Shown piece after piece: positions 1 through 64,000 of a stretch of 64,000 nt of DNA. Location of the stretch: positions 744,001-808,000 of the forward strand of contig NZ_AP027365.1 of NCBI RefSeq assembly GCF_030295995.1, written 5' to 3'. How positions within the stretch are numbered: position 1 is the stretch's first letter; every line of letters begins with the position of its first letter. The stretch is from Thalassotalea hakodatensis. Its GTDB lineage: Bacteria; Pseudomonadota; Gammaproteobacteria; Enterobacterales; Alteromonadaceae. Below the pieces are notes generated by a model that worked only from the letters and a program-made list of their open reading frames with translations, did no database searches and had not been told where the DNA came from. The translations under genes and the position numbers were made by a program.

Positions 1-168
1 CCTAGAGTGTTGAAAATTGAAAGCGATGAAATGGTTGAGTCAATTAGAAATGGCGGCACCTTTGTCGACTATTTAGTGTTTGATGACGAGGGTCATGGCT
101 TCAGTAAAAAAGTCAATCGTATAGAAGCATCCAAAAAATACGTTAGCTTTTTACATGATCATCTATAG
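1..168 (+). CDS. S9 family (prolyl oligopeptidase-type) serine peptidase, 3' end only
   Basis: The window opens inside a gene; 55 codons remain before TAG at 166-168. The tail reads as the end of an alpha/beta-hydrolase peptidase of the S9 prolyl oligopeptidase family: a YLVFDDEGHGF segment carrying the expected catalytic histidine, then a helix ending in FLHDHL. The first residues, PRVLKIESDEMV, match the usual end-of-barrel segment of acylaminoacyl-peptidase-like enzymes. The nucleophile and acid lie outside the window. The family cleaves short peptides, in many marine bacteria as an exported enzyme; whether this one is exported cannot be seen. Its transcript probably ends at the hairpin at 517-544, beyond an inserted repeat element. 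Confidence 0.8.
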   Translation, partial: PRVLKIESDEMVESIRNGGTFVDYLVFDDEGHGFSKKVNRIEASKKYVSFLHDHL

Positions 169-195
169 TGCTTAAACCACGCACTTAAAAGCTTA

Positions 196-507
196 TACCA
201 ATTCGCATAAATATTCGGTCATTCAGCGAGAATTAAACGCTTTAGAGGCACGGCGTTGATTGCAGAGAATGGTTATTCAGGAGAACGTGCTCCTGCGTTC
301 TCTAATAAGCTACCTCCTTGTAGCGTCCTTTTCAAAATCAACAACACAGGCTATGAAGCGTTTAAACTCGCCCTTTGGGAGCGTGTTAGAGGCGCGATAA
401 TTGCGCAAAACGTGTTTGATGTAGAACAACTATACCTGCACACGTTTCGCTTATTCTCCCACCTCTGACATCGCTCTGAACTGACTTAATCTTTATGCGA
501 ATTGGTA
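196..507. mobile_element. MITE-like element, copy 1 (312 bp)
   Basis: A 312-bp unit bounded by perfect 17-bp inverted ends (ATACCAATTCGCATAAA at 195-211 and its complement at 492-508), with TTA on both outer sides (193-195 and 508-510). A second copy lies at 13314-13611. By eye the two differ by 5 substitutions and one 14-bp indel present here. No transposase is encoded. A 70-codon open frame at 256-468 exists, but in copy 2 it is frameshifted and two of its differences change residues, so I treat it as non-coding. Size, inverted ends, repeated flank and lack of a transposase fit a miniature inverted-repeat transposable element. The parent element is not in the window. Confidence 0.8.
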
Positions 508-516
508 TTAGTCATG

Positions 517-544
517 ATAAAACCAGCAATCACGCTGGTTTTAT
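517..544. terminator. Bidirectional rho-independent terminator
   Basis: Perfect 11-bp stem (ATAAAACCAGC / GCTGGTTTTAT) around a 6-nt AATCAC loop, with T runs leaving the stem on both strands. It lies between the converging S9 peptidase and halogenase genes and can serve both. The MITE-like copy sits between the peptidase stop and this terminator. Confidence 0.8.
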
Positions 545-571
545 GTTGGCGCAACGATAACCAAGTTGCGC

Positions 572-2566
572 TTATACACCTCTTTTTTTGTTTTCAACGG
601 CAATCAACGCTGGTACATGTTGTAAAGATGACATCATTAAATCGAGTTGTTTGGTTAACGTTGAAGAATACTGTGAAGATGACTTTATTTGCTGCCATTT
701 GTTTTGTTGAACAACATATAAGCCAGAGATCTTTACTTCGGTGTCATCATTTAAGGTAATATCGAGTTTAACAGGTTCTAATAATGCATCATCGTTGAAG
801 GGAAATAGCGTATGCGCACTATTTTCTTCATAGGGAAATTTTTTATTATGTTGGTTAGTTTGATGAATGCTTCCTTGGTCAGTTAAGTGGGTTAAATAAA
901 TAGGTGTATAACCGGATGCTATTTTCTTAAAAAATATTGGATACTGCTGGCTAACCTTGGATAAGTTATCGCTTGCTAAAAATTGCCATGGTTGATTGTT
1001 TTGTCTATTGTCTTGATTAATATCGATGTGAATTTCGCGGTTCTGTTGGCGAATTTCGGTGAGTATTTCACGGTTTGTTGGTAATAACGAAGGCATTTTA
1101 TGTTGTCTAGATTTTACTTTATTAATCGCTTCGTTTGATTGTTTAGTTAATTCTGTTTCGTTGCCCAAGCAGTTGGCTTGAGTGATAAAGCCCATACCAT
1201 AGAGAATATACTGATAGCTTGCCGCAGGGAATAGATCATAAGGGCTTAAAAAACCATTGTTTTCTGGTGGTTGGTATTGCCATAAGGTCAGTAACTCTTT
1301 TAATGAGTCAGGTATTGTTGCTGGGTCTCGGTTATCACGCCAAAAACGACTATCATCTCTTTTACTCAACACATAATGTAACTTTAAAAAGTCGATAATA
1401 CGTTGCCATCGAAAGGTCATATTTTTATTGTACTGGCGGGCGATAACATCCATTGCTTCACGACTCGCTGGCATTTGTAGTGCAATGGTTTTCGCTGCCA
1501 GTTCTACCATAACTAGGGCAGATGCTTCTAAAGGCTCTAGAAAGCCAGAAGACATACCAACAGCAACACAGTTTTTATGCCAAAAGGTTTCTCGGTGCCC
1601 AGGGTTGATATCAAGTGTTCTAAAAGTGAGTTGCTCAATGTTATCCACTGATTGGGCTAGATACGATTTAAGTTGTTTAGTAGCCGATTCAATGGATGTG
1701 TATTTAGTGCTAAATACATGGCCAACGCCTCGTCTTGTGGGTAAGCCTATATCCCATATCCATCCAGCGGTTTGTGCGGTAGAAAGGGTGGCAGACTCCA
1801 CAGGCGAATTTTCACATGAATAGGGCACTTGTACCGCAATGGCTTTATCAATAAACAAAATATCTTTTTTACTGATAAAGGGCACTTGATAATGTTTGCC
1901 GATTAAAGCTGCCGCTTGGCCTGAACAATCTATGAATAAATCTCCGTTAATATCTCCGTGTTCTTTGGTTGTTAATGATGCAATATCACCGTTTGACTTA
2001 CTATTTACCGCGATAACATCATCAAGGATATGTTTAACGCCCAGTTTTTCAGTGCCATGCTCTGTTAAAAGCTGTGAAAATTTACCGGCATTTAAATGAT
2101 AACCATAGTTTTCTATGGTTTTATAATCGCCAAGTTTTAACTGTTTAGGGGCCCGTTTTTGCTGACAAAGTAATGCTTGTAAACATACGGTTTCGGCAAA
2201 AGGTTTATCTGCGTAGTGTTGTTGCCAAGTACTAGCTAAACTAATTTGATCAAATGACTGTGGCGGAGTAAACGGATGATAATACTCATCACCTTCTTTA
2301 TTGTTCACCCAATTGACAAATTTCGACGCTTGTTTAAAAGAAGCATCGCAACGTTGCATAAAGGTTAATTCACTTATACCAAGTTGTTGTAATGTGTTCA
2401 CCATGGTTGGCCATGTGCCTTCTCCTACACCTATTGTTGGAATATTTGGTGACTCTATTAATGTCACGGAAAAAGGGGAGTTCTTGTTAACGTGTTTGGC
2501 TGCTATTAAGCATGCGGTTAACCAACCTGCACTACCACCACCTAATACAACAATTGATTTAATCAT
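572..2566 (-). CDS. Flavin-dependent tryptophan halogenase-family protein with C-terminal SapC-like domain
   Basis: 664 aa, longer than the roughly 500-540 aa usual for the family. Residues 1-25 form the FAD-binding GGGSAGW Rossmann start. IPTIGVGEGTWP (about 42-53) and a lysine near 78 in the CDASFKQASKF segment match the conserved helix carrying the halogenase lysine. AGWIWDIGLP is this subfamily's form of the WxWxIP motif. From about residue 530 to the end the protein changes character: a YPIFFKK segment, then DITLNDDTEVKISGLYVV and a final helix with LQHVPALIA resemble SapC-like proteins, which in marine bacteria are usually separate genes beside such halogenases and TonB receptors. The start is supported by AGGGGAAAG just upstream. 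Substrate and halogenating activity are unknown; the neighbouring GH63 and symporter suggest a link to glycan use. Confidence 0.85.
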   Translation of the reverse strand: MIKSIVVLGGGSAGWLTACLIAAKHVNKNSPFSVTLIESPNIPTIGVGEGTWPTMVNTLQQLGISELTFMQRCDASFKQASKFVNWVNNKEGDEYYHPFTPPQSFDQISLASTWQQHYADKPFAETVCLQALLCQQKRAPKQLKLGDYKTIENYGYHLNAGKFSQLLTEHGTEKLGVKHILDDVIAVNSKSNGDIASLTTKEHGDINGDLFIDCSGQAAALIGKHYQVPFISKKDILFIDKAIAVQVPYSCENSPVESATLSTAQTAGWIWDIGLPTRRGVGHVFSTKYTSIESATKQLKSYLAQSVDNIEQLTFRTLDINPGHRETFWHKNCVAVGMSSGFLEPLEASALVMVELAAKTIALQMPASREAMDVIARQYNKNMTFRWQRIIDFLKLHYVLSKRDDSRFWRDNRDPATIPDSLKELLTLWQYQPPENNGFLSPYDLFPAASYQYILYGMGFITQANCLGNETELTKQSNEAINKVKSRQHKMPSLLPTNREILTEIRQQNREIHIDINQDNRQNNQPWQFLASDNLSKVSQQYPIFFKKIASGYTPIYLTHLTDQGSIHQTNQHNKKFPYEENSAHTLFPFNDDALLEPVKLDITLNDDTEVKISGLYVVQQNKWQQIKSSSQYSSTLTKQLDLMMSSLQHVPALIAVENKKRGV

Positions 2567-2642
2567 TTACTTTCCCCTGAAAATGTGAAGAATATAAAAT
2601 ATATAGTATAAATGGGATATTTTAAAGTGTTAGCTAAAATGA

Positions 2643-2673
2643 TTGACAACCATTATGCTCGTTATTCGCATAA
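2643..2673 (+). promoter_or_regulatory. Possible promoter of the GH63/symporter operon
   Basis: A consensus TTGACA (2643-2648) lies in the 137-bp divergent gap between the halogenase and GH63 genes. The matching -10 is poor (GCATAA at 2668-2673, 19-bp spacing), so the promoter is probably activated or repressed by a local regulator. I found no convincing operator palindrome here. The GH63 gene has a good ribosome site, AAGAGGGTG. Confidence 0.3.
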
Positions 2674-5124
<2,451 letters not shown>

Positions 5125-5168
5125 TTAATAATTAACGCACATAAAAAATAGCAAAAATTAGGGGAGAA

Positions 5169-6734
5169 ATGATGAAATTAGAGATGTTGGATGCCGGTGT
5201 ATTCATCGCCTACGTGTTAGGGCTTTTAGTCTTAGCGTTATGGGTGTCACGAGAAGATAAACAGGGAGGTAAAAACACCGAAGATTATTTTCTCGCAAGT
5301 AAAGCACTGCCTTGGTGGGCAATTGGTGCATCGTTAATCGCATCTAATATTTCAGCAGAGCAAATTATTGGTATGTCTGGTTCCGGTTATGCACTGGGTT
5401 TAGCAATCGCGTCGTACGAATGGATGGCTGCTATTACGCTTATTTTAGTAGGTAAGTATATGCTGCCTATCTTTTTGAAAAATGGCATTTATACAATGCC
5501 GCAATATTTAGAACAGCGTTTTGATAATCGTGTTAAAACGACCATGGCATTGTTTTGGTTGGCGGTTTATATTTTTGTCAACTTAACCGCCGTTCTTTGG
5601 CTTGGTGGCCTAGCGATAGAAACCGTAGCGGGTGTTGATTGGATGTACGGTATGATTTTTCTTGCTGTTTTTTCAATTGCTTACTCATTATATGGTGGCT
5701 TAAAAGCGGTTGCATACACTGATATTTTACAAGTTGTCTTACTCGTATTTGGTGGACTATTTTTGAGTTACCTTGCACTTGATGCAGTTTCTGGTGGTGA
5801 AGGGGTACTTGCTGGTTTTGGTGTATTAACTGAAAAAGTTCCGAGTCATTTCGATATGATTTTAAGTAGTGATAATGAGCACTACATGAGCTTACCTGGT
5901 ATCTCTGTATTAATTGGCGGTATGTGGGTCATGAACTTTAGCTATTGGGGCTTTAACCAATACATTATTCAACGTGCGCTTGCAGCGAAAGATGTAAAAG
6001 AAGCGCAAAAAGGTATTGCTTTTGCCGCGTATCTTAAACTCTTAATGCCGATTATTGTTGTGTTACCGGGTATTGCAGCAGTGATTTTATATCCTGACTT
6101 AACGACACCTGATCAAGCATATCCATCGATGATGGCCTTAATGCCTGTAGGTATTAAAGGGTTAGTATTCGCAGCACTTGTGGCAGCGATAGTGTCATCG
6201 CTCGCTTCTATGACAAACAGTATTTCCACTATTTTCACCATGGATATTTATGCCAAGATGAAGCCTGCGAAATCGCAACATCATTATGTGCAAGTAGGTC
6301 GAATTGCCGCATTGGCATCATTGGCTATTGCCTTGGTTGTTGCAGAACCATTATTAGGTAAGTTTGATCAAGCATTCCAATACATTCAAGAATTTACGGG
6401 CTTTTTTACCCCTGGAATTGTGGTGATTTTTGTCATGGGCATGTTTTGGTCTAAAGCCAGTTCATCGGGTGCTTTAGCGGCAGCTATTGGTTCAGCGGTA
6501 TTTTCATTATTGCTTAAATTTACTTGGCCAGAATTACCCTTTATGGATCGTGTTGGCTTAGTGTTTTTAATGTGTCTGGCATTATGTGTATTAGTATCAT
6601 TATTTACTGACAGTAAAGCATCGAATTCTAGTGTTAGCCTAAAAGAAGTGAATTTTTCCACTGATAAAGGCTTCAATGTGGCAACGGTAGGTGTTGTGAT
6701 TATTTTGATCGCGTTATACGCTGCATGGTGGTAA
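5169..6734 (+). CDS. Sodium:solute symporter (SSS/SGLT family), probably a sugar importer
   Basis: 521 aa, almost entirely hydrophobic with about 13-14 predicted membrane helices, N terminus in the periplasm. Family marks are WWAIGASLIASNISAEQIIGMSGSGYALG (helix 1-2 region), the NGIYTMPQYLEQRF segment and LASMTNSISTIFTMDIY in the sodium-site helix. It is preceded by AGGGGAGAA. It directly follows the GH63 glucosidase and is followed by a terminator, so it most likely imports the released glucose or disaccharide with Na+. The solute itself cannot be read from sequence. Confidence 0.88.
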   Translation: MMKLEMLDAGVFIAYVLGLLVLALWVSREDKQGGKNTEDYFLASKALPWWAIGASLIASNISAEQIIGMSGSGYALGLAIASYEWMAAITLILVGKYMLPIFLKNGIYTMPQYLEQRFDNRVKTTMALFWLAVYIFVNLTAVLWLGGLAIETVAGVDWMYGMIFLAVFSIAYSLYGGLKAVAYTDILQVVLLVFGGLFLSYLALDAVSGGEGVLAGFGVLTEKVPSHFDMILSSDNEHYMSLPGISVLIGGMWVMNFSYWGFNQYIIQRALAAKDVKEAQKGIAFAAYLKLLMPIIVVLPGIAAVILYPDLTTPDQAYPSMMALMPVGIKGLVFAALVAAIVSSLASMTNSISTIFTMDIYAKMKPAKSQHHYVQVGRIAALASLAIALVVAEPLLGKFDQAFQYIQEFTGFFTPGIVVIFVMGMFWSKASSSGALAAAIGSAVFSLLLKFTWPELPFMDRVGLVFLMCLALCVLVSLFTDSKASNSSVSLKEVNFSTDKGFNVATVGVVIILIALYAAWW

Positions 6735-6745
6735 TAAATAAAACA

Positions 6746-6782
6746 GCAAGCAGGCCGAATCTTCGGTCTGTTTGCGTTTTTA
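6746..6782 (+). terminator. Rho-independent terminator after the symporter
   Basis: A 14-bp stem (GCAAGCAGGCCGAA, 6746-6759, with its partner 6762-6775, G-T wobbles only) and a 2-nt loop, followed by a T-rich tail. It starts 12 nt after the symporter stop and closes the GH63-symporter operon. Confidence 0.8.
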
Positions 6783-6960
6783 TACGTCTTAAGTCACTTA
6801 GTAGAAAGGTTAATAGTGAGTGTTATCACTGACTGTTTATTTGAGACGGTATTTTCTACAAACAAAGGAGAGTTATATTTTTGATAACATTCAACACATG
6901 ATTTTTATATCATTAATGTTTATTATCGCGTTAAGATGATTCTTTACATCAGTTATATCA

Positions 6961-9900
6961 ATGAACCTTAAAAAGCAGGGCAATAATCAAGTTGTTACAC
7001 GCTATAAACTCTCAATTATAGGGATTTTTTTCGCGATCTTGCTGGTTGCCGTATCTATGGCTGGTTATCGCTATTATCATCAACTTGAGTCACACGAGTT
7101 GAATGAGTATGGCGCATTAGAAAACCAAAGTTACGCGTTAAATGAAACGCTCAAACAAGCCATAAATTCCATTAGTTCTATTCAGCGTTTTGCTAACTAT
7201 GCACTCAGTAAACCCGATCATTTTCCTTTGGCAACACCTCTACTTGAGCAAGAAGACGAACGTTTTTATCTAGCCCAAACTAAACGCGATATTATTGAAC
7301 AACGGCAGCAACTTAGCGTTAATATCACCGGTATTGGACAAATCAAAGAATTCAACGATGAATTAAAACATGAGCTAGCAATGGCTTACACCTTAACCCC
7401 TGCATTTGTTAACGCGCAAAGTACCAACCATGCTGCAAACTGGTTTTATTATGTATCGAAAAATCAATTTGTCAGCATTTATCCTTGGATAAGCCGTGAA
7501 AACTGGCAGTATTCAGCGTCTTTACTCGACAACGATCAAATTAAACAGTTAAGTAACACCGCTTACTTTTCCAATAGCTATCAGTGGTCAGCACCTTATT
7601 TGGGATCTTCTGCAACCAGTTTATATAGTTCCGTTGGTGCAGGGGTATTTGATAAAGAAACCTTTGTGGGAGCCGTGGTGATCAATATTGATCTTGCAAG
7701 GTTACACAACGCGATATTAATGAATGATGGCGATAAACATAGCTATATTTTATTTAATCAGCATGACCAAGTGTTGCTGCACAAAACGGCGAACAATTTA
7801 GCGATTAATCAAGTCAGCAAATGGCAAAGCTTAATGCCTGATACGCTAAAGGATTTAACTTACAAAACATTGCAAAATGAGCCTGCATCGTTTCAGCACA
7901 ACGGATGGTTAGTGCAACAATTTCTTTTACCATCAACTGATTGGGTATTATTACGATATCAACCCTATGATCACTTTTCTCAACCAATAGTTAGTCGTTT
8001 TATTTGGTCGTTTTTGTTGCTTTTTATTGGGCAAACAGCCTTATTAAGTGTTGTTTATTTTGTCACGCGTAAAACGTTTATTAAACCGACACAGGCATTT
8101 ATCAGTCATATTGCTTTTAGTGCGCAAGGTGACCACGGAAAAATAACACCACCTTCTGGTTGGCAACATTGGTTCAATATTGTTGGCGATATTTTTAGTC
8201 AAAATAGAAGCCTATTGCAGCAGCTCAAAGATCAAAATAACGTGCTTGATATGCGTGTGCACGAAAAAACGCAAGCACTATTAGAAAAAAGCCAACAACA
8301 CCAACGAGATTATGCCATTTTACGTTCCGTAATGAATGCGATTCCTGATTATTTGATTTTCAATGATTCTAGCGGTCAAGTTATCGGCTGTAATTTAGCC
8401 TTTGAGCGCTTTGTTAGCTCCTCAGAAATGCAAATAATAGGTCAACAGGCAGGAAAATTAATTAATAACGAACTCGGAAAAGCACTGCTAGCCTGTGAAA
8501 CTGGAGGCAAAACGACTGAAAGCATGCACGGCATTTTTCGTGTCATTGAAACAGTAAGTAATACGTATGAATTATTCTCATCAAACTTTTATGATCAAGG
8601 CAATAAAGTGCTTGGTACGATTATTATCATTCGTGATGTGACTGAACAATACGCAGTCAATGCTGCTTTAGAAAATGCGAAAGAACAAGCTGAATTAGCC
8701 AATAAAGCTAAAAGTCAATTTTTAGCGAATATGAGTCATGAAATCCGCACTCCGATTAACGCAATTCAGGGCATGCATGCTTTACTGACAAATACACAAC
8801 TTACTTCACAACAAACACAACAAATTGCCAATGCTCAAGATGCTTCAGATACCTTATTACACCTTGTTGACGAATTACTAGATTTAGCAAAAATTGAATC
8901 AGGTAATATGAACATCGTTAAAGATTTTTGTAGTGTGGATCATATTGTACATCGCGCCATTAATCTTAATAAAAATATCATTGTACGAAAAAAATTAACT
9001 TTACAGGTGGTGGTTGAACCTGATGTACCTGAGATGGTTTTTACCGATGATATGCGATTGGTGCAAGTGTTAAGTAACTTACTTAATAATGCAGTGAAAT
9101 TTACGGAGCAAGGCTCAATAAATGTAAATGTTGGTGTTATTGCCAACAGTAATGATAAAACATTAGTTAAATTTAGAGTTAAAGATACCGGGATAGGAAT
9201 TGCTCTAGAGAAACAAAAAACACTCTTTGATGCGTTTATTCAAGCGGATGAGTCAATGACTCGTAAATATGGTGGTTCTGGGTTGGGCTTGTCAATTTGT
9301 CAAAGAATTGTCAATTTACTTGATGGTGAAATAAAAATTAAAAGCGCGCCTAAGCAGGGGAGTGAGTTTAGTTTTATTTTACCTTTTAACAAATCAAACA
9401 ATGCGCAACAACAAACGATATATACGCCTGTCACCATTGAATCATTTGGCGTTACATTACCTGATTCATTTGTACAACTACTGTCATCACTCCACTATCG
9501 CTATCAACAACTATCAGATTTTGAGCAACATCAAGTAACAGAAGGTGATACTTGTTTCTTGTTTGTCAGGCTCGATGTCATCACCACTGAAAACTGCCAA
9601 AAAATTGTTGAGTATTTTTATCATGCAACAGCAAAAACGGCGGGGGGTTTTGTGCTAGCGGTTTACCAACAAGACAACACGTTGCCAGCCAGTAATGCTT
9701 ATCAATTGCTAGATCAAGCGCAAATTCCTTATGTAATATGTGATGCGCCATTATATCGTTATACGTTATGCCAGCTTCATTTAGCGTTGAAAAGTGTTCA
9801 ACAAAATAAGCCTTTGAACCCCGTAAGTACGCCAAAAAAAATTGAAAAACAACAGATTAAGAAAGAACAATTAGCAGACGTAACAGTATTGCTGGTAGAA

Positions 9901-10239
9901 GATAATTTGGTCAATCAACTGGTGGCAAAAGAATTATTATTATCAATGGGCGCAAGTGTTATTGTTGCTGAAAATGGCGAAGTTGCTTTATCACAATTAG
10001 ATAAAAACCCTGTCGATATTGTGTTAATGGATATACAAATGCCGGTAATGGATGGTCTCACCGCGACGAAAATTATTCGTGAAAATCCAAAATATACCCA
10101 ATTACCGATTATTGCGATGACCGCACACGCTAGACAAGAAGATAAAGATAACAGTATTGCGGCTGGTATGAATATGCATGTTGCTAAACCAGTAAAAGCA
10201 GAAAAGTTATTGAAGAACATACTGGCAGTGCTAAATTAG
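6961..10239 (+). CDS. Hybrid sensor histidine kinase (dCache-PAS-HisKA-HATPase-receiver)
   Basis: 1092 aa. Membrane helix at about 17-36; a large periplasmic region to about 345 with dCache-like WFYYVSKNQFVSIYPWI; a second helix at about 348-370; a coiled linker; a PAS domain at about 450-560; HisKA with His593 in MSHEIRTP; ATPase boxes NLLNNAVKFTE, DTGIGI and GGSGLGLSIC; a degenerate middle region; and a C-terminal receiver with Asp1024 in LMDIQMPVMDG and the conserved lysine in AKPVKAEKL. It should sense an external ligand and relay phosphate internally. No response regulator or HPt gene is adjacent, so its output partner lies elsewhere. The start lacks a clear ribosome site. Confidence 0.88.
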   Translation: MNLKKQGNNQVVTRYKLSIIGIFFAILLVAVSMAGYRYYHQLESHELNEYGALENQSYALNETLKQAINSISSIQRFANYALSKPDHFPLATPLLEQEDERFYLAQTKRDIIEQRQQLSVNITGIGQIKEFNDELKHELAMAYTLTPAFVNAQSTNHAANWFYYVSKNQFVSIYPWISRENWQYSASLLDNDQIKQLSNTAYFSNSYQWSAPYLGSSATSLYSSVGAGVFDKETFVGAVVINIDLARLHNAILMNDGDKHSYILFNQHDQVLLHKTANNLAINQVSKWQSLMPDTLKDLTYKTLQNEPASFQHNGWLVQQFLLPSTDWVLLRYQPYDHFSQPIVSRFIWSFLLLFIGQTALLSVVYFVTRKTFIKPTQAFISHIAFSAQGDHGKITPPSGWQHWFNIVGDIFSQNRSLLQQLKDQNNVLDMRVHEKTQALLEKSQQHQRDYAILRSVMNAIPDYLIFNDSSGQVIGCNLAFERFVSSSEMQIIGQQAGKLINNELGKALLACETGGKTTESMHGIFRVIETVSNTYELFSSNFYDQGNKVLGTIIIIRDVTEQYAVNAALENAKEQAELANKAKSQFLANMSHEIRTPINAIQGMHALLTNTQLTSQQTQQIANAQDASDTLLHLVDELLDLAKIESGNMNIVKDFCSVDHIVHRAINLNKNIIVRKKLTLQVVVEPDVPEMVFTDDMRLVQVLSNLLNNAVKFTEQGSINVNVGVIANSNDKTLVKFRVKDTGIGIALEKQKTLFDAFIQADESMTRKYGGSGLGLSICQRIVNLLDGEIKIKSAPKQGSEFSFILPFNKSNNAQQQTIYTPVTIESFGVTLPDSFVQLLSSLHYRYQQLSDFEQHQVTEGDTCFLFVRLDVITTENCQKIVEYFYHATAKTAGGFVLAVYQQDNTLPASNAYQLLDQAQIPYVICDAPLYRYTLCQLHLALKSVQQNKPLNPVSTPKKIEKQQIKKEQLADVTVLLVEDNLVNQLVAKELLLSMGASVIVAENGEVALSQLDKNPVDIVLMDIQMPVMDGLTATKIIRENPKYTQLPIIAMTAHARQEDKDNSIAAGMNMHVAKPVKAEKLLKNILAVLN

Positions 10240-10270
10240 CAAGCGCTAGTGGCGTGCTATATTTTTTATT
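10237..10270 (+). terminator. Probable terminator between convergent kinase and marR genes
   Basis: TAGCA..GC / GC..TGCTA imperfect stem starting at the kinase stop codon, followed by TATTTTTTATTTTA. It overlaps the end of the converging marR gene (10266). Confidence 0.5.
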
Positions 10271-10751
10271 TTATCTCTTTATCTTTGATTAACACTTCAT
10301 CTCCGAGCAATATTTTTTCACTTTGTTTGGCTAATTTTTCAAAGACGGTAGCTAAACATTGCTTTTCTTGTGTTGATAGTACGGATAAAAGTGCTTCTTC
10401 CTGTTGGCTCACCAAGGGAACTAATTGCTTAAATAATACATCACCTTGCGCAGATAATGATAATAATTGCGCACGCTTGTCTGTTTGAGAATTTACGCGA
10501 ATAATAAGTTGCTGTGCTAATAAGCCTTTAATTGCTCTGCTGGTCGGCATTTTTTCTAAATCGGCAAGTGTGCCAATTGATTTAGCATTAATAGGGGCAT
10601 GCGTTGCTAAAATAGCTAATACTCGCCATTGTTGTCGAGAGAGGTCAAACTCACCTTGGTATACTTGAGCAATAGATTGACTGACTAACGCTTGTAAACG
10701 GGTTAGTTGATAAGGAAAGAAGTGAGACAACGAAAATTGCTTATTCGACAT
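10266..10751 (-). CDS. MarR family transcriptional regulator
   Basis: 161 aa, the usual MarR length. An N-terminal dimer helix is followed by the winged helix-turn-helix: SRQQWRVLAILATHAPINAKSIG and ADLEKMPTSRAIKGLLAQQLIIRV, then the wing with NSQTDKRAQLLSLSAQG (the D-R pair is the family signature), and a C-terminal dimer helix. It converges on the hybrid kinase and has no partner gene on its own strand, so targets are unknown beyond likely self-control through the palindrome at 10809-10820. Confidence 0.9.
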   Translation of the reverse strand: MSNKQFSLSHFFPYQLTRLQALVSQSIAQVYQGEFDLSRQQWRVLAILATHAPINAKSIGTLADLEKMPTSRAIKGLLAQQLIIRVNSQTDKRAQLLSLSAQGDVLFKQLVPLVSQQEEALLSVLSTQEKQCLATVFEKLAKQSEKILLGDEVLIKDKEIK

Positions 10752-10808
10752 AGCTTTATTGAGAATAAATGCCTATTAATCTGATTGGGATAACACAGAT
10801 TATAACGG

Positions 10809-10820
10809 ACAACGCGTTGT
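10809..10820. promoter_or_regulatory. 12-bp perfect palindrome upstream of marR, candidate operator
   Basis: ACAACGCGTTGT lies 58 bp before the marR start. MarR proteins usually bind such short palindromes in their own promoter. A second, spaced inverted repeat (AATCTG-N12-CAGATT, 10778-10801) sits between it and the gene. Confidence 0.45.
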
Positions 10821-10889
10821 TATTATAGCAATTGAGTTAAAGATTTAATCAACTTACAACTTCATTAGCGCGCTTAGAACAAGCTACAT

Positions 10890-11048
10890 AACCTGAGCTC
10901 GGGATAACAACTTATTTTCTAGCAGTTGTTTTTTCTTATTACCACACAAATTTGCCTTGCACTAAGAAAAAACTCCGTGCTAGAACAGCGTGATATATAA
11001 AAAGCTTACCGTTTCAGTTGGTATAACTTCTTATCCCGAGATCAGGTT
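10890..11048. mobile_element. MITE-like inverted-repeat element of a second family (159 bp)
   Basis: Ends AACCTGAGCTCGGGATAA (10890-10907) and TTATCCCGAGATCAGGTT (11031-11048) are inverted repeats matching at 17 of 18 positions, with TA at both outer edges (10889-10890 and 11048-11049). Inside lies a second nested inverted repeat: TTCTAGCA plus TTTTTTCTTA at 10917-10938, mirrored at 10963-10985 around unpaired 4-5 nt spacers. No coding frame is evident. It differs in ends and body from the copies at 196 and 13314. Only one copy is in this window, so mobility is inferred. Confidence 0.6.
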
Positions 11049-11134
11049 AAATAATGTAAGAATAGTCGCTCTATGCTTTGATTATTGGTATTAAATGTAT
11101 TGAAAAACGTGTGATTTAAAATTATTGAAGAAAG

Positions 11135-11171
11135 CTCAAGCAAGCTTGGGGGAGAGCCAAACTTGCTTGAG
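11135..11171. other. Strong isolated hairpin in the marR-chemoreceptor gap
   Basis: CTCAAGCAAGCTTGG and CCAAACTTGCTTGAG pair over 15 bp with one mismatch around a 7-nt GGGAGAG loop. No T run follows on either strand, so it is not a typical terminator. The rest of the 812-bp gap 10752-11563 holds the palindrome and inverted-repeat element listed separately; from 11172 to 11563 I see only AT-rich sequence with no supported gene. Confidence 0.5.
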
Positions 11172-11563
11172 TGAAAGCGGAACAATGTAGAAAATTAAAT
11201 AAGCGCACCAACACCCCTGCAACTGCACTAAAATTAACCTTTTATTAACAATGTTTTGTTACGCTCTCAGTCTTAAAGGTCACTTAAGACAAAATAAGAC
11301 TAGCAGAACGTTTGCAAGTTAACAAAAAAATAACATAAAAGTTTTTCGTATTGGTAGCTGTGCAAAATGAAATTTGTACAAAAACTATTACAGATAACGA
11401 AACAAATTTTCTGAAAAGCTATCAGAACAAAAGAAAACATCACAAAATAAAACAATACCCCTGTAAAATGAAGCTTTCATAGTGCTTCATAATATTCTTT
11501 AGGGAGTATGAATTTTTTGGCAAGGTGCGCGGCATACAATAATACCGCACATGAAGTATTGTG

Positions 11564-13192
11564 TTATTTTACTGTTTTGAAATGTGTCATTAGTGATTCT
11601 AATTGGTCGGTTAATTGAATTAATGCAGAAGTGGCATCTCTGCCTTTATGGGCCAGTTCAGCTGCATCATGCGAACTTTCAGCGATCATATTAATACGTC
11701 GTGAAATGTCGTCACCAACTTTATTTTGCTCATCAGAAGCTGTGGCAATGTGATTATTCATATCGGTGATAGAGCTCAGTGCTTGCGCAATTTGGTTGAG
11801 CGCTGTCGCTGCTTCTTGAGTTTGCTCTACTGTGCCTTCGCTTGAGATTTTGCTTGTCTCCATCGTTTCAACACCGCGGTTAGAACCCGTTTGCAAGCGT
11901 ACTATCATATTTTGAATTTCTTCAGTGCTATCTTGCGTGCGTTTCGCTAAGTTACGTACTTCATCGGCAACCACGGCGAAACCCCTACCTTGTTCACCAG
12001 CACGGGCAGCTTCAATAGCAGCGTTTAGTGCTAATAAGTTTGTTTGATCTGCAATGCCACGAATAACATCGAGTACTGAGACAATGTTGGTTACATCATT
12101 ACCAAGTTCCGTAATAACTACGCTTGCTTCTTCAATTTGGCTGGCAAGGGTTGTAATTGATTGAACGGCTGAATCAACAATTCCGTGGGCTTTTACTCCT
12201 TGTTGATCAGCTTCTGCTGTTGATTGTGCAGCAGCATTAGCGCTGTCAGCAACGGTTTGAGAAGATGAAGACATTTCTGTCATGGCAGTGGCAACCATAT
12301 CAATTTCGCTACGCTGTGACTCAAAGGTATGATCAATTTCTGCACTACGACGATTGGCGTCTTCCGTTTCTTGTCGTAATTTTTGAATAGACTCCTCAAT
12401 ACTACCTAAAATAGTCGCTAATGATTCACGTAAACGTAATATCGAGCCAAGAATTGAATCTTCCCTAGTATTTGAACTAGAGTTATTTCCCGTTAAGTCG
12501 CCGGCTGCTACCTTTTGGACAATTTTTAAAACAGCTGACGGCTCGCCGCCAAGATCATCAAGTAATTTACGGGTAAAAAAGAATAATAAAACACCCAAGC
12601 CGCCTGTTAATGCTAAACAGATAAACACCTGCCAACTTGCGTTAGACCAAAAACGTGCTTCAACTTCGGCAAAACCAATACCGGTACCTACATACCAACC
12701 CCAAACTGGTGTTTGTTGGGCGATAGATAATTTATCTTCTATGGAGCCATCTGGTTGTTTTTGGGTCCACTCATAAGTGGCAATGCCATTAGGTTTTTTA
12801 TTGACGGCATTTTGAAGAATATTACCTACACTTTGCCCTTTACCGTTTTTAAATTCGTGAAAGCTAGTGCCATGTAATTCAGGATCTAAAGGGGTTGCGA
12901 TAAAGTTTAAGTTTTCGTCAGCGACGTAAACGTATTCAGACTTATGATATTTGTTTTCTCTGAGTAGCTGAGTGGCTAGCTTCTTGGCATCTTGCTCTGA
13001 CATTTTACCATCAGCAACATACTTTTCCATTTCAACAATTATATTGTAGGTGGATTTAAATAATTGCTCAACACGTGCGCGGTTATCATCATTGCTTGCT
13101 ATGCGTAGTGCCGTTAACCCTACTACCATTAACATTAAAAACGAAATTAAAATTAGCGCAACCAGCGCACTTACTTTAAAGCGTAACTTCAT
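11564..13192 (-). CDS. Methyl-accepting chemotaxis protein with single Cache sensor
   Basis: 542 aa. Membrane helix at about 8-28; an extracytoplasmic sCache-type domain at about 35-185 ([26 protein letters not shown], then [12 protein letters not shown]); second helix at about 188-207; a HAMP region starting near [21 protein letters not shown]; then the cytoplasmic coiled signalling rod, whose tip [38 protein letters not shown] is the near-invariant CheA/CheW contact. sCache receptors of this layout often bind small organic acids, but the ligand cannot be told. It is an orphan with no che genes in the window. The MITE-like copy 2 lies upstream, 121 bp from its start codon. Confidence 0.93.
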
Positions 13193-13313
13193 TCTGCTTA
13201 CCCCAATTATAGTTGTTCTGACAATTCGTTTTGCAATTCTTTCCTTGTTTACACTGTTACTTTAATAGCATAAGGCTAGTTATAGTTACAAGAATTACTG
13301 TTTTTTTTATTTA

Positions 13314-13611
13314 TACCAATTCGCATAAATATTCGGTCATTCAGCGAGAATTAAACACTTTAGATGTACGGCGTTGATTGCAGAGAATGGTTATCCAGGA
13401 GAACGTGCTCCTGCGTTCTCTAATAAGCTACATCCTTGTAGCGTCCTTTTCAAAATCAACAACACAGGCTATGAAGCGTTTAAACTCGCCCTTTGGGAGC
13501 GTGTTAGAGGCGCGATAATTGCGCAAAAAACAACTATACCTGCACACGTTTCGCTTATTCTCCCACCTCTGACATCGCTCTGAACTGACTTAATCTTTAT
13601 GCGAATTGGTA
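13314..13611. mobile_element. MITE-like element, copy 2 (298 bp)
   Basis: Same element as 196-507 in the same orientation: identical 17-bp inverted ends, TTA on both outer sides (13311-13313 and 13612-13614), 5 substitutions, and a 14-bp deletion after GCGCAAAA. It lies between the promoter region of the chemoreceptor gene and the remnant at 13649-13801. Near-identity of copies about 13 kb apart suggests recent movement. Confidence 0.8.
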
Positions 13612-13648
13612 TTAGCCTAACATTGAAAGGGAAGAATTTGATAATTGA

Positions 13649-13801
13649 TTTAATAATAAACAATTACTTAGTGATATTAGGGAAAAAGCTATCTTTATAG
13701 AAGAACCATTACTGAATGAAAAATTTTTTACCGTCAAATACGAAAAATTTATAGTTGAATTAGATGGTTGGGTGGGAGAGTGTCAGCATGTTCTGTTTTG
13801 A
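13649..13801 (+). pseudogene. Possible gene remnant, unknown function
   Basis: A 50-codon open frame ending at TGA 13799-13801, with no ATG, and an in-frame TGA at 13646-13648. The same frame reads on upstream of that stop for about 9 codons to the end of the inverted-repeat element. The predicted residues (for example REKAIFIEEPLLNEKFF, then VELDGWVGECQHVLF) look like real protein rather than random reading. I do not recognise a family. It may be the tail of a gene broken by the nearby element. The rest of 13802-13944 shows nothing I can support. Confidence 0.25.
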
Positions 13802-13944
13802 ACATTTATATTGTTTTACTTTCAATAAAATAATTGATTGCACATAATAGGGTTACAGAACAATAGCTCTGTACGCGTTGTTACCTGGTCAAGTTTGGCA
13901 GGGTAGGGAGTATCCGTTAAATGTTTTATGTAACGAAGCAGGTT

Positions 13945-15033
13945 TTATCTATGCGCATTCATTACGATATCGTGTAATGTTTCACGTTGGTCTTTTAAGC
14001 GTTGATACATGGTAATCTGATTTAACGCGCGCGATAAGTTGTGTTCGTTGTACTGAGTGTGAAAGTAATTATCGCCATCTAAATAGTCAGTTAAAAAGCG
14101 TATGCCGATCATAAATGGTAATAACTGGGCGCCAATCACTAAGCTTTGTTGTTCAAGTGTAGACAACTTGCCTTGAAAACTTTCAATATAGCCTCGGGCT
14201 AGTCCTTGGAAAATTTCTATTGAAATAGATAGTTCGTCAATATTTTTGCCATCTTCTGGTAAGTTTGAGCAACAGGTTCTCACCATGTCGCCGAAATCAT
14301 GCATAACAAACCCTGGCATACACGTGTCTAAATCGATAACGGCGACGGGTTTATTGGTGGCCTTAGCAAACAGCAAATTATTAATCTTAGTATCATTATG
14401 AGTGACTTGAACGGGTAATTTCTTAACGATATCAGCTACCTCATCAATAAAGGCGGTTTCTGATAAACAAGCGGTGACTAAATGCTGGCAGTTTGCAAGA
14501 CGACCCTTAGGGTCATTAGCTTTTGCTTGGCTGAGTTGGGATAGCCTAAATGCTAAGTGGTGAAAATCAGTAATAATTTCATCTAGCCGTTCTGCAGGAA
14601 AATCACTTAATGCACAAGTAAATGCACCAAACGCGTTTGCGACTTCGTGGGCCTGTTGTGCAGATTCTACTTTTTCTATGGTAAAGCAGTTTGGAATAAA
14701 TTGGATAGCGCGCCAACTATTGTCGCGATACTGCACCATTGAATCACCTTGATGATTCTTGATTTGCCAGATGGGTTCGAGATGATACTCACCCAGTTTT
14801 TGTTTGACATGTAAATGTTCGTTGATCAAATCAGCATTGTTAATGACTTGGTTTGGTTCAGTGAACACATGATGATTAATACGCTGCAATACAAACTTTT
14901 TATCGGGATTCGATACCAGGTACGTCGTATTGATCAAACCGTTACCTAACGGTATTATTTTACTGGTTTCTGTGTCGCATAGGTACGCTTCTAAAACGTG
15001 GCTTATTTGTGCACGATCAATATTAATGTTCAT
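13945..15033 (-). CDS. Phosphotransferase of the APH fold, probable N-acetylhexosamine 1-kinase
   Basis: 362 aa from the chosen ATG at 15033; an upstream ATG at 15090 would overlap the previous gene by 26 nt. An N-lobe with GNGLINTTYLV nucleotide loop and FVLQRIN lysine-strand analogue is followed by the catalytic loop VTHNDTKINNLLF and the metal motif VIDLDTCMPGFVMHDFGDMVR. These motifs are those of NahK-type anomeric kinases (about 359 aa), which make GlcNAc-1-P or GalNAc-1-P. Its neighbours, a nucleotidyltransferase and a GH109 glycosidase, fit this and point to GalNAc. The specific sugar is inferred. Confidence 0.75.
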   Translation of the reverse strand: MNINIDRAQISHVLEAYLCDTETSKIIPLGNGLINTTYLVSNPDKKFVLQRINHHVFTEPNQVINNADLINEHLHVKQKLGEYHLEPIWQIKNHQGDSMVQYRDNSWRAIQFIPNCFTIEKVESAQQAHEVANAFGAFTCALSDFPAERLDEIITDFHHLAFRLSQLSQAKANDPKGRLANCQHLVTACLSETAFIDEVADIVKKLPVQVTHNDTKINNLLFAKATNKPVAVIDLDTCMPGFVMHDFGDMVRTCCSNLPEDGKNIDELSISIEIFQGLARGYIESFQGKLSTLEQQSLVIGAQLLPFMIGIRFLTDYLDGDNYFHTQYNEHNLSRALNQITMYQRLKDQRETLHDIVMNAHR

Positions 15034-15064
15034 AAAAGTATCGCTGTCCCTAGTTTTATTATGG

Positions 15065-15970
15065 TTAATCGCTAATGTCGAATGCTCCATTACCCGACAG
15101 GTTATTTAACGCTTGCTCTACAGATGGAGAATCGGCGGCATATGTTACGCCAAACCACGCATCTTGTGAAGTTAAAAGCGTTACACGTGCATTTGTTGTT
15201 GCCATGTAGGCAAAAACGGTTTCAGGTAAATATACTTCTTGGGCTTTTTGTTCAGAACCATTAGCTGCGTTAGCGGGAAAATATTTGATTAATTGGTCTT
15301 CAATACAGTTGAAAATAGCAGGTGTTAAGCGCCAAAAGTTCATTGAGACAAATTGTGATTTCGAAAGAATTATATGTTCTCCTTCATAAAGCCCCTGACA
15401 GTCATCATCATTTATTTCGGTGATCTCTACCACTTCTTTAATGCTTTCTAATCGATTATTTGTGTAGTGGCATAACCCTCTGTTCACTCCGCCATGTGTA
15501 GATAAAGTTTTGCCTAATTCAAAGGCGACAAGGCCAAAGTCATTTGGTGCAAGGGCTTGAATGTTAGCAAACGCTTGCTCGCCGTAGTAATCATCGGCAT
15601 TGATAACGATAAAACCCTTTTTGATGACATCTTTAGCACACCAAACTGCATGAGCGGTACCGAGTGGTTTGACTCTGTCTTTTGCTACACCACAGTTTGC
15701 GGGTAAATTGCTTGTTTCTTGTAACACAATGTGTGTTTTAATACCTTTGGGCAAACGAGGCAATACTTGTTCTATTAGGGTAGTTTGTTGTGACACTTGT
15801 GTGATGAAAACAACTTCTTTAATACCCGCTTTAACGGCTTGAATAATGTTGTATTCCATCAATGTTAAATGTTTTGGGCCAAATTGAACAAATTGCTTGG
15901 CACGGCCAAAACGGCTACCTTGCCCAGCTGCCAATATTACTAACGTTTTGGTGTTATTTTCATTTTTCAT
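15065..15970 (-). CDS. NDP-sugar pyrophosphorylase-like nucleotidyltransferase
   Basis: 301 aa from ATG 15970, which falls 15 nt after the upstream gene's stop; a longer frame to 16021 would overlap that gene and adds 17 residues unlike the family. The start VILAAGQGSRFGRAKQFVQF is the nucleotide-binding signature (GxGxRxG...K), and VINADDYYG carries the metal-binding aspartates. The family joins a sugar-1-phosphate with an NTP. Placed between a likely sugar-1-kinase and a GH109 enzyme, it would make a UDP- or other NDP-amino sugar from the kinase product. The base used cannot be read. Confidence 0.8.
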   Translation of the reverse strand: MKNENNTKTLVILAAGQGSRFGRAKQFVQFGPKHLTLMEYNIIQAVKAGIKEVVFITQVSQQTTLIEQVLPRLPKGIKTHIVLQETSNLPANCGVAKDRVKPLGTAHAVWCAKDVIKKGFIVINADDYYGEQAFANIQALAPNDFGLVAFELGKTLSTHGGVNRGLCHYTNNRLESIKEVVEITEINDDDCQGLYEGEHIILSKSQFVSMNFWRLTPAIFNCIEDQLIKYFPANAANGSEQKAQEVYLPETVFAYMATTNARVTLLTSQDAWFGVTYAADSPSVEQALNNLSGNGAFDISD

Positions 15971-15984
15971 ATAGTTAATACAAG

Positions 15985-17403
15985 TTAAGAGGCAATGGAA
16001 ATCGGGACGGTATTTTTCCATAAACCGCGGGTAAAGTCAGGAATATCTTTATGGTTGCTATTATTGGAAACTAATTCATCGATAAGCGGTGAAACCACCG
16101 ACAAAGCAGCAGCATCGTAAACATTTTGATCAAGTGCTTGGCCATTACGCAAACAAAAAATGATACGCCACAGCATAAGAAAATCTTTATCACGCAGTTC
16201 GTCGCTTTGTGTAGCTTCCGCTCCTATATGCTGCCAAAAAGGGTGTTGATATTGTGTTTGCCAGTACGCCATATTGTCATCCCATTGGTGTTGACTTGGC
16301 ATTTCGGGCTTCTTACCCGTTTGACCATTTTCTTGCCACTTTTTAACCGCTAATTGGTGAATATTTTGATAATAATGCTTAATAGTATCTGGCAGCTTTT
16401 CTAGAGTTATACGACTTGGGGAACCAGAAAATGTGCCGTTTGTCCCCTGTATAAAGGTATGTTCAATGTTAGGTTTTTGGGTTCTAGTGCCGTGTTTAAC
16501 GTTGATGGTTCGACCGAGTTTTGTCGTAATGACGGTGGTATTAAAATCACTTGTAACATGCTGCGATTGATTTTGAGTGTCTTCGGTTCGTTTCACTGGG
16601 GTTGACTCAGCAGCGGTGAGAAAATCAAATTGATCGCCACGGTTAATGTTCATGTATTGTGATATGGGCCCTAGGCCGTGTGTAGGGTATAAATGATCTG
16701 ATATTTTCTTATGCGATGAACCTGTGTTATTTGCTTCTTGCGTTACTTGTTCCGGTACCTCTTTGTTCGAAGTGGTTTCAGCATGTTTTAATTCGCCAAA
16801 CAGCCCCTGTTTTACCATTTGAAGAACCATTAATTCATCTTGACCATAGCAAACACTTTCCATCATCATGCAGTTTTTTTGTGTACGTTCTGAGGTGTCT
16901 ACCAGTAGCCAGCACTCATCAATGGAAGTTGCTGCGGGTACTTCAACGCAAGCATGTTTGTTACTGTTCATTGTATCGACGGCCATGGGAGTATGCCATT
17001 GCGTAGGTGTGGAAATAATAACGATATCGATATCACTTCGGGTGAGCATGTCTTTATAAGCAAGCTCGGAACCCGAATATTCATCGGGCCGAGTTATTTT
17101 TTGTTGTTCAAGGTATTGGCTGGCTTGATTCATGGCGTTTTGGTCGATATCGCAAAGCGCTTTTATTTCTATGCCATCAATATGACTACAGTGCTTAACA
17201 TGGCTTAAACCTCTTTCTCCTAAGCCAATAAAGCCAATGCGAACGGTTGCCATTTTAGGGGCAATTAAGTTCATTACACTTTTATGATCAAAGAGTGTTG
17301 ATGGGGATATTTGAGTAAAGGTATCGGCGATTGTCGTCGCTATATGGGTTGTCGAAATTGCTGCGGCAGATTTGATAAAAAAACGCCGATCGATTATTTT
17401 CAT
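15985..17403 (-). CDS. GH109-family Gfo/Idh/MocA protein, probable alpha-N-acetylgalactosaminidase
   Basis: 472 aa. The N terminus DRRFFIKSAAAIS is a twin-arginine-type export signal. A Rossmann NAD site, GFIGLGERG (57-65), is followed by ALCDID, STPTQWHTPMAV, HACVEVPAATSIDECWLLVDTSERT, MMMESVCYGQDELMVLQMVKQGLFGEL and LYPTHGLGPISQYMNINRGD; this order and wording are characteristic of GH109, and His242 in YPTHGLGP is the expected catalytic histidine. GH109 enzymes use bound NAD+ to cleave alpha-GalNAc. The stretch between about 208 and 238, where the family has a longer Trp/Tyr-rich loop, is shorter and polar, so activity or specificity may differ. Confidence 0.85.
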   Translation of the reverse strand: MKIIDRRFFIKSAAAISTTHIATTIADTFTQISPSTLFDHKSVMNLIAPKMATVRIGFIGLGERGLSHVKHCSHIDGIEIKALCDIDQNAMNQASQYLEQQKITRPDEYSGSELAYKDMLTRSDIDIVIISTPTQWHTPMAVDTMNSNKHACVEVPAATSIDECWLLVDTSERTQKNCMMMESVCYGQDELMVLQMVKQGLFGELKHAETTSNKEVPEQVTQEANNTGSSHKKISDHLYPTHGLGPISQYMNINRGDQFDFLTAAESTPVKRTEDTQNQSQHVTSDFNTTVITTKLGRTINVKHGTRTQKPNIEHTFIQGTNGTFSGSPSRITLEKLPDTIKHYYQNIHQLAVKKWQENGQTGKKPEMPSQHQWDDNMAYWQTQYQHPFWQHIGAEATQSDELRDKDFLMLWRIIFCLRNGQALDQNVYDAAALSVVSPLIDELVSNNSNHKDIPDFTRGLWKNTVPISIAS

Positions 17404-17417
17404 GAATAGTAGTGCAT

Positions 17418-17436
17418 GTTAAGTTATTTGCTTAAC
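17418..17436. promoter_or_regulatory. Inverted repeat before the GH109 start
   Basis: GTTAAG-N7-CTTAAC, a perfect 6-bp inverted repeat 15-33 nt upstream of the GH109 start codon, inside the 81-nt gap after the kinase gene. It could be an operator for the salvage genes or a weak hairpin in their leader. Confidence 0.3.
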
Positions 17437-17484
17437 GTTACTTGTATCGAAATATGAATGCAAGCAAGAGTTTATGGTACATTG

Positions 17485-18786
17485 CTATTGGTTTTCACGA
17501 GGTAAAGAAAGTATGAATTTAGCGCCTTTTAACAATGTTGATCGGCTTGCTGATATCTGGCCGTGATGCCAATCGACCACTTTGTGACAAATGGCAAGTC
17601 CTAAACCAAAATGCCCTTGCTCTCTTGAGCGGTTGGAATCGAGTTTGACGAATGGATCGAAAATAACGGTAAGTTGTTCCTGTTCAATGCCTTTTCCATC
17701 ATCTTCAATGATAATTTTTATGTTTTTGTGTGATATTTGTGTTCGGATAATGACGCGACTATTGGCGTAATGAATAGCATTAGTGATTAAATTCTGTAGC
17801 GCTCTATTTAGCCAGTATAGATCACCAGAAATATATTCATTATTTGCTAACTCTCGATATTCAAAAGAGATGTTATGTTGTAGTGCTAGTGATGTAAAGT
17901 CTTGCCAAAGGTTATTAATAAATTGATTAATTTCTATTTTGGTGATGTTTAAATGTACCCCTTGTCGTTCCATGCTGGCATATGATAAAAAGGCTGCAGT
18001 CATATCCTCCATACGAGAAAGTTCTAACTCCATTCTTTTCAAGTAATTATTTTTACTTTCAACATCGTTAGCATCTAGGGCGGCATCTATGCCAAAACGT
18101 AAACAGCTCATAGGCGTGCGAATATCGTGTGATAAGCTTCTGGCAAGTAGTTTATTATCTGCCATGAGTTTCTCTATTTGGTATGCCATTTGATTAAAAC
18201 GAGTTTCAAGTAATGAAATGTAAGAAAATCGACTAAGTTTAATTCTTACGTTCTTTTCACCTTTTCCAATGAGGTCTGCGGCATTTGTGAGTACATACAA
18301 ACGTTGTGCTAATGGTAGCAACCAAAGCATAATAATACTTCCTACACCTAAATATAAAATGGCGGTAAAAAAGACATTTAACTTTTGATCTTTTTCGGAT
18401 GCTGTCGGCAAATGTAATTTCACTAAATGTTGTGGAAAGGTGGTTAGCTGTTTAACTAAATATGCTTGTTTTTCTGAGGCTAACAGTAAACCACCTTGTT
18501 GTGAAAGTTGTTTAAATAATGCAGGCGGGAGTGCTATAGCAGATGTACTTTCTAAGGTTAGATCAAGCGAATAGTGTTTGGCAATTTGCGTTAAGTGTTG
18601 TGAAAGTTGTTGTTCTGGTGTGCTATTAAGCTCTGCACTGATGCCTTCAATAAGGTTTTCATAGATAATTGTATCGGAATTTTCGTTTTCATCGCTATGT
18701 TTTGCAATGAATTGATCGACTCCCCAACTAATGAAAAACAATGAGCCAAAAACAGCAAAAATAATACTGATAAAAAGCTTTTTCAT
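17485..18786 (-). CDS. Sensor histidine kinase of a two-component system
   Basis: 433 aa. Membrane helices at about 4-22 and 138-158 bracket a small periplasmic domain of about 115 residues. A HAMP linker (LTNAADLIGKGEKNVRIKLSR) is followed by HisKA with His220 in LSHDIRTPMSCLRFGID and ATPase boxes NLITNAIHYANSR, IEDDGKGIEQ and GHFGLGLAICHKVV. The layout resembles RstB/EnvZ-type kinases. It starts 2 nt after the response regulator stop, so the two are translated together. The associated MipA and DUF3019 genes suggest it watches the envelope; the signal is unknown. Confidence 0.9.
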   Translation of the reverse strand: MKKLFISIIFAVFGSLFFISWGVDQFIAKHSDENENSDTIIYENLIEGISAELNSTPEQQLSQHLTQIAKHYSLDLTLESTSAIALPPALFKQLSQQGGLLLASEKQAYLVKQLTTFPQHLVKLHLPTASEKDQKLNVFFTAILYLGVGSIIMLWLLPLAQRLYVLTNAADLIGKGEKNVRIKLSRFSYISLLETRFNQMAYQIEKLMADNKLLARSLSHDIRTPMSCLRFGIDAALDANDVESKNNYLKRMELELSRMEDMTAAFLSYASMERQGVHLNITKIEINQFINNLWQDFTSLALQHNISFEYRELANNEYISGDLYWLNRALQNLITNAIHYANSRVIIRTQISHKNIKIIIEDDGKGIEQEQLTVIFDPFVKLDSNRSREQGHFGLGLAICHKVVDWHHGQISASRSTLLKGAKFILSLPRENQ

Positions 18787-18788
18787 AA

Positions 18789-19490
18789 TTAATCAGTCCA
18801 AGCATCAGCAACAAATAAGTAGCCTTTACCCCAAACGGTTTTGAATTTTTTCGGGCTTTGTGGATCATCTTTAAATATTTTTCTCAAGGTAGACAACATC
18901 ACGTCAAAACGGCGATCTTGACCGTCATATTCACGTCCTTTCAGTGTTTTAAATACACTGTCTCGGTCTACTACTTCACCTGCATGACTCGCTAAATACC
19001 ATAGGAAACTAAAAAGGCTGGTTGAAAGTTCAATTTCTTCGTTTTTGTAAGTAACGCGCTTTGCTTCACCGTTGATGTGTAGCAGACCAAAACTAATAGT
19101 GTTACTTTGTTTCGATGACATGGGCTGATACTTCAATGCACTTTGGATTCTTGCTAATAGAGCGCGAGGCCTAACTGGCTTTATAACATAGTCATTAGCA
19201 CCGGCTTCAAAACCAATCACTTCATCAAATTCATCTGCTCTTGCTGTTAACATAATAATCGGTGTGTCAGATTGTTGCCTGAGTAATCGACATACTTCAA
19301 TGCCACTTAGTCCGGGTAACATCACATCAAGCAATACCACGTCAGGCGTAAAGTGATTAAAAGCAACTGCTACTTCATCGCCATGTGCGACATGTTCAAC
19401 ATCAAATTGTTGTTGTTCAAGGTATTCTTTGACCCACTTAGCGAGCGATAAGTCGTCTTCAACTAATAATACTTTTTGCATTTTATTCAT
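18789..19490 (-). CDS. OmpR/RstA-type response regulator
   Basis: 233 aa. I place the start at 19490 (MNKMQKVLLVEDD) because AGGA lies 6 nt ahead; a longer frame to 19520 overlaps the previous gene. The receiver domain carries EDD (11-13), phospho-accepting Asp55 in LLDVMLPG, MLTA and IKPV. The C-terminal winged helix has ELSTSLFSFLWYLASHAGEVVDRDSVFKTLKGREYDGQDRRFDVMLSTLRK. It is the cognate partner of the kinase at 17485-18786 and probably controls mipA and its neighbour. Confidence 0.92.
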   Translation of the reverse strand: MNKMQKVLLVEDDLSLAKWVKEYLEQQQFDVEHVAHGDEVAVAFNHFTPDVVLLDVMLPGLSGIEVCRLLRQQSDTPIIMLTARADEFDEVIGFEAGANDYVIKPVRPRALLARIQSALKYQPMSSKQSNTISFGLLHINGEAKRVTYKNEEIELSTSLFSFLWYLASHAGEVVDRDSVFKTLKGREYDGQDRRFDVMLSTLRKIFKDDPQSPKKFKTVWGKGYLFVADAWTD

Positions 19491-19504
19491 GATGAGTCCT
19501 GCAG

Positions 19505-19915
19505 TTAAAACAATCGCCAACGACGTTTTCTAGGTGTTGCTTTGTGTACCCAACTGACATTAATACGGGTTTTTGCAATCACTTTTATTTTATTAAGTGA
19601 AACTAATTGGTAATCAGTTGTTTCGTTGCCTTGAAATTCAAAGCTCCACTGGCCTTTTTGGCTTTTTTGCCAGCATTTCATGGATTTTCCCGTTGTTTTA
19701 TGCCGTAAACAGTAATCACCCTTCACATTGCTTTGCCAGACAATCATGACCTCAGCGTAGCAGGTTCTTCCTTGGCGTAAGGTGACACAATTATTCGGGG
19801 TAGCTGTGAGTATTATCGTTTCATTTAAGGCTTCTTGCCCTAATGAACATGTACTTACGGTTAATAAAATGATTGAAACAAACCCTGCAATTCCTTTGCG
19901 GTAGTTAAAAAACAT
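19505..19915 (-). CDS. DUF3019 family exported protein
   Basis: 136 aa from ATG 19915, chosen because GGAG sits 6 nt ahead; the frame also opens with TTG at 19927. A signal peptide (FVSIILLTVSTCSLGQ) precedes a small domain with four cysteines (NCVTLRQGRTCYAEV, DYCLRH, KCWQK), likely two disulfides, and a very basic end, TPRKRRWRLF. The CVTLRQGRTCYAEV block matches what I know of DUF3019 (PF11456), which in Shewanella-like genomes lies between mipA and a two-component pair just as here. Biochemical function is unknown. It overlaps the mipA end by 11 nt, indicating one operon. Confidence 0.75.
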   Translation of the reverse strand: MFFNYRKGIAGFVSIILLTVSTCSLGQEALNETIILTATPNNCVTLRQGRTCYAEVMIVWQSNVKGDYCLRHKTTGKSMKCWQKSQKGQWSFEFQGNETTDYQLVSLNKIKVIAKTRINVSWVHKATPRKRRWRLF

Positions 19916-20756
19916 AGAGTACTCCAAACATGGCGGTTACTTTATGAGATTTATCAACAATGGGGCTATCTGTTATGTTGTCAGTGTACTTAGTAAAGCT
20001 AATGCCGGCGCTAAATGTCCAGGACTCAGAAATAGGGCGTTGCACGAATAATTCAACTTGGCCCTTTAACGTGGTGTCAGCTTCGTAATATGGCCTTGTG
20101 TCGGTAACTTCGTGACCTTTTATGCCATAGTAGTAGTCCATCATGCTATCTGGGTAATAACTTAAGCTGGTATTGATATAAATGTCCCAATTTCGATAAG
20201 GGATCAAATGACTATAAAAAGCTTCGACTAACCAACCTTTGGCATGGCTAGGTACAGCAAGGTTTGCAACATCTATAGATAGTTGGCTATTTGCATAATA
20301 ATGGGTATAACGTAAGCCAATACCTTCACCAACATCTCGTTCGGAAAGCCCATTGATACTGTCTATTTTTTTATCGGCTTGTTCCATAATATTATCGGGT
20401 GAAATACCGGCAATATAAGCTTTACTGATGATATCGAGTTCCCAATTTTCGCGGACTATTAATTGATAACCGAGTTCGGCACCAAGAGCAAAACTTTCAG
20501 AGCGTCGATGATTGGATTGAATGAAAAAGCCTTTGTAATAAAAATCGAATAGTAGCGGTATGGTGAGGTAACTTTTCAGATCTGTTTGCTCAACGTCTTT
20601 GAGTATAATGTCGGTATAATAGGCTGAAATACCTATTTGTGCTTGCCAACTGAAGGTTTTATTAAAAACCGTACTTTGGTTCTCTGGCTTTTTTTCATTA
20701 CCGTTAACGTTGGCGCACATCAAAACGAACATGATGCTGATGAGCAATTTAGGCAT
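19905..20756 (-). CDS. MipA/OmpV family outer membrane protein
   Basis: 283 aa with a signal peptide (LLISIMFVLMCANVNG). The rest alternates in beta-barrel fashion and ends in an aromatic-rich strand with terminal Phe (AMFGVLYVF), as required for BAM insertion. GLRYTHYY, MMDYYYGIKGHEVTDTRPYYEADT and the closing strands fit the MipA/OmpV family. The family includes a scaffold for MltA and PBP1b in E. coli and porin-like proteins in vibrios; the role here is inferred. First gene of a mipA-DUF3019-regulator-kinase operon; the 221-bp gap upstream to the LysR gene contains its promoter, not resolved by eye. Confidence 0.85.
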   Translation of the reverse strand: MPKLLISIMFVLMCANVNGNEKKPENQSTVFNKTFSWQAQIGISAYYTDIILKDVEQTDLKSYLTIPLLFDFYYKGFFIQSNHRRSESFALGAELGYQLIVRENWELDIISKAYIAGISPDNIMEQADKKIDSINGLSERDVGEGIGLRYTHYYANSQLSIDVANLAVPSHAKGWLVEAFYSHLIPYRNWDIYINTSLSYYPDSMMDYYYGIKGHEVTDTRPYYEADTTLKGQVELFVQRPISESWTFSAGISFTKYTDNITDSPIVDKSHKVTAMFGVLYVF

Positions 20757-20977
20757 TTGGGCAAGTTCCTATGAAGTAAATGCAACTATCTTTCAACAGG
20801 ATTATTGAGAAATGATCAACAGTCCCTTAGTGACAAGGGCAATGTTAACAAATTGTGCTATTTATTGGCAGTTCTAGCATAAGGTAAAGTGTTTAAAAAT
20901 TGTAAATAAAATTAGCATTGTTGAATGCGCATAATGGTTTATCTGCTCAAGTACGCTATTTACAAAGGTACAAAATG

Positions 20978-21814
20978 CTAACTTGTGCTCTTCATGCTCT
21001 GAATTGTTGACTGTAAACTGGTCAGCAATGGCGAAGCTTGTTGAAAGGCAAGTACAACTTCTCGTGTTAACGCTAAACCTTGTACTGTTTTAAAACAGAT
21101 ATCGGGTAATTCGGTGATTTCTTTATGCGCAGGGACAATTGCCCCGCCAAGCCCAGCTCTTACTAACCCTATTGCATAATCAATCGTTTGAATATTTGCC
21201 CTTATTCGAGGATAAATACTTGCTTTTGTTAACGTTGATGAAAGTGTTTGCCATGCGGAACAAGGGACACGTTGAATAAAGTCTATTTGATGAAAGTCTG
21301 CTATGGTGATTTCATTTTTAAGTGCAAGAGGATGATTATGAGGTAATGCGATAACAAAACGTTCTTGCCAAATTGTGATAAAATTTTCAGCGGAGATTAG
21401 CTCTTCTTTTGTGATGATTCTAGCATGGCATTGCGCATCTTGAGGCACTAGTGTGAGTGACATAGAAGGCTCTTTAGAAATAAATGCCTTAAGCAGCTGG
21501 CTCATACGTTCTACGCCTAAGCCTTTCGTTACGCCAAGTGAGAATTCACTTTTAATGGTTTGTTGGTTAAAACTGGTTTTTATGGCTTGTGCTTGGCCAA
21601 GTAATTGTTTAGCCATAGGGTAAAGTTGTTTACCTTCTTGTGTGGGACAAACTCCTGTTGACTGACGAGTAAATAACCCTTGTTGTAATTCACGCTCTAA
21701 CTGTGCAACAGCGTTTGAAATAGACGGCTGAGCAATAAAGCAAGCTTTTGCTGCGGCGTTAAAGCTGCGATGTTCATAAACAGCGACAAAATACTTTAAT
21801 TGTTTTAAATCCAT
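20978..21814 (-). CDS. LysR family regulator, probable controller of gcdH
   Basis: 278 aa from ATG 21814 (MDLKQLKYFVAVYEHRSF), the canonical LysR start; an in-frame ATG at 21835 adds 7 residues. The N-terminal HTH (FNAAAKACFIAQPSISNAVAQLERELQQGLFTRQ) is typical. The C-terminal ligand domain is short but complete. It is divergent from the glutaryl-CoA dehydrogenase gene with an inverted repeat between them, a common LysR arrangement for a directly regulated neighbour. The effector, perhaps glutarate or glutaryl-CoA, is inferred. Confidence 0.9.
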   Translation of the reverse strand: MDLKQLKYFVAVYEHRSFNAAAKACFIAQPSISNAVAQLERELQQGLFTRQSTGVCPTQEGKQLYPMAKQLLGQAQAIKTSFNQQTIKSEFSLGVTKGLGVERMSQLLKAFISKEPSMSLTLVPQDAQCHARIITKEELISAENFITIWQERFVIALPHNHPLALKNEITIADFHQIDFIQRVPCSAWQTLSSTLTKASIYPRIRANIQTIDYAIGLVRAGLGGAIVPAHKEITELPDICFKTVQGLALTREVVLAFQQASPLLTSLQSTIQSMKSTS

Positions 21815-21836
21815 GCCATTCTCATGTGTCATCATT

Positions 21837-21859
21837 TGCTATAGTTTAAAGCTATAGCA
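21837..21859. promoter_or_regulatory. LysR-type operator between lysR and gcdH
   Basis: TGCTATAG-N7-CTATAGCA, a perfect 8-bp inverted repeat containing the T-N11-A form expected of LysR sites. It lies 23 bp upstream of the lysR start and about 105 bp upstream of gcdH, suited to self-repression and activation of gcdH. Confidence 0.65.
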
Positions 21860-21963
21860 GTTAGATAAAAACTATATTTTACCTTTAATGAACGTTTGCG
21901 TAACCTTACGTTGTAAATTGGAATGCACACTGAGTTGTAATAGCTCTAAAAGAGAGATTTAGC

Positions 21964-23139
21964 ATGAATACACCATGTTTTAATTGGCAAGATCCGTTAC
22001 TGTTTGATGCGATGCTTTCTGAGGAAGAGAGGCTGATTCGTGATACTGCGCAACAATATTGCCAAAAGTCATTAATGCCTAGAATTTTGCAGGCAAATCG
22101 CAACGAAGTTTTCGATGTGAGTATTATGCAAGAATTGGGTGAACTTGGATTACTTGGATGTACCTTACCTGCAAAATATGGTGGCGCAGAAACAAATAAT
22201 GTCAGTTATGGTTTAATTGCTCGCGAAATTGAGCGGGTTGATAGTGGTTACCGCAGCGCTATGAGCGTGCAGTCTTCACTCGTGATGCATCCTATTTTTG
22301 CTTATGGGAATGAAGCTCAAAAGCAAAAATATTTACCACAGCTTGCAACTGGAAAAATGATAGGCTGCTTCGGATTAACTGAGCCTAATTCTGGATCTGA
22401 CCCTGCAAGTTTAACAACCAGAGCTGAAAAAGTATCTGGTGGATACCGTATTACGGGTAACAAAATGTGGATCACAAATGCCCCAATCGCTGATGTTTTT
22501 ATTGTTTGGGCTAAGCTTGCTGGCGACATTAAGGGTTTTATTTTAGAAAAAGGCATGCCTGGGCTTTCAACGGCTAAAATAGACGGTAAGTTTTCATTAC
22601 GGGCATCGAGCACGGGTGAAATTATCATGGACAATGTGTTTGTTGAAGAGCAACAAATGCTGCCAAAAGCTTCTGGACTTTCAGGCCCTTTTGGTTGCCT
22701 AAATAAAGCACGTTTTGGTATTGCTTGGGGAGCGTTAGGCGCTGCTGAATTTTGCTGGCACGCGGCCAGACAATATACATTAGATCGTGAGCAATTTGGT
22801 AAACCATTAGCAGCAACACAGTTAATTCAAAGAAAACTAGCCGATATGCAAACTGACATTACCACCGCTTTGCTTGCTGTTTTACAAACGGGTCGTTTAA
22901 TGGATAGCCAACAATTAGCACCACAAGCAATTTCGTTAGTAAAACGAAACTCTTGTGGTAAAGCATTAGATATTGCTCGTGCCGCTAGGGATATGCACGG
23001 TGGTAATGGCATTGCTGATGAATATCATGTCATTCGCCATATGATGAATTTAGAAGCTGTGAATACTTACGAGGGCACACATGACGTGCACGCGTTAATT
23101 TTAGGCCGTGCGCAAACAGGTATACAAGCGTTTTATTAA
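21964..23139 (+). CDS. gcdH: Glutaryl-CoA dehydrogenase
   Basis: 391 aa acyl-CoA dehydrogenase fold. It oxidises and decarboxylates glutaryl-CoA to crotonyl-CoA in lysine and tryptophan breakdown. Seen: [21 protein letters not shown] and [20 protein letters not shown] (flavin-binding region), [66 protein letters not shown]. The catalytic base is Glu370 in [16 protein letters not shown], the group-specific motif that sets GcdH apart from other acyl-CoA dehydrogenases. The AGAGAG ribosome site fits the start. Divergent LysR is the likely regulator. Confidence 0.93.
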
Positions 23140-23148
23140 TATGGAATA

Positions 23149-23943
23149 TTATTCGTTGATCAGATCATTCTCATAGGCAGGCGTGTTAAGCAACGTTGAA
23201 ACGGTGACGAAGGTATAATTGTTTGCCAGGTAGTGTGAAATAATGTTGTCTAAAGCGTCAATGGTGTTTTTACGGTTTCCGCCACCATCATGCATAAGAA
23301 TGATCGCTTCTGGGTGCATAAATTCAGTTGCAGAGCTCACTAAATTGGTAACTGAATTTGTTTTTTCATTCCAGTCTTGAGTGTCTATCGACCAGATAAT
23401 GGTTTTAATATTACGCTCGGCAAGGAATTGCACTTGTTGATCAGAAATTCGGCCAAAAGGAGGCCTAAATAATAGTGGTGTTTTACCCGAAATAGACTGA
23501 CTGATTTTGCGTTGTTTATTGATTTGCTGACGCCAAAATTCATCAAGATTAGGGTAATTGAGCATATCGTCATGATCCCATGAATGATTTGCAATTTCAT
23601 GACCGTCGTTGAGCACTTGAGTAACAATGTCAGGATATTGTTGCATTTGATCACCCAGCATAAAAAACGTTGCGTGAATTCGGTGTTTTTTGAGTATCTT
23701 TAGCAACGCGATGGTATGGTGCGAAGGGCCATCATCAAAGGTAAGCGAAACGGTTTTATTTGTGTAACGACCTTCTAGTATATAATGCTGAGGGAACGTT
23801 TTAGCTCGATGTTCATGTACACCAAAGTTTGAAGGCTCTGCACGCCTGATGTGAGAAGGTTCTGATTTTTCATTAATCGCTGGTATTTGCTGGCAGCTGA
23901 ACAGCAATAAAAGCACAGCTAAAAGAGTAAAGCGCATGTTCAT
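23149..23943 (-). CDS. Polysaccharide deacetylase (NodB domain) lipoprotein
   Basis: 264 aa from ATG 23943, chosen because a lipoprotein signal begins there (MRFTLLAVLLLLFSC, lipidated Cys17); the frame opens earlier at 24015. The NodB/CE4 metal-dependent deacetylase domain covers about 62-255: TFDDGP (Asp70, Asp71), HSWDH (His120, His124), RPPFGR, IIWSIDTQDW and LMHDGGG. The enzyme probably removes acetyl groups from a beta-1,4-linked amino sugar polymer at the outer membrane or periplasm. It stands alone between gcdH (convergent, 9 bp) and argR (divergent), so its substrate is not evident. Confidence 0.87.
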   Translation of the reverse strand: MNMRFTLLAVLLLLFSCQQIPAINEKSEPSHIRRAEPSNFGVHEHRAKTFPQHYILEGRYTNKTVSLTFDDGPSHHTIALLKILKKHRIHATFFMLGDQMQQYPDIVTQVLNDGHEIANHSWDHDDMLNYPNLDEFWRQQINKQRKISQSISGKTPLLFRPPFGRISDQQVQFLAERNIKTIIWSIDTQDWNEKTNSVTNLVSSATEFMHPEAIILMHDGGGNRKNTIDALDNIISHYLANNYTFVTVSTLLNTPAYENDLINE

Positions 23944-24010
23944 ATAGAGATGGTTAAAAAGCAATGATTTTATATACCTTAAAGTAAGCACGGGGTCATT
24001 ACAATCTGGC

Positions 24011-24024
24011 TGCATAAATATTCA
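24011..24024. promoter_or_regulatory. Candidate ARG box upstream of argR
   Basis: TGCATAAATATTCA matches the palindromic ArgR site TGAATWWWWATTCA at 13 of 14 positions. A half-site TGAATAAAA lies nearer the gene. Position in the deacetylase-argR divergent gap suits argR autoregulation, though a clear second full box is missing. Confidence 0.4.
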
Positions 24025-24173
24025 CGGTTTTATAATATTTATATTTATCAAGCAAGGCAGTATTCAGCCTGTGTAAGAGGTGTAAACTACAAAAAGAATG
24101 AATAAAAGATAGGACTAACGCTAAAAAGTCGTTAAAATATTCGCTAATACACTTACTTGAACAAAGACAGATA

Positions 24174-24644
24174 ATGACATCTATACGCAAGAAAAATGAA
24201 GCTGAATTAATTATAGCCTTTAAAAGTTTATTAAAAGAGCAATGTTACGGCTCTCAAGGTCAACTTGCAGCGGCACTTGCTGAGCAAGGCTTTAAAAATA
24301 TGTCTCAAGCTAAAATTTCGCGTTTGTTATCTAAACTTGGCGCCGTTAAAATGCGTAACGCTAGCGATCAAGTGGTCTATATTCTTCCTGATGAATTAGC
24401 TATTCCAAAATCTCGTCAAGCGATTCAATCTGTGGTTGCCAGTGTAAAACACAACAACATGCAAATTATTGTTAAAACAGGCATTGGCGGTGCACCACTC
24501 ATTTCTCGTATGCTAGACAGCATGGGAGAGTCTGCAGGTATTTTAGGTACTTTAGCGGGTGATGATACTATTTTTATTGCACCGATAGATGTCAAAAGAA
24601 TCGATCAAACCACCGAAGATATAAAGCGTTTACTTGACGTTTAA
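24174..24644 (+). CDS. argR: Arginine repressor
   Basis: 156 aa, standard length. The N-terminal winged helix (YGSQGQLAAALAEQGFKNMSQAKISRLLSKLG) contains the Ser-Gln-x-x-Ile-Ser-Arg DNA-recognition segment; the C-terminal hexamer and arginine-binding domain has IIVKTGIGGAPLISRMLDSMG and GILGTLAGDDTIFIAP with the arginine-binding GDDT. With L-arginine it binds ARG boxes to control arginine synthesis and breakdown. In many gammaproteobacteria argR is divergent from mdh; here the divergent gene is a deacetylase. A strong terminator follows. Confidence 0.95.
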   Translation: MTSIRKKNEAELIIAFKSLLKEQCYGSQGQLAAALAEQGFKNMSQAKISRLLSKLGAVKMRNASDQVVYILPDELAIPKSRQAIQSVVASVKHNNMQIIVKTGIGGAPLISRMLDSMGESAGILGTLAGDDTIFIAPIDVKRIDQTTEDIKRLLDV

Positions 24645-24648
24645 TATT

Positions 24649-24674
24649 AAAAAAGCGCTCAGCGCTTTTTTTTT
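24649..24674 (+). terminator. Rho-independent terminator after argR
   Basis: AAAAAAGCGC / GCGCTTTTTT with a 3-nt TCA loop and nine T residues, 5 nt after the argR stop. Confidence 0.88.
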
Positions 24675-24701
24675 GCTTTAATTTCAATTGAATATAGAAT
24701 G

Positions 24702-24750
24702 TGACACTAAGTGTCATATGTCAGATTCTTGTCCTGTCATAAGCATGTCG
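24702..24750. promoter_or_regulatory. TGTC repeat cluster, candidate operator of the membrane-HTH operon
   Basis: Begins with a perfect palindrome TGACACT-A-AGTGTCA (24702-24716). TGTC recurs on the plus strand at 24712, 24719, 24730, 24735 and 24746, plus its complement at 24703. The cluster ends 62 bp before the first gene of a three-gene operon encoding an HTH protein, so it is a natural candidate for that protein's binding array. Confidence 0.45.
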
Positions 24751-24812
24751 CAGACCATTTTACTTGCTTGTGATGTACTTGCTCTCGAAGTGAATTAACA
24801 ACAGGATATCAA

Positions 24813-25250
24813 ATGAATAATGAAAAACTCCAAACGGATATGAATGAATCAATGCAAGAAGTTGGTTATCGAGATGGCTACCATTTCCATTTCATCTTAG
24901 ATGAACAACGCATCCATGTGCATTGCTCAGCACTATCGGGAAAAGAGAACATCTATGTAAATGATGAATTGATATTGTCTCAGCGAAGTTTACGCCGGAA
25001 ATCTTGTCATGCGTTAACTATTGCCAATCGAATGGTTGAAGTTGAAGTTACCATGGCAAAGATATTAATCGGTGAAGTGCATTGTACTCTAATTGCTGAT
25101 GGCACACATGTAGCAACGCAAAAACAAGTGCTTAAAAAACACTATCAACTTAAAGATAAAAAAGTAATACCTTGGCTACTGCTCTGTGGTTTATTGGGAG
25201 GCGTAATAGGGTATATGAGTGTTGAAATAATGAATAAGTTGTTTTTGTGA
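24813..25250 (+). CDS. Unknown tail-anchored membrane protein
   Basis: 145 aa, family not recognised. Residues 1-115 are polar and strand-rich, with two similar-looking segments (HFHFILDEQRIHVHCSALSG, then YVNDELILSQRSLRRKSCHAL and IANRMVEVEVTMAKILIGEVHCTLIADGTHV), suggesting a small beta domain. Residues about 118-140 form a single membrane helix, IPWLLLCGLLGGVIGYM, rich in small-xxx-small spacing; the charge pattern (LKDKK before it) predicts a cytoplasmic N domain. Ribosome site CAGGATAT. It is followed at 25 nt by a membrane-anchored HTH gene, and may sense a signal or hold the regulator at the membrane. That role is speculation. Confidence 0.7.
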   Translation: MNNEKLQTDMNESMQEVGYRDGYHFHFILDEQRIHVHCSALSGKENIYVNDELILSQRSLRRKSCHALTIANRMVEVEVTMAKILIGEVHCTLIADGTHVATQKQVLKKHYQLKDKKVIPWLLLCGLLGGVIGYMSVEIMNKLFL

Positions 25251-25275
25251 ACACGTTTGCAAGTAGAGGCTATAC

Positions 25276-25602
25276 ATGGATATAAGTGCAAAAAAAATAA
25301 AACAGCTCCGTACTGATAAATCGTGGACACAGCAACATTTAGCAGATGCCTGTGGTGTTAGTCTACGAACCATTCAGCGTGTAGAAAGGTATGGCAATAG
25401 TTCGAAAGAGACGTTAATGGCATTAGCCTCAGTATTTGAGCAAGAGCAAGCGACGTTATTAGATCTTACGAGCCAAATCGAAGTCGTAGAGCACGTTGTC
25501 GATATTACACCTCAACATAAGCGTAAAGCGCTTGTATTAGCGGGTGTATGCGGTCTTGTCGTCGGTGTACTGGTCACTATTCTCGTGCAAAATTTAGTTT
25601 AG
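25276..25602 (+). CDS. Membrane-anchored XRE-family HTH regulator
   Basis: 108 aa. An XRE helix-turn-helix fills residues 1-60: KIKQLRTDKSWTQQHLADACGVSLRTIQRVER, with the turn at DACGVS and the recognition helix at LRTIQRVE. A short linker to about 78 leads to one hydrophobic helix (ALVLAGVCGLVVGVLVTILV) at the extreme C terminus, so the DNA-binding domain would sit in the cytoplasm tied to the inner membrane. No ligand domain is present. Such a protein needs partners for signal input; the two small membrane proteins beside it are obvious candidates. Confidence 0.85.
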   Translation: MDISAKKIKQLRTDKSWTQQHLADACGVSLRTIQRVERYGNSSKETLMALASVFEQEQATLLDLTSQIEVVEHVVDITPQHKRKALVLAGVCGLVVGVLVTILVQNLV

Positions 25603-25614
25603 TAAGAGGTCATT

Positions 25615-25746
25615 ATGAAAACATGGTGGAAATCTTTAACTGCAGCAGAGCAATCTGCATTAGCAACCTTAGGAGGCATCAGTGCCGTTATTATTTTATT
25701 CGCTAGTGGTATTGTTATCGGTAGTGCTTTAGCAAGGTTGTTATAA
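25615..25746 (+). CDS. 43-aa single-helix membrane protein
   Basis: ATG at 25615 with AAGAGG 7 nt upstream, 43 codons, TAA at 25744-25746. The N-terminal 17 residues are amphipathic (KTWWKSLTAAEQSALATLGG) and the rest is one membrane helix (ISAVIILFASGIVIGSALARLL) with small-xxx-small spacing. It starts 12 nt after the HTH gene and ends 17 nt before a strong terminator, so it is the last gene of the operon. Too short for most gene finders. No known family recognised. Confidence 0.7.
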   Translation: MKTWWKSLTAAEQSALATLGGISAVIILFASGIVIGSALARLL

Positions 25747-25763
25747 ACAAACCTAGTTAGTAC

Positions 25764-25791
25764 AAAAAAGCAGCTGTTAGGCTGCTTTTTT
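25764..25791 (+). terminator. Rho-independent terminator of the HTH operon
   Basis: AAAAAAGCAGC / GCTGCTTTTTT, a perfect 11-bp stem with a 6-nt TGTTAG loop and T tail. A-run and T-run symmetry would also let it act on the minus strand for galM. Confidence 0.87.
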
Positions 25792-25809
25792 ATTGTCAAT
25801 TTTAAACAA

Positions 25810-25830
25810 CCTCCTATGAAGGTGGCTTTT
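25810..25830. terminator. Weak hairpin in the convergent gap with galM
   Basis: CCTCCT / AGGTGG pairs with one A-opposite-T-position mismatch around ATGA and is followed by CTTTTT on the plus strand; it lies between the HTH-operon terminator and the galM stop. Confidence 0.25.
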
Positions 25831-25846
25831 TACTACTAATCGCTGA

Positions 25847-26944
25847 TCACGCTTCGATTGAAAAAACATACCGTGATTTACTATAAAAAGGTGTGTTGGG
25901 GGTTAACAAGGTATTGTTAATGTCAGCACCTGTTTTCATGTTGTTCGCTCGTTGTGGCTCTAAGCATAAAGCTGCACGTTGTTGATAACGACTGTTGTTT
26001 TTTCCTGTGTGACTTCCGTCAATATAATTTGCTGTGTATAAAATGACACTTGGCTGATCACTATACAAGGTAAGGGTTCTTCCGGAGGCTGGATCTACAA
26101 CTTTCGCTATGTAATGTTCACCTGTTTGAGCATCTGGGTTTACCAACCAATAATTATCAAAACCTTTCGCTATTTGTACTTGTTCATCATCGCCGTCAAT
26201 ATGTTTACTTAAGGAAGTTAATTGACGAAAATCTTGTACTGTTCCTGATACCTCACAAATTTCCCCTGTGGGGTAAGCGGTTGGCGTCATAGGCAAGAAG
26301 TGATCAGCATTAATTGCTACTTGATGCTGCGCTATTGAACCACTGTTATGTCCTGCTAAATTAAAGTAACTATGCTGGGTTAAATTGAGCAATGTAGTTG
26401 CGTCGGTTTCAGCGAAATATTCAACAGACAGTGTATTGTGATCGTCAAGAGTGTAAACCACCTTAATCGTGACATTACCAGGGTAACCATTTTCACCATC
26501 CGGGCTAACATAGCTTAACGTTAAGCTGGTGTTTTGGTGTTCGTGCTTAGCAACTGCATGCCATAGCTTTTTGTTTAAAGCATGCGGACCACCGTGTAAT
26601 TGGCTGTCTGGAGCATTTAACGCTAGTTGATATTGTTTTCCATCAAGCGATATTTTACCTTCGGCAATTCTTCCTGCATATCGACCAATTATGGCACCAA
26701 GGTAATAAGTATCTTGCTCGTAATCTGCCACGTTATCGTAACCAAGTACAATGTCGGCAAGACGCCCTGTAATGTCGGGGGTGAAAATAGACACAATAAT
26801 ACCACCATAATTGGTGATGTTAACTTGCATGCCTTGCTTATTTGTTAAGGTGTATAGCGTGGCTGGTTCTCCTGTTGATAATGCCCCAAAGGGCTGTTCA
26901 GTAATGCTTGAATCGCTAAAAATACCGGTCACACATGTCTCCAT
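25847..26944 (-). CDS. galM: Aldose 1-epimerase (mutarotase)
   Basis: 365 aa, usual length. It interconverts alpha and beta anomers of glucose, galactose and related sugars. Seen: NYGGIIVSIFTPD, ADIVLGYDNVADY, the GAIIGRYAGRI block, SQLHGGPHALNKKLW (first active-site His), LTQHSYFNLAG (second His), GFDNYWLV (substrate-binding Asp) and LCLEPQRANN carrying the catalytic Glu. No galactose operon surrounds it; it is a single gene convergent with the HTH operon and divergent from the GNAT gene. It could serve the glucosidase and GalNAc loci of this region, but nothing in the sequence proves a link. Confidence 0.93.
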   Translation of the reverse strand: METCVTGIFSDSSITEQPFGALSTGEPATLYTLTNKQGMQVNITNYGGIIVSIFTPDITGRLADIVLGYDNVADYEQDTYYLGAIIGRYAGRIAEGKISLDGKQYQLALNAPDSQLHGGPHALNKKLWHAVAKHEHQNTSLTLSYVSPDGENGYPGNVTIKVVYTLDDHNTLSVEYFAETDATTLLNLTQHSYFNLAGHNSGSIAQHQVAINADHFLPMTPTAYPTGEICEVSGTVQDFRQLTSLSKHIDGDDEQVQIAKGFDNYWLVNPDAQTGEHYIAKVVDPASGRTLTLYSDQPSVILYTANYIDGSHTGKNNSRYQQRAALCLEPQRANNMKTGADINNTLLTPNTPFYSKSRYVFSIEA

Positions 26945-27129
26945 TTTTGATGATACTACTGTGATATCTTATCTATGTAAAAGCTAGGTGCAAGTATTTG
27001 CTGATAAATCAATTTTTTAAAATATATTTTGGTATTTTAGGGGACTACTATTATTGATATTCTCAGGTTGCAATTATTCTTATTGTTTGGGAAGCTTAGC
27101 GCTATAAAAAAAATTGATAAGAAGTTGTT

Positions 27130-27591
27130 ATGAAAGGACTCAACATTCGTGTTGCTACCCAAGATGATATCCCAATATTACAGACGTTAGAGCAAGGTGT
27201 GATAGCTGCAGAGCGTCCGTTTGAAAACCAATTCAAACCTGAACCCGTCACCTATTACAATCTTGATGAATTGATTAAGAGTGATGAAAGTGTATTAATT
27301 GTCGCCACATTGCAAGGGCAAATCGTAGCCAGCGGTTATGCCAAACTTAAAGCTGCAAAACCTTATTTACAGCATCGATTTTTGAGCTATATCGGATTCA
27401 TTTATGTTGCGCCAACGCTTCGTGGAAAAGGGGTGGCTGAACAGGTTTTACAATACCTAGAAGAGTGGTCGATATCGCAAGGGGTTAATATATTGCATTT
27501 AGGTGTGTTTGCACAAAATGAACCCGCAATGCGCGCTTATGAAAAGTTTGGTTTTGTACCCCATTTAATTGATATGAGAAAGGTTATCTAA
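27130..27591 (+). CDS. GNAT family N-acetyltransferase
   Basis: 153 aa. The acetyl-CoA-binding motif A is intact: FIYVAPTLRGKGVAEQVLQYLEEWSISQ (the RGKG loop), followed by LGVFAQNEPAMRAYEKFGFVPH, the motif-B helix and strand typical of GNAT. The N-terminal helix (IPILQTLEQGVIAAERPF) would form the acceptor side. Substrate unknown; similar proteins act on small metabolites or protein N termini. The next gene begins 20 nt downstream, suggesting co-transcription. Confidence 0.9.
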   Translation: MKGLNIRVATQDDIPILQTLEQGVIAAERPFENQFKPEPVTYYNLDELIKSDESVLIVATLQGQIVASGYAKLKAAKPYLQHRFLSYIGFIYVAPTLRGKGVAEQVLQYLEEWSISQGVNILHLGVFAQNEPAMRAYEKFGFVPHLIDMRKVI

Positions 27592-27611
27592 CTGTTAACA
27601 AGGATGTAATT

Positions 27612-28676
27612 ATGAAAAGTATAAAAACAACAATCGTGTTAATGTTTACAACGTGGTTTGTACAGGCGAGTCAAGCAGAAAATCAAGCCTTAGCAACACA
27701 TTTGAGCACAGTTGAGGCACCAATACCTATTAAACGCGTCAACCCTAAATACCCGATATCTGCAGCAAGACAAGGAAGAACGGGTTGGGCGACATTTAGT
27801 TTTGTGATCGAAAAAAATGGATCTGTTTCAAACATCGTGAAATTGGATTCATCCGGCAGCAAAGATTTCGAACAGGAGTCTTTAAAAGCAATAAAACATT
27901 GGAAATATAAACCCGCAATGGAAAATGGCGAACCTATTCAACGTTGCGTCAATACTGTTCAGCTTGATTTTAAAATGTCTTCAAAAGCTGAGGAAGATGG
28001 CGTTCGTCGACGTTTTATGAAAAAATATCGCCTAGCACTAGAGGCGTTAGAAGAAAAGAAAATAACGGCTGTTGAGCAGTATATCGAAGAAATGTCGTCG
28101 TTTAATAATCGCTATGCGTCTGAAAGCAATTTACTGAATTTGCTAAAAGCCAGATACAATAAAGCAACCGATAATAAGCAATTACAACTCACGTATTTAT
28201 CAAAGGTTCAGTTTAATTACGGTAAGGACAAAGGTGCACAATATGAATTAGCGTTAACGCATAATAAACTCGTATTAGCTGTGCAATTAAATCAATTAAA
28301 CAAAGCGTTAACGCTTTTAGATGCATTAACAGCAATGCCTTTAAACGAGCAGCAAAAGTTAACTTACCAACAACTTGAGCAAAATATTCACAATACCATT
28401 AAGAGTGACAAAACGATCTTGGTCAAAGGGGTGTTACATCAAGCACCGTTTTGGAATTTTACCCCTGTTCGTAATAATTTTTCGATAGTTAATGTTTCTG
28501 GGTTACTGACTAAAATGGACGTGCGTTGCGCTAATAAATACCATACCTACACTGTGAATGAGCAATCTACGTGGCAAATACCTGAAAATTGGCAAGGATG
28601 TAGTGTTATTTTATATGGTCAATCAGGGACTACGTTTGATTTTGTCGAGTTATCTGAATCAGCTAACGAAGCGTAA
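27612..28676 (+). CDS. Exported TonB C-terminal-domain protein with a helical extension
   Basis: 354 aa. An N-terminal signal or anchor (IKTTIVLMFTTWFVQASQA, about 4-22) is followed directly by a TonB C-terminal domain at about 38-122: PIKRVNPKYPISAARQGRTGWATFSFVIEKNGSVSNIVKLDSSG..FEQESLKAIKHWKYKPA. The proline-rich spacer that lets true TonB cross the periplasm is missing. The remaining 230 residues are new to the family: helix-rich, possibly TPR-like (about 125-265), then a beta-rich end with two cysteines (ANKYHTYTVN and WQGCSVILYG). It is not a standard energy transducer. AAGGATG ribosome site fits the start. Confidence 0.8.
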   Translation: MKSIKTTIVLMFTTWFVQASQAENQALATHLSTVEAPIPIKRVNPKYPISAARQGRTGWATFSFVIEKNGSVSNIVKLDSSGSKDFEQESLKAIKHWKYKPAMENGEPIQRCVNTVQLDFKMSSKAEEDGVRRRFMKKYRLALEALEEKKITAVEQYIEEMSSFNNRYASESNLLNLLKARYNKATDNKQLQLTYLSKVQFNYGKDKGAQYELALTHNKLVLAVQLNQLNKALTLLDALTAMPLNEQQKLTYQQLEQNIHNTIKSDKTILVKGVLHQAPFWNFTPVRNNFSIVNVSGLLTKMDVRCANKYHTYTVNEQSTWQIPENWQGCSVILYGQSGTTFDFVELSESANEA

Positions 28677-28792
28677 AGGTTAACTTCTGCTTGTTTGTTA
28701 TAACAGCAAATGACAGTGGGTGATTAAAAAGTATTGTTTTAATAATCAGCCAATGGGTAAAATAACGCTAATAAAATATGTAAGTAACTACT

Positions 28793-29269
28793 ATGTCAGG
28801 CAATTTGTTTTTTCAAACGCAATATAAGTTAGATAAAGCGTATTATACCGAATGTTTTGAACAGTCTTCTCAACAAGAGCAGGGTTGGCAAAAGTACCGC
28901 AAAGCGATGCTTTTAAGCGGCATAGGTGCAATTTTGATTCTGATTACTGATATTTTGCCTTATGCCGCTTGGTTTTTGTTTATTTTGGGGTTAGTTGAAG
29001 CGTTAAGTGTTAAATACAAAAAGCCGTGGTGGATCACCCGACAAATGTGGAGTCAAGCGGCCAATAATACGGTACATTTAACCGTAGATCACCGTGGTTT
29101 TACCACCACATTAACGGGTGTCAAACAACATACTGCTTGGCAAGATATCAACTGTATTAAAATGACTGAGAAAGGTTGGGTATTAGAAACCGATAAAGGT
29201 AAACAATATTTATCTTCACAATCTTTGTCGCCAGAGGTGATAGCCGTATTAGCTGAGAAAGCAAAGTAA
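28793..29269 (+). CDS. YcxB-like membrane protein
   Basis: 158 aa. Polar N terminus, two close membrane helices (about 39-52 and 54-68: AMLLSGIGAILILITDILPYAAWFLFILGLVEAL), then a soluble domain with strands HLTVDHRGFTTTLTGVKQHTAWQDINCIKMTEKGWVLETDKGKQYLS. This helix-helix-beta layout with the W-x-x-I (WQDINCI) strand is that of YcxB-like proteins, whose function is unknown. It stands alone between the TonB-domain protein and the iron transporter. Confidence 0.7.
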   Translation: MSGNLFFQTQYKLDKAYYTECFEQSSQQEQGWQKYRKAMLLSGIGAILILITDILPYAAWFLFILGLVEALSVKYKKPWWITRQMWSQAANNTVHLTVDHRGFTTTLTGVKQHTAWQDINCIKMTEKGWVLETDKGKQYLSSQSLSPEVIAVLAEKAK

Positions 29270-29407
29270 GTTAACATTATGCGGTTTGCATAATTTTTAA
29301 CATCAACAGACCCTAGTCAAAATTAATCCTATTGAGATCAATATTTTTGCTTATTGGCAATACTATGATGGTTATTCAAAAATAAATGGTGATACAACGT
29401 TAGTAAA

Positions 29408-29422
29408 TGAGAATAATTCTCA
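29408..29422. promoter_or_regulatory. Fur box before the ferric iron transporter
   Basis: TGAGAATAATTCTCA is a perfect 7-1-7 palindrome matching the Fur core TGANAATNATTNTCA. It overlaps or precedes a promoter with TTGACT at 29429-29434 and ends 74 bp before the fbpA-like start. A second palindrome, CTAATC-T-GATTAG, lies at 29442-29454. Confidence 0.82.
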
Positions 29423-29496
29423 GAAACCTTGACTCACCATGCTAATCTGATTAGTCTTGCTGCATTCATTTTTCCAGTATTTGTTGAGACCTTGTT

Positions 29497-30510
29497 ATGT
29501 TAAAAAACACCCTGATAAAATTTACGGTATTAGCGGGTTGCTTTTTACCGTTTACCTTCGTTCATGCTAGTGAGGAAGTAAATGTTTACTCGTATCGGCA
29601 AGCTAACTTGGTAAAACCACTTTTTGATGTGTTTACGCAAAAAACAGGGGTTAAAGTCAATGTTGTATTTGCAAAAAAAGGGATGGCGGAACGGTTAGCG
29701 CGTGAAGGAGAACATAGCCCCGCAGATGTTTTATTAACAACCGATATTAGCCGATTAGTTGCCCTACAAGATAAAAACTTAATACAGCCTGTTTCATCAA
29801 CAGAATTGGAATCGAATGTTCCTGCCCATCTTCAAGCGAATGACGATACTTGGTTTGCGTTAACAACGCGTGTTAGAAATATTTATTCTTCGAAACGCTT
29901 AGGTAATATCAACGTAAATTATGAAGATCTTGCAGATCCTAAATGGCAAGGACGAATTTGTACTCGTAGTGGCAAGCACCCATATACTGTTGCATTAGTC
30001 GCATCGATGATAGCAGAACATGGCGAGCAGAAAACACTTGAATGGTTAAAAGGTTTCAAAGCGAACTTGGCGAGAAAACCTCAAGGTAATGACCGTGGTC
30101 AGGTTCAAGCTATCCATCAAAACTTATGTGATTTGAGTTTAGGCAATAGTTATTACTTCGGAAAAATGTTAACTAACCCAGAGCAAAAAGTATGGGCTGA
30201 CGCGGTTAATATTAATTTTCCTAACCAAAATAACCGTGGCGCACATATCAATATTTCGGGTGTAGCCATGGCAAAACATGCACCAAACCGTGAAAACGCC
30301 CTTGCGTTGATGGAATTTTTGATTTCAGAACAAGCGCAGCAAATGTATGCTGAAGCTAATATGGAGTACCCAGTGAGAAAAGGTGTTCCATTAGCAGAGT
30401 TGGTTGCGTCTTGGGGAAATTATAAAGCGGATGATCTACCGTTAACTACTATTGCAAAACATCGTAAAGCAGCAATATCCTTGCTAGATCAGGCTAAATT
30501 TGATTTGTGA
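29497..30510 (+). CDS. fbpA: Ferric iron ABC transporter, periplasmic binding protein
   Basis: 337 aa with a signal peptide (FTVLAGCFLPFTFVHA-S). The mature start EEVNVYSYRQANLVKPLFDVFTQKTGVKV is that of class II ferric-binding proteins. VRNIYSS, CTRSGKHPYTVALVASMI and the tyrosine pair in LGNSYYFGKM (iron ligands) are all present. It captures Fe3+ in the periplasm for the permease and ATPase that follow in the same operon (4-nt overlap with the permease). The Fur box upstream predicts repression by iron. FutA/IdiA-type naming would be equally valid. Confidence 0.9.
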   Translation: MLKNTLIKFTVLAGCFLPFTFVHASEEVNVYSYRQANLVKPLFDVFTQKTGVKVNVVFAKKGMAERLAREGEHSPADVLLTTDISRLVALQDKNLIQPVSSTELESNVPAHLQANDDTWFALTTRVRNIYSSKRLGNINVNYEDLADPKWQGRICTRSGKHPYTVALVASMIAEHGEQKTLEWLKGFKANLARKPQGNDRGQVQAIHQNLCDLSLGNSYYFGKMLTNPEQKVWADAVNINFPNQNNRGAHINISGVAMAKHAPNRENALALMEFLISEQAQQMYAEANMEYPVRKGVPLAELVASWGNYKADDLPLTTIAKHRKAAISLLDQAKFDL

Positions 30511-32126
30511 TCTCTCGCGTTAAATACCCTTTTTGGTCTTCAACAAGTTGGCTAATTGCTTTGGCGTTAATGACGCCAATAGCAGTGATGTTTTTTTCAG
30601 GTATCGCAGCTAATAGCGATACCTTTTTACATTTATGGCGAACTGTTTTACCTGATTATGTGTTAAACACCGTATTGTTAGCAGTGTATGTAGTTGTACT
30701 TGTCATATTATTTGGTGTGCCTAGTGCTGCATTAATTAGCTTAACGGATCTAAAAACTCGAGGGGTGTTACGTTGGTTATTGTTATTACCGCTTGCAATG
30801 CCCGCCTATGTAATTGCTTATTTATATACTGATTTATTTGATTATGCGGGACCTATACAGCGCTATTTACGTGCTCTTTTTTCTTGGCAATCTCCAGCGG
30901 ACTATTGGTTTTTTGATTTAAGAACCTTAACAGGGGCAGCAGTGATGATCGCCTTAGTGTTGTTTCCCTATGTGTATATGCTGACAAGAACAGCGTTTGA
31001 GTATCAAGATCAACAACTTGTGAAGGCGGCTCGTTCATTGGGCCTGAGTTCACGTCAATGCTTCTTCAAGGTTACACTTCCGCTCGCTCGACCGGCAATT
31101 GCTATTTCAGCTAGCTTTGTATTAATGGAAACCTTGGCTGATTTTGCAACGGTGCAGTATTTCGCAGTTAATACGTTAACAACCGCAATATACGATACAT
31201 GGTTGGAGTATGGCGAATTATCAACTGCCAACGCCCTCGCGAGTATTTTGATGGTTATGGTGCTGTTAACGGTAGCTGCAGAGTATCGAGCAAGGGCTCA
31301 TCAACGACACCAATCAAAAGATAAACAAACCAGTAAGGCGCGTATTTCACTGACAACCCGTCAACATATCATAGGAGGGATCTATTGTTGGTTTCTGGTG
31401 TTTGCAGGGTTTCTTCTACCCTTTATTTTATTAGTCGATATGGCGGTTCAGTATTTTGAGCAAACAAGCTTAGCGGGTCTATGGCAGGCAGGTTTGAATA
31501 GTTTAGAGGTATCGATTTATGTTGCAACAATGGCAACATTGATAGCTGTGTTGTTAGGGTTATATCGCCGATTAAGTGGTGTAAAAAATTGTGCAATACC
31601 ACTACAAGTTTCTGGCTTTGGTTATGCTGTACCAGGAACCGTATTAGCAATGGCTATGTTAGCTACGTTTGGTCCGTTAGATCATTGGCTGAACGATGTT
31701 GCAAAATGGTTTGAAATACCTACGCCTGGGCTGCTGTTGTCTGGAAGCCTATTTGCCATTATTTTTGCATTAGTGACACGTTTTGCCGCAATTGCAAATG
31801 GTACTATTGCTAGCGGACTTACTAAAATCCCTAAATCTTTGGATCTGGCGCCTGCTAGTTTAGGCGTGAGTAAATGGCGGAGTATATTCAAAGTACATTT
31901 ACCGTTATTAAAATCCTCCATCATGGTAGCTTGGCTATTAGTGTTTGTTGAAGCAATGAAAGAGTTACCTGCTGTTTTGGTTTTACGACCTTTTAATTTT
32001 GATACACTAAGTACCCAAGTATACCAAATGATTTCAGATGAAAGGTTAGAGCAAGGGGCCATAGGCGCTTTATTCATCGTACTATTTGGTTTATTACCTA
32101 TTATCGTACTTAATAAAAAAGAGTAA
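30507..32126 (+). CDS. fbpB: Ferric iron ABC transporter, fused permease
   Basis: 539 aa, GTG start at 30507 within the upstream stop (GTGA). It is two permease halves in one chain, as is normal for FbpB: about 12 membrane helices and two EAA loops, VKAARSLGLSSRQCFFKVTLPLARPAI (about 170-197) and LDLAPASLGVSKWRSIFKVHLPLLKSS (about 447-473), which contact the ATPase. It forms the inner-membrane channel for Fe3+. Confidence 0.93.
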   Translation: MISRVKYPFWSSTSWLIALALMTPIAVMFFSGIAANSDTFLHLWRTVLPDYVLNTVLLAVYVVVLVILFGVPSAALISLTDLKTRGVLRWLLLLPLAMPAYVIAYLYTDLFDYAGPIQRYLRALFSWQSPADYWFFDLRTLTGAAVMIALVLFPYVYMLTRTAFEYQDQQLVKAARSLGLSSRQCFFKVTLPLARPAIAISASFVLMETLADFATVQYFAVNTLTTAIYDTWLEYGELSTANALASILMVMVLLTVAAEYRARAHQRHQSKDKQTSKARISLTTRQHIIGGIYCWFLVFAGFLLPFILLVDMAVQYFEQTSLAGLWQAGLNSLEVSIYVATMATLIAVLLGLYRRLSGVKNCAIPLQVSGFGYAVPGTVLAMAMLATFGPLDHWLNDVAKWFEIPTPGLLLSGSLFAIIFALVTRFAAIANGTIASGLTKIPKSLDLAPASLGVSKWRSIFKVHLPLLKSSIMVAWLLVFVEAMKELPAVLVLRPFNFDTLSTQVYQMISDERLEQGAIGALFIVLFGLLPIIVLNKKE

Positions 32127-32131
32127 TACCG

Positions 32132-33196
32132 TTGAGTGAAATATTAAAAGTTCAACACTTATCCGTTGATCTACAACAAAAACATATACTTTCTGATGTG
32201 AACTTTTCGCTCTATTCAGGTGAAATTTTAGGGTTGGTTGGCCCAAGCGGTTGTGGGAAAACAACCTTGTTAAACGCGATTGCAGGCTTTGTTGATTTTA
32301 CTAAAGGACAATTAAAAATTGACGGTGTTACGATTACCACATCACAAGTTGTGCCAGCTGAAAAGCGTAATGTAGGGGTTATCTTTCAAGATTATGCATT
32401 GTTTCCACATTTGACTGTCAGAGAAAATATTGCATTTGGTATCAGCAAATTGCCAAAACAAGCACAGCAACAACGTATTGATGAATTATTAACGTTATTA
32501 AAATTAACGGAGCAGGAACAACAGTATCCGCATCAGTTGTCTGGAGGCCAACAACAGCGTGTAGCAATTGCACGAGCATTAGCGGTTAGACCTTCAATTT
32601 TGTTATTAGATGAACCTTTTTCAAATATTGATACGCGGTTACGAAATAGCTTAATGATTGAATTACGCGCCTTACTCAAGTCATTAAATATTAGTGCTAT
32701 TTTCGTCACGCATAATAAAGATGAAGTGTTTTCTTTTGCCGATAAAATCGCCTTAATTCATCAAGGAAATATTATTCAATACGGCACACCTAGAGCAGTA
32801 TTTGATCAGCCAAAAAGTTGGCATGTTGCTGATTTTCTACAAATAGGTAGTTGGTTACCAATCACACGTAAAAATAATAAAGTATATTCTGCGCTTGGTG
32901 AGATTACTGGTATCGATCAAATAGATATGAGCGAACAACAACAAGTCATATTGGTAAAGCCGCAATACTTAACGTTATCTTCTGCAGCACCGAACTGTGT
33001 GGTTAAACATGTATCTTTTACCGAACAAGGCTATCGCTATACGTTAAGTAGCATTACTCAAGATGACGACTTATCATTTGACGATCTTAGTTTCTATAGC
33101 GACACTTTATTAACAATAGATCAAAAAATTTCAGTGATGCTTGACCCTCACGAATATCAATTTTTTCACCTTGCCACCAGTATGGCTCAACTTTAG
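32132..33196 (+). CDS. fbpC: Ferric iron ABC transporter, ATPase
   Basis: 354 aa, TTG start at 32132, 5 nt after the permease stop. Walker A GPSGCGKTTL, Q loop FQDYALFPHLTV, signature LSGGQQQRVAIARALA, Walker B ILLLDEPFSNID and H-loop VTHNKDEV are complete. The C-terminal 120 residues (from about 235) form a TOBE-like regulatory region, as in FbpC/PotA-type ATPases. It powers the fbpB channel. The operon ends here; I see no clear terminator in the 120 bp before the mra promoter. Confidence 0.93.
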   Translation: MSEILKVQHLSVDLQQKHILSDVNFSLYSGEILGLVGPSGCGKTTLLNAIAGFVDFTKGQLKIDGVTITTSQVVPAEKRNVGVIFQDYALFPHLTVRENIAFGISKLPKQAQQQRIDELLTLLKLTEQEQQYPHQLSGGQQQRVAIARALAVRPSILLLDEPFSNIDTRLRNSLMIELRALLKSLNISAIFVTHNKDEVFSFADKIALIHQGNIIQYGTPRAVFDQPKSWHVADFLQIGSWLPITRKNNKVYSALGEITGIDQIDMSEQQQVILVKPQYLTLSSAAPNCVVKHVSFTEQGYRYTLSSITQDDDLSFDDLSFYSDTLLTIDQKISVMLDPHEYQFFHLATSMAQL

Positions 33197-33322
33197 GCGT
33201 TATTTTACCCATTTAGGTTAAATATTTAGGCGAGAAAACCACAAAACTCCACAAAAACATAAACTTCCTTCTATCCCGCAATTTTATTGCTGATCACGCA
33301 GATCAAATAAGCAATTCTTTGC

Positions 33323-33352
33323 TTGACATACCTTTACTAGACTCACTAAACT
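33323..33352 (+). promoter_or_regulatory. Probable mra promoter of the dcw cluster
   Basis: TTGACA (33323-33328) and TAAACT (33347-33352) with an 18-bp spacer; an alternative -10, TATAAA, lies at 33354-33359. It is the only good promoter-like sequence before mraZ and ends just before the MraZ repeats, so bound MraZ would block the start region. Confidence 0.5.
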
Positions 33353-33360
33353 GTATAAAT

Positions 33361-33395
33361 GTGGAGAAAAGTGGAAAAAAGTGGATCTTAGTAGA
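33361..33395 (+). promoter_or_regulatory. MraZ operator: four pentamers with 10-bp period
   Basis: GTGGA at 33361, 33371 and 33381 and a degenerate GTAGA at 33391, each separated by 5 nt. Known MraZ sites are three or more TGGGN/GTGG-type repeats with 5-nt spacers in the mra leader, placed exactly as here (the last ends 21 nt before the mraZ start). This predicts self-repression of mraZ and the first dcw genes. Confidence 0.8.
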
Positions 33396-33416
33396 TCTTC
33401 AAACAAAAAAGGCAGC

Positions 33417-33875
33417 ATGTTTAGAGGCACCAGTTCAATCACGCTTGATAGTAAAAGCCGTATTACGATACCAACAAAGTATCGTGAAGAGCTTGTGGCT
33501 GATTGTCAGGGAAAAATGGTGTGTACGGTAGATATACAACATGCGTGCTTATTGCTATATCCACTTCCTGAATGGGAAGAAATTGAATTAAAACTTTGTG
33601 GGCTTTCGAGTATGAACCCACAAGAACGTTTATTACAGCAAGTATTGCTGGGAAATGCGTCAGACTGTGAGATGGATAAGAGTGGTCGCTTATTAATCAA
33701 TGGTCCGTTACGCAATCATGCTGGTCTCGACAAAAACGTGATGTTAGTCGGTCAGCTGAAAAAGTTCGAAATTTGGAGCGAACAAGCATGGCAAAGCCAA
33801 ATGCAGCAAGGCATTGCCAAAATACAGTCAGGTGAAATTGAATTAACAGAGCGCTTGCTCGACCTGTCTTTATAA
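33417..33875 (+). CDS. mraZ: Transcriptional regulator MraZ
   Basis: 152 aa from ATG 33417 (MFRGTSSITLDSKSRITIPTKYR), the canonical start; the frame extends 12 codons upstream through the operator and those are not family-like. Two AbrB-type swapped-hairpin units are visible: SSITLDSKSRITIPTKYREEL and ASDCEMDKSGRLLINGPLRNHAGLDKNVMLVGQLKKFEIWSEQAW, each with the D-x-x-x-R pair. It forms an octameric ring that binds the repeats at 33361-33395 and represses the dcw promoter. Confidence 0.96.
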   Translation: MFRGTSSITLDSKSRITIPTKYREELVADCQGKMVCTVDIQHACLLLYPLPEWEEIELKLCGLSSMNPQERLLQQVLLGNASDCEMDKSGRLLINGPLRNHAGLDKNVMLVGQLKKFEIWSEQAWQSQMQQGIAKIQSGEIELTERLLDLSL

Positions 33876-33914
33876 CAAAAGAATTCATTACAACTAAAAC
33901 GGCGTTTATTTAAA

Positions 33915-34853
33915 ATGCAAACTGATAAGTCTCACATTTCTGTGTTGCTTGACGAAGCAATATCAGGACTCGCGATTAACCCCGACGGTATTTATATCGA
34001 CGGTACCTTTGGTCGCGGCGGCCACTCAGGACTTATCCTTTCCAAGCTCTCTGACCAAGGGCGTTTAATAGCAATCGATAGAGACCCTACCGCAATAGCT
34101 GCTGCAGAAAAATATTCTGCCGACCCGCGATTTTCTATCGAACACACTGGTTTTGCTGATTTGTTATCAATCGCAGAAAAAGAACAGCTGTTAGGAAAAG
34201 TAGACGGCATTTTACTTGATTTAGGGGTGTCTTCACCGCAATTAGATCAGGCAGAACGCGGTTTTAGTTTTATGAACGACGGACCGCTTGATATGCGTAT
34301 GGATACCACACGAGGGCAAACTGCCGCACAGTGGCTAGCGATTGCTGACGTTGAAGATATCACTTGGGTGCTGAGAACCTTTGGCGAAGAAAAGCACGCG
34401 TGGCGCATTGCTAATGCGATTGTTGACAGTCGAGAAGAGTCTCCCCTTACTACCACTGGACAGTTGGCAGCGTTAATTAAAAAAACAGCGCCACAACGTG
34501 AAATTAAAAAACACCCGGCAACACGAAGCTTTCAAGCAATCCGCATGTATATCAATAGTGAATTAGAGCAAATTGAACAAGCACTTGCCGCATCGTTATC
34601 TGTATTAGCTGAAGGCGGCCGTTTAGTGGTGATTAGTTTCCATTCGCTGGAAGATAGATTGGTGAAACAGTTTATGAAAAAACATTCACAAGGTAAGCAA
34701 GTGCCGCGAGGTTTGCCAGTTAGTGAAGCTGAAATTAATAAAGGTAAAAAGTTACGTTTAGAAGGAAGACAAAAACCTTCAAAACATGAAGTTGGTGAAA
34801 ATGTGCGCTCTCGTAGCTCTGTTATGCGAGTAGCAACGCGGTTGGCTGAGTAA
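33915..34853 (+). CDS. rsmH: 16S rRNA (cytosine(1402)-N(4))-methyltransferase
   Basis: 312 aa. It methylates N4 of C1402 in 16S rRNA using S-adenosylmethionine. Motifs: [36 protein letters not shown] (SAM site), [45 protein letters not shown] and [17 protein letters not shown]. Second gene of the cluster; 2 nt separate it from ftsL. Confidence 0.96.
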
Positions 34854-34855
34854 AC

Positions 34856-35167
34856 ATGTCAACCAAAGTGGTTTTGGCGTTTGAAGTTTGGCATGACATT
34901 AAACAGCATATTTGGATGTATTTGTTGTTACTAGCTGTTGTATTTTCAGCGTTTACGGTGATTTATTTTACCCACTTAAATCGACAAAGCACCAGCCACT
35001 TGGAAGTGTTGTTAACTGAAAGAGATGAGTTAGATATTGAGTGGCGAAATTTGTTACTTGAACAAAACAGTTTAGCAGAGCACAGCTCCATTGAGAGTAA
35101 GGCAGAAAAATTGCTCAATATGGAAAAACCTTCTGCTGATAATGAAATAATTATTAGGTTGAAATAA
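34856..35167 (+). CDS. ftsL: Cell division protein FtsL
   Basis: 103 aa bitopic protein: cytoplasmic N terminus, one membrane helix at about 20-40 (IWMYLLLLAVVFSAFTVIYFT), then a periplasmic coiled coil (SHLEVLLTERDELDIEWRNLLLEQNSLAEHSSIESKAEKLLNM). It pairs with FtsB and FtsQ to control FtsWI. Sequence is weakly conserved in general, so size, topology and place between rsmH and ftsI carry the call. Confidence 0.93.
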   Translation: MSTKVVLAFEVWHDIKQHIWMYLLLLAVVFSAFTVIYFTHLNRQSTSHLEVLLTERDELDIEWRNLLLEQNSLAEHSSIESKAEKLLNMEKPSADNEIIIRLK

Positions 35168-35170
35168 TTA

Positions 35171-36904
35171 ATGGTTAAGAAAGTAAGTAAGTACAAACAA
35201 ATGACAGCATCATGGCGGTTTTATCTCGTCATAGGCGTTATTGTGCTTGTTTATTTAGGCTTAACCGCTCGCACTGCTTACATTCAAGTGATTGAACCTG
35301 ATATGTTAAAACAACAAGGTGATATGCGCTCGCTTCGTACTGCTGCGAATAAAGTACATAGAGGCTCAATCGTTGATCGAAATGGCGTTGAACTCGCCGT
35401 TAGTGTCCCCGTTGATACTGTTTGGGCTGATCCTAAAATCATTATGGAGCAAAATGCACTGGCTAAAGTTGAGCATTGGCAGGCCTTAGCGGATGTACTA
35501 GATAAAGATGTGAATAGCTTAAAGTCGCGTGTCACTAAAAGCCCTGCAAAGCGTTTCGTCTATATTGAGCGTCAAGTGTCACCTGCCATGGCGGAGTATA
35601 TTAAACAATTAAAAATCCCTGGTATTCATTTACGAAAAGAATCTAAACGATTCTATCCTGCAGGCGAAATAAGTGCTCATGTGGTAGGTTTTACCAATGT
35701 TGATGACAAGGGCATTGAAGGTGTAGAGCGCGTCTATGATGACCTATTAACAGGTGAACAGGGTAGCAAGCGTTATCGAAAAGATGCAAAAGGCAATCGC
35801 ATCGAAGTGCTAGAAACAGTAGACGCTAAGCCACCACAAGATTTAGTGCTTAGTTTAGATCAACGTATTCAAGCATTAGCGTATCGTGAATTAAAAGGGG
35901 CAGTAAAAGCGTTTAATGCCAGCTCTGGTTCGGTTGTGGTAGCTGATGTTGATAGTGGTGAAGTATTAGCACTTGCCAATAGTCCGTCTTACAACCCGAA
36001 TAACCGTAGCAATGTTGCTTTACATCGTTTACGTAACCGCGCAATAACCGATTTTTATGAACCTGGTTCAACGATGAAGCCAATGGCCGTGTTGTCAGCA
36101 CTTGAATTTGGTGAAGTCACCGAAGATACCGTAATTGACACCAGTAAACGTATTATGCGTTTAGGTGGCAGAAGAGTTGGCGATCCTCGTAATTACGGAA
36201 AACAAACACCGACTGATATTTTAGTGAATTCATCAAACTTAGGTACGTCAATGTTGGCGTTATCACTTCCTAAAGAATTCTTTTTAGATAAATTTTTCCA
36301 AGCGGGCTTTGGTGAAAGTACCGGTATCAATTTGATTGGTGAAAGTGAAGGCATTATGCATACGCGTTCTCGCTGGTCACAAATTGAGCTAGCAACACTT
36401 TCTTATGGCATGGGGGTTTCTGCTACGCCGATTCAAATGGCACGTTTTTATGCCTCAATTGCTAATGGTGGTGTTAAAAAACCATTAAGCATTTTAAAAC
36501 GCGAAAAAGTTAACAGCTATGACGAACAACGCATTTTTTCAGAAAAAAATACCGAAAGCTTGCTAGGCATGCTAGAGCAAGTGGTTGAGAAAAAAGCGCA
36601 TAGAGCCAAAGTGGAAGGCTATCGCGTAGGTGGAAAAACAGGTACAGCGTTTAAAGCGGTAGCTGGTGGTTACGGCAATGACTATGTTGGTTTATTTACC
36701 GGCATTGCACCTATCTCAGATCCTAAAATTGTTGTGATCGTAGTAATAAATGAGCCAGGTGGTGATTTATACCACGGTGGCGAAATTGCAGCGCCAGTAT
36801 TTTCTAGGGTGATGCAGGGTGCTTTACGTTTGCTAAATATTGAACCTGATGCTGATACTCGTGTGGTAAATGCTAAAGATGATAACGGAGGTAAACGTGT
36901 TTAA
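35171..36904 (+). CDS. ftsI: Peptidoglycan transpeptidase FtsI (PBP3)
   Basis: 577 aa. One membrane helix (FYLVIGVIVLVYLGLTARTAYIQVI, about 17-40), pedestal region RGSIVDRNGVELAVS, then the transpeptidase domain with active-site STMKP (GSTMKPM, about 300), SSN (VNSSNLGTS) and KTGT (GGKTGTAFK). It cross-links septal peptidoglycan as the partner of FtsW. Its stop overlaps the murE start by 8 nt. Confidence 0.96.
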   Translation: MVKKVSKYKQMTASWRFYLVIGVIVLVYLGLTARTAYIQVIEPDMLKQQGDMRSLRTAANKVHRGSIVDRNGVELAVSVPVDTVWADPKIIMEQNALAKVEHWQALADVLDKDVNSLKSRVTKSPAKRFVYIERQVSPAMAEYIKQLKIPGIHLRKESKRFYPAGEISAHVVGFTNVDDKGIEGVERVYDDLLTGEQGSKRYRKDAKGNRIEVLETVDAKPPQDLVLSLDQRIQALAYRELKGAVKAFNASSGSVVVADVDSGEVLALANSPSYNPNNRSNVALHRLRNRAITDFYEPGSTMKPMAVLSALEFGEVTEDTVIDTSKRIMRLGGRRVGDPRNYGKQTPTDILVNSSNLGTSMLALSLPKEFFLDKFFQAGFGESTGINLIGESEGIMHTRSRWSQIELATLSYGMGVSATPIQMARFYASIANGGVKKPLSILKREKVNSYDEQRIFSEKNTESLLGMLEQVVEKKAHRAKVEGYRVGGKTGTAFKAVAGGYGNDYVGLFTGIAPISDPKIVVIVVINEPGGDLYHGGEIAAPVFSRVMQGALRLLNIEPDADTRVVNAKDDNGGKRV

Positions 36905-38426
36905 CGTTGATGCTCGTTATCTAGAAACGCTACTCGCTAAATTTACTATTACCGTCTCATTGACGGTTCCGAGCATGCCTCGCCAATTATGCAATGATAG
37001 CCGACAACTAACCGTTGGTGATGTTTTCTGTGCGGTGAATGGCACCTTACAGCAAGGTAAAGCCTATATTAGCCAAGCATTGCAAGCTAATTGTAGCGTG
37101 ATACTTGTTGAAACGTCTATTCAAGCTGAACATGGTCATGTCAAAAATGCGCATAATAAAGCGGGAGAGTTAGTACCTGTTATTGCGTTTTATCAATTAA
37201 ATAAACAGTTATTTAATGTCGCAAAAGCATTTTATCAATCGCCGCAAGCTTCATTAAATATGGTTGGTATTACAGGAACGAATGGCAAAACAAGTACCAG
37301 CCAATTAATTGCGCAGCTACAAGATCAATTAGGTTTTGAAACGTCTGTTATTGGCACTAATGGCGCAGGTAAAGTAAATACTCTTGAGCCTATTAATAAT
37401 ACAACTCCTGGTGCTTCAGAGCTTCATGCTTTATTACAACGTTTTGTCGAATCAGCTCAGTACACGGTAGTGATGGAAGTTTCTTCGCATGCTTTAGCAC
37501 AAGAGCGGGTAAATGCTGAATTGTTTGATATTGCTGTTTTTACCAATCTCTCTCGTGATCACTTAGATTATCACGGCACCATGGAAAATTACGGTGAAGC
37601 TAAGGCGAAGATATTTGCACAAAATGACAGACAATATGCGGTGATCAATGGTGATGACCTTTATGCTCAGCAATGGCTGAGTAAGAAAGCCATTAAACAG
37701 CCGACTATTGTCTATGGAAAGCTAAGTAGCGTTCGTCAATATGAGAAGTTTGTTTACGCTGCAAAAATAACCCCGAACCATGATGGCGTGAAAATAGAAT
37801 TACAAACACATTGTGGAGAAACCGAAATACACAGTCCTTTGCTAGGCATATTTAACGTTGACAACTTATTAGCCGCGATCAGTGTATTGCTAGTACAAGG
37901 GATTGGTTTAACTGAGATTGCAGCGGCAATTACCAAGTTAACACCGGTAACTGGCAGAATGGAAACATTCCACGCAAACCATCTACCTCTCGCTGTTGTT
38001 GATTATGCACATACACCAGACGCTTTACAAAATGCATTGCTTGCCTGCCGAGAACATTGTTCAGGCCAATTGTGGGCAGTGTTTGGTTGTGGTGGTGATA
38101 GAGATAAAGGTAAACGTAAATTAATGGGGCAAGTCGCTGAAAAATATAGCGATAGAATTGTTGTGACTAATGACAACCCGAGAAGCGAACAACCTGAAGC
38201 GATTGCTAATGATATTTTGTCAGGTTGCGTTAAGCCAGAGCATATTACTGTGATGTTAGATCGCCAACAAGCGGTTATCTATGCGTTAAACAACGCAAGC
38301 CAGAAAGATGTGGTGTTATTTGCCGGTAAAGGGCATGAAAATTATGTCGAAATACAAGGAAAACGCCATCAATACAATGAACGCGAGTGGGTAAGCTCAC
38401 AATATAAAATTGGTATAACGCAATGA
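36897..38426 (+). CDS. murE: UDP-MurNAc-tripeptide synthetase (meso-diaminopimelate adding)
   Basis: 509 aa from GTG 36897, chosen because GGAGG lies 5 nt ahead; the frame itself opens at 36870 inside ftsI. It adds meso-DAP to UDP-MurNAc-L-Ala-D-Glu. ATP site GITGTNGKTS; the central MEVSSHALAQERV and FTNLSRDHLDYHGTMENY; and TNDNPRSEQP, the DNPR motif that marks the meso-DAP (not lysine) type. Sixty residues near the N terminus contain a small insert (EHGHVKNAHNKAGELV). Confidence 0.95.
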   Translation: MFNVDARYLETLLAKFTITVSLTVPSMPRQLCNDSRQLTVGDVFCAVNGTLQQGKAYISQALQANCSVILVETSIQAEHGHVKNAHNKAGELVPVIAFYQLNKQLFNVAKAFYQSPQASLNMVGITGTNGKTSTSQLIAQLQDQLGFETSVIGTNGAGKVNTLEPINNTTPGASELHALLQRFVESAQYTVVMEVSSHALAQERVNAELFDIAVFTNLSRDHLDYHGTMENYGEAKAKIFAQNDRQYAVINGDDLYAQQWLSKKAIKQPTIVYGKLSSVRQYEKFVYAAKITPNHDGVKIELQTHCGETEIHSPLLGIFNVDNLLAAISVLLVQGIGLTEIAAAITKLTPVTGRMETFHANHLPLAVVDYAHTPDALQNALLACREHCSGQLWAVFGCGGDRDKGKRKLMGQVAEKYSDRIVVTNDNPRSEQPEAIANDILSGCVKPEHITVMLDRQQAVIYALNNASQKDVVLFAGKGHENYVEIQGKRHQYNEREWVSSQYKIGITQ

Positions 38427-39823
38427 TAAAATTACAACTATCAGAAATTGCTAATGCGGTAGATGGCACCTTAATCGGTGAAGATAAAACGATTGATGCT
38501 ATCAGTACAGATAGCCGCTCATTGGCAGAAAAAAATGTTTTTCTAGCCTTGCGTGGTGATAAGTTTGACGGTCATAAGTTTGTGCAACAAGCTGAAGATA
38601 TTGGTTGTTCAGCGGTAATTGTTGATCATGACTGCCAACTAAATATTGCTCAAATTGTGGTTGAAGATACCCACAAAGCACTAGGAAAAATAGGTGCTTA
38701 TGTGAAAGAAAAGGTATCACCGAAAACCGTGGGTATTACAGGAAGTAGCGGTAAAACAACGGTAAAAGAAATGGTAGCGGCTATTTTGGCTCGCTTAGGC
38801 AACGTGCTTGCGACTAAAGGTAATTTCAATAACGATATTGGTGTGCCATTAACGTTATTGCGTTTAGAAGAAAACCATGATTTTGCCGTGGTGGAAATGG
38901 GCGCGAATCATATGGGCGAAATTGCCTATACTTCTGGTCTTGTTCAGCCTGATGTTGCGGTTATCAATAATATCGCCGCCGCTCATTTAGAAGGGTTTGG
39001 TGACTTATGCGGTGTTGCACGAGCAAAAGGCGAAATTTACGAAGGCATGAAAAGCAACGGTGTCGCACTTTATAACCAAGACTGTAAGTTAGCGAATAAG
39101 TGGCAATGGCGTTTAGTGGATAAAACCGTAAAAACCTTTTCTTGTTATAACAAAGCAGATTGTTACAGCAACGATGTTGTACTCGATGACAATGGATGTG
39201 CAAGTTTCAACCTGTTTTGCGACCAAGTAGGCTCTACTTTTGTTGAATTAAGCATTCCTGGCCGACACAACGTATGTAACGCCGTTGCGGCCGCATCAAT
39301 TGCACTTGAATTTGGTGCTAGCTTAGAAGATATAAGATTAGGTTTAGCTGAAATGACACCCGTTCAAGGCAGATTAAACCTTCATCGTTTAGATGAAAAT
39401 TGTAAATTAATTGACGATAGCTATAACGCCAATGTTGAATCAATTAAAGCTGCTAGTGATCTACTCGCCAGCTATCCAGGCAAGCGTGTACTGATTCTTG
39501 GAGATATGGGTGAGCTTGGCACAAATGCACGGAGCTACCATCAAGAAGTGGGCGAATATGCAGCAGGTCGAGATATCGATGAGCTATTAACGCTTGGTGT
39601 ATTAAGTCAAAGCACTGCTGATGCATTCAATCAACGTAAACCTTCTCACGGCAAACACTTCAGCGAGCGCAGCGTTTTATTAAAGCACCTTGCTCAAGTA
39701 TTGGCAGGTGAGCAGCAAGAAATTTCGATATTAGTGAAAGGATCCCGTAGTTCTCATATGGAGTTGGTTGTTCAAGATATTAAAAAGTGGCGTAGTGGCC
39801 AAATGCATGAGGAAATTGCTTAA
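38423..39823 (+). CDS. murF: UDP-MurNAc-tripeptide-D-Ala-D-Ala ligase
   Basis: 466 aa. Starts in an ATGA overlap with murE. It adds D-Ala-D-Ala to complete the stem pentapeptide. Seen: [18 protein letters not shown] (N domain), [19 protein letters not shown] (ATP site), [43 protein letters not shown], and [15 protein letters not shown] with ILGDMGELG in the C domain. The start of mraY overlaps its stop by 1 nt. Confidence 0.95.
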
Positions 39824-40905
39824 TGTTACTTTGGCTAAGTGAATACCTAACTCAATATTTTACCGCGTTTAACGTTTTCTCATATTTAACGTTTAGGGCA
39901 ATTGTTTCCACGTTAACGGCGTTGGGTGTTTCTTTATATTTTGGTCCTAAATTAATACGCTACTTACAACGAATGCAAATTGGTCAAACGGTACGTGACG
40001 ATGGGCCTGAAAGCCATTTATCAAAATCAGGTACACCAACCATGGGCGGCATTTTAATTTTAGCTGCCATCGTGTTTAGTGTTTTATTGTGGGGCGACTT
40101 AACCAATCGTTATGTGTTAACCGTGCTGTTTGTCGTGGTCAGTTTTGGCATTATTGGTTTTGTTGATGATTATCGTAAAGTAATTCGCAAAGATTCTAAT
40201 GGTTTAATTGCGCGCTGGAAATATTTTTGGCAAACGGTGTTAGGGTTTGGCACTGCATTATTCTTGTATTCAACGACACAGCAAGCATCTGAAACGGCAC
40301 TCATAATACCGTTTGTCAAAGATGTGCTACCACAATTAGGTATGCTTTATATTTTATTAACCTACTTTGTCATAGTGGGTACAAGTAACGCGGTTAACTT
40401 AACAGATGGTTTAGATGGATTAGCTATTGTTCCAACCATTATGGTGGCGGCGGCTTTTGCAGTATTTGCTTATGTAACCGGCAATATTAATTTTTCAGCC
40501 TATCTCAACATTCCATATATCCCACTGACCAGTGAGTTGGTGGTGGTATGTACGGCAATTGTTGGTGCAGGTTTAGGGTTTCTTTGGTTTAACACCTACC
40601 CAGCACAAGTATTTATGGGTGATGTTGGCTCTTTAGCCTTAGGTGCGTCCTTAGGCGTCATTGCTGTACTTGTTAGGCAAGAGTTGGTGTTGTTCATTAT
40701 GGGGGGCGTGTTTGTCATGGAAACGGTCTCTGTCATTTTACAAGTAGGCTCTTACAAACTACGTGGTCAGCGTATTTTTAAAATGGCGCCTATACATCAT
40801 CATTATGAATTAAAAGGTTGGCCTGAACCACGCGTTATTGTGCGCTTTTGGATAATTTCTTTAGTGCTGGTATTAGTCGGCTTAGCAACGTTGAAACTTA
40901 GATAA
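39823..40905 (+). CDS. mraY: Phospho-MurNAc-pentapeptide transferase
   Basis: 360 aa, ten membrane helices. It loads phospho-MurNAc-pentapeptide onto undecaprenyl phosphate to give lipid I. Conserved loops: [39 protein letters not shown] (paired aspartates), [33 protein letters not shown] and [21 protein letters not shown]. 24 bp separate it from murD. Confidence 0.97.
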
Positions 40906-40929
40906 TTAGTAAGGTTTGTAATCAATAAC

Positions 40930-42294
40930 ATGAAATTAAATGTTGTCAATCATTATAAAAACAAACGCATTGTGGTGTTGGGTGCAGGCCTAACGGGCAT
41001 GTCTTGCGTGCGTTTTTTACAACAACATAATATTTCATGTTTATTAAATGATAGTCGTGACAATATTATTAATGGTGCTGAGTTTACGCGTACTTATCCA
41101 AGCAATACGTTAGTCACCGGTTTGTGGGATCTTGATGAAATTAGTCAGGCCGACATCCTCATTGTTAGTCCAGGAATAGATTTGCACGCTGAAGATCTTT
41201 TTCCTCATATCTCAATGGGCTGCAAAGTTATTGGCGACGTTGAACTTTTTTGTCAGTTAAATGATAAACCAATTGTTGCTGTTACTGGCTCAAATGGTAA
41301 ATCTACCGTCGTCAGTATTTTATCGCATATTGCTAGTGCTCTTGATGTCAATATGGCGCTTGCAGGTAATGTTGGTACGCCAGTACTTGAATTGATAAAC
41401 GCGGAAGTAGATGGCTTTATTTTTGAATTATCAAGCTTTCAAATAGAAACATTGCAGAGTATGCAGGCTAAAGTGGCCACGGTTTTAAATATAAGTGACG
41501 ATCATTTGGATCGGCATTTAACCGTTGAAAATTACAGCGAAATTAAACAAAAAGTCTATCAGCAGTGTGAGTTTGCAGTAATCAACCGTGATGATCCTGC
41601 AAGCTTTAACCACTTAAGTTTATCGGCTGAACGTGTAACATCATTCGGGCTTGGTGTACCAAATCAGAATGATTTTGGCATTATCACGGAAGATAAGAGT
41701 CAATATTTTGCGTTTGGAAAACAAAAAATTATTGCCATAAATGCACTACCTTTAGCGGGTTTACATAATGCCTTAAACTATCTTGCGATATTTGCCATTG
41801 CTCATCGTTTAGGTTGGCCGCTTGATGCAGTAGCAAATGCGTGCAAATCGTTTCACGGACTTGAACATCGTTGCCAACGAATTATAACTTCTGACAAAAT
41901 CAATTGGATCAATGATTCGAAAGCAACCAATGTGGGTGCCACTGTAGCGGCTATTGAAGGACTTTATCCAACCCTAACCTCAGGTAAAATAATACTCATT
42001 GCTGGTGGTGAAGGGAAAGGTGCAAACTTTTCAGTTCTTGAAGATGCCATAACGAATAAAGTCGCTAAGCTAATTACATTCGGCAAAGATGGTCATCAAA
42101 TCGCACAACTTAACTCATCAAGCTTACAAGTTGAAAGTTTGGAAGATGCAGTGAAACAAGCAAGTTTATGTGCTGAAGCTGGGGATATTATTTTACTTTC
42201 TCCCGCTTGCGCTAGCCTTGATATGTTTAAAAACTTTGCCGAACGTGGTGATGTCTTTGCTCAAACCGTTAAGTCGTTACAGGGGGCGGAATAA
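40930..42294 (+). CDS. murD: UDP-MurNAc-L-alanine:D-glutamate ligase
   Basis: 454 aa. It adds D-Glu to UDP-MurNAc-L-Ala. Seen: VVLGAGLTGMSCVRFL (UDP-sugar domain), VAVTGSNGKSTVVSIL (ATP site), LAGNVGTPVLEL, ELSSFQIETLQ, NISDDHLDRHLTVENY and NDSKATNVGATVAAIEGL, ILLSPACASLDMFKNFAERGDVF in the C domain. Its stop overlaps the ftsW start by 1 nt. Confidence 0.96.
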   Translation: MKLNVVNHYKNKRIVVLGAGLTGMSCVRFLQQHNISCLLNDSRDNIINGAEFTRTYPSNTLVTGLWDLDEISQADILIVSPGIDLHAEDLFPHISMGCKVIGDVELFCQLNDKPIVAVTGSNGKSTVVSILSHIASALDVNMALAGNVGTPVLELINAEVDGFIFELSSFQIETLQSMQAKVATVLNISDDHLDRHLTVENYSEIKQKVYQQCEFAVINRDDPASFNHLSLSAERVTSFGLGVPNQNDFGIITEDKSQYFAFGKQKIIAINALPLAGLHNALNYLAIFAIAHRLGWPLDAVANACKSFHGLEHRCQRIITSDKINWINDSKATNVGATVAAIEGLYPTLTSGKIILIAGGEGKGANFSVLEDAITNKVAKLITFGKDGHQIAQLNSSSLQVESLEDAVKQASLCAEAGDIILLSPACASLDMFKNFAERGDVFAQTVKSLQGAE

Positions 42295-43490
42295 TGTCGT
42301 CGGTAACTCAGCTGTCTTTATTCAAGTTTCATCAATGGTTCACTCATGAACGTAAAACAGTGGCAACGTTTGATAGAGACTACGTGCTACTTGCTGCTGC
42401 TATGTATGCTATTGGTCTTGTAATGGTGATGAGTTCGTCAATGCCTGTCGCTGAACGTTTATTTGATAATCCATTCCATTTCTTTATCAGACACAGTGTT
42501 TATATTGTATTAAGCGTGATTATTGGTGGTTTGGTCATGCAAATTCCTATGGTGAAGTGGCAGCAATATAGCGGACCGCTGTTGATATCTGCGATTGTGT
42601 TACTGCTCGCTGTACTTATTATCGGTCGTACCGTGAACGGTTCTACGCGTTGGATTGTTATCGGACCGATCACGGTACAAGCTGCCGAACCAGCAAAACT
42701 TTATTTTTTCTGTTATTTATCTGCTTATATGGTGAGACGCAGAGAAGAGGTGATGGAAAACTTTAAAGGGTTTTTCAAGCCTCTTGTTGTTTTTGGTGTT
42801 TTAGCCAGCTTACTGTTATTTCAACCTGACTTAGGCACTGTGGTGGTGATGTTTGTTACCACTTTTGGTTTGTTGTTTTTGGCGGGAGCAAAGCTCTGGC
42901 AGTTTATTTCAATTGCCTCTGTAGGGTTGTCAGCGATTGCTGCGTTAGCGTATTTCTCGCCGTATCGCTGGGCGCGAGTAACCAGCTTTTTAGATCCATG
43001 GGCTGATCCATTTGGTACAGGTTATCAACTCACACAATCATTAATGGCTTACGGGCGGGGTGAAGTATTAGGACAAGGTTTAGGTAACAGCATTCAAAAG
43101 CTTGAGTATTTACCTGAAGCTCACACCGACTTTGTCATGGCGATTTTAGCCGAAGAAATGGGGTTTGTAGGTGTCGCTATGGTACTTATGTTGAGTTTAA
43201 CATTGGTCTGTAAAGCCTTACTGCTTGGCAGAAAAGCGCTATTAAAAGAAAAATATTTTGAAGGCTTCTTTGCTTATGCCATTGGCATTTGGTTTAGCTT
43301 TCAAACGGCAGTAAATGTTGGTGCCAGTGCGGGGATTGTACCTACTAAAGGGTTAACTATGCCGCTGATCAGTTCTGGCGGTAGTTCAATGATCATCATG
43401 ACGATAGCCTTAGTGGTATTAATGCGAATTGATCATGAAATTCGGGTGCAAAGCTTACAAGCGACGAGTAAAGGAGGTAAAAAATCGTGA
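42294..43490 (+). CDS. ftsW: Septal peptidoglycan glycosyltransferase FtsW
   Basis: 398 aa SEDS-family protein with ten membrane helices. Family marks: VMVMSSSMPVAERLFDNPFHFFIRH, GSTRWIVIGPITVQAAEPAKL, LLFQPDLGTVVVM, SPYRWARVTSFLDPWADPFGTGYQLTQSLMAYGRGEVLGQGLGNSIQKLEYLPEAHTDFVMAILAEE (with the catalytic-loop Asp) and LPLISSGGSSMI-like MPLISSGGSSM. It polymerises lipid II at the septum with FtsI. GTGA overlap joins it to murG. Confidence 0.97.
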   Translation: MSSVTQLSLFKFHQWFTHERKTVATFDRDYVLLAAAMYAIGLVMVMSSSMPVAERLFDNPFHFFIRHSVYIVLSVIIGGLVMQIPMVKWQQYSGPLLISAIVLLLAVLIIGRTVNGSTRWIVIGPITVQAAEPAKLYFFCYLSAYMVRRREEVMENFKGFFKPLVVFGVLASLLLFQPDLGTVVVMFVTTFGLLFLAGAKLWQFISIASVGLSAIAALAYFSPYRWARVTSFLDPWADPFGTGYQLTQSLMAYGRGEVLGQGLGNSIQKLEYLPEAHTDFVMAILAEEMGFVGVAMVLMLSLTLVCKALLLGRKALLKEKYFEGFFAYAIGIWFSFQTAVNVGASAGIVPTKGLTMPLISSGGSSMIIMTIALVVLMRIDHEIRVQSLQATSKGGKKS

Positions 43491-44578
43491 ATACGACTAA
43501 AACACCTACTTTATTAGTCATGGCTGGTGGTACTGGTGGACATATTTTCCCCGGTATTGCAGTAGCAGAACACTTAAAAGCACAAGGTTGGCATATTCAT
43601 TGGCTTGGCACCAAAAAGCGTATGGAAGCTGAAATTGTACCTGCACATGGTTTTGACATTTCATTTATTAATATTGCGGGTATACGGAATAAAACATGGT
43701 TAGATTGGCTAAAGCTACCGTTTAAACTAGGGCAATCAGTTTGGCAATCAATTCAGGTTATTCGCAAAGTTAAGCCAGACGTTGTTTTAGGGCTTGGTGG
43801 CTACGCAAGTGCGCCAGGTGGGGTAGCTGCGTGGTTATGCGGTAAACCGTTAGTCTTGCATGAGCAAAATGCCGTTGCCGGTATGAGTAATCGTTATTTA
43901 TCAAAAATTGCTGAAAAAGTGCTCTGTGCATTTCCTCATGCCTTTAATGATAGCGTTAAATGCCAAGTCGTGGGTAACCCATTGCGTGGTAATATTATTG
44001 CATTAGAGCAAGTTATACCTGTACAGCCAACAAGTACGAAAAAAGTGTTAGTGGTAGGTGGAAGTTTAGGAGCAAAAGTGCTTAATGACACCGTACCGAA
44101 AGCTATCAGCCAAATTAAACGCCAAAATATTCAAATATGGCATCAAACGGGTAAAGGGCATTTAGCCTCAGTTAAGTCGCTATATCAACAATACGGCATT
44201 GATACTTCACAAGTCATATTACATGAATTTATTGATGATATGGCGAGTGCTTATCAATGGGCTGATGTAGTGATATGTCGAGCGGGCGCGTTAACGGTTT
44301 CTGAATTAGCGATGGCAGCTAAACCGGCAATATTTATTCCACTCCCTCACGCCGTTGATGATCATCAAACAAAGAATGCGCTGTATTTAGTTGAACGACA
44401 AGCGGCGAAATTAATTGCACAAAAAGATTTAAACGGAACAAGCTTAGCTCAAATGTTAAATAGCTTATTCATCTCCGATAGCGTTATACAAGCCATGGCA
44501 AAAGCCGCGCATGATGCTGCACATGCAAACGCAACAAAAGATGTTGCTAATATTTGCCAGGGGCTTGTTCAACGATGA
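43487..44578 (+). CDS. murG: UDP-GlcNAc: lipid I GlcNAc transferase
   Basis: 363 aa, GTG start with AAGGAGG ahead. GT-B fold enzyme forming lipid II on the inner face of the membrane. N domain: [22 protein letters not shown] and [53 protein letters not shown] domain: [53 protein letters not shown]. All three glycine-rich loops are intact. Confidence 0.96.
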
Positions 44579-46029
44579 GTAAATTTATGAAAAAAATATC
44601 AAATATCGCTAGCATTATTCCTGAAATGCGCCGTGTTAAATCAATCCACTTCGTTGGTATTGGTGGTGCCGGTATGGGAGGTATTGCCGAGGTACTACTA
44701 AATGAAGGTTATCAAATTACCGGTTCAGATATCGGTGAAAATCTTGTCGTTAAACGCCTTGAAAGTCTTGGCGCAAAAGTAACGATAGGGCACCAAGCAG
44801 ACAATATTCTAGGTGCAAGCGTTATTGTAGTATCAACGGCCATAGATCAAGAAAACCCTGAACTCATTAAAGCAAGAGAGTTACGTATACCAATAGTAAG
44901 ACGTGCTGAAATGCTAGCAGAATTAATGCGCTTTAGACATGGCGTTGCTATTGCTGGCACACATGGGAAAACGACAACCACTAGCTTAATAGCCAGTGTC
45001 TTTGCAGAAGCTGATCTCGATCCAACGTTCGTTATTGGTGGCTTATTAAATAGTGCAGGTACCAATGCACGTTTAGGTTCAAGCCGTTATTTAATCGCAG
45101 AAGCTGACGAAAGCGATGCGTCATTTTTACATCTACAGCCTATGGTTGCAGTGATCACTAATATTGATGAAGATCACATGGAAACCTACCAAGGTGATTT
45201 TGAAAAACTTAAAGATACCTACATTGAGTTTCTACATAACTTGCCTTTCTATGGGCTTGCTGTGGTCTGTATTGATAACCCAGTAGTGCGTGAAATACTA
45301 CCAAGAATTGGTCGCCAAGTGATCACCTATGGTTTTTCTGATGACGCTGATGTTGTGGCGACTAACTACCAACAAAGTGGCGGCGTTAGCTATTTCTGTG
45401 TAGAACGTAAAGGCCTACCTAACCTTGACTTGAGCGTTAATTTACCTGGCCAACATAATGTATTAAATGCGTTAGCGAGTATTGCTGTGGCAACCGATGA
45501 AGGGGTTGCTGATCAAGCGATTGAAAATGCTCTCTCGAATTTTGCAGGAATCGGACGAAGATTTGAACAGTTGGCTGACTTATCAACGGATAAAGGTCAT
45601 ATGGTGTTGGTGGATGATTACGGTCATCATCCACGTGAAGTTGCCGCAACGATAAAAGCGATGCGTAATGGTTGGCCAGATAAACGCTTAGTGATGATCT
45701 TTCAACCGCACCGATATTCCCGAACACGAGATTTATACGAAGACTTCACTGAAGTGTTGTCTGAAGTCGATAGCTTATTTTTGCTTGATGTTTATGCCGC
45801 AGGTGAGATACCTGTAGCAGGTGCAGATAGTAAAAGCTTAGCCAGAAGCATAAGGCAACGAGGCCAAGTAGAGCCCATTTACGTTAGCGATTTAAAGAAA
45901 CTCCCTGAGCTACTTGCCAGTCATCTCATTGATGGTGATATGGTGATCACTCAAGGTGCCGGTAATATTGGTGCGCTTGCTCGTTCATTAGCGAATGATG
46001 CGATATTAGGAGGCAACGATGAAAGCTAA
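44575..46029 (+). CDS. murC: UDP-MurNAc:L-alanine ligase
   Basis: 484 aa from ATG 44575 (MSKFMKKIS), in an ATGA overlap with murG; the frame opens 7 codons earlier inside murG, and ATG 44587 is also possible. It starts stem peptide assembly. Seen: [18 protein letters not shown] (UDP site), [17 protein letters not shown] (ATP site), [43 protein letters not shown], and [19 protein letters not shown] in the C domain. Confidence 0.95.
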
Positions 46030-46951
46030 CCTTCATATTGCGGTATTATTTGGTGGTGATTCGGCAGAGCGAGAAGTGTCATTAAGATCAGGGCAGGCGG
46101 TAGCAAACGGCTTAACCGAAGCCGGCTTTAAAGTAACGTTAATTGATACTAAAGATTATTGCTTGTCTGATTTAGCAAGAGCTGATGTTGATCACGTGTT
46201 TATTGCTTTGCATGGTCGAGGTGGTGAAGATGGTAGTGTGCAAGGGGCCCTAGAGTATATGAATATCTCATATACTGGTTCTGGCGTACTTGGTTCAGCA
46301 CTTGCGATGGATAAAATACGTTCTAAACAAGTGATGCAGTCGGCGGCAATACCAACCGCTGCGTTTGAGATAGTACATAAAGATAGCTTTAACAATGCTC
46401 AGGCTAAAGCGATCCTGCAAAAGCTAGGCGATAAAGTGATGGTTAAACCCGCACACGAAGGCTCTAGTATTGGCATGTCAGTAGCTGAAAATCCCTCTGA
46501 ATTAACGCATAGTCTTGAAACCGCTTTCCAATATGATGAAGAAGTATTAGTGGAAGCATGGATTTCAGGACCAGAATACACAGTCGCGGTTCTTGGTAAT
46601 AACGCGTTGCCAGCAATTCATATGGAAACGCCAAATACCTTTTATGATTACCAGGCGAAATACCAATCAAGCACAACACGTTATCATTGCCCTAGTGGTT
46701 TATCTGATAATGATGAAAAAGCACTTAGTGACATTGCATTGAAAGCGTTTAAATGCACTGGTGCAAAAGATTGGGGGCGCGTTGATGTTATGCGAGATAA
46801 TAAAAACCAATGGCAGGTATTAGAAGTAAATACGGTACCAGGAATGACAGAAACATCGTTAGTGCCGAAAGCGGCCAAAGTTTATGGGTTATCGTTTGTT
46901 GAACTGGTAACAAAGATTGTTGAATTAAGCATAGAAAATAAAGGCAAATAA
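46019..46951 (+). CDS. ddlB: D-alanine--D-alanine ligase
   Basis: 310 aa ATP-grasp enzyme making D-Ala-D-Ala for MurF. Seen: [90 protein letters not shown] and [27 protein letters not shown] precedes the ATG; it overlaps murC by 11 nt. Confidence 0.95.
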
Positions 46952-46956
46952 GCACC

Positions 46957-47736
46957 GTGGCAACCAAGCAGAAAAAAGCAACGTCACAAAGCAACAATGT
47001 AGAACAACTTCATTGGGGGTTCTGGTTTGGTGTTAGCTTTTTTGTGTTAGTTATTTTATCGCTTTGTTATATGGGATGGTTGATGTCAGAACGCTTATCT
47101 GCGCAAGAATCTGCGCCGGTAACTTCTGTGGAAATCATGGGTGAGATGCCATATACCACAAGGTTAGACATTGAAAAGGCAATCGAAACGATTAATTTGG
47201 GTAACTTTTTTAACGTTGATGTAAATAAAGTACAACAGCATGTGGCCGATTTACCGTGGGTGTACTCTGTTTCCGTGCGAAAACAATGGCCTAATGAATT
47301 GAAAATTTATGTGGTAGACCAAGAGCCTGTTGCATTTTGGAATGGTGATTTTTTAATTAATACGCAAGGTGTTGCCTTTCAGGCAGATACCTCAAGGGTC
47401 GTTAAACATTTACCTGCATTTTACGGCCCAGAAGGTAGTGAACAAACAGCGTTAGAAAACTACACAAATTTGAGTGAGATTTTAGCATTTGGTGAACTAG
47501 GCATTGATGAGTTAATGCTTTCAGAGCGTTATTCATGGCAGTTGACACTAAATGATGGCGTATCGCTAAATTTAGGTCGAGAAAATAGAGTACAACGAAT
47601 ACAGCGATTTATCGATGTATATCCACAAATTAAAAAAAATGCTGAGCAAAAGCAACAAGTAGATTATGTGGATTTACGTTATGACACCGGCCTTTCAGTA
47701 GGTTGGAAACCTTTAACAGAGAAAGAAAGAGTTTAA
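46957..47736 (+). CDS. ftsQ: Cell division protein FtsQ
   Basis: 259 aa, GTG start. Cytoplasmic tail, one membrane helix (FGVSFFVLVILSLCYMGWLM, about 25-45), POTRA domain (VTSVEIMGEMPYTTRLDIEKAIETINLGNFFNVDVNKVQQHVADLPWVYSVSVRKQWPNELKIYVVDQEPVAFW) and beta domain. It is a scaffold of the divisome that recruits FtsL and FtsB. 5 bp separate it from ftsA. Confidence 0.94.
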   Translation: MATKQKKATSQSNNVEQLHWGFWFGVSFFVLVILSLCYMGWLMSERLSAQESAPVTSVEIMGEMPYTTRLDIEKAIETINLGNFFNVDVNKVQQHVADLPWVYSVSVRKQWPNELKIYVVDQEPVAFWNGDFLINTQGVAFQADTSRVVKHLPAFYGPEGSEQTALENYTNLSEILAFGELGIDELMLSERYSWQLTLNDGVSLNLGRENRVQRIQRFIDVYPQIKKNAEQKQQVDYVDLRYDTGLSVGWKPLTEKERV

Positions 47737-47741
47737 CTTAA

Positions 47742-48977
47742 ATGGCAAAAGTTAATGACAGAAATTTAGTAGTAGGCTTGGATATTGGTACATCCAAAAT
47801 CTCTGTTGCTGTGGGCGAAATTACGTTAGATAACCAACTTAGCATTGTAGGTGTTGGGAGTCAGCCGGCGAGAGGAATGGATAAAGGGGGCGTAAACGAT
47901 TTAAACCTCGTGATCCAATCTATACAGCGGGCAATTAATGAAGCGGAATTGATGGCTGATTGTCATATTACCTCTGTGTACTTAGGTATTTCAGGTAAGC
48001 ACATTAGTTGTCAAAACGAAAACGGCATGGTGCCAATTAACGATCAAGAGGTCACGCAAGAAGACGTTGATAACGTGATCCATACCGCACGTTCAGTACC
48101 GCTTTCAGCAGAAAGACGTATGTTGCATGTGTTGCCACAAGAATATTCTATTGATTGCCAAGACGGTATAAAAAGTCCAATAGGTATGTCAGGTGTGCGT
48201 ATGGAAGCAAAAGTACATATCGTCACGTGCGCTAATGATATGGCAAAAAATATTGTTAAGTGTGTTGAGCGTTGCGACGTAAAAGCGGATCAATTAATTT
48301 TTTCAGCACTAGCGTCAAGTTATGGTGTGATCACTGATGATGAAAAAGAACTGGGTATCTGTGTGGTAGATATTGGTGCAGGTACCATGGATATTGCTGT
48401 ATTTACTGGCGGTGCTTTGCGTCATACCGCGGTGATCCCTGTTGCTGGCAATCAAGTAACCAGTGATATTGCAAAAATATTTAGAACGCCGTTGAGCCAT
48501 GCGGAAGACATAAAAGTGCAATATGCGTGTGCACTACGCCAAATGGTCAGTATGGAAGAAAACATTGAAGTTCCCAGTGTAGGTGGTAGACCTGCGCGCT
48601 CTATGTCACGTCATACGTTGGCTGAAGTTGTTGAGCCTCGATATCATGAATTATTCGAGCTCATCCAAGAAGAATTACGCCAGTGTGGTTTAGAAGACCA
48701 AATAGCAGCGGGCTATGTGTTAACAGGTGGTACCGCGAAAATGGAAGGCGTTGTTGAGTTTGCTGAAGAAGTATTTCAAATGCCAGTACGTGTTGCAGCC
48801 CCTCAACGCATAGCGGGTTTAAAAGAGTACGTTAATGATCCTACATACGCGACAGTAGTAGGGCTATTGCAATATGGCATGCAAGCGAACGAACAAAACC
48901 AAAGTGAAGAAAAGCCAACTGATGGTGTCACCAGTATTGGCACAAGAGTTCTGGCTTGGTTTAAAGGTGAATTTTAA
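47742..48977 (+). CDS. ftsA: Cell division protein FtsA
   Basis: 411 aa actin-like ATPase. GLDIGTSKISVAVGEI (phosphate 1), the SHI-type 1C domain at about 85-165, CVVDIGAGTMDIAVFTGG (phosphate 2) and GYVLTGGTAKMEGVVEFAEEVF (adenosine) are present. The C-terminal VTSIGTRVLAWFKGEF is the amphipathic helix that ties FtsA, and so FtsZ, to the membrane. Confidence 0.96.
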   Translation: MAKVNDRNLVVGLDIGTSKISVAVGEITLDNQLSIVGVGSQPARGMDKGGVNDLNLVIQSIQRAINEAELMADCHITSVYLGISGKHISCQNENGMVPINDQEVTQEDVDNVIHTARSVPLSAERRMLHVLPQEYSIDCQDGIKSPIGMSGVRMEAKVHIVTCANDMAKNIVKCVERCDVKADQLIFSALASSYGVITDDEKELGICVVDIGAGTMDIAVFTGGALRHTAVIPVAGNQVTSDIAKIFRTPLSHAEDIKVQYACALRQMVSMEENIEVPSVGGRPARSMSRHTLAEVVEPRYHELFELIQEELRQCGLEDQIAAGYVLTGGTAKMEGVVEFAEEVFQMPVRVAAPQRIAGLKEYVNDPTYATVVGLLQYGMQANEQNQSEEKPTDGVTSIGTRVLAWFKGEF

Positions 48978-49051
48978 AAAGGGTGACATTGTTATCCTGT
49001 TATTTTTAAAAGTTTTGGTGGAACAAAACATAACAATCGGAGAGAGAAAAA

Positions 49052-50221
49052 ATGTTTGAATTAATGGAAGATCATAACGAAGAAGCTGTAATAAAAGTGA
49101 TTGGTGTTGGCGGCGGTGGCGGTAATGCCGTTGAACATATGGTTTGCCAAACCATTGAAGGTGTGGAATTTATTACGGCAAACACAGACTCACAGGCGTT
49201 ACGTAACTCATCAGCGAATGTCACGTTACAAATAGGTGGTGATGTCACAAAAGGTTTAGGTGCAGGAGCTAACCCAGAAATTGGGCGTCGAAGCGCAGAA
49301 GAAGACCGCGAAACCATCAAAGAAACCATTCAAGGAGCAGATATGATTTTCATTGCTGCTGGTATGGGGGGCGGTACAGGAACTGGCGCGGCACCTGTTG
49401 TTGCAGAAGTTGCTAAAGAATTGGGCATTTTAACGGTTGCTGTAGTGACTAAGCCTTTCCCTTTTGAAGGTAAAAAGCGTATGAACTACGCAGATCAAGG
49501 GATAGAATTTTTAGCACAAAACGTAGACTCGTTGATTACTATTCCAAATGAAAAGCTATTAAAAGTGTTAGGCCCTGGTACGTCATTATTAGATGCATTT
49601 AAAGCTGCCAATAACGTATTGCTAGGTGCTGTTCAAGGGATTGCGGAACTTATTACCCGTCCTGGACTCATAAACGTAGATTTTGCTGATGTTCGCACAG
49701 TAATGTCAGAAATGGGCACAGCAATGATGGGCTCAGGTATTGCTTCAGGTGAAGACAGAGCAGAAGAAGCTGCAGAAGCTGCAATTTCTAGCCCATTACT
49801 TGAAGATGTTGATTTAGCCGGTGCACGCGGCATATTAGTTAATATTACTGCTGGCATGGACATTTCTATTGATGAATTTGAAACAGTTGGTAATGCAGTT
49901 AAAGCGTTTGCTTCTGAAAATGCAACGGTTGTTGTTGGTGCGGTCATCGATCCTGAAATGACTGATGAATTAAGGGTAACCGTTGTTGCAACAGGTATTG
50001 GTGCAGAGCGCAAGCCTGATATCACGTTAGTGAATCCGACGCCAGCAGTTGAACCCATTGCGGTTGGTCAGGAATTTACTTCGGCACCACAACCAGAAGT
50101 AAATACACAATCAGCAGCAATGCCAGAAGCAAATGCTCAGGCACAAACACAAAAAGTAACAGCGGCTGCGATTGATGACTACTTAGATATTCCAGCATTT
50201 TTGAGAAAGCAGGCTGACTAA
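49052..50221 (+). CDS. ftsZ: Cell division GTPase FtsZ
   Basis: 389 aa tubulin homologue. [24 protein letters not shown], the signature [31 protein letters not shown] and [11 protein letters not shown], with a catalytic T7-loop segment. A linker of about 50 residues rich in Ala, Pro and Gln leads to the conserved tail [13 protein letters not shown], which binds FtsA and ZapD (zapD is in this window at 56693). A CGGAGAGAG ribosome site precedes the start; the 74-bp gap after ftsA may hold a promoter. Confidence 0.97.
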
Positions 50222-50368
50222 GTAATTATTTATTCCGGTATAAATACGCCGATAACGCGTAGGTATTTTGCTAAATTTTGATTTTGTTAAGCATTTTTGC
50301 TATATTATGCCGCCGCTCGAAAGGTGGTGCCATATTTGGCAATTAGTTAGAGCTTAAGAAGGCTACTT

Positions 50369-51286
50369 ATGATTAAACAACGTACATTAAAAACGAGTGT
50401 TTCAGCAGTAGGTGTTGGTTTACACAAAGGTAAAAAGGTGCAGCTCACTCTCCGTCCTGCGCCTGCAAATACAGGTATTGTATTTCGCCGTGTAGACTTA
50501 GAACCTGTTGTTGATATTAAAGCAACGCCAGAGGCTGTTGGTGAGACCACGATGTGTACGTGTTTAGTGAATGAACAAGGTGTGAAGATTTCCACCGTCG
50601 AGCACTTGTTAGCTGCAGTTGCAGGTATGGGAATTGACAATTTAATTATAGACGTTGATTCTCACGAAATTCCGATCATGGATGGTAGCTCCTTACCGTT
50701 TGTTTATCTGATTCAATCGGTAGGTATTGAAACATTAGAAACAGCAAAACGCTTTATTCGTATTAAACGTCCAATTAGAGTAGAAGAGGGTGATAAGTGG
50801 GCTGAGTTACGTCCACACGAAGGTTTTAAAATTGATTTTGCTATTGATTTTGAACACCCGATTATTGCCAACACGGTTCAACAGAAAACAATGGACTTAT
50901 CAACGTGCTCTTTTATCAAAGAAATTAGTCGAGCACGTACCTTTGGTTTTGTACGTGATATTGAACTGCTGAGATCACATAACCTTGCGTTAGGCGGTAG
51001 CTTAGAAAATGCGATTGTGTTAGACGATTTTCAAATGTTAAACAAAGATGATTTACGTTATGACGATGAATTTGTTACACACAAAATTTTAGATGCCATT
51101 GGTGATTTATTTATGTGTGGTCATAATATGCTTGCTGAATTACGTGCATTTAAATCAGGACACGGATTAAATAATTTATTATTAAGGGAAGTTTTCAAGC
51201 ATAAAGATGCTTGGGAGTGGGTAACGTATGAAGACTCATCGGTTTCCCCGATAGAATTTCAAGAGGCTAGTGCAACAAGCTTCTAA
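50369..51286 (+). CDS. lpxC: UDP-3-O-acyl-N-acetylglucosamine deacetylase
   Basis: 305 aa zinc enzyme of the committed step of lipid A synthesis. Zinc ligands and active site: [21 protein letters not shown] (first His), [15 protein letters not shown] (second His and Asp) and [12 protein letters not shown] (catalytic His). [18 protein letters not shown] and [12 protein letters not shown] are conserved. Last gene of the rightward block, closed by a terminator. Confidence 0.97.
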
Positions 51287-51298
51287 TAAAAATAACAA

Positions 51299-51322
51299 GC
51301 CGAACAATTTGTTCGGTTTTTT
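51299..51322 (+). terminator. Rho-independent terminator after lpxC
   Basis: CCGAACA / TGTTCGG stem with a 3-nt loop and six T residues, 13 nt after the lpxC stop; separates it from the convergent dciA gene. Confidence 0.85.
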
Positions 51323-51351
51323 ATTTACTTTAGTAAAATATTGTTTTGATA

Positions 51352-51810
51352 TTACCTATCGGCAAGTTTAGCTAAGTTAAGAATTTTTTGTTTCAGTGAG
51401 TCAGATGCGTGCTCAGCAACTGCTTCAAGTTGCTTAGCGGTATTTTTGGAAAGGTGTTTGCGCGGCTTTGAATCCTCGCTTTCTTTTGCTATTTGATTTG
51501 CAAACGGTCGTACTTTTATGTCAATTTGATTGAACTGACCTTGTGTAATGTCTGCGAGTTTACGGCAAATGTTCATTCGCTCAAATTGTAATCGTTGAGA
51601 CCACACTGCAGAAGAAACACCAATAACACAGGTGTTCTGATTAAAGTTACTGATGTGCCACACTTGCTCTGGCAAGTCAGGGCAAGACTGCCGGATGATG
51701 TCTTCAAGCTGTGATAAAAATTTGGTTTTTGTGGCAATTTGTGCCAAAGTGCCTGCTGACGATTTTAGTAAGCTAGACGCATCAAACGGTGATTTATTTT
51801 TTCTAGCCAT
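51352..51810 (-). CDS. dciA: DciA-type helicase loader (DUF721)
   Basis: 152 aa. The N-terminal domain (DASSLLKSSAGTLAQIATKTKFLSQLEDIIRQSCPDLPEQVWHISNFNQNTCVIGVSSAVWSQRLQFERMNICRKL) is the DUF721/KH-like fold of DciA, with a basic, disordered C-terminal part. DciA is the ancestral loader of the replicative helicase DnaB, used where DnaC is absent. Single gene, divergent from the M23 peptidase. Confidence 0.87.
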   Translation of the reverse strand: MARKNKSPFDASSLLKSSAGTLAQIATKTKFLSQLEDIIRQSCPDLPEQVWHISNFNQNTCVIGVSSAVWSQRLQFERMNICRKLADITQGQFNQIDIKVRPFANQIAKESEDSKPRKHLSKNTAKQLEAVAEHASDSLKQKILNLAKLADR

Positions 51811-51849
51811 CGTATTTATGAAATATCAACAAAAGGTGAAATAGGTAGT

Positions 51850-52749
51850 ATGAGTTTAACACTACTATACCGAGGAAAAAACGTAAGATTCTCAATGAAG
51901 CTTAATAAATTTCATTGGTTGTCTGCTATTACGGTATTTGCCATTATTTCTGGTTTTGTTGTTCACCTTTTTATGTCTGCCGATGCAGTGCCTAACAGTT
52001 CAACATTTACCGTTAAATCTCCCACTAAAGAGCCTGAAGCATTAACGGTAAGTAAACAACAGGTCACGGCACTTACCATGAAATTAGCTGAATTACAGAG
52101 CCAAGTATTAAGGCTTAATGCTTTAGGTGATCGTCTTGCAGAAGAAGCGAATATTCCCGCGAAAGAATTTAATTTTCAAGACTTACCTCCTAGTGGTGGC
52201 CCCATAGAACAAACGCTTTCTAGTCAAACTAAAACCTTAGCAGAGTTGCTTGCAGACATTACAAGTGTTGAATCATCACTAGCGTTTGAAGAAAAACAAT
52301 TGAACTTGCTTGAATCTTTGACGTTAGGTCACCATATAGAAAATACCAGTTATTTATCCGGTCGTCCTATCACAAAAGGTTGGCTTTCGTCGTATTTTGG
52401 TACGCGTAAAGACCCTTTTACAGGAAGACCTGCGATGCATAAAGGGGTTGATTTCGCTGGTAAAGAAGATGCTGAAATTATTGCCACAGCCGCAGGCGTT
52501 GTATCTTGGGCTAGCCGTCGTTACGGTTATGGTAATTTAATCGAAATTAATCACGGTAAGGGATTAAAAACACGCTATGGCCATAATAAAGAGATTTTAG
52601 TGAAGATTGGCGACGTAGTGAGTAAAGGGCAAGTTATTGCACGGATGGGAAGTACAGGGCGTTCCACTGGACCGCACGTACATTATGAAATCTTGCGTAA
52701 TAATAAGCAAATTGACCCCATTAAATATGTCTATCGCAAAGCAAAATAG
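51850..52749 (+). CDS. M23 family peptidase (LytM domain), membrane-anchored
   Basis: 299 aa. One membrane helix at about 25-43 (WLSAITVFAIISGFVVHLF), a periplasmic coiled coil (VSKQQVTALTMKLAELQSQVLRLNALGDRLAEEA), then the LytM/M23 zinc domain at about 175-295 with HKGVDFAGK (H-x-x-x-D) and GPHVHYEIL (H-x-H), so all zinc ligands are present. It likely cuts peptidoglycan cross-bridges. It occupies the place of secM in E. coli (between lpxC and secA). Confidence 0.9.
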   Translation: MSLTLLYRGKNVRFSMKLNKFHWLSAITVFAIISGFVVHLFMSADAVPNSSTFTVKSPTKEPEALTVSKQQVTALTMKLAELQSQVLRLNALGDRLAEEANIPAKEFNFQDLPPSGGPIEQTLSSQTKTLAELLADITSVESSLAFEEKQLNLLESLTLGHHIENTSYLSGRPITKGWLSSYFGTRKDPFTGRPAMHKGVDFAGKEDAEIIATAAGVVSWASRRYGYGNLIEINHGKGLKTRYGHNKEILVKIGDVVSKGQVIARMGSTGRSTGPHVHYEILRNNKQIDPIKYVYRKAK

Positions 52750-53024
52750 AGTTAAGATGTATTGAATGATTGCATAGGTTGTATGATATTTTTCACGCTT
52801 TCTGACAAGCAATGTACTAGGTAGGTAGTTTTTCTACGTAAACATGCGATAATGCAGAATTACTGACAAGTAAATACAAATAACAGGGCAATTAAACTCC
52901 AGTTTATTAACGATTGATGGCATGCTATTTACCACGAATTTAATCAGTGTGAAGGTAAAATCATCAACGTGAGTGAAATGTGCACAGTAAAATTCAATTT
53001 GTCCTAGTAAAATGTAAGTTTCTG

Positions 53025-53056
53025 GTGATCGGCTTAGACCGATCACTTTTATTTTT
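53025..53056 (+). terminator. Terminator-like hairpin in the secA leader
   Basis: GTGATCGG / CCGATCAC, a perfect 8-bp stem with a CTTAGA loop, followed by TTTTATTTTT; its tail ends 39 nt before the secA ATG. It may end the M23 peptidase transcript, or act as an attenuator if the secA promoter lies upstream. The remainder of the 346-bp gap 52750-53095 holds no recognisable secM gene; a 12-codon GTG frame at 52969-53007 ends 17 nt before the stem. Confidence 0.7.
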
Positions 53057-53095
53057 ATCAGCTGAAGAATTTTCTTCTAACAATGGTTATACGAG

Positions 53096-55795
53096 ATGTT
53101 TGTAAAGTTAATGACAAAGCTGTTTGGTAGTCGTAATGATCGACTTATCAAACAAATGCGCAAAGAAGTAGAAAAAATAAATGCCTTAGAACCAGCTATC
53201 GAAGCGTTGAGCGACGAAGAACTAAAAGCAAAAACTGCTGAGTTTAAAACCCGATTATCAAACAATGAAACGTTAGATGCTATATTGCCAGAAGCGTTTG
53301 CTGTTGTACGTGAAGCAAGTAAACGTGTGTTTGGCATGCGTCATTTCGATGTACAGATGATCGGTGGTATGGTGCTTAATGACGGTAAAGTTGCTGAGAT
53401 GCGAACCGGTGAAGGTAAAACACTTACAGCAACCTTACCCTCGTATCTAAATGCATTAACTGGTAAGGGCGTTCATGTTGTTACGGTCAATGATTACCTA
53501 GCAAAGCGTGATGCTGACTGGTCTCGTCCATTATTTGAATTTTTAGGATTGACGGTTGGTTGCAATATACCTGGTATGTCTCCTCCTGATAAAAAAGCTG
53601 CATACGAAGCTGATGTTACCTATGGTACCAATAACGAATTTGGTTTTGATTATCTTCGCGATAACATGGCATTCTCTCCTGAAGAACGGGTACAAAAACC
53701 GTTAAACTTTGCTGTTGTTGATGAAGTTGACTCAATTTTAATTGATGAAGCGCGTACACCATTGATTATTTCTGGAGCAGCAGAAGATAGTTCTGAACTA
53801 TATCGTTCAATCAATGAATTAGTGCCAACACTTGATATACAGAGTGAAGAAGACAAAGATGAAGAAACTGGTCAATCTGCCGATTTTGTTGAAGGTGACT
53901 TTACCGTTGATGAAAAAGCTAAACAAATTTATTTAACGGAACGTGGTCAAATTCGTATTGAGCAAATATTGCAAGAAAAAGGCTTAATTGAAGAAGGCGA
54001 TTCATTATTCTCTGCAAGTAATATTACGTTATTACATCATGTAATGGCTGCACTGCGCGCGCACAAGTTGTTCCAAAAAGATGTTGATTATATTGTTAAA
54101 GATGATGAGATCATTATTGTTGACGAACACACGGGTCGTACGATGGAAGGCCGTCGCTGGTCAGAAGGTTTACACCAAGCTGTAGAAGCGAAAGAAGGGG
54201 TAAATATTCAAAATGAAAACCAAACATTAGCATCTATTACCTTCCAAAACTTTTTCCGTATTTATACCAAACTTTCAGGTATGACAGGTACTGCGGATAC
54301 CGAAGCTTTTGAGTTTAATCATATTTATAGTTTAGAAACTGTGGTTATTCCAACCAACCAGCCAATGGTGCGAAAAGACATGGCTGACTTGATTTATTTA
54401 ACGGCAGAAGAAAAATTTGAAGCAATTTTAGAAGATATTCAAGATTGTGTGAAACGAGGCCAGCCAGTACTTGTTGGTACCATTAGTATCGAAACCTCTG
54501 AATTTCTATCTTCATTTTTGAAAAAAGCTAAAATTAAACATAAAGTGTTGAATGCTAAATTTCACCAAGAAGAAGCTGACATAGTAGCTCAAGCAGGTAA
54601 AGTTGGCGCAGTAACAATTGCCACTAATATGGCGGGTCGTGGTACAGATATCGTTTTAGGCGGTAATTTAGACTCTGCCATTGCAGCGCTTAAAAATCCA
54701 AGTGAAGAAAAAATTGCCAAAGTAAAAGAAGAATGGCAGGAAGAACACGATAAAGTACTTGAGTTAGGCGGCTTACATATTGTCGCAACAGAACGTCATG
54801 AATCACGCCGTATTGATAACCAATTACGTGGTCGCTCGGGTCGTCAAGGTGATCCAGGTTCTACACGTTTTTATCTTTCGATGGAAGATTCGTTAATGCG
54901 AATTTTCGCCTCTGAACGTATTACTAATATGATGCGTAAATTAGGCATGGAACGTGGCGAAGCAATTGAACACCCTTGGGTGACAAAGAGCATTGAAAAT
55001 GCTCAACGTAAAGTTGAAGGTCGCAACTTTGACATTCGTAAGCAACTATTAGAATTTGATGATGTAGCGAATGATCAACGTAAAGTTATTTATGAGCAAC
55101 GCAATGAATTAATGGATGAAGCAGACATTAAAGAAGTGATTGCTAATATTAGAACTGATGTTGTTAATAGCGTTATTGAACAACATATTCCGCCACAATC
55201 TCTTGAAGAAATGTGGGATATTCCAGGGTTAGAAGAGCGCTTAAAAGGTGACTTTGCGGTTGAAATGCCAATCGCTCAATGGCTTGAAGAAGACACAAAA
55301 CTGCACGAAGAAACGTTACGTGAGAAAATTCTTGAGACCATTGAACAAGAGTATCAAACAAAAGAAGAAATGGTTGGCCCTGATGTATTGCGTCAATTTG
55401 AAAAAGCCGTGATGTTACAAAGTTTAGATTCACATTGGAAAGAACATTTAGCAGCGATGGATCATTTAAGACAAGGTATTGGCTTACGTGGTTATGCGCA
55501 AAAAAATCCTAAGCAAGAATACAAACGTGAGTCGTTTGAACTGTTTTCAGAGATGCTAGATAACCTTAAACATGATGTAATTGGAATTTTAAGCAAAGTA
55601 AGAATTCAAGCTGAATCTGATGTTGAAGCCGTTGAAGAGCAACATAGAAAATCAGACGAAGCACCTAAAGCTTTTACTCATGAATCAGCAAGTGAACCGG
55701 CAAGTGAAAACGCGATACCACGAGTTGGTCGTAATGAACCTTGTCCCTGTGGTTCAGGTAAAAAGTATAAACAATGTCATGGCAAGTTAAGCTAA
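53096..55795 (+). CDS. secA: Protein translocase ATPase SecA
   Basis: 899 aa. DEAD-like motor with [20 protein letters not shown] (Walker A, about 102), [52 protein letters not shown] (Walker B) and [52 protein letters not shown] (motor 2). Scaffold and two-helix finger follow. The C-terminal [19 protein letters not shown] is the zinc tail that binds SecB. It drives preproteins through SecYEG. The ribosome site is weak, consistent with controlled translation. Confidence 0.97.
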
Positions 55796-55818
55796 GCACA
55801 CATTATTGATATTTGAAT

Positions 55819-55844
55819 AAAAGGGCTTTTTTAAAGCCCTTTTT
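55819..55844 (+). terminator. Rho-independent terminator after secA
   Basis: AAAAGGGCTTT / AAAGCCCTTTT stem with a TTT loop and T tail, 24 nt after the secA stop. Transcripts reading into mutT would need partial read-through or their own start. Confidence 0.82.
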
Positions 55845-55868
55845 AATGGCTAATTTTGAGTAAATAAG

Positions 55869-56285
55869 ATGAGTACAAAGGTAAAACAAGTTCATGTTGC
55901 CGTAGGTGTTATTATTAATGGCGATCAAATATTTCTAACTAAACGCCTCAACAACGCGCATCAAGGCGGTAAATGGGAATTTCCGGGTGGTAAAGTTGAA
56001 CAAGGTGAAAGTGTTGCTGGAGCACTGTATAGAGAACTACAAGAAGAAATAGCGATTGATGTACTATCATGCATCCCGTTAATTAAGGTATCACATGACT
56101 ACGGTGATAAAAGTGTATTGCTTGACGTGTATATTATTGATAATTACCAAGGTGAACCTTGTGCTCAAGAAGGCCAAGGTGAAGGTTGGTATCAAGTAGC
56201 AGCACTAAAAACCCTTGAGTTCCCTAAGGCAAATGAAGCGATTATTGATGCTGTGGTTGCTTGGTTTCAAAGCAACAATCAGTGA
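55869..56285 (+). CDS. mutT: 8-oxo-dGTP diphosphatase (Nudix)
   Basis: 138 aa. The Nudix box is intact: GGKVEQGESVAGALYRELQEEIAI fits GX5EX7REUXEEXGU. HVAVGVIINGDQIFLTKRLNNAHQGGKWEFPGGK is the usual MutT start. It clears 8-oxo-dGTP from the nucleotide pool and prevents A:T to C:G changes. Location after secA is as in E. coli. Confidence 0.93.
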   Translation: MSTKVKQVHVAVGVIINGDQIFLTKRLNNAHQGGKWEFPGGKVEQGESVAGALYRELQEEIAIDVLSCIPLIKVSHDYGDKSVLLDVYIIDNYQGEPCAQEGQGEGWYQVAALKTLEFPKANEAIIDAVVAWFQSNNQ

Positions 56286-56298
56286 ATAGCCATGCCTA

Positions 56299-56335
56299 AA
56301 TGCCAAGTTTCAAACCTATGAAATAGCTTGGCATT
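56299..56335. other. Long hairpin between convergent mutT and yacG
   Basis: Perfect outer stem AATGCCAAG / CTTGGCATT (56299-56307 and 56327-56335) and an inner TTTCA / TGAAA stem. No T run on either strand, so at most a weak bidirectional terminator. Confidence 0.5.
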
Positions 56336-56392
56336 AATAACGCTAAACTACTGCAATAAGTGAACAGGGTAACCGCTGGTTATGCTCAATTA

Positions 56393-56629
56393 TCATTCGG
56401 GTTCGATGAAAAATTTGCTGTGTTGTAATACTTCTTCTTCGAGTTGGTCGATCATTTCTTCAGTCAGAGGAACATCTTGCTGAATTGGTTGAGTGATTTT
56501 ATGATTTTCGTCGGCCCAATCGCCAAGATCAATTAAGCGACAGCGCTCGCTGCAAAAAGGTCTGAATTTACTTGATGCTTGCCAAATTACGTCTTTTTGA
56601 CAGGTTGGGCAATTCACGTTTATGGTCAT
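56393..56629 (-). CDS. yacG: DNA gyrase inhibitor YacG
   Basis: 78 aa. A zinc-binding [35 protein letters not shown] segment carries all four cysteines and the DLGxWA signature; the tail is acidic. In E. coli YacG binds GyrB and blocks DNA binding. It is downstream of zapD and coaE as in E. coli. Confidence 0.93.
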
Positions 56630-56692
56630 TTATTCCTCCCATAAAAAATGCGTATTATAACAGTAGATTTTGTAATTGGTATAACAGATGGT

Positions 56693-57445
56693 TTAGCAGC
56701 GGGCTAACTCAAAGGGTATCGCTAAATCACAGTACTTACGACCAGTTTGTTCACATGGACACATAAATCGAATGGAATACCGAATACGGTTACCACTAAC
56801 TGTTGGATAGTACTCCGCGCCTTCAGGTACTTTCATCCTTAACAGCAATAACCCGTCACCACTTTCTTGATAAAAACCATTATTGGTATTTATTTGTTCA
56901 TAAGATCCACGTTGGCGGATAAACTTGAGAATTAAAGCAAGCGCTTGATACATGTTCTCAAGCAATGAGAGCCACACTGACTGTTGCTCACGCGTTTGTT
57001 GCTCTGGTTGAACTAACCAAAATCGAAGTTGTGGTAAATCAAAGCTAGAGCTGCCTCCTTGCATAGCAAAACGCTGTTTGAGTGTAGCAAGAAATTTATC
57101 ATCTTTAAGCTGCAACCACTGCGGTGAAGGAGACTTTAATTGACTTAACAATGCAACGGTTTCTCTTAAGGTATCTTGTAATGCACTGTTATCAATGTCT
57201 GGAGATTTAGACCAAACGACAAGGTTTTGTTCTAACTTTTCTAAATCTTTTATTAAGTCACCACGTATGTCGTTTCTTTCTAGAGTATCGAGAATAGCAA
57301 ATAATGCGTTGAAAAATACTTGGTGACTTAATGATATGTCTAGCGTTAAACACTCCTCCACTTGAGCAAATAATTGCTCGAGCTTTAAATAGTTTCTGAT
57401 CCGTTCGTTCAAAGGGTGTTCGTATAAAATGCTAGTCATAATCAC
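56693..57445 (-). CDS. zapD: Cell division protein ZapD
   Basis: 250 aa. Starts YEHPLNERIRNYLKLEQLFAQ, which is near-invariant in ZapD; later GSSSFDLPQLRFWL and the end MCPCEQTGRKYCDLAIPFELARC. A helical plus beta domain protein that bundles FtsZ filaments by binding the FtsZ C-terminal tail. Gap of 72 bp from coaE. Confidence 0.94.
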   Translation of the reverse strand: MIMTSILYEHPLNERIRNYLKLEQLFAQVEECLTLDISLSHQVFFNALFAILDTLERNDIRGDLIKDLEKLEQNLVVWSKSPDIDNSALQDTLRETVALLSQLKSPSPQWLQLKDDKFLATLKQRFAMQGGSSSFDLPQLRFWLVQPEQQTREQQSVWLSLLENMYQALALILKFIRQRGSYEQINTNNGFYQESGDGLLLLRMKVPEGAEYYPTVSGNRIRYSIRFMCPCEQTGRKYCDLAIPFELARC

Positions 57446-57517
57446 TTTTTACTGGGAATCTAACCGCTTATCTTAACCATACATAAATTAAATGGCTAAT
57501 TTTTTAGGGAAATAGTT

Positions 57518-58123
57518 TTAATTCTTTGCTAATTCTAAGTATTTTAGGTGAATTTCTTGAACTTTTTCATTCAGTTGTGAAAACGTCAGGCTAGTGTTAC
57601 TGATTATGTCATCAGCAAGCAAACACTTTTCTGTTCGAGGCATTTGACTGTTAATTATTGCGCGAATTTGTGTTTCGTTACTGTTGTCTCGTTTTACACT
57701 ACGGGAAATTTGCGCGTCTTGTTCTATATCAATCAATAACGTGCGATCAGTATATTTATCCAAACCATTTTCAAATAATAGCGGTGCAGAAAGTACCACG
57801 TATTCACTTTGTGCGGCCGCCAGTTTGTCGAGTAATTGCTGCCTAATGAGTGGGTGCAATAAGCTGTTTAGCCATTGTTTTTCATCTTCATGTTGGAAGA
57901 TTAACGATCTTAACGCACTTCGGTTTAGAGACTTATCTTTGTTGAGAATTGAGTGGCCAAAATGTGCCTCGATTTTATTTAACGCATCACTGCCTTTAGC
58001 CACTATTTCACGAGCAACAATATCGGCATCAATAATATCAATGCCATATTGGGCTAGCTGATCAGATACAGTGGTTTTTCCGCTTCCGATGCCGCCTGTT
58101 AAGCCGATAACTAATGCCGCCAT
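57518..58123 (-). CDS. coaE: Dephospho-CoA kinase
   Basis: 201 aa. It performs the last step of coenzyme A synthesis. P-loop GLTGGIGSGKTTVS, DIIDADIVAREIVAKG (substrate-binding Asp), LHPLIRQQL and VVLSAPLLFENGLDKYTDRTLLIDIE are standard. The start overlaps the pilD stop by 1 nt, so the pil and coaE genes are transcribed together. Confidence 0.95.
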   Translation of the reverse strand: MAALVIGLTGGIGSGKTTVSDQLAQYGIDIIDADIVAREIVAKGSDALNKIEAHFGHSILNKDKSLNRSALRSLIFQHEDEKQWLNSLLHPLIRQQLLDKLAAAQSEYVVLSAPLLFENGLDKYTDRTLLIDIEQDAQISRSVKRDNSNETQIRAIINSQMPRTEKCLLADDIISNTSLTFSQLNEKVQEIHLKYLELAKN

Positions 58124-59007
58124 TATAGTAGTAGGTCAAGGTACCATTGCCAGATAGCTTGCCCCCAGAATAAACATACCCAGCCGGCGACGGCAATGTA
58201 TGGACCAAAAGGTATTGCTTGCTCACGCCCGTGGCCTTTAAAAAGCATTAATGCAATGCCAACGATAGCGCCAACGGCAGAAGACATCAAAATTAATAAG
58301 GGGAGTAATTGCCACCCCATCCATGCGCCAAATACTGCAATGAGCTTAAAGTCACCGTGTCCCATGCCTTCTTTACCCGTTATTAATTTAAACAACCAAA
58401 AAACGCTGTATAAGCTTAAGTAACCGGCAACTGCGCCAATAACCGCTTCATCTAAGGGAACAATCAAGCCGTTGATATTAATCAACAGTCCTAACCATAA
58501 TAAAGGATAAGTGATTTGATCGGGCAGTAACATATGGTCAAAATCGATCATGGTTAGACATATTAGCCCCCATGTTAATAGTAATACGGCTAGTGTGCTC
58601 GCGGTAACACCAAAATGAACAGCTACAACGATGCTTAATAACGAGGTGGTTATTTCAATACTTGGATATCTTGCCGAAATTTTTTGTTTACATTGGCTGC
58701 ATTTGCCGCGTAATACAAGCCAACTGATCACTGGGATATTTTCGTAAAAGCGTATTTTGTGCTGACAATGTGGGCAAGTGGATGCAGGGCTTGATAAAGT
58801 TATTGGTTGTTGTTCTTTTACAGGCTTAGTGCTGAGCTCGTCAGCTAAAAATTCTCTACACTCTTGGTACCAAGTTTGTTCTAACATTTTGGGTAAGCGG
58901 TAAATCACCACATTTAAAAAGCTACCAATTAATAAGCCTAAAATACCAACGGTAATGTAAAAGCTAACTGGGGAGGTGGAAAACAATAATTGAAAATTTT
59001 CTAACAC
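58123..59007 (-). CDS. pilD: Prepilin peptidase / N-methyltransferase PilD
   Basis: 294 aa. N-terminal GSFLNVVIYRLPKML, then the zinc site CPHCQHKIRFYENIPVISWLVLRGKCSQCKQKISARYP (two CxxC pairs), then membrane helices with the catalytic aspartates in MIDFDHMLLPDQIT and GMGHGDFKLIAVFGAW (GxGD). It cuts the leader of pilins such as those at 62219-63101 and methylates the new N terminus. Confidence 0.96.
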   Translation of the reverse strand: MLENFQLLFSTSPVSFYITVGILGLLIGSFLNVVIYRLPKMLEQTWYQECREFLADELSTKPVKEQQPITLSSPASTCPHCQHKIRFYENIPVISWLVLRGKCSQCKQKISARYPSIEITTSLLSIVVAVHFGVTASTLAVLLLTWGLICLTMIDFDHMLLPDQITYPLLWLGLLININGLIVPLDEAVIGAVAGYLSLYSVFWLFKLITGKEGMGHGDFKLIAVFGAWMGWQLLPLLILMSSAVGAIVGIALMLFKGHGREQAIPFGPYIAVAGWVCLFWGQAIWQWYLDLLL

Positions 59008-59077
59008 AATGACACTGCCTTAATAAAATCTAGAGACAGTGTAAGCGAATGCTTTTGAAAAGAAAACTAACGAGTGA

Positions 59078-60325
59078 CTACACCACTTGACCGATTTGGA
59101 AAATAGGTAAGTACATCGCGATAATTAAACCACCAATAACGACACCTAATACCGCCATGATCATTGGCTCGAGTAAACTGGTTAATGAATCTACCGCATC
59201 GTCTACTTGCTGTTCGTACACGGTAGCTACTTTTGCTAGCATATCATCAACGGCACCTGACTCTTCGCCAATCGCTACCATTTGAATCACCATGTCAGGA
59301 AAAATATTACAATTACGCATGGCTAAGTTCATCTGCATACCGGAAGAAACTTCTGCGCGGATATCTAAAATAGCGTCACGAAATACTGCATTGCCTGAGG
59401 CACCTGCGGCAGACTCTAACGCATCAGGTAAAGGTACACCGGCGGCAAATGTGGTTGATAATGTGCGTGCATAGCGAGCCACAGCTGCTTTTTGTAGTAA
59501 GTCACCAATGACTGGAATTTTTAAAATATTTTTATCAACGGTATCTCTAAATTTTAGGCTATTTCTATGGGCTCTTTTGAACAGAAAACCTGCCCCAAAT
59601 AATATGCCTAAACCAATATACCAATAAGCCTGCATAAACTCTGATATACCTATCACCATAAGGGTAAAGGCAGGAAGTTCTGCACCAAAACTATCAAAAA
59701 TTTCTTTAAAAACTGGCACAACAAAAATTAATAAGATAGATGTAACAACGGCGGCAACCACTAATACCGCAATAGGGTAGGTCATGGCTTTTTTAATTTT
59801 TGCTTTTAATGCTTCTGCTTTTTCTTTATAAGTCGCGATGCGGTCGTAAATGGTCTCTAGTGAGCCTGATTGTTCACCTGAATTAACAAGGTCGCAATAC
59901 AAGTCATCGAAATAACGCGAGTGCTCTCTTAAACATTCTGAAAGCGGAATGCCCGACTGTAGCTTATGACCGACATCACCGAGTAATTTTTGCATTTTAC
60001 CGTTGTTATGGCCTTTGCCTATCATCTCGATGGTTTGCACTAACGGTACGCCAGCGCCAAGCATTGTGGCAATTTGTCGAGTAACAACAGCAATATCGGC
60101 AGGTGTAATGGCCTTATCACCGCCTAAGCCAAATAGTGGTTTAGGTTTCTTTTTAACGCGGCCAGGAGTAATACCTTGTTTGCGAAGTTGTGCTTTAAGC
60201 TCCATCATATTAACAGCGGAAAGTTCGCCATTAACTTTTTTGCCTTTACGGTTTACGCCATGCCATATAAAGACATCTAACGCTTTAGGCGCGGCTACTT
60301 TTGCTTTTGTTGCTGACACTGCCAT
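59078..60325 (-). CDS. pilC: Type IV pilus platform protein PilC
   Basis: 415 aa inner-membrane protein with two GspF domains (about 80-200 and 285-405), each with its family box: MLGAGVPLVQTIEMIGKG..VGHKLQSGIPLSECLREH and TTFAAGVPLPDALESAAGASGN. FVWHG-like start DVFIWHGVNRKGKKVNGEL is typical. It couples PilB to pilin assembly. Confidence 0.95.
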   Translation of the reverse strand: MAVSATKAKVAAPKALDVFIWHGVNRKGKKVNGELSAVNMMELKAQLRKQGITPGRVKKKPKPLFGLGGDKAITPADIAVVTRQIATMLGAGVPLVQTIEMIGKGHNNGKMQKLLGDVGHKLQSGIPLSECLREHSRYFDDLYCDLVNSGEQSGSLETIYDRIATYKEKAEALKAKIKKAMTYPIAVLVVAAVVTSILLIFVVPVFKEIFDSFGAELPAFTLMVIGISEFMQAYWYIGLGILFGAGFLFKRAHRNSLKFRDTVDKNILKIPVIGDLLQKAAVARYARTLSTTFAAGVPLPDALESAAGASGNAVFRDAILDIRAEVSSGMQMNLAMRNCNIFPDMVIQMVAIGEESGAVDDMLAKVATVYEQQVDDAVDSLTSLLEPMIMAVLGVVIGGLIIAMYLPIFQIGQVV

Positions 60326-60356
60326 ACACTATTCCTGCTATCGCTGAGTGTTGTTG

Positions 60357-62063
60357 CTATGAATTCGTTACACGGTTTACTTCTTCTAAACTGGTTACGC
60401 CTTGCATGGCTTTTTTCAACCCAGATTGCCGTAAATTGTTAAAGCCTTCTTTTTGACATTGTGCGGCAATATCTAAAGAATTACCACCTTCCATAATGAT
60501 GCTGGATATACGCTCGTTAATGCGAATTACTTCATAAATACCCACACGGCCTTTATAGCCACCTGTGCACTGATCACAGCCGACAGGCTTAAACAAGGTA
60601 ATATCATTTAGCTGTTCAGGGAGAAAGCCTTGATTTAGCAGCTCAGGCTCAGGGATATGTTCTTCTTCTTTACATTGTGTGCATAATCTTCTTGCTAAAC
60701 GTTGTGCAATGATAATTGTGACAGAGCTCGCCACGTTATAAGAAGGAACGCCCATGTTTAATAGCCGAGTTAAAGTTTCTGCGGCAGAGTTCGTGTGTAA
60801 CGTTGAAAGTACCAAATGGCCTGTTTGGGCCGCTTTTATGGCAATTTCTGCGGTTTCTAGATCTCGTATTTCACCCACCATGACTATGTCTGGATCTTGA
60901 CGTAAAAATGAACGTAACGCACTAGGGAACGTTAACCCTGCTTTGGTATTTATTTGAACTTGGTTAATACCTTCTAAGTTAATTTCCACCGGATCTTCTG
61001 CAGTAGAAATATTACGCTCTGCGGTGTTGAGAATATTAAGGCCAGTATATAGTGAAACTGTTTTACCTGAACCCGTAGGCCCTGTGACTAATATCATGCC
61101 TTGTGGTTGTGCTAAGGCGTCCATGTATATTTGTTTTTGTTCAGGTTCATAGCCGAGCATATCTATGCCGAGCATGGCACTAGAAGAATCTAGAATACGC
61201 ATTACTATTTTTTCGCCCCACATCGTAGGTAGGGTAGAAACACGAAAATCGATTGATTTTCTTTTTGATAATGCCAGCTTTATGCGACCATCTTGCGGTA
61301 CACGTCGTTCTGCAATATCTAATTTAGACATTACTTTTAAACGAGCCGCCATGCGAGAAGACAATGCAATTGGCGGCTTGGCAACTTCAGTTAAAATACC
61401 ATCAACCCGAAAACGAATACGATAAGATTTTTCATAGGGTTCGAAATGTAAATCAGATGCCCCTTTTTTGATGGCATCCAATAGTATTTTATTAATATAC
61501 ACGACAATAGGCGCATCTTCTTTATCGCCTGTTGCGGTATCTTCATCATCGTTGCGTTCTTCTTGAACATCGATACCCGATAATTCTTCGGTATCAATAT
61601 CACTGATATCAAGCGCACCGCTTTCTTCTTCTAATACCTTTTCAATACAGTTGTGTAGTGCTTTTTCATCAACCAGTACTAATTCAGTGGTAAAGCCGGT
61701 ATTAAATTGAATTTCTTCTAAAGCATCTAAATTTGTTGGATCTGAAATGGCAACATAAAGCACTTTTCCGCGTAAAAATAAGGGGAGGGCATTGTGTTTT
61801 CGAATGAGCTTTTCGTTACGAATACCTTCGGGAACAAGGCTGGTATCAAAATGTGCTAGATCAATTAATGGGTAACCAAAGCTTCTTGATAATATAGTGG
61901 CAATGTTTTGTGCGTTATAATGTTTATCTTCAACAAGAAAGCGTACAAAAGGTTTTGATTGTTGAATAAAATCTGCACTGATTTTCTCGACCATTTCAGT
62001 CGGCACTAAATCATGCTTAGACAAAGCAGACAAAACGCTTGATTGTTGATGCAGTCCTTTCAT
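60357..62063 (-). CDS. pilB: Type IV pilus assembly ATPase PilB
   Basis: 568 aa. An N-terminal MshE/GspE-N domain (about 15-150), then the hexameric ATPase: [36 protein letters not shown] (Walker A), [19 protein letters not shown] (Asp box), [23 protein letters not shown] (Walker B), [14 protein letters not shown] (His box), and [19 protein letters not shown] zinc cysteines. It drives pilus extension. Followed after 31 nt by pilC. Confidence 0.96.
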
Positions 62064-62218
62064 AACACCTTGGTTACATTAAATTTATATTATTATTCTA
62101 CAGTGTAACGCATTTTTGTTCACAAACACAAAACAGGAAAAAATTTTTATGAGAAAATAGGATCTTTTAATAACTTTATTATCTTTTTAAGTAGCTAAGT
62201 GTTTGTTAGTTCAATATA

Positions 62219-62635
62219 TTAACAAAGCCCTGAAGCAATACAACCACCTGTACCGTTTGTCCATAGTACTCTTCCGCCGGTTACATTGCCGATTAAAATG
62301 TAGGTATCGCCAGAAGTAATACCACCAATATTATCTGGTGTGACGGTAATGGTTATTTGCGTGGCATTACCTGAAAACGTTACCGTATCGACTAACGTTG
62401 TTGCTGACCATTCAGGTTTTTCAGGTAAAGTGCTGCAATCTGCTACCATATCGGTTTGCACGCAGATATCGATTAATTTTCGTGCAGGATCAGCAGCGGC
62501 AACAACTGTTGCAAAGCGTGCACGGTCAGAATAGGTTTGAAAGGCAGGAATAGCAATAGCGGCCAATATACCAATGATTGCAACCACAATCATTAATTCA
62601 ATTAAGGTAAAACCGCTATTTAGTTTTTTCATCAT
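62219..62635 (-). CDS. pilA: Type IV pilin, second of a tandem pair
   Basis: 138 aa from ATG 62635 ([33 protein letters not shown]); ATG 62632 is equally possible. Leader of 8 residues ending in Gly, Phe1 and Glu5 of mature pilin all present. The globular part has a Cys pair near [11 protein letters not shown] and the C-terminal loop GGCIASGLC, so probably two disulfides. It is separated from the upstream pilin by a terminator, so it probably has its own promoter or relies on read-through. Confidence 0.9.
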
Positions 62636-62643
62636 GCAAGAAG

Positions 62644-62666
62644 CAAAAAAGCTCCCGTAGGAGCTT
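62644..62666 (-). terminator. Terminator between the two pilin genes
   Basis: On the minus strand AAGCTCC / GGAGCTT with a 4-nt loop and a following T run. It lies 10 nt after the stop of the first pilin and 9 nt before the ATG of the second. Confidence 0.8.
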
Positions 62667-62675
62667 ATTAGCTGG

Positions 62676-63101
62676 TTAACATAAACCAGCAGCAACACAA
62701 GAACCTGATGGAGTCCATTGAATCGGTGCAGTAACGCCATTAGGAGTTAAAACATAGGTAACACCGTTTACATCTTCGGCTGTAATTACACCGTCAGTTA
62801 CATTCACACTCTGTATTTCACCATTCGCACCAGCAGCAGCTGGAATACCGTTAGTACCAGCATCTGCATCAGCTAAAGCCGTAACTCTACCCGTTTGTGC
62901 GGCAACTTCGAATGCACTTTTGTATGGTGTTACTGCGAGTACTACTTCTGAAAACGCTGCGCGATCAGAGTAGGTTTGATAAGCTGGCAGCGCAACGGCA
63001 GCCAAAATACCAATGATTGCCACAACAATCATCAATTCAATTAAAGTAAAACCTTTTTGGCCTTTTTTGGCAGTTAAAATGTTTTGTAGTGTCTTTTTCA
63101 T
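62676..63101 (-). CDS. pilA: Type IV pilin, first of a tandem pair (probable major pilin)
   Basis: 141 aa from ATG 63101 ([42 protein letters not shown]), with GGA upstream; earlier in-frame ATGs exist but add non-leader sequence. A rather long, basic 17-residue leader, then the N-methyl-Phe/Glu5 helix. The rest is Ala/Gly/Thr-rich with only the C-terminal disulfide GSCVAAGLC, which is similar to the end of the second pilin. A strong terminator follows, as expected for an abundant product. Confidence 0.92.
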
Positions 63102-63358
63102 AATAAGTAAATCCATACTAGTTATTACGGGGGCTAAATTCATACTGCGCCAAAAAATGAGAAATGTAAAATATTGTGTGCGATTTTTTGTTAATTTTTT
63201 TTAAGATTGGCTTTTTTGTACTAAATCAGGCTGATTTTTAACAAGTTGTTAACGAATTAAATCAGTAATAAGTTCATATTTTGAAGATTAATAATGGTTG
63301 GTTTTTGTTGTGAGGTCACTGTGTTATTAACGATAATGTTTAAACCGGTAAACTAACG

Positions 63359-63392
63359 CACTGTTCACACTTTGCTAAAAGTATGAACAGTG
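63359..63392. other. Hairpin between nadC and the pilin promoter region
   Basis: CACTGTTCA / TGAACAGTG outer stem continuing as ACTTT / AAAGT with one mismatch. It lies 37 nt after the nadC stop on the minus strand; no T run, so only a possible terminator. The rest of the 328-bp gap 63102-63429 is AT-rich and must hold the pilin promoter, which I could not place. Confidence 0.45.
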
Positions 63393-63429
63393 GCATTTGA
63401 GTATTGATATGTTTTAGTGTGGTAGACAA

Positions 63430-64000
<571 letters not shown>

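Follow-up and report, generated by a model that had tools for sequence, protein, structure and literature searches.

The window, i.e., the whole stretch of 64,000 nucleotides of Thalassotalea hakodatensis DNA that was analyzed, contains downstream of argR a compact operon encoding three small proteins, each with a membrane helix (Table 1). The genome itself consists of one contig of 4.28 Mb. A first-pass annotation had described a three-ORF layout with an HTH protein in the middle, membrane helices, a perfect TGACACT-A-AGTGTCA palindrome and a cluster of TGTC repeats, and all of these lie at the positions it gave, the five TGTC repeats falling within 24712–24749. The flanking terminators are likewise supported, the upstream one in the terminator scan and the downstream one by folding (−15.3 kcal/mol, z −3.2), the latter being absent from the list of the terminator scan.

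Table 1. Mapped features of the operon and its upstream region (positions in the window).
Feature	Position	Strand	Basis
Intrinsic terminator 3' of argR	24649..24671	+	Terminator scan
Half-sites H1 (TGACA, 24702–24706) and H2 (TGTCA, 24712–24716), forming the perfect palindrome	24702..24716	.	Sequence; TGACA-N4-8-TGTCA in relatives
Half-site H3, TGTCA here, TGACA in many relatives	24719..24723	.	Sequence and relatives
Core operator H4–H5, TGTCATAAGCATGTCG	24735..24750	.	Conserved core in paired loci; sole exact genome match
Extended −10 (TGATGTACT), predicted start probably at about 24786	24771..24779	+	Fixed offset from core
Gene 1 (P0001), 145 aa, FAIM-like β-sandwich and C-terminal membrane helix	24813..25250	+	
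FAIM-like domain of gene 1, residues 15–107	24855..25133	+	AF2 strands; Foldseek rank 1 is FAIM-NTD
Gene-1 membrane helix, residues 118–144, with G129xxxG133	25164..25244	+	AF2; alignment
Gene 2 (P0002), 108 aa, XRE/HTH_3 regulator and C-terminal membrane helix	25276..25602	+	
Gene-2 membrane helix, residues 79–107, with G93xxxG97	25510..25596	+	AF2; alignment
Gene 3, 43-aa single-helix protein, lineage-specific	25615..25746	+	dN/dS; distribution
Intrinsic terminator 3' of gene 3	25764..25791	+	Folding

The HTH domain encoded by gene 2 belongs to the HTH_3/XRE family (PF01381; Pfam E 1.9e-8, 34.6 bits at a cut-off of 23), it is 100% identical in the closest named relative, Thalassotalea sp. 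PP2-459, and it is followed in the AF2 model by one long C-terminal helix. With the HTH alone as query, the species-genome collection yielded 199 pattern matches, 49 of which were confirmed as loci, a set that leans to the P0002 subfamily because the search patterns were derived from P0002. The HTH gene is preceded, on its own strand, by a gene-1 homologue in 48 of these 49 loci, which supports co-inheritance of the membrane-tethered HTH with a membrane partner, and in the one exception, L037, the HTH starts 65 bases from a contig end. Three of the 48 paired loci have no called HTH ORF, i.e., L020 and L053, both truncated at the contig end, and L042, in which the HTH match is found about 290 nt behind gene 1 with no start called. 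The pair occurs in Thalassotalea, Colwellia, Psychrosphaera, Shewanella, Idiomarina, Alteromonas, Parendozoicomonas and in Alphaproteobacteria, the alphaproteobacterial loci of the HTH search being MAGs. For 56 paired loci, selected for an HTH immediately downstream of gene 1, the distance matrices of both proteins correlate (Mantel r 0.785, a value reached in 0 of 5000 permutations), and the intergenic gaps span −163 to +49 nt, with start-codon choice accounting for the large overlaps. The complete single-contig genome of L141, from the same phylum, carries a tandem duplication of the pair. Gene-1 matches were found in 37 of 295 genomes of the order sample and in 43 of 147 of the family sample, and the distribution of the pair is therefore patchy.

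The suggestion that all three genes form one unit was not supported, as strong matches to gene 3 (E<1e-18) are present in 6 of the 147 family genomes vs. 43 for gene 1; each of the six lies within 1 kb of a gene-1 match on the same contig. The conserved unit is the gene-1/gene-2 pair plus a lineage-specific third gene. Judged by the refuting condition named in the first-pass annotation, homologues do occur apart as well: gene 1 exists without this HTH, and similar tethered HTH proteins exist without gene 1. Ten second-tier HTH matches were fetched, and seven of them (L131–L136 and L138) consist of the same kind of XRE HTH and one C-terminal helix, without a FAIM-like gene-1 neighbor within about 1.5 kb.

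The third gene is under purifying selection, and the codon-level conservation expected for a real 43-aa frame is present: dN/dS is 0.06 against L056 and 0.15 against L006 (0.27 between L056 and L006, 0.25 between L008 and L018), and 21 of 29 differences to L056 and 18 of 36 to L006 fall at third positions. Its profile gave 22 further, weak matches (E 5.6e-7 to 0.0096), 14 of which lie in frames of 157–166 aa and were taken as a shared juxtamembrane pattern, not as homology. A hint to T2SS protein M (E 0.0074) is below the cut-off. In L010 the gene-3 sequence forms the end of a 116-aa protein, and three Psychrosphaera loci carry a different small single-helix ORF in its place. In Psychrosphaera L009, L013 and L017 (at about 4496–4817), an extra soluble protein of 102–104 aa, β-rich by eye, is encoded after the pair and the small single-helix ORF; the one tested (L009) has no match in Pfam.

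The AF2 model of the gene-1 product (pLDDT 87.8) contains nine strands, the first consisting of three residues, and resembles the small antiparallel β-sandwich of FAIM (Fas apoptotic inhibitory molecule 1, PF06905). In a Foldseek search of the PDB, the N-terminal domain of human FAIM (3mx7) is ranked first with E 2.7e-3 and prob 1.00 (TM 0.65 on the target and 0.44 on the query, identity 15%), and the colinear alignment, which has a single gap, spans residues 13–87 of the FAIM-NTD chain (90 residues in total) and takes in the sGK-vYvd strand region. None of the matches in this search reaches E<0.001. Neuraminidase chains follow (E 0.019, prob 0.99, TM below 0.3), and the top 50 also hold two CTD structures at ranks 21 and 40, 2kw1 and 2kd2 (FAIM-CTD), of which 2kw1 is titled CTD and is presumably FAIM. 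FAIM is likewise the first PDB match of a 47-member gene-1 profile (E 0.0055) and of a 60-member profile (E 3.9e-4, next match 0.095). Pfam FAIM1 is the commonest family among the gene-1 members, matching 12 of 47 at E≤1 (best 3.9e-4), and 10 of 60 members of the broader alignment at E≤0.1; P0001 itself has no Pfam FAIM1 match and does not reach the gathering cut-off of this family. In a sample of 398 Pseudomonadota genomes the Pfam FAIM1 model missed the gene-1 relatives, and its sole match over the cut-off, in a frame that is patatin-like by eye, was taken as spurious.

The soluble domain of gene 1 is thus predicted to have a FAIM-like fold and, at modest E-values, appears related to FAIM. 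Convergence of small β-sandwiches without common ancestry would fit the 15% identity, the modest E-values and the missing Pfam match of P0001, and we regard it as unlikely, since sequence and fold searches independently place FAIM first, the alignment is colinear with a single gap over most of the FAIM-NTD chain, and the broader bacterial profile improved the FAIM match from 0.0055 to 3.9e-4. Unlike FAIM, gene 1 is bacterial, lacks the tandem arrangement of NTD and CTD and consists of a single domain with a C-terminal membrane helix. FAIM is not known to have a membrane helix. It has been described as having an NTD and a CTD with eight antiparallel strands in two sheets and as lacking significant homology to known proteins (PMC6628066), and a further source traces its origin to the holozoan ancestor (PMC7056718).

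The FAIM-like domain is found in other bacterial contexts as well. It occurs in tail-anchored proteins of 110–120 aa without this HTH nearby. The genus that accounts for 20 of the 25 partnerless proteins is most likely Shewanella, since its genome G186 carries a gene-1 protein (L059) identical to that of Shewanella gelidimarina (L023). Moreover, a FAIM-like stretch forms the N-terminal part of an M50 (site-2-protease-like) membrane protease in L098 (Pfam E 1e-16, the Pfam check of these fusions having covered L098). L152 is similar, with a gene-1 profile match of 2e-5 and an HEYGH motif, and L153 resembles the fusion by eye (genome-search E 9.4e-4, the ORF failing the criteria of the script). 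These fusions would be compatible with a regulator that intramembrane proteolysis sets free from the membrane to work in soluble form, with the access of a site-2 protease controlled by the FAIM-like partner. We consider this mechanism quite improbable, as the T. hakodatensis genome, which gave one A1 and one A3 profile match, contains no detectable FAIM-M50 fusion and the operon includes no protease gene. As a separate observation, in L097 and L099 a small HTH gene precedes a FAIM-like gene by 2 and 11 nt, next to a membrane protein. In L099 these neighbors are a DUF2975 and HTH_26 pair, and L097 has a similar HTH neighbor. Such pairs, assigned in L097 by adjacency, resemble our locus in placing a FAIM-like gene beside a small HTH and a membrane protein, and differ in the type of HTH and in that the membrane part is a separate multi-helix protein.

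The helices of both conserved proteins carry a GxxxG motif. Both gene-1 glycines, G129 and G133, are invariant across 47 sequences, and in 45 sequences of gene 2 G97 is invariant and G93 conserved to at least 90%. Among paired gene-1 proteins, 57 of 58 carry the motif in the C-terminal helix; among the 25 partnerless ones, 23 have such a helix and one has the motif. This contrast does not represent 25 independent events, because 20 of the partnerless proteins stem from one genus. Among the HTH proteins, 55 of 58 paired ones contain GxxxG (54 of 57 unique sequences), and 16.8 and 11.1 of 58 are expected from shuffled helices of gene 1 and gene 2, respectively. None of the seven HTH paralogues without gene 1 has GxxxG, other small-xxx-small spacings being present by eye. 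A later sample covered 21 of 45 gene-1 matches, taken from the best 30 after exclusion of duplicates and of four from genomes already used; 12 of its sequences lie outside the discovery alignments, and the sequences are not phylogenetically independent. An HTH is present in 11 of the 12; all 11 have GxxxG in gene 1 and eight have strict GxxxG in the HTH protein, and the one without HTH (L190) lacks both GxxxG and the core operator described below. Of the small-xxx-small spacing noted earlier in all three helices, GxxxG exceeds the expectation from shuffled helices in the families of gene 1 and gene 2, where it tracks partnership; in the 43-aa protein alone the spacing is at chance, as it appears in a fraction of 1.0 of 20,000 shuffles of residues 10–43.

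A physical heterodimer of the gene-1 and gene-2 products may underlie this association; GxxxG could also serve homodimers. The HTH protein has its own membrane helix and therefore need not be held at the membrane by two partners, as had been proposed. Within about 15 residues before the helix, lysine and arginine are more frequent than after it in 56 of 58 gene-1 proteins (two equal) and in 43 of 58 HTH proteins (13 equal, two fewer). The soluble parts of both proteins are therefore predicted to be cytoplasmic.

The cluster of TGTC repeats is a conserved composite promoter in which TGACA/TGTCA half-sites are followed by the core and then, at fixed spacing, by a −10 element. In the 220 bp before gene 1, 35 of 58 paired loci contain the pattern TGACA-N4-8-TGTCA (dinucleotide shuffles predict 0.095), as does 1 of 28 other loci. 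TGTCATATGACA is present in 18 of 58 (0.005 expected) and in 2 of 28. Three of the 28 other loci (L020, L042 and L053) are really paired and were cut or uncalled, and both TGTCATATGACA sites of that set belong to L020 and L042. An exact core TGTCA-N6-TGWCG is present in 28 of 61 paired loci (0.03 expected), and 48 of the 61 match it at no fewer than 9 of 10 positions (1.03 expected), which the other 13 do not; among the 25 partnerless loci none is exact and three match at 9 of 10 (0.37 expected). A conserved operator at its own operon, in line with the first-pass annotation, is thereby supported. Across a set of 31 non-redundant loci, an extended −10, TGnTTTACT, stands at a fixed offset from the core (T36 87%, G37 84%, T39 81%, A42 74%, T44 87%), and its distance to the start codon is free (35 to 254). 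The consensus TGNTNNANT matches at 4 or more of 5 positions at offset 36 in 23 of the 31 loci, a count that exceeds 5 at no other offset between 18 and 63; the promoter alignment shows no conserved −35. For Alphaproteobacteria, the core scores 10/10 in L039, L043, L046, L047 and L053, 9 in L049 and 8 in L050, and the −10 is clear in L039, L049 and L053 and absent in L046 and L047. The later sample has the core at 9/10 or better in 9 of 11 HTH loci and the −10 at 4/5 or better in 5 of those 9. Furthermore, the core (9 or 10 of 10) precedes the gene of each of the seven HTH paralogues that lack gene 1. It is followed at offset 39–44 by GATAAT in five and AATAAT in one, with neither in L138, and core and promoter are in this way linked to HTH proteins of this type. 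An RNA element was rejected, because the half-site letters are constant while the spacers vary, unlike in a covarying hairpin (by eye); Rfam gave four matches (E 0.057–0.34), all below the gathering score.

If transcription starts about 7 nt after the −10, the center of the core lies near −43. Class II activators usually bind near −43, and this position, upstream of the −10, suggests positive autoregulation. The spacing between H1 and H2 varies from 5 to 8 bp and would be awkward for a single rigid dimer. Sites near −43 can also repress, and many XRE autoregulators are repressors. A Cro/C1-like HTH that represses its own operon, the FAIM-like partner relieving or supporting repression, could use the array, which ends beside the −35 region, to block the polymerase. 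We treat such repression as a somewhat doubtful possibility, as the array precedes the −10 and the start instead of covering them, is at a class II position and is combined with an extended −10 without a conserved −35.

A small XRE protein, an autoregulatory site and a compact operon would also be found in a toxin-antitoxin-like pair, in which a putative tail-anchored toxin (gene 1 or gene 3) is held at the membrane by an XRE antitoxin, and the HTH weakly matches antitoxin models, all under their cut-offs (best TIGR03070, 33.9 vs. 71.65 bits). This is very improbable in our assessment: genes 1 and 3 match no toxin family over the cut-off in Pfam, NCBIfam and PADLOC, gene 1 has no match in 72,556 plasmids (single-sequence tblastn), pairing and promoter are conserved, and gene 1 also exists without this HTH. 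PADLOC gave no match to defense systems for genes 1 and 3 either. A phage or plasmid origin was rejected on the same plasmid search and on the lack of PHROG matches at E≤0.01 for both genes, and gene 1 gave hints to holin and TraA that are far under the cut-off.

Self-activation by the tethered regulator remains our preferred reading, and its output is most simply the operon itself. This promoter holds the single genomic match of the exact core TGTCATANNNNTGWCG (the reversed control gives 1), and the palindrome with up to two mismatches occurs at 4 places vs. 5 in the reversed control. TGACAN{5,7}TGTCATA gives 5 sites including that of the operon (control 0), the other four lying within long frames (two) or in intergenic regions (two, one of them before a frame that resembles polyphosphate kinase by eye), and ATGACAN{5,8}TGTCATA gives 24 matches in 16 genomes vs. 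49 in the reversed control. Within the window, the core with one mismatch has 8 matches at 5.4 expected. The looser patterns gave no convincing further targets, and a regulon beyond the operon was not adopted. Control of other genes, which had been proposed as a possibility, is in this way unsupported and not disproved; degenerate sites may exist, because the exact-core pattern misses the promoter of L131, which is one letter off. L131 (G000:C1:2658155-2658469) encodes a second membrane-tethered XRE protein of the same genome without FAIM-like neighbor, and the near-identical core TGTCGTATTGATGACG and GATAAT at the same offset precede its gene; cross-talk with the regulator of the operon is possible. 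At site 1501 of L104, in the T. hakodatensis genome, TATGACAGAAATATGTCA is intergenic before a frame that is polyphosphate kinase-like by eye. Of the first interpretation as a whole, the tethered HTH with its partner, the packing motifs, the operator and the codons of gene 3 are supported, and the trio and the wider control are not.

Taken at the strength of these computational results, i.e., the conserved pairing, the predicted fold, the GxxxG association and the operator and promoter geometry, the locus is rather likely a self-contained, autoregulated membrane module in which a tethered XRE regulator activates its own operon together with a FAIM-fold GxxxG partner. Gene 2 would bind the TGACA/TGTCA half-sites before the operon, and the core, about 43 bp upstream of the predicted start and adjoining a weak −35 region and the extended −10, would occupy a class II position from which the regulator most likely activates. 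The tail-anchored β-sandwich of gene 1 may pack with its helix on that of the regulator via GxxxG, both soluble parts facing the cytoplasm as predicted. The FAIM-like partner is most likely a sensor of some signal in the cytoplasm or at the membrane surface, and might stabilize or gate the regulator or be itself its effector; if animal FAIM is a guide, the signal is perhaps misfolded protein or oxidative stress.

The architecture is reminiscent of ToxR/ToxS and VtrA/VtrC, in which a membrane-tethered DNA-binding protein works with a membrane partner from a neighboring gene that has a β-rich soluble domain. Co-component systems have been defined around these pairs, with periplasmic sensors (PMC9214523). 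A tethered HTH and a membrane partner, presumably co-transcribed, are found here as adjacent genes with membrane helices. In contrast to those systems, the HTH is XRE/HTH_3 and not CadC-type, the soluble domains are predicted from charge to be cytoplasmic and not periplasmic, and the partner gene lies upstream and is FAIM-like, not lipocalin-like. Lacking a CadC-type domain and a periplasmic sensor, the module is therefore not counted as a member, and the best reading is that it is like ToxR/ToxS in logic and outside that family. In a survey of transmembrane regulators the term XRE is absent from the main text (PMC10269533), and among the matches listed in a mostly open-access literature search there was no paper on the gene-1/gene-2 pair or on a bacterial FAIM.

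The module would add to the co-component-like tethered regulators one that is built on XRE and has a cytoplasmic partner domain, and a bacterial FAIM relative in a regulatory module would, if true, give an orphan animal cell-survival fold relatives and a genetically tractable system. In related bacteria the pair likewise follows a DNA control site of this type, and the promoter is conserved enough for direct tests of binding and of the direction of control. It is conceivable, and we put it forward tentatively, that the FAIM fold is a bacterial invention for partners or sensors of tethered regulators (elsewhere of an M50 protease) from which animal FAIM descended, and that it reports protein-folding or membrane stress to the XRE activator via the GxxxG helices. 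One invariant cysteine is present in each alignment, C91 in gene 1 and C26 in gene 2, which might have a redox or a structural role.
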